The notes beneath the pieces are model-generated. The model was not told where the DNA came from and did no database searches. It saw only the letters and a list, made by a program, of their open reading frames with translations. The position numbers and the translations under genes are program-made. Below are positions 1-36,342 of a stretch of DNA of 36,342 bases, piece by piece. The DNA is from Spirochaetaceae bacterium (GTDB lineage Bacteria; Spirochaetota; Spirochaetia; SZUA-6; Bin103): the NCBI GenBank assembly GCA_028821475.1, contig JAPPGB010000015.1:1-36342 (forward strand). The letters run 5' to 3'. Numbering within the stretch: the stretch's first letter is position 1; each line of letters starts with the position of its first letter.

Positions 1-292
1 CTCATGCTCCTGCGACCGAAATTCGCCCTTGACAAATGGTGAGGAGTCCCCCCCCGGACTACCTAACCTAACCGCGCGACAGCCAGCCGCTCGGCGCCGG
101 CCTCGCCGTCCGCCTGCACCTGGCTCACCGCGGTCAGCCGCGCCCGATCGTTGCGGTGCTGACCGCGGCACCATCGATCCGCGCGGCACACAGCCGTGCG
201 TGTGGCGGCGGACCGCGTCGGCCGCAACCTCCACCAGTCTACATCAACCGGCGTTGCCGGGACTCCCGAGAGAGGGGCACATCTGCGCCCGA
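1..292. other. Left-edge stretch with no recognisable gene
   Basis: Short open frames exist on both strands but none resembles a known protein; they look like chance frames in GC-rich DNA. A TTGACA hexamer sits at 29-34 without a convincing -10 partner. The promoter-like block found upstream of dpp3 and dpp4 is not visible here, so the dpp1 promoter is either different or lies left of the window. Confidence 0.5.
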
Positions 293-490
293 CCGAGGGG
301 GTGCAAAATGATACTCAAAGAGCCGCACGCGCGCGCGGCGTGAGCCGGGGTGAACCCGGTGAGTCACACGCCGCGCGCTTCACAAATCTGACTCTGTCTG
401 GCCGGCCGTCTGCGTTGCGGGCGCGAGAGTAGCCAGGGAGCGGCAATCCGTTCCGCAATACCCTCAAGAACACATTTTATGGAGAAAACC
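293..490 (+). promoter_or_regulatory. Conserved dpp leader, copy 1 (upstream of dpp1)
   Basis: This 5' leader closely resembles those at 14782-14978 and, on the minus strand, 23264-23455. It contains an 11-codon ORF at 308-343 and an inverted repeat, GCGCGCGGCGTGA (331-343) against TCACACGCCGCGCGC (364-378), with an inner CCGGG/CCCGG stem at 345-359. Two interleaved complementary pairs follow: GCGTTGCGG (412-420) with CCGTTCCGC (448-456, two mismatches), and GAGAGT (425-430) with ACCCTC (460-465, one mismatch). A CTGGC/GCCAG pair (about 399-403 and 432-436) crosses both. The leader ends at the GGAG ribosome-binding site at 481. This copy is the most degenerate in the second half. Its presence before three paralogous operons suggests cis-regulation; the mechanism is not known. 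Confidence 0.7.
308..343 (+). CDS. Upstream ORF MILKEPHARAA in leader 1
   Basis: Eleven codons (MILKEPHARAA) end in TGA, and the last four codons form the 5' arm of the large GC stem. A purine-rich GAGGGGG lies just before the ATG. Against the copy at 23442-23407, the two differing bases are both third-position and synonymous (CTC/CTG, GAG/GAA), which favours selection on the peptide. A ribosome finishing this ORF would mask the stem, as in leader-peptide attenuation; that link is inference. Confidence 0.55.
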   Translation: MILKEPHARAA

Positions 491-2305
491 ATGAAATATA
501 TCGTAAGCATCAGAATCACCTTCGCGGTTGCGCTGGTCATGATGCTGACCGCGACCGGCCTGTGGGCCACCGGCGCAGACGAGGAGCCGGCAGCCGCCGC
601 CACTGCCGACAGAGAGACGGTGTTCGACCCCGCCACCGGCCAGACGTGGACCGCGCCAGAGTATGGCGGGACACTCACCTGGGCCACCAGGAACTTTCCT
701 GAGAGTACTGACGTGTGGTCGGCTGGTGGCTGGGCGCCTCACTTCATCAGTAGCGTTATAGAGAGGATGACCATTGCCGACTGGGCACTACCCAGGGAAA
801 TGCACGGTACCATGAACTGGGACTATACGGGCCCGGAGATGTACAGAGGCGGTCTGGCCGAAAGCTGGTCAATGGCCGACGACACGACGTTCATCTGGAA
901 CATCCGGCAGGGCGTTAACTGGCATGATAAGCCGCCGGTGAACGGTCGGGAGTTCGATGCTCATGACGTCGTATGGAACTTTCACCGCTATTTTGGTCTG
1001 GGTGAATTCGCCGAAGCCGGACCGAGCCCCCAGCGTTCCATAGTTTATAATCTGGAGTTCCTCTCTGTAACGGCCACCGACAAATGGACCGTTGAGCTCA
1101 AGCTGACGAGGCCTCAGGTGAATGTGGTGCAGTCGCTGTTGCACAGCATGGTTTGGATATACCCCCCCGAGGTATTCGAGGAAGAAGGTGGCTTTGAGGA
1201 CTGGAGGAACCTGGTCGGCACCGGGCCCTATCGACTGACCGACCACGTCGAGGGCAGCTCGGCAACCTGGGAGAAGAATCCCAACTACTGGGGTGTTGAC
1301 GAAAAATTCGGGAACCGCGTGCCCTATATCGACGAGTTACGGGCCCTGAAGATGCCGGACGAGTCAACACGTCTGGCAGCATTGCGCACGGGCAGGATTG
1401 ATATGCTGAGTAACACCGGTGACGCTCACATAACGAATCTCGACAATCTAGAGAGCCTCCAGAAGAGCAATCCTGAACTCGAGGTGTGGCCCGCATATAG
1501 CTTCATACCGGGCACCTTGGTATTTAATCAATCTCGTCCGCTCACTGCCGACATCAATGTGCGCAAGGCACTGCAGATGTCAGTGGACCGCGAAGCAATT
1601 TCCGCTACCTTCTTTAAGGGTTGGGCAGATCCATCACCTTATGGGATATTCCATCAAACTGCCAAAGGGTATGCTTGGCCTTATGAAGAGTGGCCCGACG
1701 AGGTCAAGCGTGAGTATGAGTATCGACCGGATGAAGCAGAAGCGTTGCTCGATGCGGCCGGATATCCTCGCGGCGACGACGGCTATAGATTCAAGATCAC
1801 GGTGAGCAATCTCGTGAGATACGATCCGACCTATGTAGAAATCGTCATGGGTTACTTCGACGCCATTGGCGTTGATAGCGAGCTTAATATTCATAGCGAA
1901 GCTGAGGGTGGAGCTGCCTTTCGCGCGGACACGGTGGAGTGGGAGATATGGGGCGCTGGATATGGATCCTACCGCGGAAGACTACAAGAGGTAGGTCAGG
2001 CGATCCAGAACATTGATAACAGTAGCACCACAAAAGCGGACGATCCGCGTATCGAAGCCCTGTATTATGCCGCCGTTGAAACCACGGACACGGAGGAGCA
2101 TATTGGCTATCAGCGACAGGCCGATGAAATCTCTGTAAGGGAGCACTATGGCCTGGTTAAACCACGCTCCGCCCTTTTTTCCGTGAGCCAGCCGTGGGTG
2201 GAGGGTTTTGTCGGTGAAATGGGTCTTGGCTTCACTGACCGTCATGCCCACTTTTCTCGCGTCTGGATCGATAGTGCGCTGAAGAGAGAAATGACGGGAA
2301 ATTAG
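491..2305 (+). CDS. ABC transporter substrate-binding protein, family 5 (dpp1)
   Basis: A 604-residue periplasmic binding protein of the SBP_bac_5 (DppA/OppA) family captures peptides or oligosaccharides for the permeases encoded next to it. The N-terminus is a signal peptide (MKYIVS, then a hydrophobic run ending GLWATGA at about residue 28) without a lipobox cysteine, so the protein is probably soluble in the periplasm. An acidic/Ala linker follows and then the EYGGTLTWA start of the mature domain. Family landmarks include PPVNGREFDAHDV, LVGTGPYRL, WEKNPNYWG and ALRTGRIDM. I chose ATG 491 rather than the in-frame ATG 479 because GGAG sits at 481-484 and because the paralogues at 14979 and 23263 start at the equivalent ATGAA. 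The substrate is unknown. Confidence 0.93.
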   Translation: MKYIVSIRITFAVALVMMLTATGLWATGADEEPAAAATADRETVFDPATGQTWTAPEYGGTLTWATRNFPESTDVWSAGGWAPHFISSVIERMTIADWALPREMHGTMNWDYTGPEMYRGGLAESWSMADDTTFIWNIRQGVNWHDKPPVNGREFDAHDVVWNFHRYFGLGEFAEAGPSPQRSIVYNLEFLSVTATDKWTVELKLTRPQVNVVQSLLHSMVWIYPPEVFEEEGGFEDWRNLVGTGPYRLTDHVEGSSATWEKNPNYWGVDEKFGNRVPYIDELRALKMPDESTRLAALRTGRIDMLSNTGDAHITNLDNLESLQKSNPELEVWPAYSFIPGTLVFNQSRPLTADINVRKALQMSVDREAISATFFKGWADPSPYGIFHQTAKGYAWPYEEWPDEVKREYEYRPDEAEALLDAAGYPRGDDGYRFKITVSNLVRYDPTYVEIVMGYFDAIGVDSELNIHSEAEGGAAFRADTVEWEIWGAGYGSYRGRLQEVGQAIQNIDNSSTTKADDPRIEALYYAAVETTDTEEHIGYQRQADEISVREHYGLVKPRSALFSVSQPWVEGFVGEMGLGFTDRHAHFSRVWIDSALKREMTGN

Positions 2306-2320
2306 CAGGCATACTCCTGT

Positions 2321-2362
2321 GGAGCTGGGTGGCGGTCGCTTGTGAGCGCGCTTCCCAGCTCC
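2321..2362 (+). promoter_or_regulatory. Intercistronic hairpin between binding protein and permease, dpp1
   Basis: GGAGCTGGG (2321-2329) pairs perfectly with CCCAGCTCC (2354-2362) around a 24-nt loop, in the 80-nt gap after the binding-protein stop. There is no T-tract, so it is not an ordinary terminator. Sequence and position match the hairpins at 16810-16841 and 21388-21419. Such hairpins commonly stabilise the binding-protein mRNA or reduce read-through into permease genes; that role is inferred here. Confidence 0.65.
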
Positions 2363-2385
2363 CATACCTACGGCACTAACAACAC

Positions 2386-3396
2386 ATGAGAACCTATCTC
2401 ATCAGGCGGTTATTGCTCATAATCCCCACCCTGTTCATATTGACCATCATAGTCTTTGTTACGGTCCGCCTTATCCCCGGCGATGTAATAGACACAATGG
2501 TGGCTGAGATGGGCCCTGGATTCCAGTCTGCGGGCGACGTAGACCGCGAAGCTCTGGAGCGTATGCTTGGATTGGACGTGCCTGTCTACGTACAGTATGG
2601 ACGCTGGATAGGAGTGTTGCCGACCCCTGATCGGCTTACCGGCGAGTCCCGCTTTACAGGTCTCCTCCAGGGCACCTTCGGCGTATCGCTGTTTGGCGGT
2701 GGCGTGACGGTGGAGGAGGTCATGATCGGGAGATTGCCAGTCACCATTGAGCTTGGCATTCTGGCAATCGTAGTTGGGCTCGTCATAGCCTTGCCCGTCG
2801 GAGTCTACTCGGCGATCCGCCAGGATACCGCCGCCGACTACGTCGGGCGCACCGCCGCCGTCATCGGCTTGGCAACACCGAACTTCTGGCTGGCAACAAT
2901 GGTCATGCTCTATCCGGCAATCTGGTGGGGCTGGTCGCCACCGGTAGAGTTGATTCCCTTCAAGGAAGACCCGCTGGGGAATCTGGGGATGTTCCTCATT
3001 CCGGCCCTGATTCTGGGGACAGCCCTTGCTGCCAGCACCATGCGGATGACGCGCACCATGATGCTGGAGGTGCTCAGGCAAGACTATATCAGGACGGCTT
3101 GGTCGAAGGGGCTCAGGGAACGGATAGTTGTCATGCGGCACGGCATCAAGAATGCCCTCATCCCGGTAGTTACGCTCGTCGGCCTGCAGCTCCCCCTCCT
3201 GGTAGGTGGCTCCGTTATCATGGAGCAAATATTCGCTCTGCCGGGGCTAGGCAGTTTGTTTGTGGATGCCCTCGATAGCAGAGACTATCCGGTAGTCTCC
3301 GCAATAAACATGATTTTTGCCACCGCGGTGTTGGTGATCAATCTCATGATCGACGCGGTTTATGCTCTCTTGGACCCCAGGATTCGGTATGAATAG
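2386..3396 (+). CDS. ABC transporter permease, DppB-like (dpp1)
   Basis: A 336-residue inner-membrane permease of the BPD_transp_1 superfamily. The N-terminal membrane helix is the typical YLIRRLLLIIPTLF followed by VRLIPGD. Further membrane segments lie around residues 120-150 (GILAIVVGLVIALPVG), 165-185 and 200-220. The cytoplasmic coupling (EAA) loop is around residues 228-258, from LEVLRQDYIRTAWSKG to KNALIPVV. The protein ends LLDPRIRYE, typical of DppB. It lies 80 nt after the binding-protein gene and 15 nt before the DppC-like gene, so it should be co-transcribed with both. No strong Shine-Dalgarno sequence precedes the ATG. Confidence 0.94.
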   Translation: MRTYLIRRLLLIIPTLFILTIIVFVTVRLIPGDVIDTMVAEMGPGFQSAGDVDREALERMLGLDVPVYVQYGRWIGVLPTPDRLTGESRFTGLLQGTFGVSLFGGGVTVEEVMIGRLPVTIELGILAIVVGLVIALPVGVYSAIRQDTAADYVGRTAAVIGLATPNFWLATMVMLYPAIWWGWSPPVELIPFKEDPLGNLGMFLIPALILGTALAASTMRMTRTMMLEVLRQDYIRTAWSKGLRERIVVMRHGIKNALIPVVTLVGLQLPLLVGGSVIMEQIFALPGLGSLFVDALDSRDYPVVSAINMIFATAVLVINLMIDAVYALLDPRIRYE

Positions 3397-3411
3397 AGGA
3401 AAGCGGCGAGT

Positions 3412-4335
3412 ATGAGTGATGAACCATCGCTAGTAAGTGAGCCGAAGAGACGTAACGCAGTTACTGCTTTCTTTGTCAGGCTGTGGACGGAGAAGCCACT
3501 CGGTGTGGCCAGCGGTATCATCATAGTGATATTGCTGTTCGTGGCGATCTTTGCCGATGTGCTGGCGCCTTATTCCTATAAGGAAACGCACCTGATAGAC
3601 AGGCTTACCGGCCCATCATTCCAGTATCTTCTGGGTACCGACCAAGCCGGGCGAGACCTGCTCAGCCGCCTGATCATCGGGGCTCGCGTGTCCGTACTTG
3701 TCGGTCTGGCCGCGACTGCGGTGAATGTCGTCGTCGCTGTCCTGGTCGGCGGCATTTCAGGATTCCTTGGCGGTAGATTGGACCTGGCGATGCAGCGCTT
3801 TGTCGATGCCTGGATGGCGTTTCCGGGACTGTTGCTCTTGCTCACCATCATGTCGATTGTGGGAAGGGGTCTCCTCCAGACCATCATAGTCCTGGGAATT
3901 CTTGGCGGCATCAGCGGCTCGAGAGTCATGAGAAGCGCCGTGATCGGTATCAAGGAGAATGACTATTTTCAGGCCGCCCGGGCCGTGGGCACGCCCACGG
4001 GTCAAATCCTGACTCGCCATGTCCTACCCAACATTATGGCACCCGTCATCATTGTCTTCTCCATTAACATCGGGGGCGTGATTCTGTCTTTGGCTTCTCT
4101 CGGCTTCCTCGGCTATGGTCTGCCGCCCAGCATCCCTGACTGGGGCGGCATGCTCAGCCGGGAAGGGCGCAGGTACATGGAGCAAGCCCCCTGGCTGGCC
4201 CTCTGGCCAGGGCTGTGCCTGACGATTGTGGTGTACAGCTTCAACATGTTGGGTGACGCCCTCAGGGACCTGCTCGATCCGCGGCTGCGGGGTGCCGGCG
4301 GTCGTGCGGCAGGCAGCGGCGCCCCATCGGTTTGA
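3412..4335 (+). CDS. ABC transporter permease, DppC-like (dpp1)
   Basis: A 307-residue permease that would pair with the DppB-like protein. The order is a cytoplasmic tail (about 1-25), a first helix after TEKPLGVASG, the family signature LLGTDQAGRDLLSRL (around residue 74), four or five helices, and the EAA loop (AARAVGTPTGQILTRHVLPN). It ends LLDPRLRG plus a short Gly/Ala tail. An AGGAAAG site precedes ATG 3412. Where dpp2-4 have FLGFGLP, it reads FLGYGLPPSIPDWG, a small difference. The tail and about 30 bp downstream resemble the end of the dpp3 permease at 18934. Confidence 0.94.
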   Translation: MSDEPSLVSEPKRRNAVTAFFVRLWTEKPLGVASGIIIVILLFVAIFADVLAPYSYKETHLIDRLTGPSFQYLLGTDQAGRDLLSRLIIGARVSVLVGLAATAVNVVVAVLVGGISGFLGGRLDLAMQRFVDAWMAFPGLLLLLTIMSIVGRGLLQTIIVLGILGGISGSRVMRSAVIGIKENDYFQAARAVGTPTGQILTRHVLPNIMAPVIIVFSINIGGVILSLASLGFLGYGLPPSIPDWGGMLSREGRRYMEQAPWLALWPGLCLTIVVYSFNMLGDALRDLLDPRLRGAGGRAAGSGAPSV

Positions 4336-4394
4336 GAGAACGCGCATGCGCTCTGCACGCCCGGGGACGAATCGAATCGATAGGGAGGTCACGC

Positions 4395-5387
4395 GTGTCA
4401 AGCGCACTGGAGCAGCGCTCCTTCGGCCGCACTGGTGAGAAAGTCAGCGTTATCGGCCTCGGCGGTGCCGCTTTGTATAAGCACTCTTATGAACAAGGGA
4501 TAGCAACCGTCAAACATGCGCTCGATTTGGGTGTCAGCTACTTCGACACAGCGCCCGCTTACGGTAGAGCCAGCGTGGATGGCCGTTGGCTAGACCGGGG
4601 TACGTCGCAGTTGATCATGGGTGAGGGGCTTGACGGGACCACGAAACCGCATCTCCTCGCAACAAAGCTGTCCAACTATAGCACCGTAGAGGACTGCCGC
4701 GCTCAAATACAAGACAACCTACGTGCCCTGCGTCGCGATAAAGTCGACGTTCTCCTGGTGCACAGCATCGAGAAGGCAAAAGCCTGGATACCAGGCTCGC
4801 GGGACGGCGAGCTTCTGGATCTCGACAGGGAGCACGACTACGCGAACGCAGCCATCATTCAGGCGCTGCGTGAAGCAAAGGCGCAAGGGCTGTGCGGCTA
4901 CATTGGTCTCAGTTCAAACCGGTCTGCGGCGCTGGCTCATGTCTTACAGCGGGTAGAGTTTGATATGTGCCTGTCGGCGCACGAGTATTCGCTGCTGGCC
5001 CGCCAGTCCCCGCGGACGATGCTGCCGGTGGTTCGTGAGCAGGGAATTGCCTATGTCGTGGGAGGGATTTTCTCCAAGTTTGGTTTGGGCGTGGCAACTG
5101 AGGCCTCGCCGTTTCAGCTCGCCCGTAGAGGTCCTCTGGCTCCGGTTGGAGCGGTATTCTCAGATGAGCGCCTCGTCGAATTGGCCAAGACGACCGATAT
5201 TTCGATCGCCGCATTGACGGTTCGTTTCTTGATCGCCAATCGGGAACTGTCGACTATCCTTGTGGGTGCATCCACGCCCGAGGAGCTCGAGGAGAGCGTC
5301 GTAGCTGCGCAGGCAGGTCCGCTACCGCCCGATATTCATCAGACCCTCGACAAGCTGCATGCAGAGACGGTTGGCGATGCGCCGTGA
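4395..5387 (+). CDS. Aldo/keto reductase
   Basis: A 330-residue NAD(P)H-dependent oxidoreductase with the AKR (beta/alpha)8 barrel fold. It opens with RSFGRTGEKVSVIGLGGAAL and shows all four expected catalytic residues: Asp and Tyr in FDTAPAYG, Lys in LLATKLSN and His in VLLVHS. A phosphate-binding VGASTPEELEE lies near the C-terminus. Start GTG 4395 is chosen because GGGAGG lies 6 nt upstream and the protein then begins at the family's usual N-terminus; the frame is open further upstream but that part resembles nothing. It begins 59 nt after the dpp1 permease on the same strand and is plausibly the last gene of that operon, acting on an imported sugar or ketone. The substrate cannot be read from the sequence. 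Confidence 0.9.
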   Translation: MSSALEQRSFGRTGEKVSVIGLGGAALYKHSYEQGIATVKHALDLGVSYFDTAPAYGRASVDGRWLDRGTSQLIMGEGLDGTTKPHLLATKLSNYSTVEDCRAQIQDNLRALRRDKVDVLLVHSIEKAKAWIPGSRDGELLDLDREHDYANAAIIQALREAKAQGLCGYIGLSSNRSAALAHVLQRVEFDMCLSAHEYSLLARQSPRTMLPVVREQGIAYVVGGIFSKFGLGVATEASPFQLARRGPLAPVGAVFSDERLVELAKTTDISIAALTVRFLIANRELSTILVGASTPEELEESVVAAQAGPLPPDIHQTLDKLHAETVGDAP

Positions 5388-5435
5388 TTTCATGCGGAAC
5401 CTTTCGTCTGTGGATGAGAGTTTTTCATAACTATT

Positions 5436-5454
5436 CAGCCTCAGACTGAGGCTG
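5436..5454. terminator. Likely bidirectional terminator
   Basis: CAGCCTCAG (5436-5444) and CTGAGGCTG (5446-5454) form a perfect inverted repeat between the convergent reductase and dehydrogenase genes. A moderately T-rich GTCTTT follows on the plus strand, and an A/T-rich ACTAT/TTTTTC stretch flanks the other side. Confidence 0.55.
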
Positions 5455-5472
5455 GTCTTTAACCATATCTGG

Positions 5473-6552
5473 TCAGAATCGGATTACCCCACGGGCAACC
5501 TTGCCGTTGAGCATGTCTTCAAACGCCTCATTCACCGCTTCCAACGGATAGGTCCGGGTGATAAGTTCATCCAGCTTGAGTTTCCCGGCTCGATAGAGCG
5601 AGAGGAGCCGAGGTACGTCATAGCGCATCCGCGTCGTGCCGAGGGCGCTGCCCATGATGATCCGTTCACCCCCCATGAGTAGGCGAGGCTCCAGACAAAT
5701 CGGTTCGGACTGCGGTAAACCAACCAAGATCGCTTTGCCGCGCGGTCGGATGGCTCGTATCGCCTGTTCATACGTCACATTCGTGCCAATCGCTTCAATC
5801 GCATAATCGGCGCCAAGACCCTCGGTCAAGTTGTGGATTTCGGGTATCGGGTCACCGTTGCTGGCGTTGATGGTATGGGTGGCCCCAAACTGGCGGGCCA
5901 GTTCGAGCTTCGCCGCCACCAAATCAACCGCGATGATCTGGGCAGCCCCGGCCAGAGCGGCCCCTTGAATTGCATTCAACCCGATGCCGCCGGCCCCAAT
6001 AACGACGACGCTGCTCCCTAGCTTCACCTCCGCTGTGTTGGCCACGCTACCCACGCCGGTGATGACGCTACAACCACACAGGGCTGCCTTTTCGAGCGGG
6101 AAATCCCGGTCAATCGGGACCGCGGCTTCTTGGGGGACCACCGTATATTCGGCAAAGGAAGCGACGGTGAATTGGTAGATGCCCTTGCCATTTTTGCTAT
6201 AGCGCGGGGGGCGCTGTTTCATCTGGGCTGCCTTGCGGCAAAGGCTGGCATAGCCACGCACACAATAGATACAGTGACCGCAGGCAGGCGAGATCGAAAG
6301 CACCACCGGATCACCTGGTTTGACCAGGCTGACACCCGACCCGGCCGCCTCGACAACCCCGGCTCCTTCATCGCCCAACACGGCGGGAAGCGGCCACTTT
6401 TCCTTACCCGTAATGACGGCATAGCAGCTATGGCAGACACCCGTCGCAGCGATCTTGACCAGGACTTCGCCCGCTTTGGGACCGTCCACATCAACCTCTT
6501 CAACCACAATCGGCTGGTTCTCTTCGTACAAGACAGCGGCTTTCGCTTTCAT
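5473..6552 (-). CDS. Zinc-dependent alcohol dehydrogenase (MDR superfamily)
   Basis: A 359-residue medium-chain dehydrogenase, usual length for class III/aryl-alcohol-type enzymes. An N-terminal GroES-like catalytic domain (1-170) is followed by a Rossmann domain whose GAGGIGL motif lies near residue 200. The structural zinc site is intact (CGHCIYC plus a fourth Cys in SLC, about residues 96-110). Catalytic zinc ligands appear as Cys in GVCHSC (about 38) and Cys in LCGCSV (about 174). The usual His-Glu pair of the GHEGAG motif reads GDEGAG here (about 60-65), so one ligand is Asp instead of His. The gene converges on the aldo/keto reductase and is divergent from dpp2. Its substrate is unknown. 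Confidence 0.92.
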   Translation of the reverse strand: MKAKAAVLYEENQPIVVEEVDVDGPKAGEVLVKIAATGVCHSCYAVITGKEKWPLPAVLGDEGAGVVEAAGSGVSLVKPGDPVVLSISPACGHCIYCVRGYASLCRKAAQMKQRPPRYSKNGKGIYQFTVASFAEYTVVPQEAAVPIDRDFPLEKAALCGCSVITGVGSVANTAEVKLGSSVVVIGAGGIGLNAIQGAALAGAAQIIAVDLVAAKLELARQFGATHTINASNGDPIPEIHNLTEGLGADYAIEAIGTNVTYEQAIRAIRPRGKAILVGLPQSEPICLEPRLLMGGERIIMGSALGTTRMRYDVPRLLSLYRAGKLKLDELITRTYPLEAVNEAFEDMLNGKVARGVIRF

Positions 6553-6652
6553 GGATAATTCCTTTCCATACTCAGGTTTGTCATAGAACTCGTTACCGTC
6601 CGTTGATCGCGCTCCATTGTACCACAGAGTCGGGTCGCTCCACAGTGGCGCT

Positions 6653-6694
6653 TCAGCCGGACCGCGCCGCCGGGATCAGCCGGACCGCGCCGCC
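6653..6694 (+). repeat. Short direct repeat, 23-bp period
   Basis: The 19-bp sequence TCAGCCGGACCGCGCCGCC occurs at 6653-6671 and again, identical, at 6676-6694. It lies in non-coding DNA upstream of both divergent genes. It may be a duplicated operator or simple slippage; nothing distinguishes these. Confidence 0.6.
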
Positions 6695-6803
6695 TTCTCC
6701 AGTGCCCGCCGCGCCCCCTCGGCCGCCCGTTCGCTCATGCCGCCGCCGCCCGGGCCTGCGCCACCGCCGCCGCCCCGCAGCCGGTTCGTTCTATCCTCGC
6801 CTA

Positions 6804-6828
6804 CCCCCCCCTCCCCCCTGTACCCCCC
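6804..6828 (-). other. Potential G-quadruplex tract (G-runs on minus strand)
   Basis: The plus strand carries C-runs of 8, 6 and 6 separated by 1 and 4 nt, so the minus strand has three long G-runs. The longest could be split to supply a fourth. The tract lies about 250 bp upstream of the dehydrogenase start on the G-rich strand. A regulatory effect is speculative. Confidence 0.4.
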
Positions 6829-7031
6829 AGATTTACAGAGCAGCCTAGAAAGCCCCAACGGCGCACTTGGCCGCGCCCGCGATTGCTCCGCCGCCGCTGG
6901 CGCCGACAGCGCGGCCACTCCCGTAGACATCCACACCCAGCGCCCCTCACGCCCGTGCGGCCGCCGGCGCGCCACCACCACCACCCCGCAAGAAAGCCGG
7001 TGTTACCGGCGAAAACCAAAAACCCGGGCAA

Positions 7032-7046
7032 CGGGTCGCAGACCCG
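7032..7046 (+). other. Small hairpin in the dpp2 5' leader
   Basis: CGGGTC (7032-7037) and GACCCG (7041-7046) flank the triloop GCA, 25 nt before the dpp2 start codon and just upstream of its GGGGGAG ribosome-binding site. This leader shows no similarity to the dpp1/3/4 leaders. Confidence 0.4.
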
Positions 7047-7071
7047 AGGTCCCGAAACAAGGGGGAGCACT

Positions 7072-8862
7072 ATGGCTCTTCGATTCCTTTGGTTCATGAC
7101 ACTGGCGGTCGCGCTGGTGGCTACCGTTACGTTCGCCAGCCCCGCCGGCGAAGACGAGGCGGCGATGGCCGCCGAGAAGGAGTACGTCACCGATCCGTCC
7201 ACCGGCAAGCAGGTGCTCAAGCCGGCGTACGGCGGGACCATTACCGTTGCGCAGCGACCTTTGGGGTTTGACCACGCCGACACCTGGATCAGCCACGCCG
7301 GCGGAGTGTACGCGGGAGCGGCTCTGGACAAGTTGGGCCAAGCCGACTGGGCAGTCGACCGCAGTGTCAACAAAATGGTGACCTACTATCCCGAGAGCGT
7401 CGTCGCCGACCACCTGGCCGAGAGCTGGGAGAACCCGGATCCGTTGACCTACGTCTACAAGATGCGCGACAACGTGTTCTTTCACGACAAGCCGCCGGTG
7501 AACGGTCGCCAGTTTACCGCCGACGACATGGCCGCCAACTACGAGCGCCTGTTCGGCATCGGCAGGTTTGCCGGCCAGGAGCCCGCGGTGCATACCTGGG
7601 GAACAAAAGCCCTGCCCTTCGAGTCGGTAACGGCCACCGACAAGCTGACATTGGTGATCAAGCTGTCGCGGCCGAACGCGGACACCCATCGGCAACTGTT
7701 CGACGACTGCCACGTCCGGGCATATCCGCCCGAGACCTTCGACATGCTCGGCAACGTCAACAACCTGATCGGCACCGGGCCCTTCATGGTGAACGAGTAC
7801 GTCAGCGGCAGTTCGATCACGTGGGACAGGAACCCCAACTACTGGAAGGACGACGAGAAGTACCCGGGGAACCGCCTGCCCTACGCCGACAAGCTCGTGA
7901 TGCTGTTCATGAGCGACGAGGCGACCATTCTTGCGGCACTGCGGTCGGGCCAGATCGATATCGCCGGGGCGACCGGTAACGTGCTGATCAAGTCGATCGC
8001 CAACGCGGTGCAGCTCCAGGAAGATGTCCCGGGCATGCAGCTCTTCCCGATCGCGCGCCGATCGGAGACGTCGTTGGGGATGAGAATGGATAAGCCTCCC
8101 CTTGACGACATCAGGGTGCGCCACGCGCTGCAGATGGCGCTCGACCTGAAGACCGTCACAGACAACTATTACTATGGCTTCGGCGATTGGCAGCCGACGG
8201 GGTCGATCGGGCCTGCGGTGATCGGTTACAACAACCCCTTCGATACCTGGCCCGAGGAACTCAAGAAGTTCTGGTCCTACGACCCGGCGGGTGCCGAGCG
8301 ACTGCTCGATGATGCCGGATACCCACGCGGCGCGGACGGCGTCCGCTTCCAGACCTCGATCCTGACCAGAGTCGACCGGAGCGACGTGGGCTATATGGAG
8401 CTGGTAGCCGGCTACTGGAAGGAGATCGGCGTGGAGGCCGAGATCGAGGCGGTGGACAGCGCCACGTACGAGGGACGGCGCGCGGCGTTGGATTTCGACG
8501 GATTGAAAGACTTCTGGGCCGTCGGCGCCGACTACGGGCAGATGGCCTCTACTCTCGGCCAGTTTCGCGACGACTCAAGCTACAGGGCCGGCACCTTCAG
8601 CGACCCGGTGTTCGAGGCCAAATATGACGAGTTGGACGCTGCCGCTGGTGACGCGGAGGAGCACCGACGGCTGGCGAAGGCGCTCGACATGTACGTCATC
8701 GAGCAGCACCCCTACATCTATGGTCCGCGGGTTCCAGCGTTCAACATTGCGCAGCCATGGATCGTCGGCTACAACGGCGAGATGGCGATCGGCAACTGCG
8801 CCTGGAATGGGCCCTACGCGCGCATGTGGATCGATAGTCAGCTCAAGGCCGAGTTGAACTAA
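7072..8862 (+). CDS. ABC transporter substrate-binding protein, family 5 (dpp2)
   Basis: A 596-residue periplasmic solute-binding protein of the SBP_bac_5 family. The signal peptide (MALRFLWFMTLAVALVATVTF) ends near an ASPAG site without a lipobox Cys. The mature protein begins with the paralogue-like block YVTDPSTGKQVLKPAYGGTI. Family landmarks include KPPVNGRQFTADDM, LIGTGPFMV, WDRNPNYWK and ALRSGQIDIAG. ATG 7072 follows GGGGGAG by 5 nt; the frame is open about 190 nt further upstream but that part is Arg/Pro-rich noise. Its sequence is more GC-rich and more divergent than the other three binding proteins and it lacks their shared leader, suggesting a different history. Substrate unknown. 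Confidence 0.93.
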   Translation: MALRFLWFMTLAVALVATVTFASPAGEDEAAMAAEKEYVTDPSTGKQVLKPAYGGTITVAQRPLGFDHADTWISHAGGVYAGAALDKLGQADWAVDRSVNKMVTYYPESVVADHLAESWENPDPLTYVYKMRDNVFFHDKPPVNGRQFTADDMAANYERLFGIGRFAGQEPAVHTWGTKALPFESVTATDKLTLVIKLSRPNADTHRQLFDDCHVRAYPPETFDMLGNVNNLIGTGPFMVNEYVSGSSITWDRNPNYWKDDEKYPGNRLPYADKLVMLFMSDEATILAALRSGQIDIAGATGNVLIKSIANAVQLQEDVPGMQLFPIARRSETSLGMRMDKPPLDDIRVRHALQMALDLKTVTDNYYYGFGDWQPTGSIGPAVIGYNNPFDTWPEELKKFWSYDPAGAERLLDDAGYPRGADGVRFQTSILTRVDRSDVGYMELVAGYWKEIGVEAEIEAVDSATYEGRRAALDFDGLKDFWAVGADYGQMASTLGQFRDDSSYRAGTFSDPVFEAKYDELDAAAGDAEEHRRLAKALDMYVIEQHPYIYGPRVPAFNIAQPWIVGYNGEMAIGNCAWNGPYARMWIDSQLKAELN

Positions 8863-8880
8863 GCTCGTTTTGGTTTTTGT

Positions 8881-8912
8881 GGTCTGGGGCCACGCCTGCG
8901 CGGCCCCAGACC
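8881..8912 (+). promoter_or_regulatory. Intercistronic hairpin between binding protein and permease, dpp2
   Basis: GGTCTGGGGCC (8881-8891) and GGCCCCAGACC (8902-8912) form a perfect 11-bp stem with a 10-nt loop in the 60-nt gap. The sequence differs from the dpp1/3/4 hairpins but the position is the same, pointing to a conserved role in differential expression of the binding protein and permeases. The T-rich run (TTTTGGTTTTTG) precedes rather than follows the stem, so it is not a canonical terminator. Confidence 0.65.
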
Positions 8913-8922
8913 CTCCAGTTCT

Positions 8923-9882
8923 GTGCGCACGTACGTCATCCGGCGGCTGCTGCTGTTCATCCCGACGCTGTTCATCCTGAGCGCGCTGGTGTTCTTCTCG
9001 GTGCGCCTGCTCCCCGGGGACTACATCGACATCCTGCTGAGCGACTCTCAGTTCGTCGGGACCGAGGTCGACCGGGAGCGGTTGAGCGAGATGCTGGGAC
9101 TGAACGTCCCAACCCACATCGCGTACGTGCGCTGGGTGTCGGGGATCCTGTTGCGCGGTACGCTCGGTCAGTCCCTGCAACGGGACCTGGAGCCCGTGGA
9201 GGCGAAGATCCTCGCCAGAGTGCCCGTCACCCTGGAGTTGGGGGCGGTGGCGCTGCTCATCGGCCTTGTGATCGCGCTGCCGGTGGGCATCTACTCGGCG
9301 GTGCGCCAGGACAGCGTAGGCGATTACGCGGGCCGCAGCGTCGCCATCTTCGGGCTGGCCACGCCCAACTTCTGGCTGGCCCTCATGGTCCTCATCTTTC
9401 CCGCCATCTGGTGGGGCTGGGCGCCGCCGCTGCGACTGTATCCTTTCAGCGAGGATCCGCTGGCCCATATCGGCGCGTTCCTCATCCCCGGCCTGATCCT
9501 GGGCACCTACCTGTCTGCCGCCACCATGCGGATGACGCGCACCATGATGCTGGAGGTGCTGCGGCAGGACTACGTGCGGACGGCTTGGGCCAAGGGCCTG
9601 CGCGAGCGGCTGGTGGTCGTCCGTCACGCGATGAAGAACGCGCTCATCCCGGTGGTGACGCTCATCGGGCTGCAGTTGCCGATCCTGGTGGGTGGCTCGG
9701 TCATCATCGAGACGCTGTTCAACCTCCCCGGCCTGGGGTCGCTGTTCGTCCAGTCGCTGTCGATCCGTGACTATCCGATGGTATCGGGCATCAACCTGTT
9801 CTTTGCCACCTTCATCCTGTTCAACAACCTGCTGATCGACCTGCTGTACGGTTACCTCGACGCGAGGATTCGCTACCAGTGA
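8923..9882 (+). CDS. ABC transporter permease, DppB-like (dpp2)
   Basis: A 319-residue BPD_transp_1 permease starting at GTG 8923, which gives the expected VRTYVIRRLLLFIPTLF first helix, then VRLLPGD. Later helices and an EAA loop follow (LRQDYVRTAWAKG through KNALIPVV, about residues 210-243). The C-terminus is YLDARIRYQ. It is about 17 residues shorter than its dpp1 counterpart, mainly in the first periplasmic loop. The stop codon overlaps the start of the next gene (GTGA), implying translational coupling. Confidence 0.93.
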   Translation: MRTYVIRRLLLFIPTLFILSALVFFSVRLLPGDYIDILLSDSQFVGTEVDRERLSEMLGLNVPTHIAYVRWVSGILLRGTLGQSLQRDLEPVEAKILARVPVTLELGAVALLIGLVIALPVGIYSAVRQDSVGDYAGRSVAIFGLATPNFWLALMVLIFPAIWWGWAPPLRLYPFSEDPLAHIGAFLIPGLILGTYLSAATMRMTRTMMLEVLRQDYVRTAWAKGLRERLVVVRHAMKNALIPVVTLIGLQLPILVGGSVIIETLFNLPGLGSLFVQSLSIRDYPMVSGINLFFATFILFNNLLIDLLYGYLDARIRYQ

Positions 9883-10853
9883 TTGGGATCTCCGACCCTA
9901 TCGCCGATCCGGTCGGCGCAAAAGCGCGACGCCGGCGCGGTCCTCTTGCAGACTTCTTTTACCGGCTGGTCCGGGAGAAGCCGTTGGGCCTGCTCGGCGC
10001 GGTGATCATCGTGCTGTTCGTGCTGGTGGGCATCTTCGCCGACGTGGTGGCGCCCGACCCCGACCTGCGCCAGGACGTGACCCGGAGCCTGCAGGGCTCC
10101 TCCGCCCGGCATCTGCTGGGAACCGATCATATCGGGCGCGACTTCCTGAGCCGCAACATCTACGGCGCCCGCCTGTCGCTGCTGGTCGGCTTCGCGGCGA
10201 CCACGGGGGCGGTGCTGGTGGCCACCGTCGTCGGCGGCCTGTCGGGGTTCATCGGCGGCCGACTCGACATGGTGACGCAGAGATTCGTCGATGCCTGGAT
10301 GGCGTTTCCGGGACTGCTCCTGCTCATGACCATCATGTCGATTCTGGGTACCGGTGCACCGCAGATCGTCATCGTGCTGGGCCTGACCTACGGCGTCGGC
10401 AGCTCGCGCGTGGTCCGGGGTGCGGTGATCGGCGTAAAGGAGAACGCCTACTTCCAGGCCGCGCAGGCGGTCGGCAGCCCGCCCTGGCGCACGGTGCTGC
10501 GCCACGTGCTGCCGAACGTGCTGGCGCCCATCGTCATCATCTTCAGCATCACCATCGGCGCGGTCATCATCACCGAGGCCAGCTTGAGCTTTCTCGGCTT
10601 CGGGCTGCCGCTGAGCGTTCCGAGCTGGGGCGGCCTGCTGAGCCGCGAGGGGCGCAAGTACATGCAGCAGGCGCCGGGGCTGGCGATGTGGCCCGGCATC
10701 TTCCTGACCATCGTGGTGTACAGCTTCAACATGTTCGGCGACGCGGTGCGCGACCTGCTCGACCCGCGCCTGCGCGGAGGGGTCGGGCGGATGGGCGCCC
10801 ACGGCGGCAAGGCGCTGCAGAAAGCGGTGCGGACGCGCTCTTCGCGTAGCTGA
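9879..10853 (+). CDS. ABC transporter permease, DppC-like (dpp2)
   Basis: A 324-residue permease. GTG 9879 overlaps the DppB stop by 4 nt. After a polar tail (about 1-30) come VREKPLGLLGA and the first helix, the signature LLGTDHIGRDFLSRN, the core helices, the EAA loop (AQAVGSPPWRTVLRHVLPN) and FLGFGLPLSVPSWGG. It ends LLDPRLRGG followed by a basic tail of about 25 residues that the paralogues lack. It should form the membrane channel with the upstream permease. No ATPase gene follows; an MlrC-type peptidase is next, after a hairpin. Confidence 0.93.
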   Translation: MIGISDPIADPVGAKARRRRGPLADFFYRLVREKPLGLLGAVIIVLFVLVGIFADVVAPDPDLRQDVTRSLQGSSARHLLGTDHIGRDFLSRNIYGARLSLLVGFAATTGAVLVATVVGGLSGFIGGRLDMVTQRFVDAWMAFPGLLLLMTIMSILGTGAPQIVIVLGLTYGVGSSRVVRGAVIGVKENAYFQAAQAVGSPPWRTVLRHVLPNVLAPIVIIFSITIGAVIITEASLSFLGFGLPLSVPSWGGLLSREGRKYMQQAPGLAMWPGIFLTIVVYSFNMFGDAVRDLLDPRLRGGVGRMGAHGGKALQKAVRTRSSRS

Positions 10854-10857
10854 CCGA

Positions 10858-10884
10858 ACGCTGCCTGGGCGCACGGCCCAGCGT
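10858..10884 (+). terminator. Hairpin after dpp2
   Basis: ACGCT...GGGC pairs with GCCC-AGCGT around a GCACG loop, with a small bulge in the left arm, 5 nt after the dpp2 permease stop. No T-tract follows, so termination is only plausible. Confidence 0.4.
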
Positions 10885-11009
10885 ACAGGATTGATTGCGG
10901 CCTTCGGTTCATTTACTGGGTCGGCAAGGTCGGCAACGGCCTGTTCGCCACTTTCCCAGTCTCGGGTTACACTGCCGGGGAGGACGGCTTAAGAAGCGCA
11001 GATGAGCTT

Positions 11010-12533
11010 ATGAGTGTTGAGAAACCCCGGATTGCGATGTTGGGGATGCATCTGGAAAGCAACGCCTTCGCGCCGGTGACCACAGAGAACGATTTTGGTT
11101 ATCTGGAGGGCGCAGCAATATTGGTGGAGGCAGCCAAATCGGCACCGGCAATGCCTGCGGAAATTCGTGGCTTTATCGAAGCGATGAGCGCTGCCGGTGC
11201 CTGGGAGCCAGTGCCGATTGTGATCACTGGTGCGGAACCTGGAGGACCGGCAGAGCAATCTTTTGTGGATGAATGCATGGCTCGGATGCGGGCAATGCTG
11301 ACTGCGGCAGGGCCATTGGATGGGATTTTTGTGAGCAATCACGGGGCGATGACAGCGACCGGAGGAACGGATCCAGATGGGGAAATTTACGCGCTGGCCC
11401 GTGACGCTGTGGGCATGAACAAACCGGTGATCGCCACAGTCGATCTGCACGCCAACATCTCGGAGCGGATGGTGCATAGTGTGGATGCGATAATTTCCTA
11501 CCGGACCAATCCGCATGTCGATGCAAGAGAGCGGGCTGCCGAAGCTGCTCATTTGCTGCGCCGGTTGCTCTCCGGAGAAAGACTGGAGAAAACCTGGATT
11601 CGAATGCCGATCACTCCTCCGTCAGTGACGCTGCTCACCGCTCACGGCGCTTATGCGGATATGATTGCAGAAGGCCAACGCTGGATCAGCCCGGAGTTGC
11701 CGTTGGTTTCAGTAGTCGGCGGTTTTGCTTTTGGCGATACTCCGGAGAATGGCTTGACCATCCTGACCTATGGTTCCGGCCGCAAACCGAAACAGTTAGC
11801 CCTGAAACTGGCAGAAATGGCGTGGGCGGATCGGGAACGTTTTCGTTTCCACCTGACTCCTCTTGAGGAAGCGATCCGGCGGGCAGTAGAGGCCGGACAG
11901 AGCCCTGGAGGGCCAACGGTTTGTCTGGCCGATGTGGCTGACAATCCAGGTGGGGGAGGCCGCGGCAACACCACGGATATTCTGGAAGGTTTGTTGGCGG
12001 CCAATGTGCAACATGCACTGTACGGGAATTTCGTTGACCCTGTTGTCGCCGCCCGTTGCCACGAGGCGGGGGTCGGAGCACGATTGCCGGTCGTTTTCAA
12101 TGCAACCAACGCGGACACTCAGGGACGAGCCGTTCCGGCTGAAATAGAGGTGCTGGGGCTGTCCGATGGCAACATTGTTGGGAGACGAGGGATTTATCGG
12201 GGACGCACAGCGAAACTTGGCCGTGCAGCGTTGGTGCGCTGCGGAGGATTGACCATGATTGTCTGTTCTCGTCGGGTGCAGTGTGCCGATCCTGCGTTTT
12301 TCGAGAGTTTTTCTCTGGACATCGGAGTCTTCCGTTCCCTGACAGTCAAATCTCGTGGCCATTTTCGTGCCGGTTTTGATGAGTATTATCGCCACGAGCA
12401 GATTCTCGAAGTCGATGCGGCGGGGTTGACGTCGCCAGTGCTGGCACGCTTCTCCTGGAAGGGGCTCCCTCGACCGGTTTGGCCGTTGGATTTGGACACG
12501 CAATGGACACCACCGGAGCTAGGAATGTTGTAA
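11010..12533 (+). CDS. M81 family metallopeptidase (MlrC-type)
   Basis: A 507-residue protein of the M81/microcystin-degradation MlrC family. The N-terminal DUF1485-type domain (about 1-290) starts RIAMLGMHLESNAFAP and contains SNHGAM and TVDLHANIS, the His/Asp-rich motifs expected around the metal site. The MlrC C-terminal domain (about 300-490) begins VCLADVADNPGGGGRGNTT. Family members are thought to be zinc peptidases acting on modified or cyclic peptides, though most are uncharacterised. Its base composition is less GC-rich than dpp2 on one side and the Rpn gene on the other, suggesting separate acquisition. Next to a peptide-type importer, a role in degrading imported peptides is plausible but unproven. 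Confidence 0.9.
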   Translation: MSVEKPRIAMLGMHLESNAFAPVTTENDFGYLEGAAILVEAAKSAPAMPAEIRGFIEAMSAAGAWEPVPIVITGAEPGGPAEQSFVDECMARMRAMLTAAGPLDGIFVSNHGAMTATGGTDPDGEIYALARDAVGMNKPVIATVDLHANISERMVHSVDAIISYRTNPHVDARERAAEAAHLLRRLLSGERLEKTWIRMPITPPSVTLLTAHGAYADMIAEGQRWISPELPLVSVVGGFAFGDTPENGLTILTYGSGRKPKQLALKLAEMAWADRERFRFHLTPLEEAIRRAVEAGQSPGGPTVCLADVADNPGGGGRGNTTDILEGLLAANVQHALYGNFVDPVVAARCHEAGVGARLPVVFNATNADTQGRAVPAEIEVLGLSDGNIVGRRGIYRGRTAKLGRAALVRCGGLTMIVCSRRVQCADPAFFESFSLDIGVFRSLTVKSRGHFRAGFDEYYRHEQILEVDAAGLTSPVLARFSWKGLPRPVWPLDLDTQWTPPELGML

Positions 12534-12573
12534 TACCATTTGTCGATTATCTCGAATCGAAAGGAAGGTCACG

Positions 12574-12612
12574 ATGACGGACGTGATGGAGGGGCAAGCG
12601 CCGACTCGGTGA
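12574..12612 (+). pseudogene. Possible truncated gene start
   Basis: AAAGGAAGG followed 5 nt later by ATG gives a convincing initiation site, yet the frame closes after 12 codons (MTDVMEGQAPTR). It lies 40 bp after the M81 gene on the same strand and just before the oppositely oriented Rpn-type gene. The simplest reading is the 5' remnant of the next gene of an M81 operon, cut when the downstream segment was inserted. Confidence 0.35.
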
Positions 12613-12671
12613 GCAAGCAAGTTCGTGACGGCGAATTCGTCGGGCCTCAGTCTCCCGCCTACGCACGGCCG

Positions 12672-13676
12672 TCACCCCGACAGGACTCGCCGCACCTCGT
12701 CCGCATCCACCGCCAGCGCCGCGGCGATCGCCTCGGTATCCTGTCCCAGGCCATGCAGGCGGCGGATCGCCTGCGCGTGCAGCAGGCGCAGTTCCTGCTC
12801 CGCCTGCTGCCGCTGCTGCTCCGCCTGGTGTCGAGCCCGCTTCGCTCGCTGCGCCCGCTGCCGCTCCTGCTCCGCACGACGCTTGTGGTACTCCAACTGC
12901 CGCATCAACAGGATCGAGTCCCGGAACAGCAGGTCCTCACCCTCCATGCTGCGCCGCACCTCTTCTTCCGCCATCGCCTCCCGCAACTGCCGCAGCACAA
13001 AGGCGCACTCCGCCGGATACTCCCCTTCCTCGATCGTCAGCACGTGCGCGTCGCCACGACCGTTGCCTTTTACCAGTCCCTGGTCGAAGATCGCCAGCAG
13101 CCGCTCCAGCTCGTCCCGCCGCCGGCTCGCCAGCCGCGGGATCTGGATGATGTGGCTGCGGTGATGGATGCCCTCCACCAGTGGATGGCTCGCCGCAAGC
13201 TCCCGCCCCGTGCGCCGCTCGGTCACCCGCGGACAGACGTCGATCACCGCTTCGGCCGACAGACCATCCGGGGCGTAGCCCAGGAAGTAGATCGTCACGA
13301 TCGGCACCGCTTCGGCGCGGCCCGAAGGGAGGGTGAGGATGGTGTCCCCGCTGGCGATCCGCTGGGCCAGGTAGCCCCGGAAGCGATTGATCACGGTCTG
13401 CGCGTTGGCCTTCAGGATCTCGATCAGGACCTGCCGCTCACTCCCGTCGTGGGTCTGAACCCGAGCCGCGAAGGTCATGCGCAGCAGCGTCAGCGGCAGG
13501 TCGTGCTCCGGGTCTTCGGGGGTACGGCGCAGGGCGGTCCCCTTCGGGCTGACGGTGAGCGACTGCACCGCCAGGCCGGTGATCCTGCCGATCAGCAGAC
13601 GGGCGACGCGCTGGTCCTGCATCAGGTACGTGAACACCACGTCGTAGATCGGGTTGGCGACGTCCACGCTCCGCAT
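12672..13676 (-). CDS. Rpn/PD-(D/E)XK-type nuclease family protein
   Basis: A 334-residue protein that I place, by its N-terminus (NPIYDVVFTYLMQDQRVARLLIGRITG), in the Rpn-like group often annotated 'PD-(D/E)XK nuclease family transposase'. Residues 1-170 form the nuclease-like region, with QVLIEILKAN a candidate for the acidic-x-Lys core (D/ExK is less clear than in canonical members). Residues 250-310 are a charged, Glu/Arg/Gln-rich coiled coil, followed by a short helical end with GLGQDTEAIAAALAVDADEVRRVL. Rpn proteins promote RecA-independent recombination in enterobacteria; the role here is unknown. The plus-strand frame over the same DNA is an antisense shadow. Confidence 0.8.
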   Translation of the reverse strand: MRSVDVANPIYDVVFTYLMQDQRVARLLIGRITGLAVQSLTVSPKGTALRRTPEDPEHDLPLTLLRMTFAARVQTHDGSERQVLIEILKANAQTVINRFRGYLAQRIASGDTILTLPSGRAEAVPIVTIYFLGYAPDGLSAEAVIDVCPRVTERRTGRELAASHPLVEGIHHRSHIIQIPRLASRRRDELERLLAIFDQGLVKGNGRGDAHVLTIEEGEYPAECAFVLRQLREAMAEEEVRRSMEGEDLLFRDSILLMRQLEYHKRRAEQERQRAQRAKRARHQAEQQRQQAEQELRLLHAQAIRRLHGLGQDTEAIAAALAVDADEVRRVLSG

Positions 13677-13726
13677 TGAACCTGCGGCCCGCGCGCTGCG
13701 TCAATTGCCTTGCCCGTGTTGCGGAT

Positions 13727-13763
13727 GAGCGGTGCGGCGCCGGGGGGCGGCGCCGCACCGCTC
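13727..13763. other. Perfect 15-bp hairpin
   Basis: GAGCGGTGCGGCGCC (13727-13741) and GGCGCCGCACCGCTC (13749-13763) are exact inverted repeats around a 7-nt G-rich loop. The hairpin lies downstream of the truncated VapC and 50 bp upstream of the Rpn-type gene on the minus strand. It could terminate transcripts coming from the antitoxin or mark an insertion end; no T-tract is evident. Confidence 0.6.
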
Positions 13764-13843
13764 ACTACAGTCGGGCTCGGCCCTTCCTCCGTCAGCGGCG
13801 GCCCACCTCCCTCCCGATCAGAAGGCTGCCAGCCGCCTCGGCA

Positions 13844-13889
13844 TTCTCATCCTGATTGTCGCTGCGTTCTCATCTTGGTTGTCGCTCGC
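13844..13889 (+). repeat. Imperfect 23-bp tandem duplication in the vapC remnant
   Basis: The segments 13844-13866 and 13867-13889, both beginning TTCTCATC and containing TTGTCGCT, differ at only a few bases. The duplication covers the distal part of the VapC remnant and its stop codon. Confidence 0.6.
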
Positions 13890-13945
13890 CAGTCCCGTGT
13901 GATCAGAGCGGCAACGAGGATTCCGGTGTCGAGCACAACACGCAC
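13847..13945 (-). pseudogene. Truncated VapC (PIN-domain) toxin
   Basis: GTG 13945 begins 3 nt after the antitoxin stop and encodes VRVVLDTGILVAALITRD, the typical first strand and helix of a PIN-domain RNase including its first catalytic Asp (LDTG). After that the sequence runs into a 23-bp tandem duplication and stops at 32 codons. Full-length VapC is about 130 residues, so the other acidic catalytic residues are absent and the toxin must be dead. Confidence 0.75.
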
Positions 13946-13948
13946 CCC

Positions 13949-14173
13949 TCACGCTCGCTCGAGAGCCTCCTCGACGGCCTGCATGACAGCATCGGTATGT
14001 CCCGCGTTTCGCTCTTTGACTTCTGCGACGGTCAGATCGAACAGCTTTTCTCTCACGGCGTCCTCAACAAACTGCGAGAGATGCCCCTTCTTCAGTCCCC
14101 GACTCGCAAGGAAGGTACGCAGGGCGCGGTCAGTTGCTTCGGAGACCACCAGCGACCATCGAGTTGTACTCAT
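13949..14173 (-). CDS. Ribbon-helix-helix antitoxin-like protein
   Basis: A 74-residue protein: the basic beta strand TRWSLVVSEATDRALRTFLASRG leads into a helix-turn-helix-like KKGHLSQFVEDAVREKLF, the RHH_1/CopG pattern, followed by an acidic C-terminal helix suited to toxin binding. In VapBC-type loci such proteins repress their own operon and neutralise the PIN toxin. Here the partner is only a 32-codon remnant, leaving an orphan antitoxin. ATG 14173 has only a weak purine-rich stretch upstream. Confidence 0.75.
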   Translation of the reverse strand: MSTTRWSLVVSEATDRALRTFLASRGLKKGHLSQFVEDAVREKLFDLTVAEVKERNAGHTDAVMQAVEEALERA

Positions 14174-14520
14174 ACATCCATCATAAGCGTATGTGTGCTG
14201 ACACGCCTATCACCACTGACGATCTCATCTGCCGTGTCCGAAGGCCCCTTGTTCGCGACCGACCGTGTCTGCCCACGAACGGACGACGCGTCAGTCGTGT
14301 GATGAGTTACCAGTACACTCCGCCGACTGGGTCTGCGGTGCCCGATGATGCGCAGACTGGTGGAGGTCACGCTGCATCAGACGTGATACCGCGGGGGGTG
14401 CCGGTCGGCGCTGTTGGCAGGGTGGCCGCGCTCGCAAGAGAGTGCACCGTTAGGGGTTCGGCGAATGCAGATGATGCGCCCCGACGACCGCCAGCGCGGT
14501 GGCCGGTGATGTTCGGTGGC
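14174..14520. other. Intergenic stretch without a recognisable gene
   Basis: Divergent control region between the RHH antitoxin (minus) and dpp3 (plus). Short frames such as one starting ATGATGCGC at about 14345 resemble nothing known. No RNA gene or clear repeat is visible. Confidence 0.45.
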
Positions 14521-14632
14521 GTCCGAGTCGTTGACAGGCGCGCCGCGCCTATGCTAGCGTGCCTCGCCTGGGGCGACGGATGCCGATGAAGCGCCATGAT
14601 GACAGGCAGCGCAGTGACGGGTTGCCGGTGAC
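14521..14632 (+). promoter_or_regulatory. Shared promoter-like block, dpp3 copy
   Basis: The block starts GTCCGAGTCG and TTGACA (14531-14536), with TATGCTAGC (14550-14558) as a possible -10 region at a short spacing. It continues about 75 nt through ATGACAGGCAGCGCA to GGTTGCCGGTGAC. Nearly the same block occurs on the minus strand at 23760-23652 (dpp4) and 25804-25689 (M20 gene). Conservation beyond the core promoter suggests an operator or 5'-UTR element as well. The -10 assignment is uncertain. Confidence 0.5.
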
Positions 14633-14654
14633 CTTCGCTCACCCCGGTGACCCC

Positions 14655-14680
14655 CACGAGTCGTTGACGGCGCGCCGCAA
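14655..14680 (+). repeat. Second copy of the -35-type motif in the dpp3 leader
   Basis: CGAGTCGTTGACGGCGCGCCGC repeats, with one base missing, the sequence CGAGTCGTTGACAGGCGCGC at about 14525, 130 bp downstream of the first copy. It may be a second promoter or a protein-binding site; no good -10 follows it. Confidence 0.45.
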
Positions 14681-14781
14681 TGGTGCCGGATCCCCGCCTG
14701 CGTTGGCGGCCACTCAGACTCACTGCTGCTCCGACCACCGCCACGCGTGGCGTTGTAACGCAGATCCCGACGTAGATCTAG

Positions 14782-14978
14782 CGAAGAAGGAGGTTCGAAT
14801 GATACTCAAAGAACCGCACGCGCGCTCGGCGTGGGCCGGGGTGCACCCGGATGAGTCACACGCCGCGCGCTTAGTGAATCTGACTCAGACTGGCCGTCCG
14901 CGTTGCGTGCCCGAGAGTAGCCAGGGAGCGGTAATCCGCTACGCAATACTCTCAAAAATCACTTCGAATGGAGAAACA
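14782..14978 (+). promoter_or_regulatory. Conserved dpp leader, copy 2 (upstream of dpp3)
   Basis: AAGGAGG (14787-14793) precedes an ATG at 14799 that opens the MILKEPHARSA frame. The GC stem (GCGCTCGGCGTG against CACACGCCGCGCGC ending 14870) has one mismatch compared with the other copies, and the inner CCGGG/CCCGG stem is kept. The interleaved pairs are GCGTTGCGT (14900-14908) with CCGCTACGC (14936-14944, two mismatches) and GAGAGTA (14913-14919) with TACTCTC (14947-14953, perfect). In this copy the upstream ORF has lost its stop (TGA to TGG) and is open, in frame, to the binding-protein gene 180 nt later. Confidence 0.7.
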
Positions 14979-16775
14979 ATGAAGATGTCAATTACAAAGA
15001 CCTTCGCGGTTGCGCTGGTCCTGGTTTTGACCGCATCCGGCCTCTGGGCCACTGGCGCGGAGGAGGAGCCGGGAGCCGCCGCCGAGAAGCGGTATGTGAC
15101 CGACCCCACCACCGGCGAGGTGGTGTTGGCACCGCGGTACGGCGGGACAATCACCACCAGCCAGCCCTGGACGTCTGGTACTGAATGGTCTACTGACACC
15201 TATTTCAACTGGGGGAACAACGTCATCTCAGGCGTTGTGGAGAAGCTCGGCATCGGGGACTGGGGGATAGATAGGGACGTATTTGACTTCAAAAGCCAAT
15301 TCCTCCCTGAAGAATTCATAATAGGGAGGCTGGCGGAAAGCTGGGATATTTCCGCGGACGGGCGCACCTATACCTTCCACATCCGCCCGGGCGTTCACTG
15401 GCATAACAAGGCACCGATGAACGGTCGGGAGCTAACTGCCGCTGATGTCGCTTACAACTACAACCGGGTGTTGGGTCTGGGCGAGTTCAGCGAGGCCGGA
15501 CCGACCGAAATGCCTTTCCCAGCCAAAACCGTCCCATGGGAATCGATAACGGCCACCGACGATGCGACGGTCGTGATAAAGCTGAAGGAGCCGTGGCTCC
15601 CTGCGCTGACGAGTATGCTCGTCGATCCCGCTTTTTTCATATTGCCCCCCGAGGTAATCGAGCAACACGGCGACGTCAAGGACTGGAGGAACCTGGTCGG
15701 CACCGGGCCCTTTATGATGGTTGACCGAGTCGCGGGCACCTCTATCACCTGGGTCAAGAACCCTGACTACTGGGGCCATGACGAAAAATTCCCAAAAAAC
15801 CGCTTGCCCTACGTTGACGAGTTAAAGGTTTTGGTCATTCCAGAGTTAGCATCAATTTTTGCAGCACTACGCGCCGGCAAGCTTGATTACCAGCGGCAGG
15901 AAACTGACTTGGACGCGGTACTGAGCCTACAGCGGACCAACCCGGAAATCAAGACGTACTTTTTCTACTTTCGGTCGAATGATTCTTTTGAACTTGACAT
16001 TCGTAAGCCGCCCTTTGACGACATCAACGTGCGCCACGCAATGCAGTTGGCACTCGACAACGAGACTTCGGCGGCTACGCTCTGGTCGGGTCGAGCAGAT
16101 CCGACACCGTTCGGGTTGATAGGGAATAAGGGGTATTACATCCCATTTGAGGAGTGGCCCGCCGAGGTCAAGCAATGGTACCGGTATGACCCGGAAGCTG
16201 CCGAGAAGCTCCTTGATGAGGCGGGATATCCGCGCGACGCAGACGGTATTAGATTCAAGACCATCCTGAATTACGGGCCTTTTGGGGCAAGCTTGGACCA
16301 TGCACAAATAGCTGCCGCCTACTGGGCTGAGATTGGCGTCGAGGTCGAGGTTGATAATCTGGCTTGGAGCGCATTTAACGAGAGGGTAGCCTCGGGTGAG
16401 TTTGAAGGCATCACCTCCGCCATTGCGGGCGCCAGGTTCGACCCCAAGGATATGGTAGACTGGTTGCGCACGGATCATCCGACCCTTAACAAGAGCGGAC
16501 ACCAGTTTCATGAGCTCGATGCCATGGTCGATGCCGCCCTGGCCGCTAAGACCATCGAGGAGCAGAAGAGGCTGATTGCAGAAGCAGACATGTACGCGGT
16601 AGAGAAGCACTACCGTATATGGGGTCCTAGAGGTCCACAATTCTATTTTGCTCAGCCGTGGCTCATAGGCTATAACGGCGAAATGGACTCAGGCGCCTTT
16701 GGTGGCGGGGAGTTCTATGTCCAGTACGCCCGCTTCTGGCTTGACCACGAGCTGAAGGAGGCAATGGGTAACTAA
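14979..16775 (+). CDS. ABC transporter substrate-binding protein, family 5 (dpp3)
   Basis: A 598-residue SBP_bac_5 periplasmic binding protein, a close relative of the dpp1 and dpp4 proteins. Its signal peptide (KTFAVALVLVLTASGLWATGA) has no lipobox Cys. Landmarks are RYGGTITTSQPW, APMNGRELTAADVAYNYNR, LVGTGPFMM, WVKNPDYWG and ALRAGKLDY. ATG 14979 has GGAG 9 nt upstream and matches the start of the paralogues. An in-frame, well-initiated upstream ATG at 14799 could add 60 residues through the leader and would bury the signal peptide, so I take it as the leader ORF instead. Substrate unknown. Confidence 0.92.
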   Translation: MKMSITKTFAVALVLVLTASGLWATGAEEEPGAAAEKRYVTDPTTGEVVLAPRYGGTITTSQPWTSGTEWSTDTYFNWGNNVISGVVEKLGIGDWGIDRDVFDFKSQFLPEEFIIGRLAESWDISADGRTYTFHIRPGVHWHNKAPMNGRELTAADVAYNYNRVLGLGEFSEAGPTEMPFPAKTVPWESITATDDATVVIKLKEPWLPALTSMLVDPAFFILPPEVIEQHGDVKDWRNLVGTGPFMMVDRVAGTSITWVKNPDYWGHDEKFPKNRLPYVDELKVLVIPELASIFAALRAGKLDYQRQETDLDAVLSLQRTNPEIKTYFFYFRSNDSFELDIRKPPFDDINVRHAMQLALDNETSAATLWSGRADPTPFGLIGNKGYYIPFEEWPAEVKQWYRYDPEAAEKLLDEAGYPRDADGIRFKTILNYGPFGASLDHAQIAAAYWAEIGVEVEVDNLAWSAFNERVASGEFEGITSAIAGARFDPKDMVDWLRTDHPTLNKSGHQFHELDAMVDAALAAKTIEEQKRLIAEADMYAVEKHYRIWGPRGPQFYFAQPWLIGYNGEMDSGAFGGGEFYVQYARFWLDHELKEAMGN

Positions 16776-16841
16776 GGGGTTGACCCCTTGTGACTGACTT
16801 TGTGAAATCGGGAGCTGGGAGGCTCGAGCCTCCCGGCTCCC
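16774..16841 (+). promoter_or_regulatory. Two intercistronic hairpins after the dpp3 binding protein
   Basis: A short perfect hairpin AAGGGG-TTGA-CCCCTT (16774-16789) overlaps the stop codon. After it comes GGGAGCTGGGAGGCT (16810-16824) pairing with AGCCTCCCGGCTCCC (ending 16841) with a single G-T wobble. The second is the strongest member of the GGGAGCTGGG...GCTCCC family seen after the dpp1 and dpp4 binding-protein genes. Neither is followed by a T-tract. Confidence 0.65.
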
Positions 16842-16963
16842 ATAACCGTCCCATTGCGAGGAGCGGCCTCGAATTGTCACACCCCACGCCGCGCGCCGCG
16901 CGCCCCATGTCCCGATAAATCGCGGCTCGCGGCGACGGGGTAACTGGCAATGGGGTGTATCGG
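16842..16963 (+). other. Intercistronic spacer with a CCCGATAAATCG element
   Basis: This 120-nt spacer is absent from dpp1. It contains CCATTGCGAGGAGCGG and, at 16910-16922, CCCGATAAATCG. Similar pieces occur in the dpp4 spacer (21330-21375). It looks like a dispersed palindromic intergenic element carried along when the module was duplicated. Confidence 0.4.
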
Positions 16964-17962
16964 ATGAGAGCCTATATCATCAGAAGGCTACTGCTCATAA
17001 TCCCCACCCTGTTTCTATTGACGATCATGGTCTTTCTCTCAGTCCGCTTCATCCCGGGCGATATAATAGACGCAATGATGGGCAAGCAGGAGTTCGTGTC
17101 CAATAGGATAGACCGTGCAGCTCTTGAGCGTATGCTGGGATTGGACGTGCCGGTGCATGTGCAGTATGGACGCTGGCTAGGCGTGTTGCCGATCCCCGAC
17201 GCTAGTACCGGTGAGTCCCACTTTAGAGGTATCCTGCAGGGCGCCCTTGGTGAGTCACTGTTGGGCGCTTTGCCGGTAGAGGAACAGATATTGGCTAGAC
17301 TGCCGGTAACCATTGAGCTGGGTGTCATGGCAATCCTCATCGGGCTGATGATCGCGCTGCCGGTCGGCATCTACTCGGCGATTCGCCAGGATACGGCCGC
17401 CGACTACGTGGGGCGCTCCGCCGCCATCCTCGGCCTGGCAACGCCCAACTTCTGGCTCGCAATCATGGTCGTGCTCTACCCGTCCCTCTGGTGGCGCTGG
17501 ACGCCACCGATCGAGTGGGTTCCTTTCACCGGAGACCCGTGGGCCCATCTGGGGATCCTGGTCATTCCCAGCCTGATTCTGGCGACGGCGCTGTCTGCCA
17601 GCACCATGCGGATGACACGCACCATGATGCTGGAGGTGCTGCGGCAGGACTACGTCCGGACCGCCTGGGCGAAGGGTCTCAGAGAGCGGGTGGTCGTCAT
17701 GCGGCACGCCGTCAAGAACGCACTCATCCCGGTGGTGTCCCTGATCGGTCTGCAGTTGCCGATCCTGATAGGTGGCTCCGTCATCATGGAGAACATCTTC
17801 AACCTGCCGGGATTGGGTCGTCTCATGCTGGCTGCACTGGAAGACAGAGACTACCCGGTGGTGTCCGGGGTCAACCTGTTCTTCGCCACCGCGGTGGTGC
17901 TGTTCAATCTCCTGGTCGACCTGCTCTATTCCTATCTGGACCCGAGAGTGCGCTATGAGTGA
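16964..17962 (+). CDS. ABC transporter permease, DppB-like (dpp3)
   Basis: A 332-residue BPD_transp_1 permease, highly similar to the dpp1 copy: a first helix YIIRRLLLIIPTLF then VRFIPGD, a periplasmic loop with LDVPVHVQYGRWLG, core helices, an EAA loop (LRQDYVRTAWAKG...KNALIPVV) and the end YLDPRVRYE. ATG 16964 gives the family's MRAYIIRR start; GTG 16955 in the same frame is an alternative. Its last 9 codons are the first unit of a triplicated sequence that extends to the next gene. Confidence 0.93.
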   Translation: MRAYIIRRLLLIIPTLFLLTIMVFLSVRFIPGDIIDAMMGKQEFVSNRIDRAALERMLGLDVPVHVQYGRWLGVLPIPDASTGESHFRGILQGALGESLLGALPVEEQILARLPVTIELGVMAILIGLMIALPVGIYSAIRQDTAADYVGRSAAILGLATPNFWLAIMVVLYPSLWWRWTPPIEWVPFTGDPWAHLGILVIPSLILATALSASTMRMTRTMMLEVLRQDYVRTAWAKGLRERVVVMRHAVKNALIPVVSLIGLQLPILIGGSVIMENIFNLPGLGRLMLAALEDRDYPVVSGVNLFFATAVVLFNLLVDLLYSYLDPRVRYE

Positions 17963-18046
17963 GGCTCTTGGGCTGCACCCCGCGAGTGGGCTGTCTATGA
18001 GCAAGGCTTCTTGGCTGGACCCCGGAGTGCGCTACCTATGAATGAC
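17936..18046 (+). repeat. Triplicated ~40-bp sequence at the dpp3 permease junction
   Basis: Three degenerate units lie head to tail: 17936-17971, 17972-18014 and from 18015. Each has a CTGGACCC/CTGCACCCC start, a GAGTGCGCTA-like middle and an ATGA. The middle unit is the most diverged. The repeats place three ATG codons (17955, 17997, 18038) in equivalent positions at the end of the first permease gene. Confidence 0.7.
17955..18041 (+). CDS. Short relay ORF between the two dpp3 permease genes
   Basis: ATG 17955 overlaps the stop region of the DppB-like gene (TGA at 17960). It opens a 28-codon frame beginning MSEALG whose TGA (18039-18041) overlaps the ATG of the DppC-like gene at 18038. It arose from the tandem triplication and resembles no known protein. 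If translated, it could keep the two permease genes translationally coupled across the insertion. Confidence 0.3.
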   Translation: MSEALGLHPASGLSMSKASWLDPGVRYL

Positions 18047-18934
18047 ACGCGGCGCCTGTTTGCCGATTTCTTTGGCAGGTTGTGGCGGGAGAAGCCGCTG
18101 GGCATCGCCAGCGGAATCGTCATCTTGATCCTGATTCTGCTGGCAATCTTTGCCGATGTCTTGGCCCCTTATCCCTTCGATCAACTGAGCCTGGCAGAAA
18201 GGCTGCAGGGCTCATCGACGCGACATCTGCTGGGGACCGACCAGTTGGGGCGAGACCTGTTGAGCCGTCTGCTGTTCGGGGCGCGCATCTCGTTGGTCGT
18301 TGGTCTGGCGGCGACCACGCTGAACGTGGTGGTCGCTACCCTGATCGGCGGCACGTCCGGATTCCTCGGCGGTAAGCTGGACCTGGCGGTGCAACGATTG
18401 GTCGATGCCTGGATGGCGTTCCCGGGACTGCTGCTATTGCTCACGATCATGTCGGTCGTGGGGCAGGGTCTGCCACAGATCATCGTGGTCCTGGGGATCA
18501 CCGGCGGCGTGGGCGGCTCGCGCGTCGTCAGAGGCGCCGTGGTGGCCACGAAGGGCAACGACTACTTCCTGGCAGCCAAGGCCGTGGGCGCGCCCACCAC
18601 GCAGATCCTGGTGCGCCATGTCCTGCCCAATATCGTGGCGCCCCTCATCATCGTCTTCAGCATCAACGTCGGCGGCGTCATCCTGGCCGAGGCGTCGTTG
18701 AGCTTCCTCGGATTCGGGTTGCCCATCGATGTCCCGAGCTGGGGAGGGATGCTCAGCAATGAAGGGAGCAGGTACATGGAGCAGGCCCCCTGGCTGGCGC
18801 TATGGCCCGGGGTGTGCCTGACGATCGTGGTGTACAGTTTCAACATGCTGGGTGATGCCATGCGGGACCTGCTCGACCCGCGGCTGCGAGGCGGCGGCGG
18901 TCGTCTCGCTGGCAGCGGCGCCACGTCGGTTTGA
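18038..18934 (+). CDS. ABC transporter permease, DppC-like (dpp3)
   Basis: A 298-residue permease. ATG 18038 gives MNDTRRLFADFFGRLWREKPLG, about nine residues shorter at the N-terminus than the dpp1 and dpp4 copies, a consequence of the repeat expansion just upstream. The LLGTDQLGRDLLSRL signature, the core helices, the EAA loop (AKAVGAPTTQILVRHVLPN), FLGFGLPIDVPSWGG and the LLDPRLRGG end are all present. An alternative TTG start at 18011 would encode part of the duplicated sequence and is less likely. Confidence 0.92.
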   Translation: MNDTRRLFADFFGRLWREKPLGIASGIVILILILLAIFADVLAPYPFDQLSLAERLQGSSTRHLLGTDQLGRDLLSRLLFGARISLVVGLAATTLNVVVATLIGGTSGFLGGKLDLAVQRLVDAWMAFPGLLLLLTIMSVVGQGLPQIIVVLGITGGVGGSRVVRGAVVATKGNDYFLAAKAVGAPTTQILVRHVLPNIVAPLIIVFSINVGGVILAEASLSFLGFGLPIDVPSWGGMLSNEGSRYMEQAPWLALWPGVCLTIVVYSFNMLGDAMRDLLDPRLRGGGGRLAGSGATSV

Positions 18935-19485
18935 GAGAGCGTGCATGCGCTCCGCACCCGGTATCGCGCGGGTTCCCGTATGGCAGGCACGCGGCCGGCG
19001 TGCTGGATGTTGAGGGGCTGATCGCGGCGTTCCAGGAATTCTTCCGCGAGCACTCCGAGCACTGGGTGCAGCGTTTCGAGCAGTACCACGAGGCGGGCCC
19101 CCAGTTGCTGCTGCAGGCGCACCTGCAGCGCATCGTCAACGGCGGCGGGCGTATCGAGCGCGAGTACGCGCTCGGGCGCGGGCGCACCGACCTGCTGATC
19201 GTGTGGCCGCAGGGCGGGCGCGAGCGGCGCTTCGTGGTGGAGTGCAAGGTGCTGCGCAAGGGGTTGGAGCGGACCATCGCCGAGGGGGTGGAGCAGACGC
19301 AGGGCTACATGGACCGGTGCGGGGCGGAGGCGGGCCACCTGGTCGTGTTCGATCGCACGCCGGACCGGACCTGGACGGAGAAGATCTTCCGCTTAGACCG
19401 ACCCGACGGCTCCGGCGCCGAGACTACCACCGCCCCTCAGCCTCGGGTCGAGGAGGTCCCGCAGGGCGTCGCCGAACATGTTTAG
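18931..19485 (+). pseudogene. C-terminal fragment of a PD-(D/E)XK nuclease-domain protein
   Basis: The frame from about 18990 to 19400 encodes a recognisable nuclease end: LDVEGLIAAFQEFFREHSEHWV, REYALGRGRTDLLIVWP, RRFVVECKVLRKG and VFDRTPDRTW. The RTDLLI...VVECK arrangement supplies the D and ExK residues of a PD-(D/E)XK core, as in proteins that join an N-terminal AAA-like domain to this nuclease (DUF1703/PDDEXK_9-type). The N-terminal domain is missing. The first 10 codons derive from the sequence downstream of the dpp3 permease, and the last 30 run antisense through the end of the dpp4 permease. It is a remnant trapped between convergent operons. Confidence 0.75.
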
Positions 19486-20322
19486 ACTGTAAATGACAAT
19501 AGTCAGGCAAAGACCCGGCCAGAGACCCAGCCATGGCGCCATCTCCATGTAGAGACGTCCTTCCCGGCTGAGCATACCGCCCCAGCTAGGAATGTCCAAT
19601 GGCAGACCGAATCCGAGGAAGCTCAGAGAGGCCTCACTGATAATCACCCCGCCGATGTTGATGCTGAATATGATGATTGCGACAGCCATGATATTGGGCA
19701 GGACATGTCGGATAAGTGTTCTCCATTTTGAGCTGCCAATCACCTCCGCCGCCTGAAAATACATATTCTCTTTTACACCAATAACGGCGCCTCTGACTAC
19801 TCTTGAGCCAACGATGCCTCCGGTTATCCCCAAGACCACTATTATCTGTAACAGACCCTGCCCCACTATGGACATTACGGTTAACAACAGCAGCAGTCCC
19901 GGGAAAGCCATCCAGGCATCGACAAATCTCTGCACAGCCAGGTCAAGTTTACCACCAAGGAATCCTGAGATGCCGCCTATCAGGACAGCCACCACGACAT
20001 TGAGACTGGTCGCCGCGATACCGACAACTATCGAAAGACGAGCACCGTGGATAAGGCGGCTCAAGAAGTCTCGCCCCACGTGGTCGGTACCCAGCAGATA
20101 CTGGGCTGATGAGCCCTGCATCCTGTCTACCAAGTTTATTTTGTCATATGGATAAGGAGCCAGAGCATCGGCAAAGATAGCCACCAGAATCAACAGCAAT
20201 ATGATAATCCCGCTGGCAGTACCCAGTGGCTTCTCCCGCCACAGCCTGGTAAAGAAATCAGCCAGCCCGGTACGTCTCTTTGGCTCACTTACTGGTGATG
20301 GTATCCCTGTGACATTACTCAT
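19393..20322 (-). CDS. ABC transporter permease, DppC-like (dpp4)
   Basis: A 309-residue permease and the last gene of the inverted dpp4 module. The N-terminal tail (VSEPKRRTGLADFFTRLW) matches that of dpp1. LLGTDHVGRDFLSRL, the EAA loop (AEVIGSSKWRTLIRHVLPN), FLGFGLPLDIPSWGG and LLDPRLRGG are all present, and the Ser-Val C-terminus matches dpp1 and dpp3, so the gene is complete although a nuclease remnant overlaps its end on the other strand. AGGGGAAA precedes ATG 20322. Confidence 0.93.
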   Translation of the reverse strand: MSNVTGIPSPVSEPKRRTGLADFFTRLWREKPLGTASGIIILLLILVAIFADALAPYPYDKINLVDRMQGSSAQYLLGTDHVGRDFLSRLIHGARLSIVVGIAATSLNVVVAVLIGGISGFLGGKLDLAVQRFVDAWMAFPGLLLLLTVMSIVGQGLLQIIVVLGITGGIVGSRVVRGAVIGVKENMYFQAAEVIGSSKWRTLIRHVLPNIMAVAIIIFSINIGGVIISEASLSFLGFGLPLDIPSWGGMLSREGRLYMEMAPWLGLWPGLCLTIVIYSLNMFGDALRDLLDPRLRGGGSLGAGAVGSV

Positions 20323-20339
20323 ACTCGTGATTTTCCCCT

Positions 20340-21314
20340 TTACCTATAACGGACCCTGGGGTCCAAATAAGGATAAAGCAGGTCTATCGTTAGATTGGCC
20401 CCCATAACCGCGGTGCCGAAAAACAGGTTTATTCCGGAGACCACCGGGTAGTCTCGGTTTTTGAGTGAATCCAGTATGAGGCGACCCAACCCCGGCAGGT
20501 TGAATATGTTCTCCATGATAACGGAGCCACCTACCAGCAGAGGCAACTGCAGGCCCACCAGGGTAACTACCGGGATGAGGGCGTTCTTGATGGTGTGTCT
20601 TATGACAACGACCCTCTCCTTCAGCCCCTTTGACCAGGCCGTCCTGACATAGTCCTGCCTGAGCACCTCCAGCATCACGGTGCGCGTCATCCGCATGGTA
20701 GCCGCAGACATGGCCGTCCCCAGAATCAGGCTGGGAATGATGAACACCGAAAGATTCCCCAGCGGGTCTTCGGTGAAAGGAACCCACGTCATCGGTGGCG
20801 ACCAGCCCCACCAGATTGCCGGGTATATCATGACCATCATTCCCAGCCAGAAGTTAGGCGTTGCCAGGCCGAGGATGGCGAACGAGCGCCCAAGGTAGTC
20901 GGCGGCCGTATCCTGGCGAATCGCCGAGTAGATGCCGACGGGCAGGGCTATCACAAGCCCGATTACGATTGCCAGGACGCCAAGCTCAACGGTTACCGGC
21001 AATCTATCAAATATCCTATCCTCTATGTTGTAACCACCGCCCATCAGTGATTGGCCAAGGGTGCCGTGCAGGAAAATATTTCCTATCCAGCGTCCATACT
21101 GCACGTGGACAGGCACGTCTAATCCTAGAAAATGCTCAATAGCTGCACGGTCCATCTGGCCGCCAACCGCCGAAGCTGTAGATGTTAACGACCTGCCCGA
21201 CATTACGTCTATTACATCGCCGGGGATGAAGCGGACGGAGAGAAAGACTATGATACTCAATAGAAACACGGTGGGGATCAAGAGCAATAACCGCCTGATG
21301 ATGTAGGCTCTCAT
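20340..21314 (-). CDS. ABC transporter permease, DppB-like (dpp4)
   Basis: A 324-residue BPD_transp_1 permease: YIIRRLLLLIPTVF then VRFIPGDVIDV, a Ser/Thr/Ala-rich insertion at about 40-50, LDVPVHVQYGRWIG, core helices, the EAA loop (LRQDYVRTAWSKG...KNALIPVV) and the end YLDPRVRYR. It stops 17 nt before the DppC-like gene. GGGGAGGAA lies about 10 nt upstream of ATG 21314. Confidence 0.93.
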   Translation of the reverse strand: MRAYIIRRLLLLIPTVFLLSIIVFLSVRFIPGDVIDVMSGRSLTSTASAVGGQMDRAAIEHFLGLDVPVHVQYGRWIGNIFLHGTLGQSLMGGGYNIEDRIFDRLPVTVELGVLAIVIGLVIALPVGIYSAIRQDTAADYLGRSFAILGLATPNFWLGMMVMIYPAIWWGWSPPMTWVPFTEDPLGNLSVFIIPSLILGTAMSAATMRMTRTVMLEVLRQDYVRTAWSKGLKERVVVIRHTIKNALIPVVTLVGLQLPLLVGGSVIMENIFNLPGLGRLILDSLKNRDYPVVSGINLFFGTAVMGANLTIDLLYPYLDPRVRYR

Positions 21315-21329
21315 GTCACATTCCTCCCC

Positions 21330-21375
21330 GTCATTGCGACCCCGATTTATCGGGGCGTGGCAATCTCATTGCCCT
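21330..21375. repeat. Palindromic intergenic element
   Basis: CCCCGAT (21340-21346) and ATCGGGG (21349-21355) form a perfect inverted repeat inside TCATTGCGA...TGGCAATCTC. The flanking CATTGCGA and GCAATCTC words are typical of dispersed palindromic repeats seen between genes in several phyla. A related CCCGATAAATCG lies in the dpp3 spacer. Confidence 0.5.
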
Positions 21376-21387
21376 CTCCAGGGGTAT

Positions 21388-21419
21388 GGGAGCCGGGCGG
21401 TTTGAACCCCCCAGCTCCC
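21388..21419 (-). promoter_or_regulatory. Intercistronic hairpin between binding protein and permease, dpp4
   Basis: On the minus strand GGGAGCTGGG pairs with CCCGGCTCCC (one G-T wobble), extended by GGTT/AACC across a G-G mismatch. It starts 35 nt after the binding-protein stop. The stem, its loop position and the following CATA match the dpp1 and dpp3 hairpins. An A-run lies before it, not a T-run after it. Confidence 0.65.
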
Positions 21420-21454
21420 TTTTTCCTGAGCTACGGCACAGGGAGTGAACCCCG

Positions 21455-23263
21455 CTAATAGCCCATGGATTCCTTCAGTTCGCTATCAATCCAAAGGCGG
21501 ACGAGAACGCTTTGCTCATGCATGACTGTGTTCAAGGTCTCTCCGTTAAAACCTTTCACCCACGGATGGCTGTGCTGATACCTTGGAGCCAGCGGACCCC
21601 ATATCTGAAAGTGCTGCTTTATTGCTTCCATACCAAACTCTTTTGCCGCCTTCATCTGCTCATCGACGCTAGTGGCACCGTGATAGGCAGCGTGGGCGGC
21701 GGCCAGCACAGGGCTCTCGACTCCGGCCCCCAGGTGTGCCCTTCGCCATAGGAGGCCCGCGTTATAATGTCCCATGGCCCAGCCCGGGGACTCTATGGCC
21801 ATGTAGCCATAAATCGACTCATAGTCATGTTCTGTCTTAGCAGCGGCTATAGTCGCCCAGTCGGTAACCCTGATCGATGCATCAACGCCAATATCAGCCC
21901 AGTAGCCGGCGACTATTTCTACATAGCCCAAATCTCCGACGTCGCGGTGCACATGTTCGAACTTGAATCGGACGCCGTCCGCGCCGCGCGGATATCCTGC
22001 CTCATCAAGGAGCCTCTCGGCACCTTCCGGGTCGTAGGTGTAGTATCCCTTGAGCTCTGCGGGCCACTCTTCCCATTCGGTGTAATACCCCTTGGTGCCA
22101 ATGTAGCGAGGAGGGTGCCAGTCGGCGAAACCGCCAAAGTAGGTATCGTTAATCGTCTCCTGGTCCAGTGCCATCTGCAGTGCGTGGCGTACTCTGATGT
22201 CGTCAAAGGGTGGCTTGCGAATGTTCAGTATGATGGCATCCAACGAGCGCTGGTAAAATGGCCATACCTCGAGTTCGGGATTGGTCCGCTGGAGGCTCTT
22301 TACCACGTCGATGGATTGTATCTCAGCACCGGAGAGGCGTGTCATATCAATCTTACCCGAGCGCAGTGCCGATAGACGGGTCGCTTCTTCTGCCATATAC
22401 AGGCCCACTAACTTGTCAATATACGGCAAACGGTTCTCCGGGTATTTTTCGTCGTAGCCCCAGTAGTCAGGATTCTTGGTCCAGGTTTTGGAGACGCCTT
22501 CGACGTAGTCGGTCAGCATCATGGGCCCGGTGCCGACCACGTTCTTCCAGTCCGTATAGTCGCCGTATTTCTCGATTACCTCGGGGGGCAATATCCAGAA
22601 CCCAACTTCGGTGACGATAAGCTGCAGCGCATCGAGGTTTGGCTCCGTCAACTTCATAACAACCGTGTATTTGTCGGTGGCCTCTATCGATTCCCATGGC
22701 AGAAAGGAAGCTTGTTTGGTCTCTTGAGGAGGTTCGGTGAAATCGCCCATCGCCAACTGACGGTGAAAGTTAAATACGACATCATCGGCAGTTAGCTCCC
22801 GACCACCTACCAGGCGGCTGGCCTCACTGTCTGGATCAAGGGCGTAGTGAACGCCCTGGCGGACGTTGATGATATAGGTCAGCGGGTCGGGTTGCTCCCA
22901 GCTTTCCGCCAGCTCCTCTGTCCAAGTAAACAGAGGGACGTAGGGCCCATTAAAGGCGAATTCGTTCCTATCCAGACCCCAGTTCGGGACGGCGAGATTC
23001 TGATTGACACCGCCTATGAGCATGCCCGCATAGCCGCCAGTAACAAAGGGGTCGGTAGTTTCGCCTATCAAGGCATACGGAAAGGTCAATGTCCCGCCGT
23101 ACTGTGGCGCCGTCACCGCCTTGCCGGTGGTGGGGTCGGTCACCATTTCCTTCTCCATCGCCGCTGCCGGCGCCTCTTCCGTGCCAGCGCCAGCCCAGAG
23201 GCCGGTTGCGCTCAGAATCAGGACCAACGCAACCGCGAAGGTCCTTGCAATGAATACCTTCAT
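21455..23263 (-). CDS. ABC transporter substrate-binding protein, family 5 (dpp4)
   Basis: A 602-residue SBP_bac_5 periplasmic protein. The signal peptide (RTFAVALVLILSATGLWAGAG) lacks a lipobox Cys. The mature part starts MVTDPTTGKAVTAPQYGGTL and carries GGRELTADDVVFNFHR, VVGTGPMML, WTKNPDYWG, ALRSGKIDM and HALQMALDQ. AAGGAG lies a few nt upstream of ATG 23263. It is preceded by leader copy 3 and, further up, by the promoter-like block shared with dpp3. Compared with dpp1 and dpp3 it has a longer insertion around residues 105-125. Substrate unknown. Confidence 0.93.
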   Translation of the reverse strand: MKVFIARTFAVALVLILSATGLWAGAGTEEAPAAAMEKEMVTDPTTGKAVTAPQYGGTLTFPYALIGETTDPFVTGGYAGMLIGGVNQNLAVPNWGLDRNEFAFNGPYVPLFTWTEELAESWEQPDPLTYIINVRQGVHYALDPDSEASRLVGGRELTADDVVFNFHRQLAMGDFTEPPQETKQASFLPWESIEATDKYTVVMKLTEPNLDALQLIVTEVGFWILPPEVIEKYGDYTDWKNVVGTGPMMLTDYVEGVSKTWTKNPDYWGYDEKYPENRLPYIDKLVGLYMAEEATRLSALRSGKIDMTRLSGAEIQSIDVVKSLQRTNPELEVWPFYQRSLDAIILNIRKPPFDDIRVRHALQMALDQETINDTYFGGFADWHPPRYIGTKGYYTEWEEWPAELKGYYTYDPEGAERLLDEAGYPRGADGVRFKFEHVHRDVGDLGYVEIVAGYWADIGVDASIRVTDWATIAAAKTEHDYESIYGYMAIESPGWAMGHYNAGLLWRRAHLGAGVESPVLAAAHAAYHGATSVDEQMKAAKEFGMEAIKQHFQIWGPLAPRYQHSHPWVKGFNGETLNTVMHEQSVLVRLWIDSELKESMGY

Positions 23264-23455
23264 CGTTTCTCCTTGAATGTTACTTCGAGAGTATTGCGTA
23301 GCGGATTGGCGCTCCCTGGCTACTCTCGCGCCCGCTACGCGGACGGCCAGTCAGAGCCAAATACACTGAAAGCGCGCGGCGTGTGACTCGGCGGGTTCAC
23401 CCGGGCTCACGCCGCGCGCGCGTGCGGTTCTTTCAGTATCATCTTCACCTCCTGT
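23264..23455 (-). promoter_or_regulatory. Conserved dpp leader, copy 3 (upstream of dpp4)
   Basis: This is the best-preserved copy. On the minus strand, AGGAGGTGAAG initiates the MILKEPHARAA ORF (23442-23407). The large GC stem and its inner GGG/CCC stem follow. Then GCGTAGCGG (23340-23332) is perfectly complementary to CCGCTACGC (23304-23296), and CGAGAGTA (23328-23321) to TACTCTCG (23293-23286). The two pairs are interleaved, so they can form a pseudoknot or compete as alternative structures just before the AAGGAG ribosome-binding site. CTGGC/GCCAG offers a third competing pairing. Confidence 0.75.
23407..23442 (-). CDS. Upstream ORF MILKEPHARAA in leader 3
   Basis: An 11-codon ORF with a near-perfect Shine-Dalgarno sequence (AGGAGGTG, 4 nt before ATG). 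The peptide is identical to that in leader 1 although the DNA differs at two synonymous third positions. Its stop codon lies within the 5' arm of the GC stem, so translation and folding should compete. Confidence 0.6.
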   Translation of the reverse strand: MILKEPHARAA

Positions 23456-23651
23456 GCGCCGGCACAAACCGGAAAGGTGTCGTGAGTGGAAGAGTCATAC
23501 GTCGAAGGGTTAGCGACCCACGGCGGCTCCGATTCATGCGCCGTCGCCCGCGAGGGCGGGGGTGAAGCGTTGACCGGGGTACGTGCGGGCCGGGTATCGA
23601 GCCGCGAAAGGAATTACTTTGGGGTGCCGACGCCGTAGGAGGATGCGGAAG

Positions 23652-23760
23652 GCCACAAACCGGTCATTGCGCTGCCTGTCATCGTGACCCTTCATGACCA
23701 TCCGTCGAACCCCATGTGAGGCACGCTAGCATAGGCGCGGCGCGCCTGTCAACGACTCGG
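23652..23760 (-). promoter_or_regulatory. Shared promoter-like block, dpp4 copy
   Basis: On the minus strand, GAGTCG-TTGACA (-35 at 23752-23747) and the following CGCGCCTATGCTAGCGTGCCTC are nearly identical to the dpp3 block at 14521-14632, and the similarity continues to ATGACAGGCAGCGCAATGACCGG. It lies about 300 nt upstream of the leader ORF, so the implied 5' UTR is long. The -10 hexamer is uncertain. Confidence 0.5.
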
Positions 23761-23826
23761 CGGTCACCGGAGGGTGCTTCCTTGGCTTCCTTGCCAACCG
23801 AAGGACCAACGCGCTAGACTGGTTCC

Positions 23827-24039
23827 ATGGCCCGCATGATTCCTGTCACGACCTGACAGCTCAAGAGCGCATCGAACTCATCGGCAAGCTTTGGGATAGC
23901 CTTGATCCGGCGGCGGCCGTGTCGATCACGCCAGCTCTGGGGGCTGAGCTTGATCGCCGAGGCCGAGGCAGACGTCGCGCCCGAAGCTGGCGAGGCGTGG
24001 TCCGACATCCGGGACGAACTGGGGAAGAAACCGGGGTAG
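23827..24039 (+). pseudogene. Frameshifted addiction-module antitoxin
   Basis: AQERIELIGKLWDSLDP followed by ITPALGAELDRR is the hallmark of the small 'putative addiction module component' antitoxins (about 70 residues). The conserved remainder (IAEAEADVAPEAGEAW and IRDELGKK) continues in the next frame, so there is a frameshift near 23950-23960. A second frame change separates the ATG (23827 or 23836) from the conserved part. The stop TAG 24037-24039 abuts the ATG of the toxin remnant, the normal operon layout. Confidence 0.75.
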
Positions 24040-24207
24040 ATGCGCCCGCTCCGTGTTCGCAAGATCGCGCGTGCCGAGATCCTGGCGGCCTTCGAGTGGT
24101 ATCTTGAGCGGTCGCCGGCGGCAGCCATCGAGGAGGCGCCGGAGCGCTATCCAGTCATTCGTGGGCGTCTGCGCCGGGTTCTTCTACACCGCACCAGTCG
24201 GCGATGA
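24040..24207 (+). pseudogene. Internally deleted ParE/RelE-type toxin
   Basis: The frame starts RVRKIARAEILAAFEWYLERSP, a typical ParE N-terminus, then jumps to EEAPERYPVIRGRLRR, which normally follows about 20 residues later. The middle of the domain is deleted. After RRVLLHR it enters DNA belonging to the convergent M20 gene and stops at 55 codons, against a usual length of about 95. Its antitoxin is frameshifted, so the pair is dead. Confidence 0.7.
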
Positions 24208-25456
24208 AGAGCGCAATGGCCCCGGTGGTTTTTCTGACGGATTCGATCTCCACCGCTTCATTGAAGCCGTGGATGGAGCGGGCTCTCGGGCCGTAAACCA
24301 GCGAGGGCGTGTCCGCGTATAAAGCATATATCCGCGCATCCGTAGCCCCGGGGCTGCAGATTTCAACCAGGTCCTTTTCGAATACCCGCTTGTGGCTTCT
24401 GCGCAGCACGGTCTCGGCTTCCCGGGCGTTTTTCAGGACATACCCCTCGGTCTGGTGTCCGTGGAACACGACCCGGGGCGGATGGTCCTTGAGAAACGGA
24501 TGCTTTTCAGCAGCCTCCTGCACGCAGGATTCGATGTCGGAACGGATCCGGCCCAGGTCCCAGCCGGGATAAAATCCGATACGCATGTCGAAATTGCACC
24601 AGGCCGGCACGCTGGAAACCCAATCTCCGCCCTCGATTTTCCCGAGATTGAAGTGAACGGGATGAGGATGATCTGCGAATTCCGGATAATTACTCTTGGA
24701 TTCGTTCCAGGATTTTTCCAGTTTCTTCAGCTCGCCAACCAGGTAAAACGCATTCTCAATGGCATTCGCGCCGCCGGTCTGGGCAATGGATGCGTGTTGT
24801 GGATCGCCGCTTATCTGGATCTGAAACCACATGATGCCCATGTGAGCCCGCAGCAGGGTGTCACCCATCGGTTCGGTGTCCAGAAAGGCGTCTGCCCGAT
24901 AGCCGCGCTGCAGGCAGGCCAGGGTCCCGTTTCCGGTAGGCTCCTCCTCGATAACGGATTGAAGGAATACGTCTGCTCCGGGCGCCAGCCCGGCTCGTTT
25001 TAACGCCTCCAGAGCAAACAGGCAGGAGACCAGCCCGGCTTTCATATCACCCGCGCCGCGACCGTACATCCACCCGTCGTCAATGACAGGTTCAAAGGGG
25101 GGATATTTCCACCCGGAAACAGGGCCGGTGGGAACCACATCGATGTGGCCGTTGAGGATCAGCGACCGTCCCCTGGATGTCGAGGAGCGATGCGTCCCCA
25201 CCACATTGTAGGCCTTCTCGTAGGAGACATTGACCGGTGAATACCCCGTCATGTTTTCAATATCACCGACCTTGATTTTCCACCGGTCCACGGCCAGGCC
25301 TCTGGCGGCCATTTCCCGCGCCATGAAATCCTGGGCGGTGTGCTCCTGCCCCCTGACAGACGGGAATTTTACCAGCTCGGCGGTAAAATCGATCTGTTCA
25401 TCAAAGTTCTTATCTACAGCTTCCAGGATCTCTGTTGCGGTTTTATTATCAAGCAT
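24155..25456 (-). CDS. M20 family metallopeptidase (ArgE/DapE-type deacylase)
   Basis: A 433-residue cytoplasmic di-zinc hydrolase. Metal and catalytic residues are recognisable in order: NGHIDVVPTG (His, catalytic Asp), YGRGAGDMKAG (bridging Asp), EEEPTGNG (catalytic and zinc Glu), LDTEPMGD (zinc ligand) and SIHGFNEAV (C-terminal His). The lid/dimerisation domain lies in between, from about MWFQIQISGDPQHAS to the NFDMRIGFYPG region. The last 12 residues (from VEEPG) are encoded antisense to the ParE remnant, so the natural C-terminus was probably exchanged at a junction near 24185. A promoter-like block shared with dpp3 and dpp4 lies about 230-350 bp upstream. Base composition is lower in GC than the genes to its right. 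It probably hydrolyses N-acyl amino acids or short peptides. Confidence 0.92.
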   Translation of the reverse strand: MLDNKTATEILEAVDKNFDEQIDFTAELVKFPSVRGQEHTAQDFMAREMAARGLAVDRWKIKVGDIENMTGYSPVNVSYEKAYNVVGTHRSSTSRGRSLILNGHIDVVPTGPVSGWKYPPFEPVIDDGWMYGRGAGDMKAGLVSCLFALEALKRAGLAPGADVFLQSVIEEEPTGNGTLACLQRGYRADAFLDTEPMGDTLLRAHMGIMWFQIQISGDPQHASIAQTGGANAIENAFYLVGELKKLEKSWNESKSNYPEFADHPHPVHFNLGKIEGGDWVSSVPAWCNFDMRIGFYPGWDLGRIRSDIESCVQEAAEKHPFLKDHPPRVVFHGHQTEGYVLKNAREAETVLRRSHKRVFEKDLVEICSPGATDARIYALYADTPSLVYGPRARSIHGFNEAVEIESVRKTTGAIALFIADWCGVEEPGADAHE

Positions 25457-25524
25457 ATCGACACCTCGGTTGATTAGATTAAAAAGGTCTATATCGGCAA
25501 AGCGGGGTAGTCGGTTAGCCCCTC
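25457..25524 (-). other. M20 leader and probable end of the IS remnant
   Basis: Between the transposase stop and the M20 start lie ACCCCGCTTTGCC (minus strand), a plausible terminal-repeat end of an IS1595-type element, and an A/T-rich stretch. CGAGGTG precedes the M20 ATG. No target-site duplication could be recognised. Confidence 0.3.
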
Positions 25525-25683
25525 CTACGGAGAAGGTCGTTCAACTTGCCACTCGTAGCCATGGGAGAGGTCAGCTTCGGTAACGGTTCCGCTAACGACA
25601 GCTTGCTCAAGCAGCCGGCGGAACACGAGCCCGCGACTACGTGAGGTCCGGCGATTGAGCCGAAACGTGAACTCCTCCAAGTA
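25525..25683 (-). mobile_element. C-terminal remnant of an IS1595-family transposase
   Basis: Fifty-two codons on the minus strand begin YLEEFTFRLNRRTSRSRGLV and continue FRRLLEQAV, the characteristic C-terminal end of ISXO2/IS1595-type DDE transposases, then run to a stop at 25525. The rest of the transposase is gone; the upstream junction at 25684-25690 passes directly into the promoter-like block. The element cannot transpose. Confidence 0.8.
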
Positions 25684-25688
25684 GGACT

Positions 25689-25804
25689 GTCACCGGCAAC
25701 CCGTCACTGCGCTGCCTGTCATCATGGCGCGTCATCACCGTTCCGTCGGACCCCAAGCGAGGCAAGCTTGCTATGGACGCGACCACCCTGTCAACGACTC
25801 GGAC
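25689..25804 (-). promoter_or_regulatory. Shared promoter-like block, M20 copy
   Basis: On the minus strand, GTCCGAGTCG-TTGACA (-35 at 25794-25789) is followed by a more diverged spacer with CATAGCAAG as a possible -10. The sequence then almost exactly matches the dpp3 block from CGCCATGATGACAGGCAGCG to GGTTGCCGGTGAC. It would drive transcription leftwards through the IS remnant into the M20 gene. Confidence 0.5.
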
Positions 25805-25825
25805 GTCACCGAGGTCACCTGTTCA

Positions 25826-26140
25826 GGCGAGTGCACGCCATCCACGTACCGATCATCGTAGTAGCCGAGCTGCGCGCGGGATTCGTGATGGGCTCGCGGT
25901 CGGCCCGTAACGAGGCCGTGCTCGCAAGGTTGCCTGTCACGTGCGCGCGTCCGTGTGCTTAGTCCCGACGTGGCGACCACCCACCACTACGCAGGCCTGT
26001 TCCGCCAGTTGCGAGTCGCCGGTACCCCAGTTCCGATAAACGACCTGTGGATCGCCGCACTCGCGGCGCAGCACGAATTGTCGCTGTTCACGCGTGACAG
26101 CCACTTCGACTACCTGCCTCAGTTGCCGCGGGTAGACTGA
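25826..26140 (+). pseudogene. VapC (PIN-domain) toxin lacking its N-terminus and frameshifted
   Basis: IHVPIIVVAELRAGFVMGSRS in one frame and LSPDVATTHHYAGLFRQLR with VPINDLWIAALA and LFTRDSHFDYLPQL in the next together form residues from about 30 to the end of a PIN-domain RNase. The frame changes near 25940-25955. The first strand with its catalytic Asp is missing, replaced by the promoter-like block. The Glu (VAELRAG) and two Asp residues (INDLW, TRDSHFD) remain. It is non-functional and has no antitoxin beside it. Confidence 0.75.
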
Positions 26141-26243
26141 CCCGCCGTGCCCGCATGCCCCGCTGCAACGCCGCCCCTCAGGGGACGGGGTGCCGATGGC
26201 GTGGCTCCGGCTCCCGCCTGCGGGGGTGTTACCGCCGGCGAGG

Positions 26244-27629
26244 CTACGCCGCCCGCCAGGGGAGGGTGCGGCCGGCGGCGAGGCGGCGGATCAGGAGGGC
26301 CAGCTCCAGGGCGTGGTAGTCGCCCCACTGGCACGACTCGCCGCACGGGATGCGGCGGCCTTCGGGGACGTGGTCCCAGCCGTTGGGGCGGTGGTAGATG
26401 GTGTGCAGCAGCAGGCCCTGGTGCGCCGGGTCGGTGGCCAGGTAGGGCTCCGCGAACAGGGTGCGGGCCACGGTGAGACCGGCGGCCAGCAGGCGGGCGG
26501 CGCCGGGCGGGCGGACCGCTTCCGGAAGCGCGGCAAGGCGCAGCAGGCCCTGGGCGGTGATGGCGGCGGCGGAGCTGTCCACCGGCTCGTGGTCGTTGAA
26601 CGGGTCGGAGGGTGCGGCGCGCCAGTCGCCCAGGGCGGCTAGGCCGGGGGCGCCGGTGTCCCAGTAGGGGATGCCGTCGGCGGCGCTGTTGGCGAGGTGG
26701 AACCCGGCGGTCGCAGCCGCCGCGGCGCCCACCCGCTGTACCGCCTCGGCGTGGGTGGCCAGCCCGGGAACGGCGGCCTCCTCGACCGCCTCCGCCGGCA
26801 CCTCGGCGAGGTACTCCAGCATCTCCGCGCAGCCCAGGATCGCCCACGCCAGGCCGCGGGTCCAGGTCGAGAACGGCGAGTAGCCCTGCTGGGTGCTTGG
26901 GCAGCGGTAAGAGCCGTCGTTGACGTTGAACAGCGCCTCGTGCACCACCCGGCCCGGCACGTCGTAGTGGTCGCGGCCGGCGCCGAAGAACACGTTGTAG
27001 CGCAGGGTGGTTTCCAGGTGCTGGAGCAGGCGCCGCAGCAGGGAGATGCGCCGGTCGCGTTCGCCCATCAGCACCTGGCCGAGCTCGTGCGCGGCGGCCA
27101 GCACGCGCAGCGAGCGAATGGTGTCGATGAACAGTGACTGCGGCCCGTTGAAGGAGCAGATGTAGCCCAGGCCGCCGGGTAGCGGGGTCCAGCGCGCCGC
27201 CTGCACGGCGCCGGATACGCGGATCGCCAACTGCAGGTGCTCGAGGTCGCCGGGGGTGGCCGGCCAGCGCCCTTCGCGGGCCAGGCGCAGCAGGTTGCCG
27301 TAGGTGCTCAAGGTGTTGAAGCCGTGGTCGTGCACGCCGACGTGGGTGAGATGCGCCGGAATCAACCGGCGCATGCCGGCGCGGCCCAGCTCCAGCAGGC
27401 GCTCGTCGCCGGTGGCGTCGAAGGTGAGCAGCGCGGCCCCGTACTGGAACCCCTGCGTCCACTCGGTCCAGCCGCGGGTGGTGTACTTTCCCTCGACCGT
27501 GAACACCGGCGCGCCGCGCGCCGGATCCCAACTCGCGTCCAGGTCGCGGATCTTGCCGCCGGCCAGCGCGAACACTGACTCGACGGCGGAGTCGAGGTCA
27601 CGCGGTTGCAGTGCGGTGTCAACTTTCAT
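26244..27629 (-). CDS. Glycoside hydrolase family 88-like protein
   Basis: A 461-residue (alpha/alpha)6-barrel glycosidase of the unsaturated glucuronyl hydrolase group. Candidate catalytic Asp residues lie in HDHGFNTLSTYGNL and SLFIDTIRSLR, matching the two Asp positions known for GH88. Other family landmarks are GFQYGAALLTF, TWTRGLAWAILGCAEM, DSSAAAITAQGLLRLA and a final CGESCQWGDYHALELALL. There is no signal peptide, consistent with cytoplasmic cleavage of imported oligosaccharides. ATG 27629 starts at the family N-terminus (MKVDTALQ); the frame is open another 111 nt upstream but without similarity. It follows the SDR gene on the same strand with a 189-nt gap. Confidence 0.85.
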   Translation of the reverse strand: MKVDTALQPRDLDSAVESVFALAGGKIRDLDASWDPARGAPVFTVEGKYTTRGWTEWTQGFQYGAALLTFDATGDERLLELGRAGMRRLIPAHLTHVGVHDHGFNTLSTYGNLLRLAREGRWPATPGDLEHLQLAIRVSGAVQAARWTPLPGGLGYICSFNGPQSLFIDTIRSLRVLAAAHELGQVLMGERDRRISLLRRLLQHLETTLRYNVFFGAGRDHYDVPGRVVHEALFNVNDGSYRCPSTQQGYSPFSTWTRGLAWAILGCAEMLEYLAEVPAEAVEEAAVPGLATHAEAVQRVGAAAAATAGFHLANSAADGIPYWDTGAPGLAALGDWRAAPSDPFNDHEPVDSSAAAITAQGLLRLAALPEAVRPPGAARLLAAGLTVARTLFAEPYLATDPAHQGLLLHTIYHRPNGWDHVPEGRRIPCGESCQWGDYHALELALLIRRLAAGRTLPWRAA

Positions 27630-27818
27630 CGGGCGGTACCAAGGGTGCCGGCGTCTCGAATCGGTCTCCTGCCGGTGGATCTTCGGACCGATCTCGTCCG
27701 TCCGCGGTGGCCGAACATGGCGGCCAAGCGGCGATTCCATTGCGTCGTTGGTCGCAAGTCTTGCACAAGTGAAACCTCGGTCAGATGGCTATCCGGACCG
27801 CGGAGTGACCGCGGCTAC

Positions 27819-28622
27819 TCACAGGCGCAGCAGGCTGAAGCCGCCGTCCACGTCCACCACGGTACCCTGGGAGAAGTCGAAGCCGCCACTGACCAGCGCC
27901 GCCACCGCGCGGCCCACGTCTGCGGGCGTGCCCCAGCGGCCCTGCGGCACCAGTCCCTCGGTGATCAGCGCGTCGTACTTCGCCTTGACCGCCCGCGTCA
28001 TGTCGGTCTCCATCAGGCCGGGCCGCACCTCGTACACGCCGATGCCGGCCTCCGCCAGGCGCACCGCGAACAGTTCGCGCGCCATCGCCAGCCCCGCCTT
28101 GGACACGCAGTACTCGCCGCGGCTCACCGATGCGTAGGCGGCGGAGATGGAATTGACGAAGATCACCGCCCGCCGCCGGGCCGCCTCCGCCGGCTGGGAG
28201 AGCCAGTAGCGGGCGACCGCCTGGGTAAGGAAGTAGGGACCGGTGAGGTTGGTGGCCAGCACCTCGGCGAACGACTCCTCGCTCGCCTCCAGCAGGTCGG
28301 CGCGCTGCCGCGGTGCGATGCCGGCGTTGTTCACCAGCACCTCCACGCTGCCGAACCTCTCCAGGGTGGCGGCGAGCAGGCGTTCGCGGTCTGCCGTCAC
28401 CGCGACGTCCGCTTTTATGGGATGGAAGCGCTGCCGGTCACACCGAGCCCGCTCGCGGCACGCCGCCGCGGTGGCGTCCGCCGCTCCGGCGTCGCTACGG
28501 TAGCCAATCGCCACCGAGTAGCCGGCCGCCGCCAGCGAGAGCGCCACCCCGGAGCCGAGGCCGCGGCTGCCGCCGGTAACCAGGGCCACCGGCGGCGAAG
28601 GTGTCGTCGCACTACCGTTCAT
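27819..28622 (-). CDS. SDR family oxidoreductase (FabG-like)
   Basis: A 267-residue short-chain dehydrogenase. TGGSRGLGSGVA is the NAD(P)-binding TGxxxGxG loop, LVNNAGIAP the NNAG motif, and Ser (NSISAAY), Tyr and Lys (YCVSKAG) the catalytic triad. RPGLMETDMT and the C-terminal GTVVDVDGG are typical of FabG-like enzymes. ATG 28622 gives a short lead-in (MNGSATTPSPP) before the first beta strand. It is probably co-transcribed with the GH88-like gene and may act on a released sugar acid; this is inference from proximity. Confidence 0.9.
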   Translation of the reverse strand: MNGSATTPSPPVALVTGGSRGLGSGVALSLAAAGYSVAIGYRSDAGAADATAAACRERARCDRQRFHPIKADVAVTADRERLLAATLERFGSVEVLVNNAGIAPRQRADLLEASEESFAEVLATNLTGPYFLTQAVARYWLSQPAEAARRRAVIFVNSISAAYASVSRGEYCVSKAGLAMARELFAVRLAEAGIGVYEVRPGLMETDMTRAVKAKYDALITEGLVPQGRWGTPADVGRAVAALVSGGFDFSQGTVVDVDGGFSLLRL

Positions 28623-29136
28623 CGAAGGCACCTCCGCGCCTGGCTGGCCGCTGCCGGCGCGTGGTCGGAACCGTGCGCGGCATACGCAATCGGCAATTTC
28701 GCGTGGGCGGTATCCGGCTGTCGGCACAGCGCCCGTTGATGGGCCCGTTCTGCCTGCCGCCGGGCCCGTCCGCGCCGCCTGGGACGGCACTCCGGATCCG
28801 CTGCGGGCGGGGTCGCCAAGTCGGCGCCCCGTACCAGGTTACGCGCCACGCAGAGCCCGCCAGTTTCGTCGAGCGTGTCCATGACGGGCGGCACACCCCG
28901 CTGACGGCGCAGCGCCCGATCCCGCGCCCAGGAGTAACCGTACAGCGGCGGGGCGGCGCCGGGACTCTCCTTGGCAGTAACGCCGGCGGAACCCCGCGGG
29001 ACGATCGAAAGGCGTGTGGTCGAGAAGCCACTCGCGGCCCTGCTGCTGAGCGCGCTATCGGCGCCGGTATCGCCGGACGCGGGGTAGCCCTGCCGGCGTA
29101 TGCTCTCCGGTAGCCGGTCGCCGCGCGTGCCGCCAT
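28623..29136. other. GC-rich 514-bp gap without a recognisable gene
   Basis: Open frames span parts of it on both strands but are Arg/Pro/Ala-rich with no motif. It should hold the promoter for the SDR gene. No RNA, repeat or IS end is apparent. A decayed gene cannot be excluded. Confidence 0.45.
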
Positions 29137-29898
29137 CTACATCACCCCGGGCCGGCCGGCGAGCAGGGTCATCGGATCGGTGACCGGTACCGGGTTGCGC
29201 ATCAGGTAGGCCTCGCCGAACTCGGCGCCGATCATGCGCCCGAAGTAGCGGTGGCGGCCTTCCCACGCGGCCAGGAAGTCGGACCGCGACAGGTAGGTTT
29301 CCGGCTCCGCGTCCGCCGCCGCGGCGTCCGCGTCGGGGGCGCCATCCGCCGGCGCCGAACGATGCAGTTGTGAGGCGTAGCACGCCACCGCGCGCGCCTT
29401 GGCGGCGAATTGCTCGCTGATGTCGACGATCAGCGACGGGCGGGCGACGTAGCGCGACAGTTGGAACAGCATCGCCTCCGGGCGGTGCGCGACCGGGCCG
29501 CCGGGGTGCTTGGCCACGCCGGCGAACCACCAGGCGTCCTTCATCAGCAGGCTGGTGTTGACGTGGTCGGGGTGGTGATCCTCCCAGTAGGGGCCCACCA
29601 GCATGCGCGGCTGCTCGCTGCGGATCACCTCCACCAGCCGCGTGCGATACTCGACGGTGCGCTCCACGAAGCCGTCCGGCAGGTCCAGATCCCGCCGTAC
29701 GTCCAGCCCCAGGATGGCGGTGGCGCGGGAACGCTCCGCGTCCCGCAACGCCGCGTTGCCGCGCGTGCCCAGTTCGCCGCGGGTCAGGTCCACCACGCCG
29801 ATGCGCGCCCCGGCAGCCTTGCAGCGCAGCAAGAGGCCGGCGCACCCCAGTTCGGCATCGTCGGGATGCGCGCATACCGCCAATACATCAACAGCCAT
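29137..29898 (-). CDS. PIG-L family deacetylase
   Basis: A 253-residue zinc-dependent de-N-acetylase of the LmbE/BshB type. The metal site is visible as AHPDDAELGC near the N-terminus and HHPDHVNTS about residue 110. TRGELGTRG and the overall length match bacillithiol/mycothiol-type and related N-acetylglucosaminyl deacetylases. An Ala/Asp/Pro-rich insertion (about residues 190-210) is unusual. ATG 29898 begins directly with the first beta strand (MAVDVLAVCAHPDD). Its sugar-related neighbours make an N-acetyl-sugar substrate plausible, but it is not determined. Confidence 0.9.
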   Translation of the reverse strand: MAVDVLAVCAHPDDAELGCAGLLLRCKAAGARIGVVDLTRGELGTRGNAALRDAERSRATAILGLDVRRDLDLPDGFVERTVEYRTRLVEVIRSEQPRMLVGPYWEDHHPDHVNTSLLMKDAWWFAGVAKHPGGPVAHRPEAMLFQLSRYVARPSLIVDISEQFAAKARAVACYASQLHRSAPADGAPDADAAAADAEPETYLSRSDFLAAWEGRHRYFGRMIGAEFGEAYLMRNPVPVTDPMTLLAGRPGVM

Positions 29899-29934
29899 GT
29901 CGGCGCCGATAGTATCAGAATGCCCCGGCCATCA

Positions 29935-30782
29935 TCACAGTGCGGTGGGTTGTTCGTAGGGGTTCATCCAACTCACTCCAGCCTGTTTGCGGCGCTCACC
30001 GGCCGCGTTTTCGGTGGCGATCCAGGCAAGCCACTCTTCGGTCGCGACGATCTCGTGCAGCGTTGCCCGTTTGCGGTGCGGGGAATAGTTGCCGATATGC
30101 CACAGGCAGTTGCGGTACAGCATGAAGTCTCCGGCATGCAGAATGGCCTGCACGGCTCCCGGCATGCTCTTGCAGTACTGTAGATTCTGCCTCTCCAATT
30201 CGGCGTCCGTCATCTGTTCGGTGGCCACCGGCATCGGCACCGGCCGGGTGGGAAACAGGTTCCGCTCGCGCGGCAGATCCGGTCTGCCATGGCTGCCCGG
30301 AACTACCCAGGTGCTGATGTCGTCGTACAGCGCACAGTTGTACTGATTCCACATCAGCGGATCGGTCATCGTCCTGGCCCAGGCGTGCACGTCGGCCGCG
30401 AGAATGTTGTCGCGCCAGTCACGATGCCAACGGGTCGAGAAGGGCTTCTGCACCGGCTCATAGAAGATGCCCAGCGCGCGCGGTTGGTTGTTGTCGGCAT
30501 CCGTGTCGCCGTAGGTGTGATGCGCCGACAGAATGGTGGTGACGGCATCGCGCAGGGGCGGCAACTCGGCAAAGTCCTGAAAAGGCTTGAGATCCAGATC
30601 GTATGCGTAAACCGGTTGCAGCCGCTGCGCCTGCGGTCCATTCACCTGCAGACATATTCCCGGCCTCTCTCCGCACCGACACGCAGGTCACGCAACAGCG
30701 AAGGCGGCAGGATCTCCCGAAAAACGGTAAACCCGTCACGCGCGTGTTGTTCGATGTGTTCATCGGTCAATGCAAACGCCAT
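29935..30782 (-). pseudogene. Phytanoyl-CoA dioxygenase (PhyH)-like gene with a frameshift
   Basis: The N-terminal 46 codons from ATG 30782 (MAFALTDEHIEQHARDGFTV...) run to a stop at 30642. The rest continues in another frame from VNGPQAQRLQPVYAYD to 29935. Joined, they make a 280-residue Fe(II)/2-oxoglutarate dioxygenase of the PhyH family with the facial triad His and Asp (TRWHRDW), the distal His (LWHIGNYS) and an Arg for the co-substrate (PHRKRATLH). The frame change lies near 30640-30655. It may be a genuine disabling mutation or a sequencing/assembly error; the intact flanks make either credible. The hydroxylated substrate is unknown. Confidence 0.8.
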
Positions 30783-30930
30783 CAGTGTGGACCTCCCATC
30801 GGCAGCCAAACCTTGCGCCGCCTCGTCGTGTTCCGAGATTTCGCGGTGCCGTGGCACCGGCTGGGAAACGCTGGTCTCGGAATTGCGGTACCAATCATGT
30901 TTGGCGCCATTGTCTCACGAGGCCGGCGGC

Positions 30931-30960
30931 TGTCAGTGTCAGTGTCAGTGTCAGTGTCAA
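30931..30960 (+). repeat. TGTCAG hexanucleotide microsatellite
   Basis: Nearly five head-to-tail copies of TGTCAG, the last ending TGTCAA, in the intergenic DNA upstream of the PhyH-like gene. The copy number is likely to vary by slippage. Confidence 0.8.
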
Positions 30961-31034
30961 CGTCGGCGTCGAAGATCAGGCGGGAGCGTGTCCGCGAGAT
31001 CGCCAGCCAGGTGCACCGGGCCGGCGCCACCGCA

Positions 31035-31106
31035 GTTGCCGTCGTCGGAGCCGAAGTAGATGGTGTCGTCCACCACCGCCGGCGGGTTGACCGAGCGCGC
31101 CTGCTC
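31035..31106 (-). pseudogene. 72-bp fragment of a PQQ-propeller gene
   Basis: This segment matches 34640-34711 inside the PQQ-type gene at 70 of 72 positions and in the same orientation. On the minus strand it reads VVDDTIYFGSDDGN preceded by ARSVNPPA. Similarity ends abruptly on both sides. It is a relic of a paralogous gene or of recombination with the intact copy 3.6 kb away. Confidence 0.75.
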
Positions 31107-31144
31107 AGCGCTCGCATGCGATCTGCCTCCCAAGGACGGAGCAG

Positions 31145-31159
31145 TCGTTCCTGGAACGA
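31145..31159. promoter_or_regulatory. Perfect 7-bp palindrome upstream of the Uma2-type gene
   Basis: TCGTTCC and GGAACGA flank a single T, 28 bp before the start codon. The position and symmetry suit a dimeric repressor operator. No promoter hexamers are clear around it. Confidence 0.35.
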
Positions 31160-31187
31160 ACGATTCGGAATGTGCTACCGTCGTACC

Positions 31188-32264
31188 ATGCCTGATCCTC
31201 ACGTCACCACCATCCCGCCTGCGACGGCTCACGATGAGCCGGCGCTGGAGTTTCCCGGCTGCCGGCCGGTGCGCATGTCGCGCGACGACATCGAACACTG
31301 TGAGCGCCGCATCGAGTACTGGGACGCCGCCACCGAGACCGCCATGATTTGCGATCCGGTCAGCGTCTACCACGAACACCCGGGCCAGCGCCTGCGCGAT
31401 CTGGCCACCCGCATCGCCCAACTGCGCGGCTCGCCGATCGAGACCTTCGGCGCCGCCGACCTCCTGCTGCGCGATGCCGACGGCGCCTGGCTGCGCATCC
31501 TGGAGGCCGACCAGACCGTCTACCTGCATCCGCGCACCACGCGGCCCCCGGGCGCCCGGATCGAAGTGGGCACCGACACGCTGCCGGACGTGGTGCTGGA
31601 GGTCGACAACACCACCGACGTGCGCCGCGGCAAACTCTCGCTGTACGAGTCGTGGGGCTTCCCGGAAGTGTGGGTCGAGGTGCCCGAGGAGTCCTCGCCG
31701 AGCCGCCCGGCAGGGCTGCGCCCCGGCCTCACGATCCACCTGCTGGAGGGCGGCGCCTTCCGCGGCGCGGCGCAGAGCCGGGCCTTTGCCGGCTGGACGG
31801 CGGCGGAAATCCACCGCGCGCTGAACGAGCCGGAGTTGTCGCAGGCCACGCTGGCGGCGCTGCGCCGCGTGGCGCGCGCGCTCGGTGCGGCCGAAGGAAC
31901 CGGGCCGGATGACGACCCGCAATTGCATGCCGAGCGCCGGGAGAGCCGCGCCCAAGGCCATGCCGCGGGCCATGCAGAGGGCCATGCCGCGGGCCATGCA
32001 GAGGGCCATGCCGCGGGCCATGCAGAGGGCCATGCCGCGGGCTATGCGGAGGGCCTCGTGGAAGGCGCGACGGAGGCGCGCGTGGAGACACGGCGGGATG
32101 CCGTCCTGCAGGTGTTGAGGTTGCGTGGCCTGCCGGTGTCGGCGGCTTTCCCCCGGCGCCTGGCGGAGTTGCAGCCCGCGTCCACCGCGACGCTGGTACA
32201 GGCCGCCCTGGAGTGCCGCGACGAGGCCCACTTCCTGGGCATGATCCGCCAGCCGCGACCCTGA
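31188..32264 (+). CDS. Uma2 family endonuclease with AEGHAAGH repeats
   Basis: A 358-residue PD-(D/E)XK-fold protein of the Uma2/DUF820 type. The core lies at about residues 60-170: ADLLLRDADG, then LPDVVLEVDNTTDVRRGKL with the D...ExD arrangement and downstream Lys, and YESWGFPEVWVEVP. Residues 240-290 hold about seven GHA(A/E)GHA half-repeats encoded by four 24-bp DNA units, followed by a short helical end. ATG 31188 starts at MPDPHVTTIPP; the frame is open far upstream but that DNA contains the microsatellite and the PQQ fragment. Uma2 proteins are widespread and mostly uncharacterised. Confidence 0.82.
   Translation: MPDPHVTTIPPATAHDEPALEFPGCRPVRMSRDDIEHCERRIEYWDAATETAMICDPVSVYHEHPGQRLRDLATRIAQLRGSPIETFGAADLLLRDADGAWLRILEADQTVYLHPRTTRPPGARIEVGTDTLPDVVLEVDNTTDVRRGKLSLYESWGFPEVWVEVPEESSPSRPAGLRPGLTIHLLEGGAFRGAAQSRAFAGWTAAEIHRALNEPELSQATLAALRRVARALGAAEGTGPDDDPQLHAERRESRAQGHAAGHAEGHAAGHAEGHAAGHAEGHAAGYAEGLVEGATEARVETRRDAVLQVLRLRGLPVSAAFPRRLAELQPASTATLVQAALECRDEAHFLGMIRQPRP
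31956..32051 (+). repeat. Four tandem 24-bp units inside the Uma2-type gene
   Basis: Units begin GGCCATGCCGCGGGCCATG and encode two four-residue steps (GHAA, GHAE). The first three are identical and the fourth differs at two bases. The count is in frame, so changes would alter the protein length without disrupting it. Confidence 0.85.
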
Positions 32265-32289
32265 AACACGGAACCGGCTCCGGTGGATC

Positions 32290-32348
32290 GAGTGCGCCGG
32301 CACTCCGAGTGCGCCGGCACTCCGAGTGCGCCGGCACTCCGAGTGCCG
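32290..32348 (+). repeat. Three and a half 17-bp tandem units, each a near-palindrome
   Basis: GAGTGCGCCGGCACTCC repeats at 32290, 32307 and 32324, with a partial unit following. Within each unit GAGTG pairs with CACTC, so the transcript could form alternative hairpins. It lies between the Uma2-type stop and the Xre antitoxin start and may serve as terminator or operator. Confidence 0.7.
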
Positions 32349-32409
32349 CGCCGCGCGCGCCGCACACCTGCTTGACGGCCTGCCCGGATGCCTGGATGAT
32401 ATTCGGACC

Positions 32410-33036
32410 ATGGCGACACTCCAAATCCATTCCGTTGCCAGTCCCTTTGACAGCCCATCGGTCGCGAGCCTGGCGGTCACGGTGCTGACGCGCGCGGAGG
32501 CGATGGGTCTGCTGCCCCCGACGGAGACGATCGAGCGCCTCGACATGGCGATGTTTCGGCGCTTGGCCGGCGGCATCGCCGAAGCGGGTATCGGAAATGG
32601 AGTGCTCGCCGGCCTGTCGGCGACTCCCCGACCGAGCGCACAGCAACTCGCCGGTACGCTCCGGAGGCTCAATGAAGCGCTCGATGCGTCGCCGAGGCCG
32701 GTCTCCGAATGGCGCGGCGTACACGACGTGCTCGGCGGCGACGTGCTCGCCCAACTGCTCGGTATCTCCGCTTCCAGCCTGCGCCGCTATCACTCCGGGA
32801 GCCGTACCACTCCGGACGAGATTGCCGCCCGTCTCCACTTTCTGGCGCTGGTCATCGGGGATCTTGCCGGCGCCTACAACGACTTCGGTGTCCGCCGTTG
32901 GTTCCAACGCCCGCGCAAGCTGCTCGGCAGCCGCTCCCCGGCCCAGCTCCTGAGTGGGACGTGGCGCCCGGAGGATCCCGATCCGCGACGGGTCCGTGAC
33001 CTCGCCGCCGCCCTGGTGTTCTCGCCGGCCACGTGA
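32410..33036 (+). CDS. Xre/MbcA/ParS-type antitoxin
   Basis: A 208-residue protein with the toxin-binding DUF2384-type C-terminal part. A helix-turn-helix-like stretch (DVLAQLLGISASSLRRYHSG, about 117-136) is followed by RLHFLALVIGDLAGAYN, FGVRRWFQRPRKLLGSRSPAQLLSG and a Pro/Asp-rich end. This order is typical of antitoxins paired with RES toxins. It is longer than most (about 150 residues) through an extra N-terminal region. Its stop overlaps the toxin start (GTGA), so the two are translated together. Autoregulation through the 17-bp repeats upstream is possible. Confidence 0.85.
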   Translation: MATLQIHSVASPFDSPSVASLAVTVLTRAEAMGLLPPTETIERLDMAMFRRLAGGIAEAGIGNGVLAGLSATPRPSAQQLAGTLRRLNEALDASPRPVSEWRGVHDVLGGDVLAQLLGISASSLRRYHSGSRTTPDEIAARLHFLALVIGDLAGAYNDFGVRRWFQRPRKLLGSRSPAQLLSGTWRPEDPDPRRVRDLAAALVFSPAT

Positions 33037-33557
33037 CCGCGTTCCGCCATGCCGACCCCCGCTATCCGTTTCTGTGGGAGCGGGCTGCGCAACCAGCCGG
33101 CCGATGGCATGCGTCGGGCGAGGGGCCGGCCCACTATTTCAGCGACACCCCGGACGGTGCGTGGGCGGAGTTGCTGCGCCATGAAGAGATAACCGAGCCC
33201 GAGGACGTAGCCGGTATCAGGCGAGCGCTGTGGGCTGTCGACCTGGGAGATGAGCCGCCGGAGCGGCCCGCGCTGCCGCTACAGCTCTCGACCGGCGCGC
33301 CCGGTACCTACGAAGCGTGCCAAGCGGAAGCGCGGCGTCTGCGGGCGCGGGGCGCAGCCGGTATTACCACGCCGTCCGCGGCTCTGTTGCCTGGCGCCGC
33401 AAGAGGCTGGCGAGTGGACGGTGGCCTTCGCCCCGGCCCGGCCCGGGACGGCAAGGTGTTCGTCCTGTTCGGGGTCCGGCCGAACCTGACCGGCTGGATC
33501 GCTACCGTGGCCGGCCGCCCGGGTAGCGAGCTTCTTCCCCGTGTACGGCACTTCTGA
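33033..33557 (+). CDS. RES-domain toxin
   Basis: A 174-residue RES-family protein. TAFRHADPRYPFLWERAAQPAGRWH carries the conserved Arg, YFSDTPDGAWAELLRH the conserved Ser/Glu region, and GAAGITTPSAALLPG and WRVDGGL the C-terminal strands. RES toxins studied elsewhere degrade NAD+ or ADP-ribosylate target proteins, halting growth until the Xre partner binds. Length and motifs look complete. The GTG 33033 start overlaps the antitoxin stop. Confidence 0.85.
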   Translation: MTAFRHADPRYPFLWERAAQPAGRWHASGEGPAHYFSDTPDGAWAELLRHEEITEPEDVAGIRRALWAVDLGDEPPERPALPLQLSTGAPGTYEACQAEARRLRARGAAGITTPSAALLPGAARGWRVDGGLRPGPARDGKVFVLFGVRPNLTGWIATVAGRPGSELLPRVRHF

Positions 33558-33634
33558 TCACGCCGCCCCTGACGCGGAGACGGTCGGCCGACAAAGCATG
33601 TGCAGCAGGCAGCCGCGCTGGCTGAAGGCTGATG

Positions 33635-34960
33635 TCAGAACACCTCTTCCATGACGTAGAAGTAGTTCTGGTCGGTGCCGAAGATCAGGTACTTGCCGGC
33701 TACCACCGGGGCGCTGAGCACCGCGCCCACCAGGTCCATCTCCCACAGCAGCTTGCCGTTCTGGGCGGACAGCGCCACCAGCCGCGGCGGGCGGCCGCCG
33801 GGCACGCCGTCGCCGCGCACGCCGAAGTAGACCCGGTCGCCGGCCACGGTGGGCGCGCTGCTGGTGGGGTACTGGAAGGTATGGCGCCACGCCTCCCGCC
33901 CGTTGCGGGAGTTGAACGCGCGCACCACGGCGTCGCCGCTGGTGTAGATCACGGTGTTGCGCCACAGCGCCGGCGCCAGGTAGTCCAGGAGCTGCAGGCT
34001 GTCCACGAATACCCGGTACGGCTGATAGAGGCGTTCGCCGACATCGCCGAAGAACGATTCTTCCTCCATGCGCCACAACTCCTCGCCGGTGAGCCGGTCG
34101 ACCGCGTAATAGACGAACAGCAGGTTGCCGGTAATGGTGCGCCCCGGACCGGCGGCGGAGTAGAACAACTCGTCGCCGCGCAGGGCGGGGAACGAATACC
34201 AGTTGAGCCCCGGCGTGGTCCGCTTCACCCACAGGTAGCCCTTCTCGTACACGTCGTAGGCGCCGAAGCTGGCGCCGCTGCCGGGCGGGCCGGGCGCCCA
34301 GTACATCACCCCGTCGTACACCTGGAAGGTGTGGTAGGACCACACCGGGTTGGGGATGTAGTGCACCTCCTGACCGGCGTCGGCGGTCACGAAGTGGGTG
34401 TTGCCGCGGTCGCTGGTGAACATCACCAGGTCGTCGTAGCGCAGGATCAGCGACTGCACGGTGTATTCGGTCGGGAACCGCCAGCGCTCCTCGCCCGTCT
34501 CCCGCGCCACGGCGTAGACGTGGCCGTCGTTGGAGCCGAAGTAGAGGTGATCCTGATCGGCGAACGGCACCGAGTTGACCGGCGCGAGCGACTTGAAGAT
34601 CCACCGCATGTAGCCGCTGTGCACGTCGAGGGCGTAGAAGTTGCCGTCGTCGGAGCCGAAGTAGATGGTGTCGTCCACCACCACCGGCGGGTTGAACGAG
34701 CGCGCCTGCTCGCCGCCGGCTTGCAACTGAAGCTGCCACTTCACCGCCAGCGGCGGCTGAATCCGGGTTTCGGTTGTGCCGCGCCCCTCCTCGCCGCGGA
34801 ACATCACCCAGTCATGGCTCGCCCCCCCGAACACCGCCGCAGGCGCCAGCGTCCCCGCCACCGCGACGAGAACCGCGAACGCGATGCGGAACGCTCCCGG
34901 CGAGCCGCACCGGCGCTCCCGGCCCCTCCCGGCGTCACGACCCGTCACGCCTGCCACCAC
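33635..34960 (-). CDS. PQQ-binding-like beta-propeller repeat protein
   Basis: A 441-residue exported protein. After a basic N-terminus, FRIAFAVLVAVAGTLAPAAVFGG is a signal peptide. Repeating propeller blades follow, each with a strand such as DTIYFGSDDGNFYALD, DHLYFGSNDGHVYAVA, or DRVYFGVRGDG, ending with a closing Trp-containing strand (RWIF, ERWRF, EAWRH, KLLWEMD). About six to eight blades fit the length. There is no dehydrogenase domain or haem motif, so it is more likely a scaffold like BamB or a binding protein than a quinoprotein enzyme. GTG 34960 is the likely start. A 72-bp copy of part of it lies at 31035. Confidence 0.85.
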   Translation of the reverse strand: MVAGVTGRDAGRGRERRCGSPGAFRIAFAVLVAVAGTLAPAAVFGGASHDWVMFRGEEGRGTTETRIQPPLAVKWQLQLQAGGEQARSFNPPVVVDDTIYFGSDDGNFYALDVHSGYMRWIFKSLAPVNSVPFADQDHLYFGSNDGHVYAVARETGEERWRFPTEYTVQSLILRYDDLVMFTSDRGNTHFVTADAGQEVHYIPNPVWSYHTFQVYDGVMYWAPGPPGSGASFGAYDVYEKGYLWVKRTTPGLNWYSFPALRGDELFYSAAGPGRTITGNLLFVYYAVDRLTGEELWRMEEESFFGDVGERLYQPYRVFVDSLQLLDYLAPALWRNTVIYTSGDAVVRAFNSRNGREAWRHTFQYPTSSAPTVAGDRVYFGVRGDGVPGGRPPRLVALSAQNGKLLWEMDLVGAVLSAPVVAGKYLIFGTDQNYFYVMEEVF

Positions 34961-35136
34961 CGTGCCGGTCTCTCACGTCCTCGTTGCGGGGCCATCCACC
35001 ACACCCGACTATGGTACCCGACTTTCCGCGCTGTGATGGGAACGCGGCGCAACCTGCCGGACGGTGTCCTGACGGCTGTGGCACTCGCGAGTTGTCTCTT
35101 GCGCGAGCCGTTGCTGTGGCGCTGTGCGGATCTCCC

Positions 35137-35175
35137 TTGACAGTGCGTGTCACGATGTGTCACTTTTCGGCTGTC
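35137..35175 (+). promoter_or_regulatory. Probable promoter/operator of the Phd-VapC pair
   Basis: TTGACA at 35137-35142 is followed by two direct TGTCAC repeats (35149-35154 and about 35158-35163) just before the antitoxin start. The -10 is weak. Direct repeats at this place are typical binding sites for autoregulating antitoxins. Confidence 0.4.
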
Positions 35176-35406
35176 GTGAGAGTGGTTTCGATTCGAGAAC
35201 TCCATGAAAGCACCGGCAGGATCGTGCGGCAGGCGACGCAGCAGCCGGTGATCGTCACCGATCGGGGAACCCGCATCGCGTTACTCAAGCCCTATTCGGA
35301 TGAGGAAATCGTCGGCCAGCCGTTTCCCGCGCGCGATCCCGCGAGCATGCCGGCAGTCGGCGTGGACTCCACCGAGTTGATCTCCAGGGACCGGTCGCAA
35401 CGCTGA
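35176..35406 (+). CDS. Phd/YefM-type antitoxin
   Basis: A 76-residue protein starting at GTG 35176 (VRVVSIRELHESTGRIVRQA). This N-terminal half is the DNA-binding Phd fold, and QQPVIVTDRGTRIALLKPY is its central strand-turn-strand. The acidic C-terminal part should wrap the toxin. An in-frame ATG at 35155 is an alternative but adds residues not seen in the family. Its stop overlaps the toxin gene. Confidence 0.85.
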   Translation: MRVVSIRELHESTGRIVRQATQQPVIVTDRGTRIALLKPYSDEEIVGQPFPARDPASMPAVGVDSTELISRDRSQR

Positions 35407-35843
35407 CACTGACCTATCTCGATACATCGTACATCGCCAAGTGCTATCTCAACGAGCCGGGCAGCCCGCGTGTGCTCGAGTGGCTGGCCGGGAAGTCGGG
35501 GTTGAGCTGCTGCTCGCATGGCCGATTGGAGCTGTTCGCGGCGTTGAAGAGGCATGAGCGGGAAGGGAACCTGGGTGCCGACGCGCTGCACGCCGTGTTC
35601 GAGCGCCTGCGTCGCGACGAGGAGCGGGGTCTGTGGAGATGGATTCCGGTCACCGACCGACTTGTACGAGCTGCGTGCAGGAGAGTCAGGACCGTGTCCG
35701 GCGCTGAGTTCGTGCGGGCGGCCGATGCGCTCCATCTGACGTGCGCCGCCGACAACGGGTTTGACGCCGTCTACAGTCACGACCAACGCATGCTCGATGC
35801 TGCTGCCTGCTTCGGTCTCGAGGGACGAGACATCCTCGCCTGA
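35403..35843 (+). CDS. vapC: VapC-type PIN-domain toxin
   Basis: A PIN-domain RNase of about 146 residues with all four acidic residues in place: Asp in TYLDTSYIAKCYL, Glu in RLELFAALK, Asp in RAADALHLT and Asp in YSHDQRML. No ATG, GTG or TTG precedes LDTS in frame. A CTG at 35403 overlapping the antitoxin stop (CTGA), or the CTG at 35409, is the likely start, made possible by translational coupling. The first GTG (35472) would delete the catalytic N-terminus. It looks intact, unlike the two VapC remnants elsewhere in the window. Confidence 0.82.
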   Translation: MTLTYLDTSYIAKCYLNEPGSPRVLEWLAGKSGLSCCSHGRLELFAALKRHEREGNLGADALHAVFERLRRDEERGLWRWIPVTDRLVRAACRRVRTVSGAEFVRAADALHLTCAADNGFDAVYSHDQRMLDAAACFGLEGRDILA

Positions 35844-35918
35844 CGGGTAGCCGGCCGCGTCCCGGCGTTGAACGACTCAGTCGTCGAGCCCTTCCTTGAC
35901 GGCACTTGTCACTGCTAG
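35844..35918. other. Short convergent gap
   Basis: Seventy-five bases between the VapC stop and the HNH stop. No clear terminator hairpin is visible. Confidence 0.4.
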
Positions 35919-36342
35919 TCATGTCGTTGTCACACGAATACCGGGAGCTGGTCGAGGTGATCGGCACTTCGGCGCTGAGTGGTGGCGTAACTTGTGGTGA
36001 GCACCGCAACGTAGCCTCAAGTTGGACAACTCGCTGGCGCCGCCGAGCGCGAACGGCACGATGTGGTCGATCTCCAGCCGATAGCGGGAGCCGCAGCGCC
36101 GCCCGCTGTCCCGGTCGACGTAGCTGCAACAGCCCTGGTCTCGCCGCCACACCTCGCGCTTCACTGCTACCGGGATGTACCGTGACCGGGAGCCCGGTAA
36201 CGCGCCTAAGCAGCGCAACGCAGCGAGGTGCCGCTCCAGTGCCGGCGAACGCTCCGCCGCGCCTATCGCGCCATGCCCGTTGGCGTACGCAAGCCGCTTT
36301 CGCGGTAGGGACGCCGGTTGCCCGGCGCCCCCCGCACAGATC
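35919..36342 (-). CDS. HNH endonuclease, C-terminal part (runs off the right edge)
   Basis: The frame is open from the window edge to TGA 35919, so the N-terminal part is missing here. The visible 140 residues contain ERHLAALRCLG, then SRYIPVAVKREVWRRDQGCC, Cys pairs and YRLEIDHIVPFALGG, and finally LSNLRLRCGAHHKLRH. This is a classic HNH/McrA-like nuclease end, with the DH pair, the Asn and the last His in place. HNH proteins of this layout are common in mobile or defence-associated regions. The function of the missing N-terminus cannot be read. Confidence 0.85.
   Translation of the reverse strand, partial: ICAGGAGQPASLPRKRLAYANGHGAIGAAERSPALERHLAALRCLGALPGSRSRYIPVAVKREVWRRDQGCCSYVDRDSGRRCGSRYRLEIDHIVPFALGGASELSNLRLRCGAHHKLRHHSAPKCRSPRPAPGIRVTTT

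Follow-up and report, generated by a model that had tools for sequence, protein, structure and literature searches.

A pseudoknot-bearing leader, found in a single genus, precedes paralogous family-5 binding-protein operons in a Spirochaetaceae bacterium

We analyzed a window of 36,342 nucleotides, the stretch from position 1 to 36,342 of contig JAPPGB010000015.1 of a Spirochaetaceae bacterium (GCA_028821475.1). Three leaders that are homologous to one another (293-490 and 14782-14978 on the plus strand; 23455-23264 on the minus strand) each precede an SBP_bac_5 gene, which belongs to the family-5 binding proteins (SBPs), followed by two permease genes (3/3 operons). In all three, the order is a Shine-Dalgarno (SD)-like block, an NTG start, an open reading frame (mini-ORF), a GC stem, a CTGGC...GCCAG element and the SBP start. 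These places and this order agree with a preliminary description of the DNA, and the recurrence of the leader about 30 times in the genome, with E values down to 1e-105, lies beyond chance. The 11-codon ORF that had been ascribed to every copy is found in copies 1 and 3, which have a TGA stop, but not in copy 2 (start at 14799), where codon 12 is TGG and a frame of 658 codons runs into the SBP gene. Similarly, the CTGGC...GCCAG element is present as described, but it corresponds to stem 1 of a predicted pseudoknot whose stem 2 (GAGAGTA/TACTCTC) had been missed. The features are as follows.

295-303, plus strand: SD-like block of copy 1, GAGGGGGTG
308-343, plus strand: mini-ORF of copy 1, MILKEPHARAA and stop
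331-378, plus strand: GC stem P1 of Domain I, copy 1, arms 331-342 and 367-378; 96.5% of cells paired over 29 copies
361-394, plus strand: P3 of Domain I, copy 1, GAGTCA (361-366) with TGACTC (389-394); crosses P1, possible pseudoknot; 94.3% of cells paired
398-436, plus strand: stem 1 of Domain II, copy 1, CTGGC (398-402) with GCCAG (432-436)
407-423, plus strand: hairpin H1 inside stem 1, copy 1, CGTCTGCGTTGCGGGCG; 97.6% of cells paired
423-468, plus strand: match to model R3, copy 1
425-465, plus strand: stem 2 of Domain II, copy 1, GAGAGTA (425-431) with TACCCTC (459-465); strong covariation in 30 diverse leaders
437-454, plus strand: hairpin H2 between the stem-2 arms, copy 1
479-493, plus strand: SBP SD (GGAG) of copy 1, in the loop of a weak predicted ATGG/CCAT hairpin that covers the start codon at 491
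491-2305, plus strand: SBP_bac_5 gene of operon 1
14531-14560, plus strand: promoter-like TTGACA...TATGCTAGCGT before copy 2; an identical sequence stands before copy 3
14787-14794, plus strand: SD of copy 2, 8 nt, AAGGAGGT
14799-14834, plus strand: start of the copy 2 mini-ORF; codon 12 is TGG, no stop, in frame into the SBP gene
14822-14886, plus strand: Domain I of copy 2, P1 arms about 14822-14833 and 14859-14870, P3 14853-14858 with 14881-14886
14890-14953, plus strand: Domain II predicted pseudoknot of copy 2, stem 1 14890-14894 with 14920-14924, stem 2 14913-14919 with 14947-14953
14979-16775, plus strand: SBP_bac_5 gene of operon 2
23446-23454, minus strand: SD of copy 3, CAGGAGGTG
23407-23442, minus strand: mini-ORF of copy 3, MILKEPHARAA and stop
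23354-23419, minus strand: Domain I of copy 3, P1 arms 23408-23419 and 23372-23383, P3 23384-23389 with 23354-23359
23287-23350, minus strand: Domain II predicted pseudoknot of copy 3, stem 1 23346-23350 with 23316-23320, stem 2 23321-23327 with 23287-23293
21455-23263, minus strand: SBP_bac_5 gene of operon 3

A fourth SBP gene of the window (7072-8862) has a different leader at 6996-7054, in which GCCGGTGTTACCGGC is followed by CGGGCAACGGGTCGCAGACCCGAGGTCCCG. This arrangement recurs, altered but self-complementary, at about eight SBPs (L044, L045, L057, L059, L066, L183, L200 and L221), and these leaders appear to form a second structured class. Group II intron remnants (matches to RF02005 with 102-182 bits) occur at 23491-23684 of the window on the plus strand and likewise at L009, L011, L014 and L026. 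Several leaders are directly preceded by a remnant in antisense orientation, whose 5' edge lies close to the leader SD; in L026, a remnant lies in sense inside the leader after Domain I. Runs of about 7-14 C residues, which differ in length between copies, are found at about 49-56 of the window and upstream of L005, L012, L014, L019, L022, L026, L029, L031 and L033. In several cases the run stands between a promoter-like sequence and the leader, and several contigs end nearby; these runs may be slippage (phase-variable) tracts. Upstream of another pseudoknot leader, L050, there are about four tandem copies of a unit of about 22 nt, GGAACCGGGTGCCACCCAAGAA.

A DNA search of the bacterium's own genome (G000; 5.73 Mb, 183 contigs) returned about 30 near-identical leader copies in addition to diverged ones, and nearly all of the near-identical copies precede SBP genes with a common signal peptide ending ATGLWA. 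The same genome holds 134 SBP_bac_5 Pfam matches, an extreme expansion for 5.7 Mb. When 61 genomes were searched at the DNA level (its own and 60 relatives), matches outside its own genome occurred only in a congener, G002. Model R1, which represents Domain I, matched 29 times in its own genome and 5 times in the congener, and model R2, which represents Domain II, matched 33 and 4 times, respectively; the order's 24 remaining genomes yielded no match to either model. Extending R2 to 395 genomes of the class brought one weak extra match (L144, in G263), which we rejected as a homologue in another family; it is merely a GC hairpin between cistrons, judged to be chance.

Model R3, built on the short Domain II core, gave 47 matches in the 5.73 Mb at E up to 0.1, all of them directly upstream of SBP genes: 46 are followed, after 42-382 nt and in the same orientation, by an SBP_bac_5 domain, and the remaining one precedes an SBP cut by the contig end. 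The R3 training sequences came from this genome and the congener and had all been picked upstream of SBP genes, so that the training members match before SBPs by construction; that choice does not explain why no further match falls elsewhere in the 5.73 Mb. In the congener R3 matched 8 times, which together with the 47 matches provides the homologues beyond the three-leader locus that the preliminary description had asked for. A match in G024 (E 0.06) has no SBP context, and at E up to 0.01 none of the 395 class genomes other than its own and G002 had a match. In the genomes searched, the leader is an element restricted to one genus. The NTGRTACKCAARGAACC motif before other genes gave matches at control level beyond the known leaders and one copy, L137 (contig C86 of G002, minus strand). 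There, the leader has an SD and a mini-ORF, MVRKEPAARGVRG, with a stop codon that overlaps the GTG at which an NHL-like gene begins; it is the sole Domain I relative seen ahead of a non-SBP gene. A pattern scan of public genomes returned 8 matches in unrelated genomes, apparently by chance, and a viral scan returned none.

No Rfam family matches the leader above its gathering score, and a permissive threshold gave chance-level matches or none; the sole Rfam match nearby is a group II intron adjoining the leader. The literature covered, which is thin on subscription journals, describes no such leader for SBP genes. The idea that SBP operons here have a functional, uncatalogued leader in common is supported, and we regard it as a previously uncatalogued structured cis-regulatory leader, of a kind that as such is already known.

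Diverged copies (L135-L141) led us to a structural reading of both domains. The 3' half of the leader, Domain II, is predicted to fold as an H-type pseudoknot and constitutes the constant part of the element. A hairpin lies between the 5' arm of stem 1 and stem 2, and the domain ends 15-45 nt before the SBP start. SBP leaders without a BLAST-detectable copy have the same layout in other letters, e.g., CCCTCGC...GAGAGTA-GCGAGGG...CACTCTC. A sequence-blind scan of 92 other SBP leaders for two crossing stems placed at the top the leaders of eight SBPs of one signal-peptide class, each of which beats 40/40 dinucleotide shuffles, where about two such leaders are expected. For stem 2, we used an alignment of 30 diverse leaders (A4), in which 4/7 pairs are compensated, 92.8% of cells pair and pairing is lost when the partner is slid. 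Changes on both sides were counted in 15 cells versus 4.5 in shuffles, a value reached by 0/500 shuffles, and the covariation that had been suggested as a check is therefore present. The segment ends of A4 were set by hand from the two stem-2 arms, which biases the paired-cell count toward structure; more weight therefore rests on the both-side changes. The arms of stem 1 score 14.6 with their own partner, as compared with 8.8 for swapped arms and 9.6 for shuffled upstream sequence, and this test rests on those controls because the partner was sought by complementarity. Stem 1 takes the forms CTGGC/GCCAG, TTGCC/GGCAG, CCCTCGC/GCGAGGG and TTCGC/GCGAA. A conserved unpaired motif, AGGG-RSCGGCA, adjoins the covarying stems. 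Predictions give the SBP start region only weak structure; the ATGG/CCAT hairpin over the start, which is conserved in about half of the copies, is weakly supported.

Domain I combines the GC stem P1 (12 bp), which lies over the end of the mini-ORF, with P3 (GAGTCA/TGACTC). Variation in P1 is mostly one-sided, and in P3 one pair is compensated in three cells. The whole structure shows 6 both-side changes versus 2.6 in shuffles; because this excess is modest, we regard Domain I as a likely, not proven, second pseudoknot, with weaker support than Domain II. A pairing of mini-ORF codons 2-4 with the P1 loop (ACTCA/TGAGT) was rejected for showing no covariation. The mini-ORF end does cover one P1 arm in close copies, as had been proposed, and ribosome control of P1 folding is possible. 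By eye, the aligned copies showed no U-tract after P1 or H2. The two modules are separable, since Domain II occurs alone at L025, L028 and L055 (in L025 and L028 directly after promoter-like sequence), and L015, L020 and L026 have only or mainly Domain I.

Two synonymous differences between copies had been taken as a sign of selection on the peptide MILKEPHARAA. Both differences, GAG/GAA in copy 1 and CTG/CTC in copy 3, do leave the amino acid unchanged, but there is no significant enrichment over 17 variants, whose distinct changes in codons 2-6 comprise 5 synonymous and 9 nonsynonymous (5/14 versus 24% expected). Most close copies start with ATG, GTG, TTG or CTG, the start is lost in six or more (L016, L022, L026, L030, L033 and L139), and the stop is changed in three others (L001, L002 and L008). 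The upstream SD varies and is degenerate or weak in several standard copies. Among diverged pseudoknot leaders, 7/15 have an SD-led short ORF versus 2/77 other SBP leaders (p=2e-5, which overstates independence because the 7/15 leaders are partly related). The ORFs of the diverged leaders encode M, L, MSK or VKR before the stop, that is, 1-3 codons of unrelated residues. L214 and L274, which are apparent orthologues, have AUG-UAG and GUG-UAG, respectively, behind AAGGAGGTG and keep the SD and start with no peptide. Since the SD and start are kept with such ORFs, the peptide is not the conserved feature; the codon test, the losses of start and stop and the reduction of the ORF in diverged leaders argue against selection on it. 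Taken together, these comparisons suggest that the ribosome-binding signal is kept, the start codon less strictly, and that the peptide sequence is dispensable.

We tentatively propose, at a probability of roughly 0.4, that the leader is a lineage-specific cis-regulatory RNA in which the loading of ribosomes at the upstream SD and the folding of the pseudoknot together set SBP translation. The observations that bear on this proposal are the conservation of sequence and structure, the covariation, the exclusive placement before SBPs, the association with an SD and the dispensable peptide. The weak predicted structure at the SBP start, the variable upstream SD, the separable modules and the modest covariation of Domain I weigh against it. 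About 47 paralogous family-5 SBP operons would have the element in their 5' UTR, with the Domain II pseudoknot as its constant part. Many copies have, in addition, an upstream module in which a strong SD precedes a start codon and a very short frame of 1 to about 14 codons; most commonly, the second pseudoknot-capable GC hairpin of Domain I follows this ORF. We infer the loading, the gating, the direction of the effect and the signal: 30S subunits would load at the upstream SD or mini-ORF, which would act as a standby site, and how readily the weak SBP start site is reached would depend on ribosome traffic and pseudoknot folding. Either the pseudoknot may bring in the ribosome (compare S1-binding pseudoknots) or it may gate it. 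The result would be one global translational control over many importers. It is doubtful, in our estimation, that the leader represents a new cis-regulatory class in which ribosomes, loaded at a start-stop mini-ORF or an extended SD, meet a downstream pseudoknot that serves about 47 paralogous importers as a common translational gate. If it does, one signal sets the expression of the whole expanded transporter repertoire. At least 47 genes, in one bacterium with 134 family-5 SBP matches, have a common RNA fold of which every genomic match is pre-SBP, and the leader family lets one ask how the RNA level coordinates an extreme importer expansion; the start-stop mini-ORFs offer a direct test of leader translation versus mere ribosome docking.

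The main rival is a ligand- or protein-binding pseudoknot, and such a role would leave the same traces as translational control. In this riboswitch or protein-responsive leader, Domain II would bind a metabolite, a ribosomal protein or a dedicated regulator signalling nutrient state, with the mini-ORF as an accessory. The compact pseudoknot just before the start codon, the unpaired AGGG-RSCGGCA beside covarying stems and the SBPs that have Domain II alone fit this explanation. However, a substrate sensor would be odd in a leader common to about 47 importers, whose substrates presumably differ, and the missing Rfam match and the restriction to one genus among 395 class genomes also weigh against it, which makes binding of a ligand or protein somewhat doubtful. 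We consider it unlikely that the leader is a structured 5' UTR that mainly stabilises or insulates abundant SBP messages and conveys no specific signal. A conserved fold, separable modules and placement before the SBP genes of large importer operons would be expected of such a leader, but it would need neither the conserved unpaired motif nor a strong SD upstream. That MILKEPHARAA serves as an arrest peptide or in amino-acid attenuation, a reading of the preliminary description, is very improbable: most close copies have an SD, start and stop, and the ORF end overlaps the P1 arm, but diverged leaders lack the peptide or reduce it to 1-3 codons, several copies have lost start or stop, the synonymous share is not significantly raised, no U-tract terminator was seen in the sequence, and no conserved peptide was found at a stall site. 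Least credible of all is that the leader is passive DNA that was copied, or spread by gene conversion, together with duplicating SBP genes. The tracking of signal-peptide class by leader class, the recombined modules and the nearby group II introns would agree with this, but conserved cores with diverged linkers and compensatory change between distant arms argue against it: in standard copies, identity is 0.85-0.92 in 20-column domain blocks and 0.56-0.67 in loop and linker stretches, the latter at the background divergence of four-fold sites in the attached SBP genes (about 0.6 on average).

The leader resembles several known systems in part. SAM-II, preQ1 and other H-type pseudoknot riboswitches are compact and lie close to the start codon, as Domain II does, but the leader differs from them in the hairpin inserted in loop 1, in matching no Rfam family and in having no known ligand gene context. 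In the repZ leader of IncI-alpha plasmids, translation of the RepY leader peptide unfolds a stem, after which a pseudoknot opens the downstream start. The SBP leader similarly has a short ORF in a pseudoknot leader, with the ORF end overlapping P1 in close copies; unlike repZ, its ORF is missing or often 1-3 codons long and no antisense RNA was seen. Moreover, repZ is a single plasmid gene, whereas the SBP leader marks a chromosomal regulon, and similarity is not expected. In the timP leader of Salmonella, a 5' UTR pseudoknot activates translation and is regulated by an sRNA (PMC11295053); the likeness, by description only, is the pseudoknot in the 5' UTR, and the gene class is another. In tisB, an E. 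coli type I toxin mRNA, the RBS is sequestered, and a standby site with an indispensable pseudoknot lies about 100 nt further upstream (PMC7708055). Unlike in tisB, the upstream site of the leader includes an SD and, in most cases, a start codon, and the pseudoknot lies between that site and the gene; the leader has no known toxin or antisense RNA, it is spread over about 47 paralogous operons, and no homology is claimed. Like tisB, it has a predicted H-type pseudoknot in the 5' UTR, to which stem 2 covariation and the exchange of stem 1 partners point, and it may have a far-upstream ribosome-loading site: many copies have an upstream SD, but the SBP RBS is only weakly sequestered by prediction.

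Follow-up and report, generated by a model that had tools for sequence, protein, structure and literature searches.

PreQ1 riboswitches form H-type and HL-out pseudoknots located 5' of the ribosome-binding site (PMC11625349). Leaders of a second kind, those of metE and ppe2 in Mycobacterium tuberculosis, combine an upstream ORF (uORF) with a riboswitch (PMC11260477). The DNA analysed here, a stretch of 36,342 nt referred to as the window, is one contig (C15) of a 5.73-Mb, 183-contig spirochaete genome, in which many genes for solute-binding proteins (SBPs) of peptide ABC uptake are preceded by a structured leader. This leader resembles preQ1 riboswitches, as these are described in PMC11625349, in having a small knot just before the start codon, helices able to stack coaxially and a likely translational role. 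Unlike in that description, the Shine-Dalgarno (SD) sequence of the SBP gene lies outside the knot, the first loop is filled by a hairpin and the genes downstream encode SBPs; helix P1 is also long and bipartite in remote copies, and the leader has no Rfam match. An SD inside the knot or paired into it would be expected of a preQ1-like element, and pairing of a P2 strand with the SD was predicted in 4 of 34 copies.

A short uORF combined with a structured leader is shared with metE and ppe2, whose upstream ORFs are reported as translated in M. tuberculosis (PMC11260477). The SBP leaders differ from the two leaders of that report in that their uORFs have 2-4 codons (including the stop) or 11, and in that 50 copies occur in one genome. 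A strong SD far upstream of the gene is found in 5' stabilisers of the STAB-SD type, but in the SBP leaders a covarying pseudoknot stands between this SD and the gene, unlike in the STAB-SD elements as presented in PMC7509114. The common post-transcriptional control of many uptake genes that is proposed here recalls the GcvB regulon (oppA/dppA and other uptake genes for peptides and amino acids); GcvB, as generally described, is a trans-acting small RNA, whereas the SBP leader is a folded cis element repeated for each gene.

Rfam 15 gave no match in the leader, its only match being to a group II intron outside it, and an E-value search of positions 23240-23700 against Rfam returned only two further models, both miRNAs at chance level. 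No comparable leader on peptide-SBP genes or in spirochaetes was found in the open-licence literature. Because of these two results, the element is called here a putative new leader family whose kind is known but whose multiplicity and mini-ORFs are unusual.

Architecture of the dpp4 leader

On the minus strand, positions 23340-23286 consist of GCGTAGCGG, 3 nt, CGAGAGTA, 16 nt, CCGCTACGC, 2 nt and TACTCTCG. A reading made from the sequence alone had described interleaved complementarities here, in the order a-b-a'-b' before the start of dpp4, and this description was exact (9 of 9 and 8 of 8 pairs, with spacings of 3, 16 and 2 nt). Interleaved pairs of at least 9 and at least 8 arose in none of 3,000 dinucleotide shuffles of the 55 nt, and lowering the bar to at least 7 and at least 7 again gave none of 3,000. 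The site was unique in the 36-kb window and had no equivalent in five shuffled windows. This indicates that the stretch 23340-23286 is not random. The paired site forms the 3' part of a leader of ~190 nt that belongs to the SBP_bac_5 gene dpp4, with the following features in the window.

21455..23263, minus strand: dpp4, the SBP_bac_5 gene 3' of the leader, 602 aa (PF00496, E 2.2e-59)
23269..23273, minus strand: dpp4 SD, AGGAG (sequence; ATG start at 23263-23261)
23285..23358, minus strand: 3' module, comprising the pseudoknot P1/P2 and hairpins h1 and h2 (R1 model match, 93.3 bits)
23346..23350, minus strand: P1 5' strand, CTGGC (from the alignment)
23316..23320, minus strand: P1 3' strand, GCCAG (from the alignment)
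23321..23327, minus strand: P2 5' strand, GAGAGTA (segment b of the earlier reading, 23321-23328 with the leading C)
23287..23293, minus strand: P2 3' strand, TACTCTC (segment b' of the earlier reading, 23286-23293)
23330..23344, minus strand: h1, local hairpin GTCCGC-GTA-GCGGGC in the P1-P2 loop (97.1 % of cells paired in alignment A3)
23300..23313, minus strand: h2, local hairpin, weakened in dpp4 (AGCG/CGCT; from alignment and folding)
23332-23340 with 23296-23304 (span 23296..23340), minus strand: first pair a-a' of the earlier reading, perfect only in dpp4
23407..23442, minus strand: uORF MILKEPHARAA (ATG ATA CTG AAA GAA CCG CAC GCG CGC GCG GCG TGA; sequence)
23453-23446, minus strand: SD of the uORF, AGGAGGTG (sequence)
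23372..23419, minus strand: P0, 12-bp hairpin rich in G+C, overlapping the uORF with its 5' arm (A2, 97.2 % of cells paired; fold z -3.3)
23354..23389, minus strand: GAGTC (23385-23389) and GGCTC (23354-23358), which may pair the P0 loop with the 3' module as a second pseudoknot
14882..14955, plus strand: dpp3 3' module (P1 14890-14894/14920-14924; P2 14913-14919/14947-14953; uORF start 14799)
390..467, plus strand: dpp1 3' module (P1 398-402/432-436; P2 425-431/459-465, 6 of 7 pairs; uORF 308-343)

The upstream region of dpp2, also in the window, gave no model match. The possible second pseudoknot, GAGTC/GGCTC, was paired in 24 of 24 distinct rows, but its segments are almost invariant and this is weak evidence. 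A group II intron D1-D4-6 match (118 bits) lies directly upstream of the dpp4 leader and antisense to it (window 23491-23684, plus strand); the leader of locus L002 is also preceded by a group II intron D1-D4-6 match.

The CTGGC/GCCAG pair had been taken for a third competitor of the two complementarities. It is present, but is really P1, the partner helix of the second pair (P2), and in this actual knot P1 lies 0 nt from P2, which leaves the topology unstrained. The dpp3 copy, said to keep the second pair perfectly, retains 7 of 7 pairs of P2 and has lost the eighth (C-A); in dpp1, said to keep both pairs with mismatches, the second is retained at 6 of 7, and the perfect first pair occurs in dpp4 only (1 of 35 copies). 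The sequence-only reading, which proposed a pseudoknot or mutually exclusive hairpins, is therefore partly supported: it was correct on the structured nature of the leader, on the second pair as a conserved helix and on the involvement of a pseudoknot, but the first pair is no feature of the family.

Copies of the leader and covariation of the pseudoknot

SBP_bac_5 matches numbered at least 100 in the own genome (100 of 168 candidates were scored), 98 in the congener G002, 22 in a same-family relative and six in another congener. The dpp4 leader had 33 BLAST matches in its own genome. R1, a covariance model of the 74-nt 3' module, was built from 17 copies, with the indel copies L003, L007, L008, L011, L014, L015, L021 and L023 excluded from the seed together with L004, which is identical in sequence to L002. 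It matched 33 places in the own genome, four in G002 and one on the contig of L083, a total of 38, and none in G001 and G003; a further model, R2, had no members beyond those of R1. All 38 modules stand before an SBP reading frame, as located with an SBP HMM built from 27 of these loci. For two of them (L013 and L024) the frame is truncated, the leader being joined to the interior of an SBP gene, apparently through deletion, and these are likely pseudogenes.

Upstream regions were also fetched for 40 SBP genes lacking an R1 match, and ten of these had a remote form of the knot just 5' of the start codon. Remote P1 can reach 13 pairs, divided into two parts by a 2-nt bulge (for example CCCTCGC/GCGAGGG, CCGTCGC/GCGACGG and CCTTCGC/GCGAAGG), and remote P2 has 7-8 pairs. 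A model of P1 only, R3, from which P2 is absent, matched 17 places in the own genome and three in G002, none of which coincides with an R1 place. All 20 lie before an SBP frame; about half of them are seeds or the tenth fetched gene and the rest were independently found. The R1 and R3 sets together amount to 50 copies in the own genome and seven in G002, the latter against 98 SBP matches there. Nearly all copies have the 3' end of the knot ~16-34 nt ahead of the SBP start codon. The fixed position before one gene class that is expected of a cis-regulatory leader was thus found in 38 of 38 and 20 of 20 copies, and a mobile repeat (REP or MITE-like) was rejected on the same ground, with 58 of 58 modules before SBP frames.

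A search with R1 of 26 genomes of the order gave matches only in the congeners G000 and G002. When R3 and R1 were applied to 296 genomes of the phylum, with stricter filters and at most 14-16 candidates per genome scored, only the own genome matched, G002 being unmatched or not drawn. The exact core pattern occurred on seven contigs of the species collection, of which two belong to bin103, one carries a true copy (L083) and the other four had no comparable R1 match (best 16.4 bits). The L083 contig (JAPPFQ010000701.1, 4 kb) is filed in an Acidobacteriota bin and carries a leader and SBP of the spirochaete group; it is probably misbinned, since its SBP is typical of that group. A plasmid or viral origin was considered and rejected, there being no match. 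At L026/L027 (own genome, contig C30, ~1255-3437) a leader is divided: a group II intron match in sense orientation lies in the ~2 kb that separate the 5' module from the 3' module, and the two parts would need splicing to become one leader again. Several head-to-tail units of ~22 nt (GAAGGAACCGGGTGCCACCCAA) lie directly upstream of the leader at L118 and L149.

In the R1 alignment of 17 sequences, P1, h1, P2 and h2 form 92.2 % of cells, with four pairs changed on both sides. Between 10 and 18 of 500 shuffles reached the observed percentage paired, pair count and score, and the R1 set alone is therefore moderate evidence. Across 36 copies (the truncated modules L013 and L022 being left out of this count and that of the first pair, and L071 of the latter), P2 is complete in 24, has 6 of 7 pairs in eight and 5 of 7 in three, and is lost in L014, where its 5' strand is absent through deletion. 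The strands vary together, as GAGAGTA/TACTCTC, GAGAGTG/CACTCTC, GAGAGCA/TGCTCTC, GGGAGTG/CGCTCCC and GAGAACA/TGTTCTC, so the loss of complementarity without compensation named by the earlier reading as a refutation was not seen for the second pair. In L071 (own genome, C62:21600-22700), P2 has 7 of 7 pairs despite a long insertion between its strands, where a palindrome of ~30 nt is found. P1 is imperfect in some divergent copies, such as L072 and L024.

Nine of the remote copies, aligned with MAFFT alone (A8), had seven pairs of P1 and P2 with 15 cells changed on both sides; no shuffle out of 500 equalled the cells or the score, and 4 of 500 equalled the number of pairs. P2 in the 20 remote copies had 91.9 % of cells paired and 19 double-changed cells (0 of 500 shuffles), compared with at most 66.7 % paired and five double changes in slid controls; in this test three rows had no letters at the P2 5' strand and L163 was misaligned by one. 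An alternative pairing, UUGCCG/CGGCAA, had been seen in divergent copies before the remote comparison, and from comparison with the remote copies it was later read as a probable distal part of P1. A joint MAFFT alignment of divergent and remote copies was set aside because 5' strands were misplaced.

Two interleaved helices are thus kept by compensatory changes, as expected of an H-type pseudoknot, and the comparison of copies indicates that the family fold is such a pseudoknot, made of P1 and P2, whose first loop contains a hairpin. The P1 3' strand abuts the P2 5' strand in most R1-type copies, with a gap of ~0-2 nt in remote copies, so the two helices can stack end to end. Identity per ten-column block was 0.85-0.98 in most structured stretches and 0.3-0.6 in linkers. 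The SBP genes with leaders have a mean amino-acid identity of 48 %, with a value of 0.59 at four-fold sites (0.31 expected from composition).

Upstream SD sequences and mini-ORFs

A strong SD and a very short ORF are found upstream in most R1-type leaders and about half of the remote leaders. The R1-type order is SD, the 11-codon ORF MILKEPHARAA and then the G+C-rich hairpin P0, with the uORF stop falling in the 5' arm of P0. The uORF starts with NTG in 27 of the 33 motif-bearing copies; the start codon is missing in six, among them L083, in which the frame is shifted. In codons 2-6, 34 deviating cells were distributed as 7, 7 and 20 over codon positions 1, 2 and 3, and of 33 changed codons 17 were synonymous and 16 non-synonymous, although the copies share ancestry and these events are not independent. 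LKEP is kept in the R1 subfamily only. P0 folded better than shuffles in nine of ten leaders tested (z -1.3 to -3.9; 0.05 for L074), and its covariation within the main subfamily was too low to judge.

Among R3-type leaders, a strong SD precedes an ORF of 2-4 codons including the stop in 9 of 20 (M*, L*, MSK*, VKR*, VNM* and MG* are found), and 11 have no mini-ORF. Shuffles gave a mean of 0.14 such patterns and 0 of 300 reached nine, but the pattern was noticed before testing and several of the nine are closely related. SBP genes without the pseudoknot had a mini-ORF after a strong SD in 0 of 23 cases; these controls are the 40 fetched genes minus the ten R3-type loci and seven with a poorly placed start. 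An N-terminal extension of the SBP in place of a leader was rejected, as only 6 of 35 copies (leaving out L013, L022 and L024) have an SBP frame that runs open across the leader. At L028, which has no 5' module, a lone promoter-like match stops 3 nt short of the 3' module; its transcript would then begin at the pseudoknot, which suggests that the 5' part is not needed everywhere.

Candidate roles of the leader

We consider it reasonably probable that the element is a translational leader RNA common to many peptide-SBP genes of one spirochaete genus, in which the knot gates SBP initiation in response to one shared signal, and the leader probably controls the amount of each SBP made. Ribosomes would load at the upstream SD and finish the mini-ORF almost at once, and the knot, at the edge of the SBP initiation site, would set how well a ribosome enters there. 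The shared signal, whether a small molecule, a protein or small RNA, or ribosome supply, would set many peptide SBPs together; it is probably the general nutrient or translation state rather than each transporter's substrate, because the SBPs differ and the leader is common. Ribosome loading is favoured over peptide sensing because the R3 ORFs encode almost no peptide. The SBP ribosome-binding site lies outside the pseudoknot, with the SD downstream of P2. Its occlusion by local hairpins was weakly above chance (46 of 54 versus 39.7 ± 3.0), this count and that of P2 3' strand pairing to the SD leaving out L013, L022, L014 and L024. A transcription attenuator would have an intrinsic terminator, and no terminator-like site was found on the minus strand at 23100-23800 in the dpp4 copy. 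A bolder reading, possible but doubtful, is a new class of leader RNA: a ribosome waiting on a minimal uORF, often no more than a start and a stop, would govern folding of the knot before at least 50 paralogous SBP genes, so that one signal might tune the whole of a symbiont's peptide scavenging. Among the 50 copies in one genome are naturally occurring compensatory mutants for both helices, a resource rarely available for a leader RNA that is uncharacterised. If translation control is true, the family would illustrate how more than 100 binding proteins can form a single regulon through a cis element that is repeated, and the uORFs of 2-4 codons would offer a clean test of ribosome loading alone, without a peptide, controlling a downstream fold.

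The strongest rival is mRNA stabilisation, in which the upstream SD binds a ribosome and with the knot protects the 5' end of the SBP mRNA, giving an excess of SBP over permeases with no regulation. SD-dependent stabilisation is described for ermC, ompA and others in PMC7509114. The longest match to the anti-SD averages 5.6 nt for the upstream SDs and 4.4 nt for the SDs of the SBP genes themselves, and the ultra-short ORFs encode no useful peptide. This account is nonetheless unlikely: it leaves unexplained why compensatory change has kept two helices at a constant, short spacing ahead of the SBP start, and L028 would start at the pseudoknot, without a 5' module. Attenuation by a leader peptide, where stalling in MILKEPH... 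would open P0 and refold the downstream RNA as in translational attenuators, might account for the LKEP kept with third-position variation in the R1 subfamily and for the uORF stop in the P0 5' arm. It is quite improbable, given that L083 reads another frame and that R3 leaders have unrelated ORFs of 2-4 codons (including the stop) or none, so that a sensed peptide is hardly the mechanism of the family. That there is no functional RNA, and the copies are alike through recent SBP duplication or homogenising recombination, is barely credible: all copies do stand before paralogous SBPs, several are near contig ends and the DNA of the signal peptide is also conserved (0.78 at four-fold sites), but linkers have diverged while the helices change in compensating pairs, which contradicts it.

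The switch first proposed for this site, with a-a' and b-b' as mutually exclusive hairpins, is very improbable. The first pair was rejected as a helix of the family, as it is perfect in dpp4 alone among the 35 copies (next best copy, 7 nt) and homologues lose it without compensation, the loss that had been named beforehand as refuting. In the R1 alignment of 17 sequences it forms 81.0 % of cells and shows no compensatory change, and one of 17 copies forms the central A-U. Forcing it cost 7.5-21.5 kcal/mol in 12 of 12 other 74-nt copies folded. Its perfection in dpp4 stems from two departures of this copy from the consensus, a single base in the h1 loop and another in h2. For dpp4 alone, switching by way of the first pair is conceivable, and bistability, if present in any copy, would be in this one. 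In the bare 74-nt module of dpp4 the forced first pair was 3.5 kcal/mol worse, whereas in a 95-nt context the two folds were near-equal, that with the first pair being 0.3 kcal/mol better (-31.9 versus -31.6 kcal/mol); in this alternative fold the freed P2 strand is predicted to pair with the SD.
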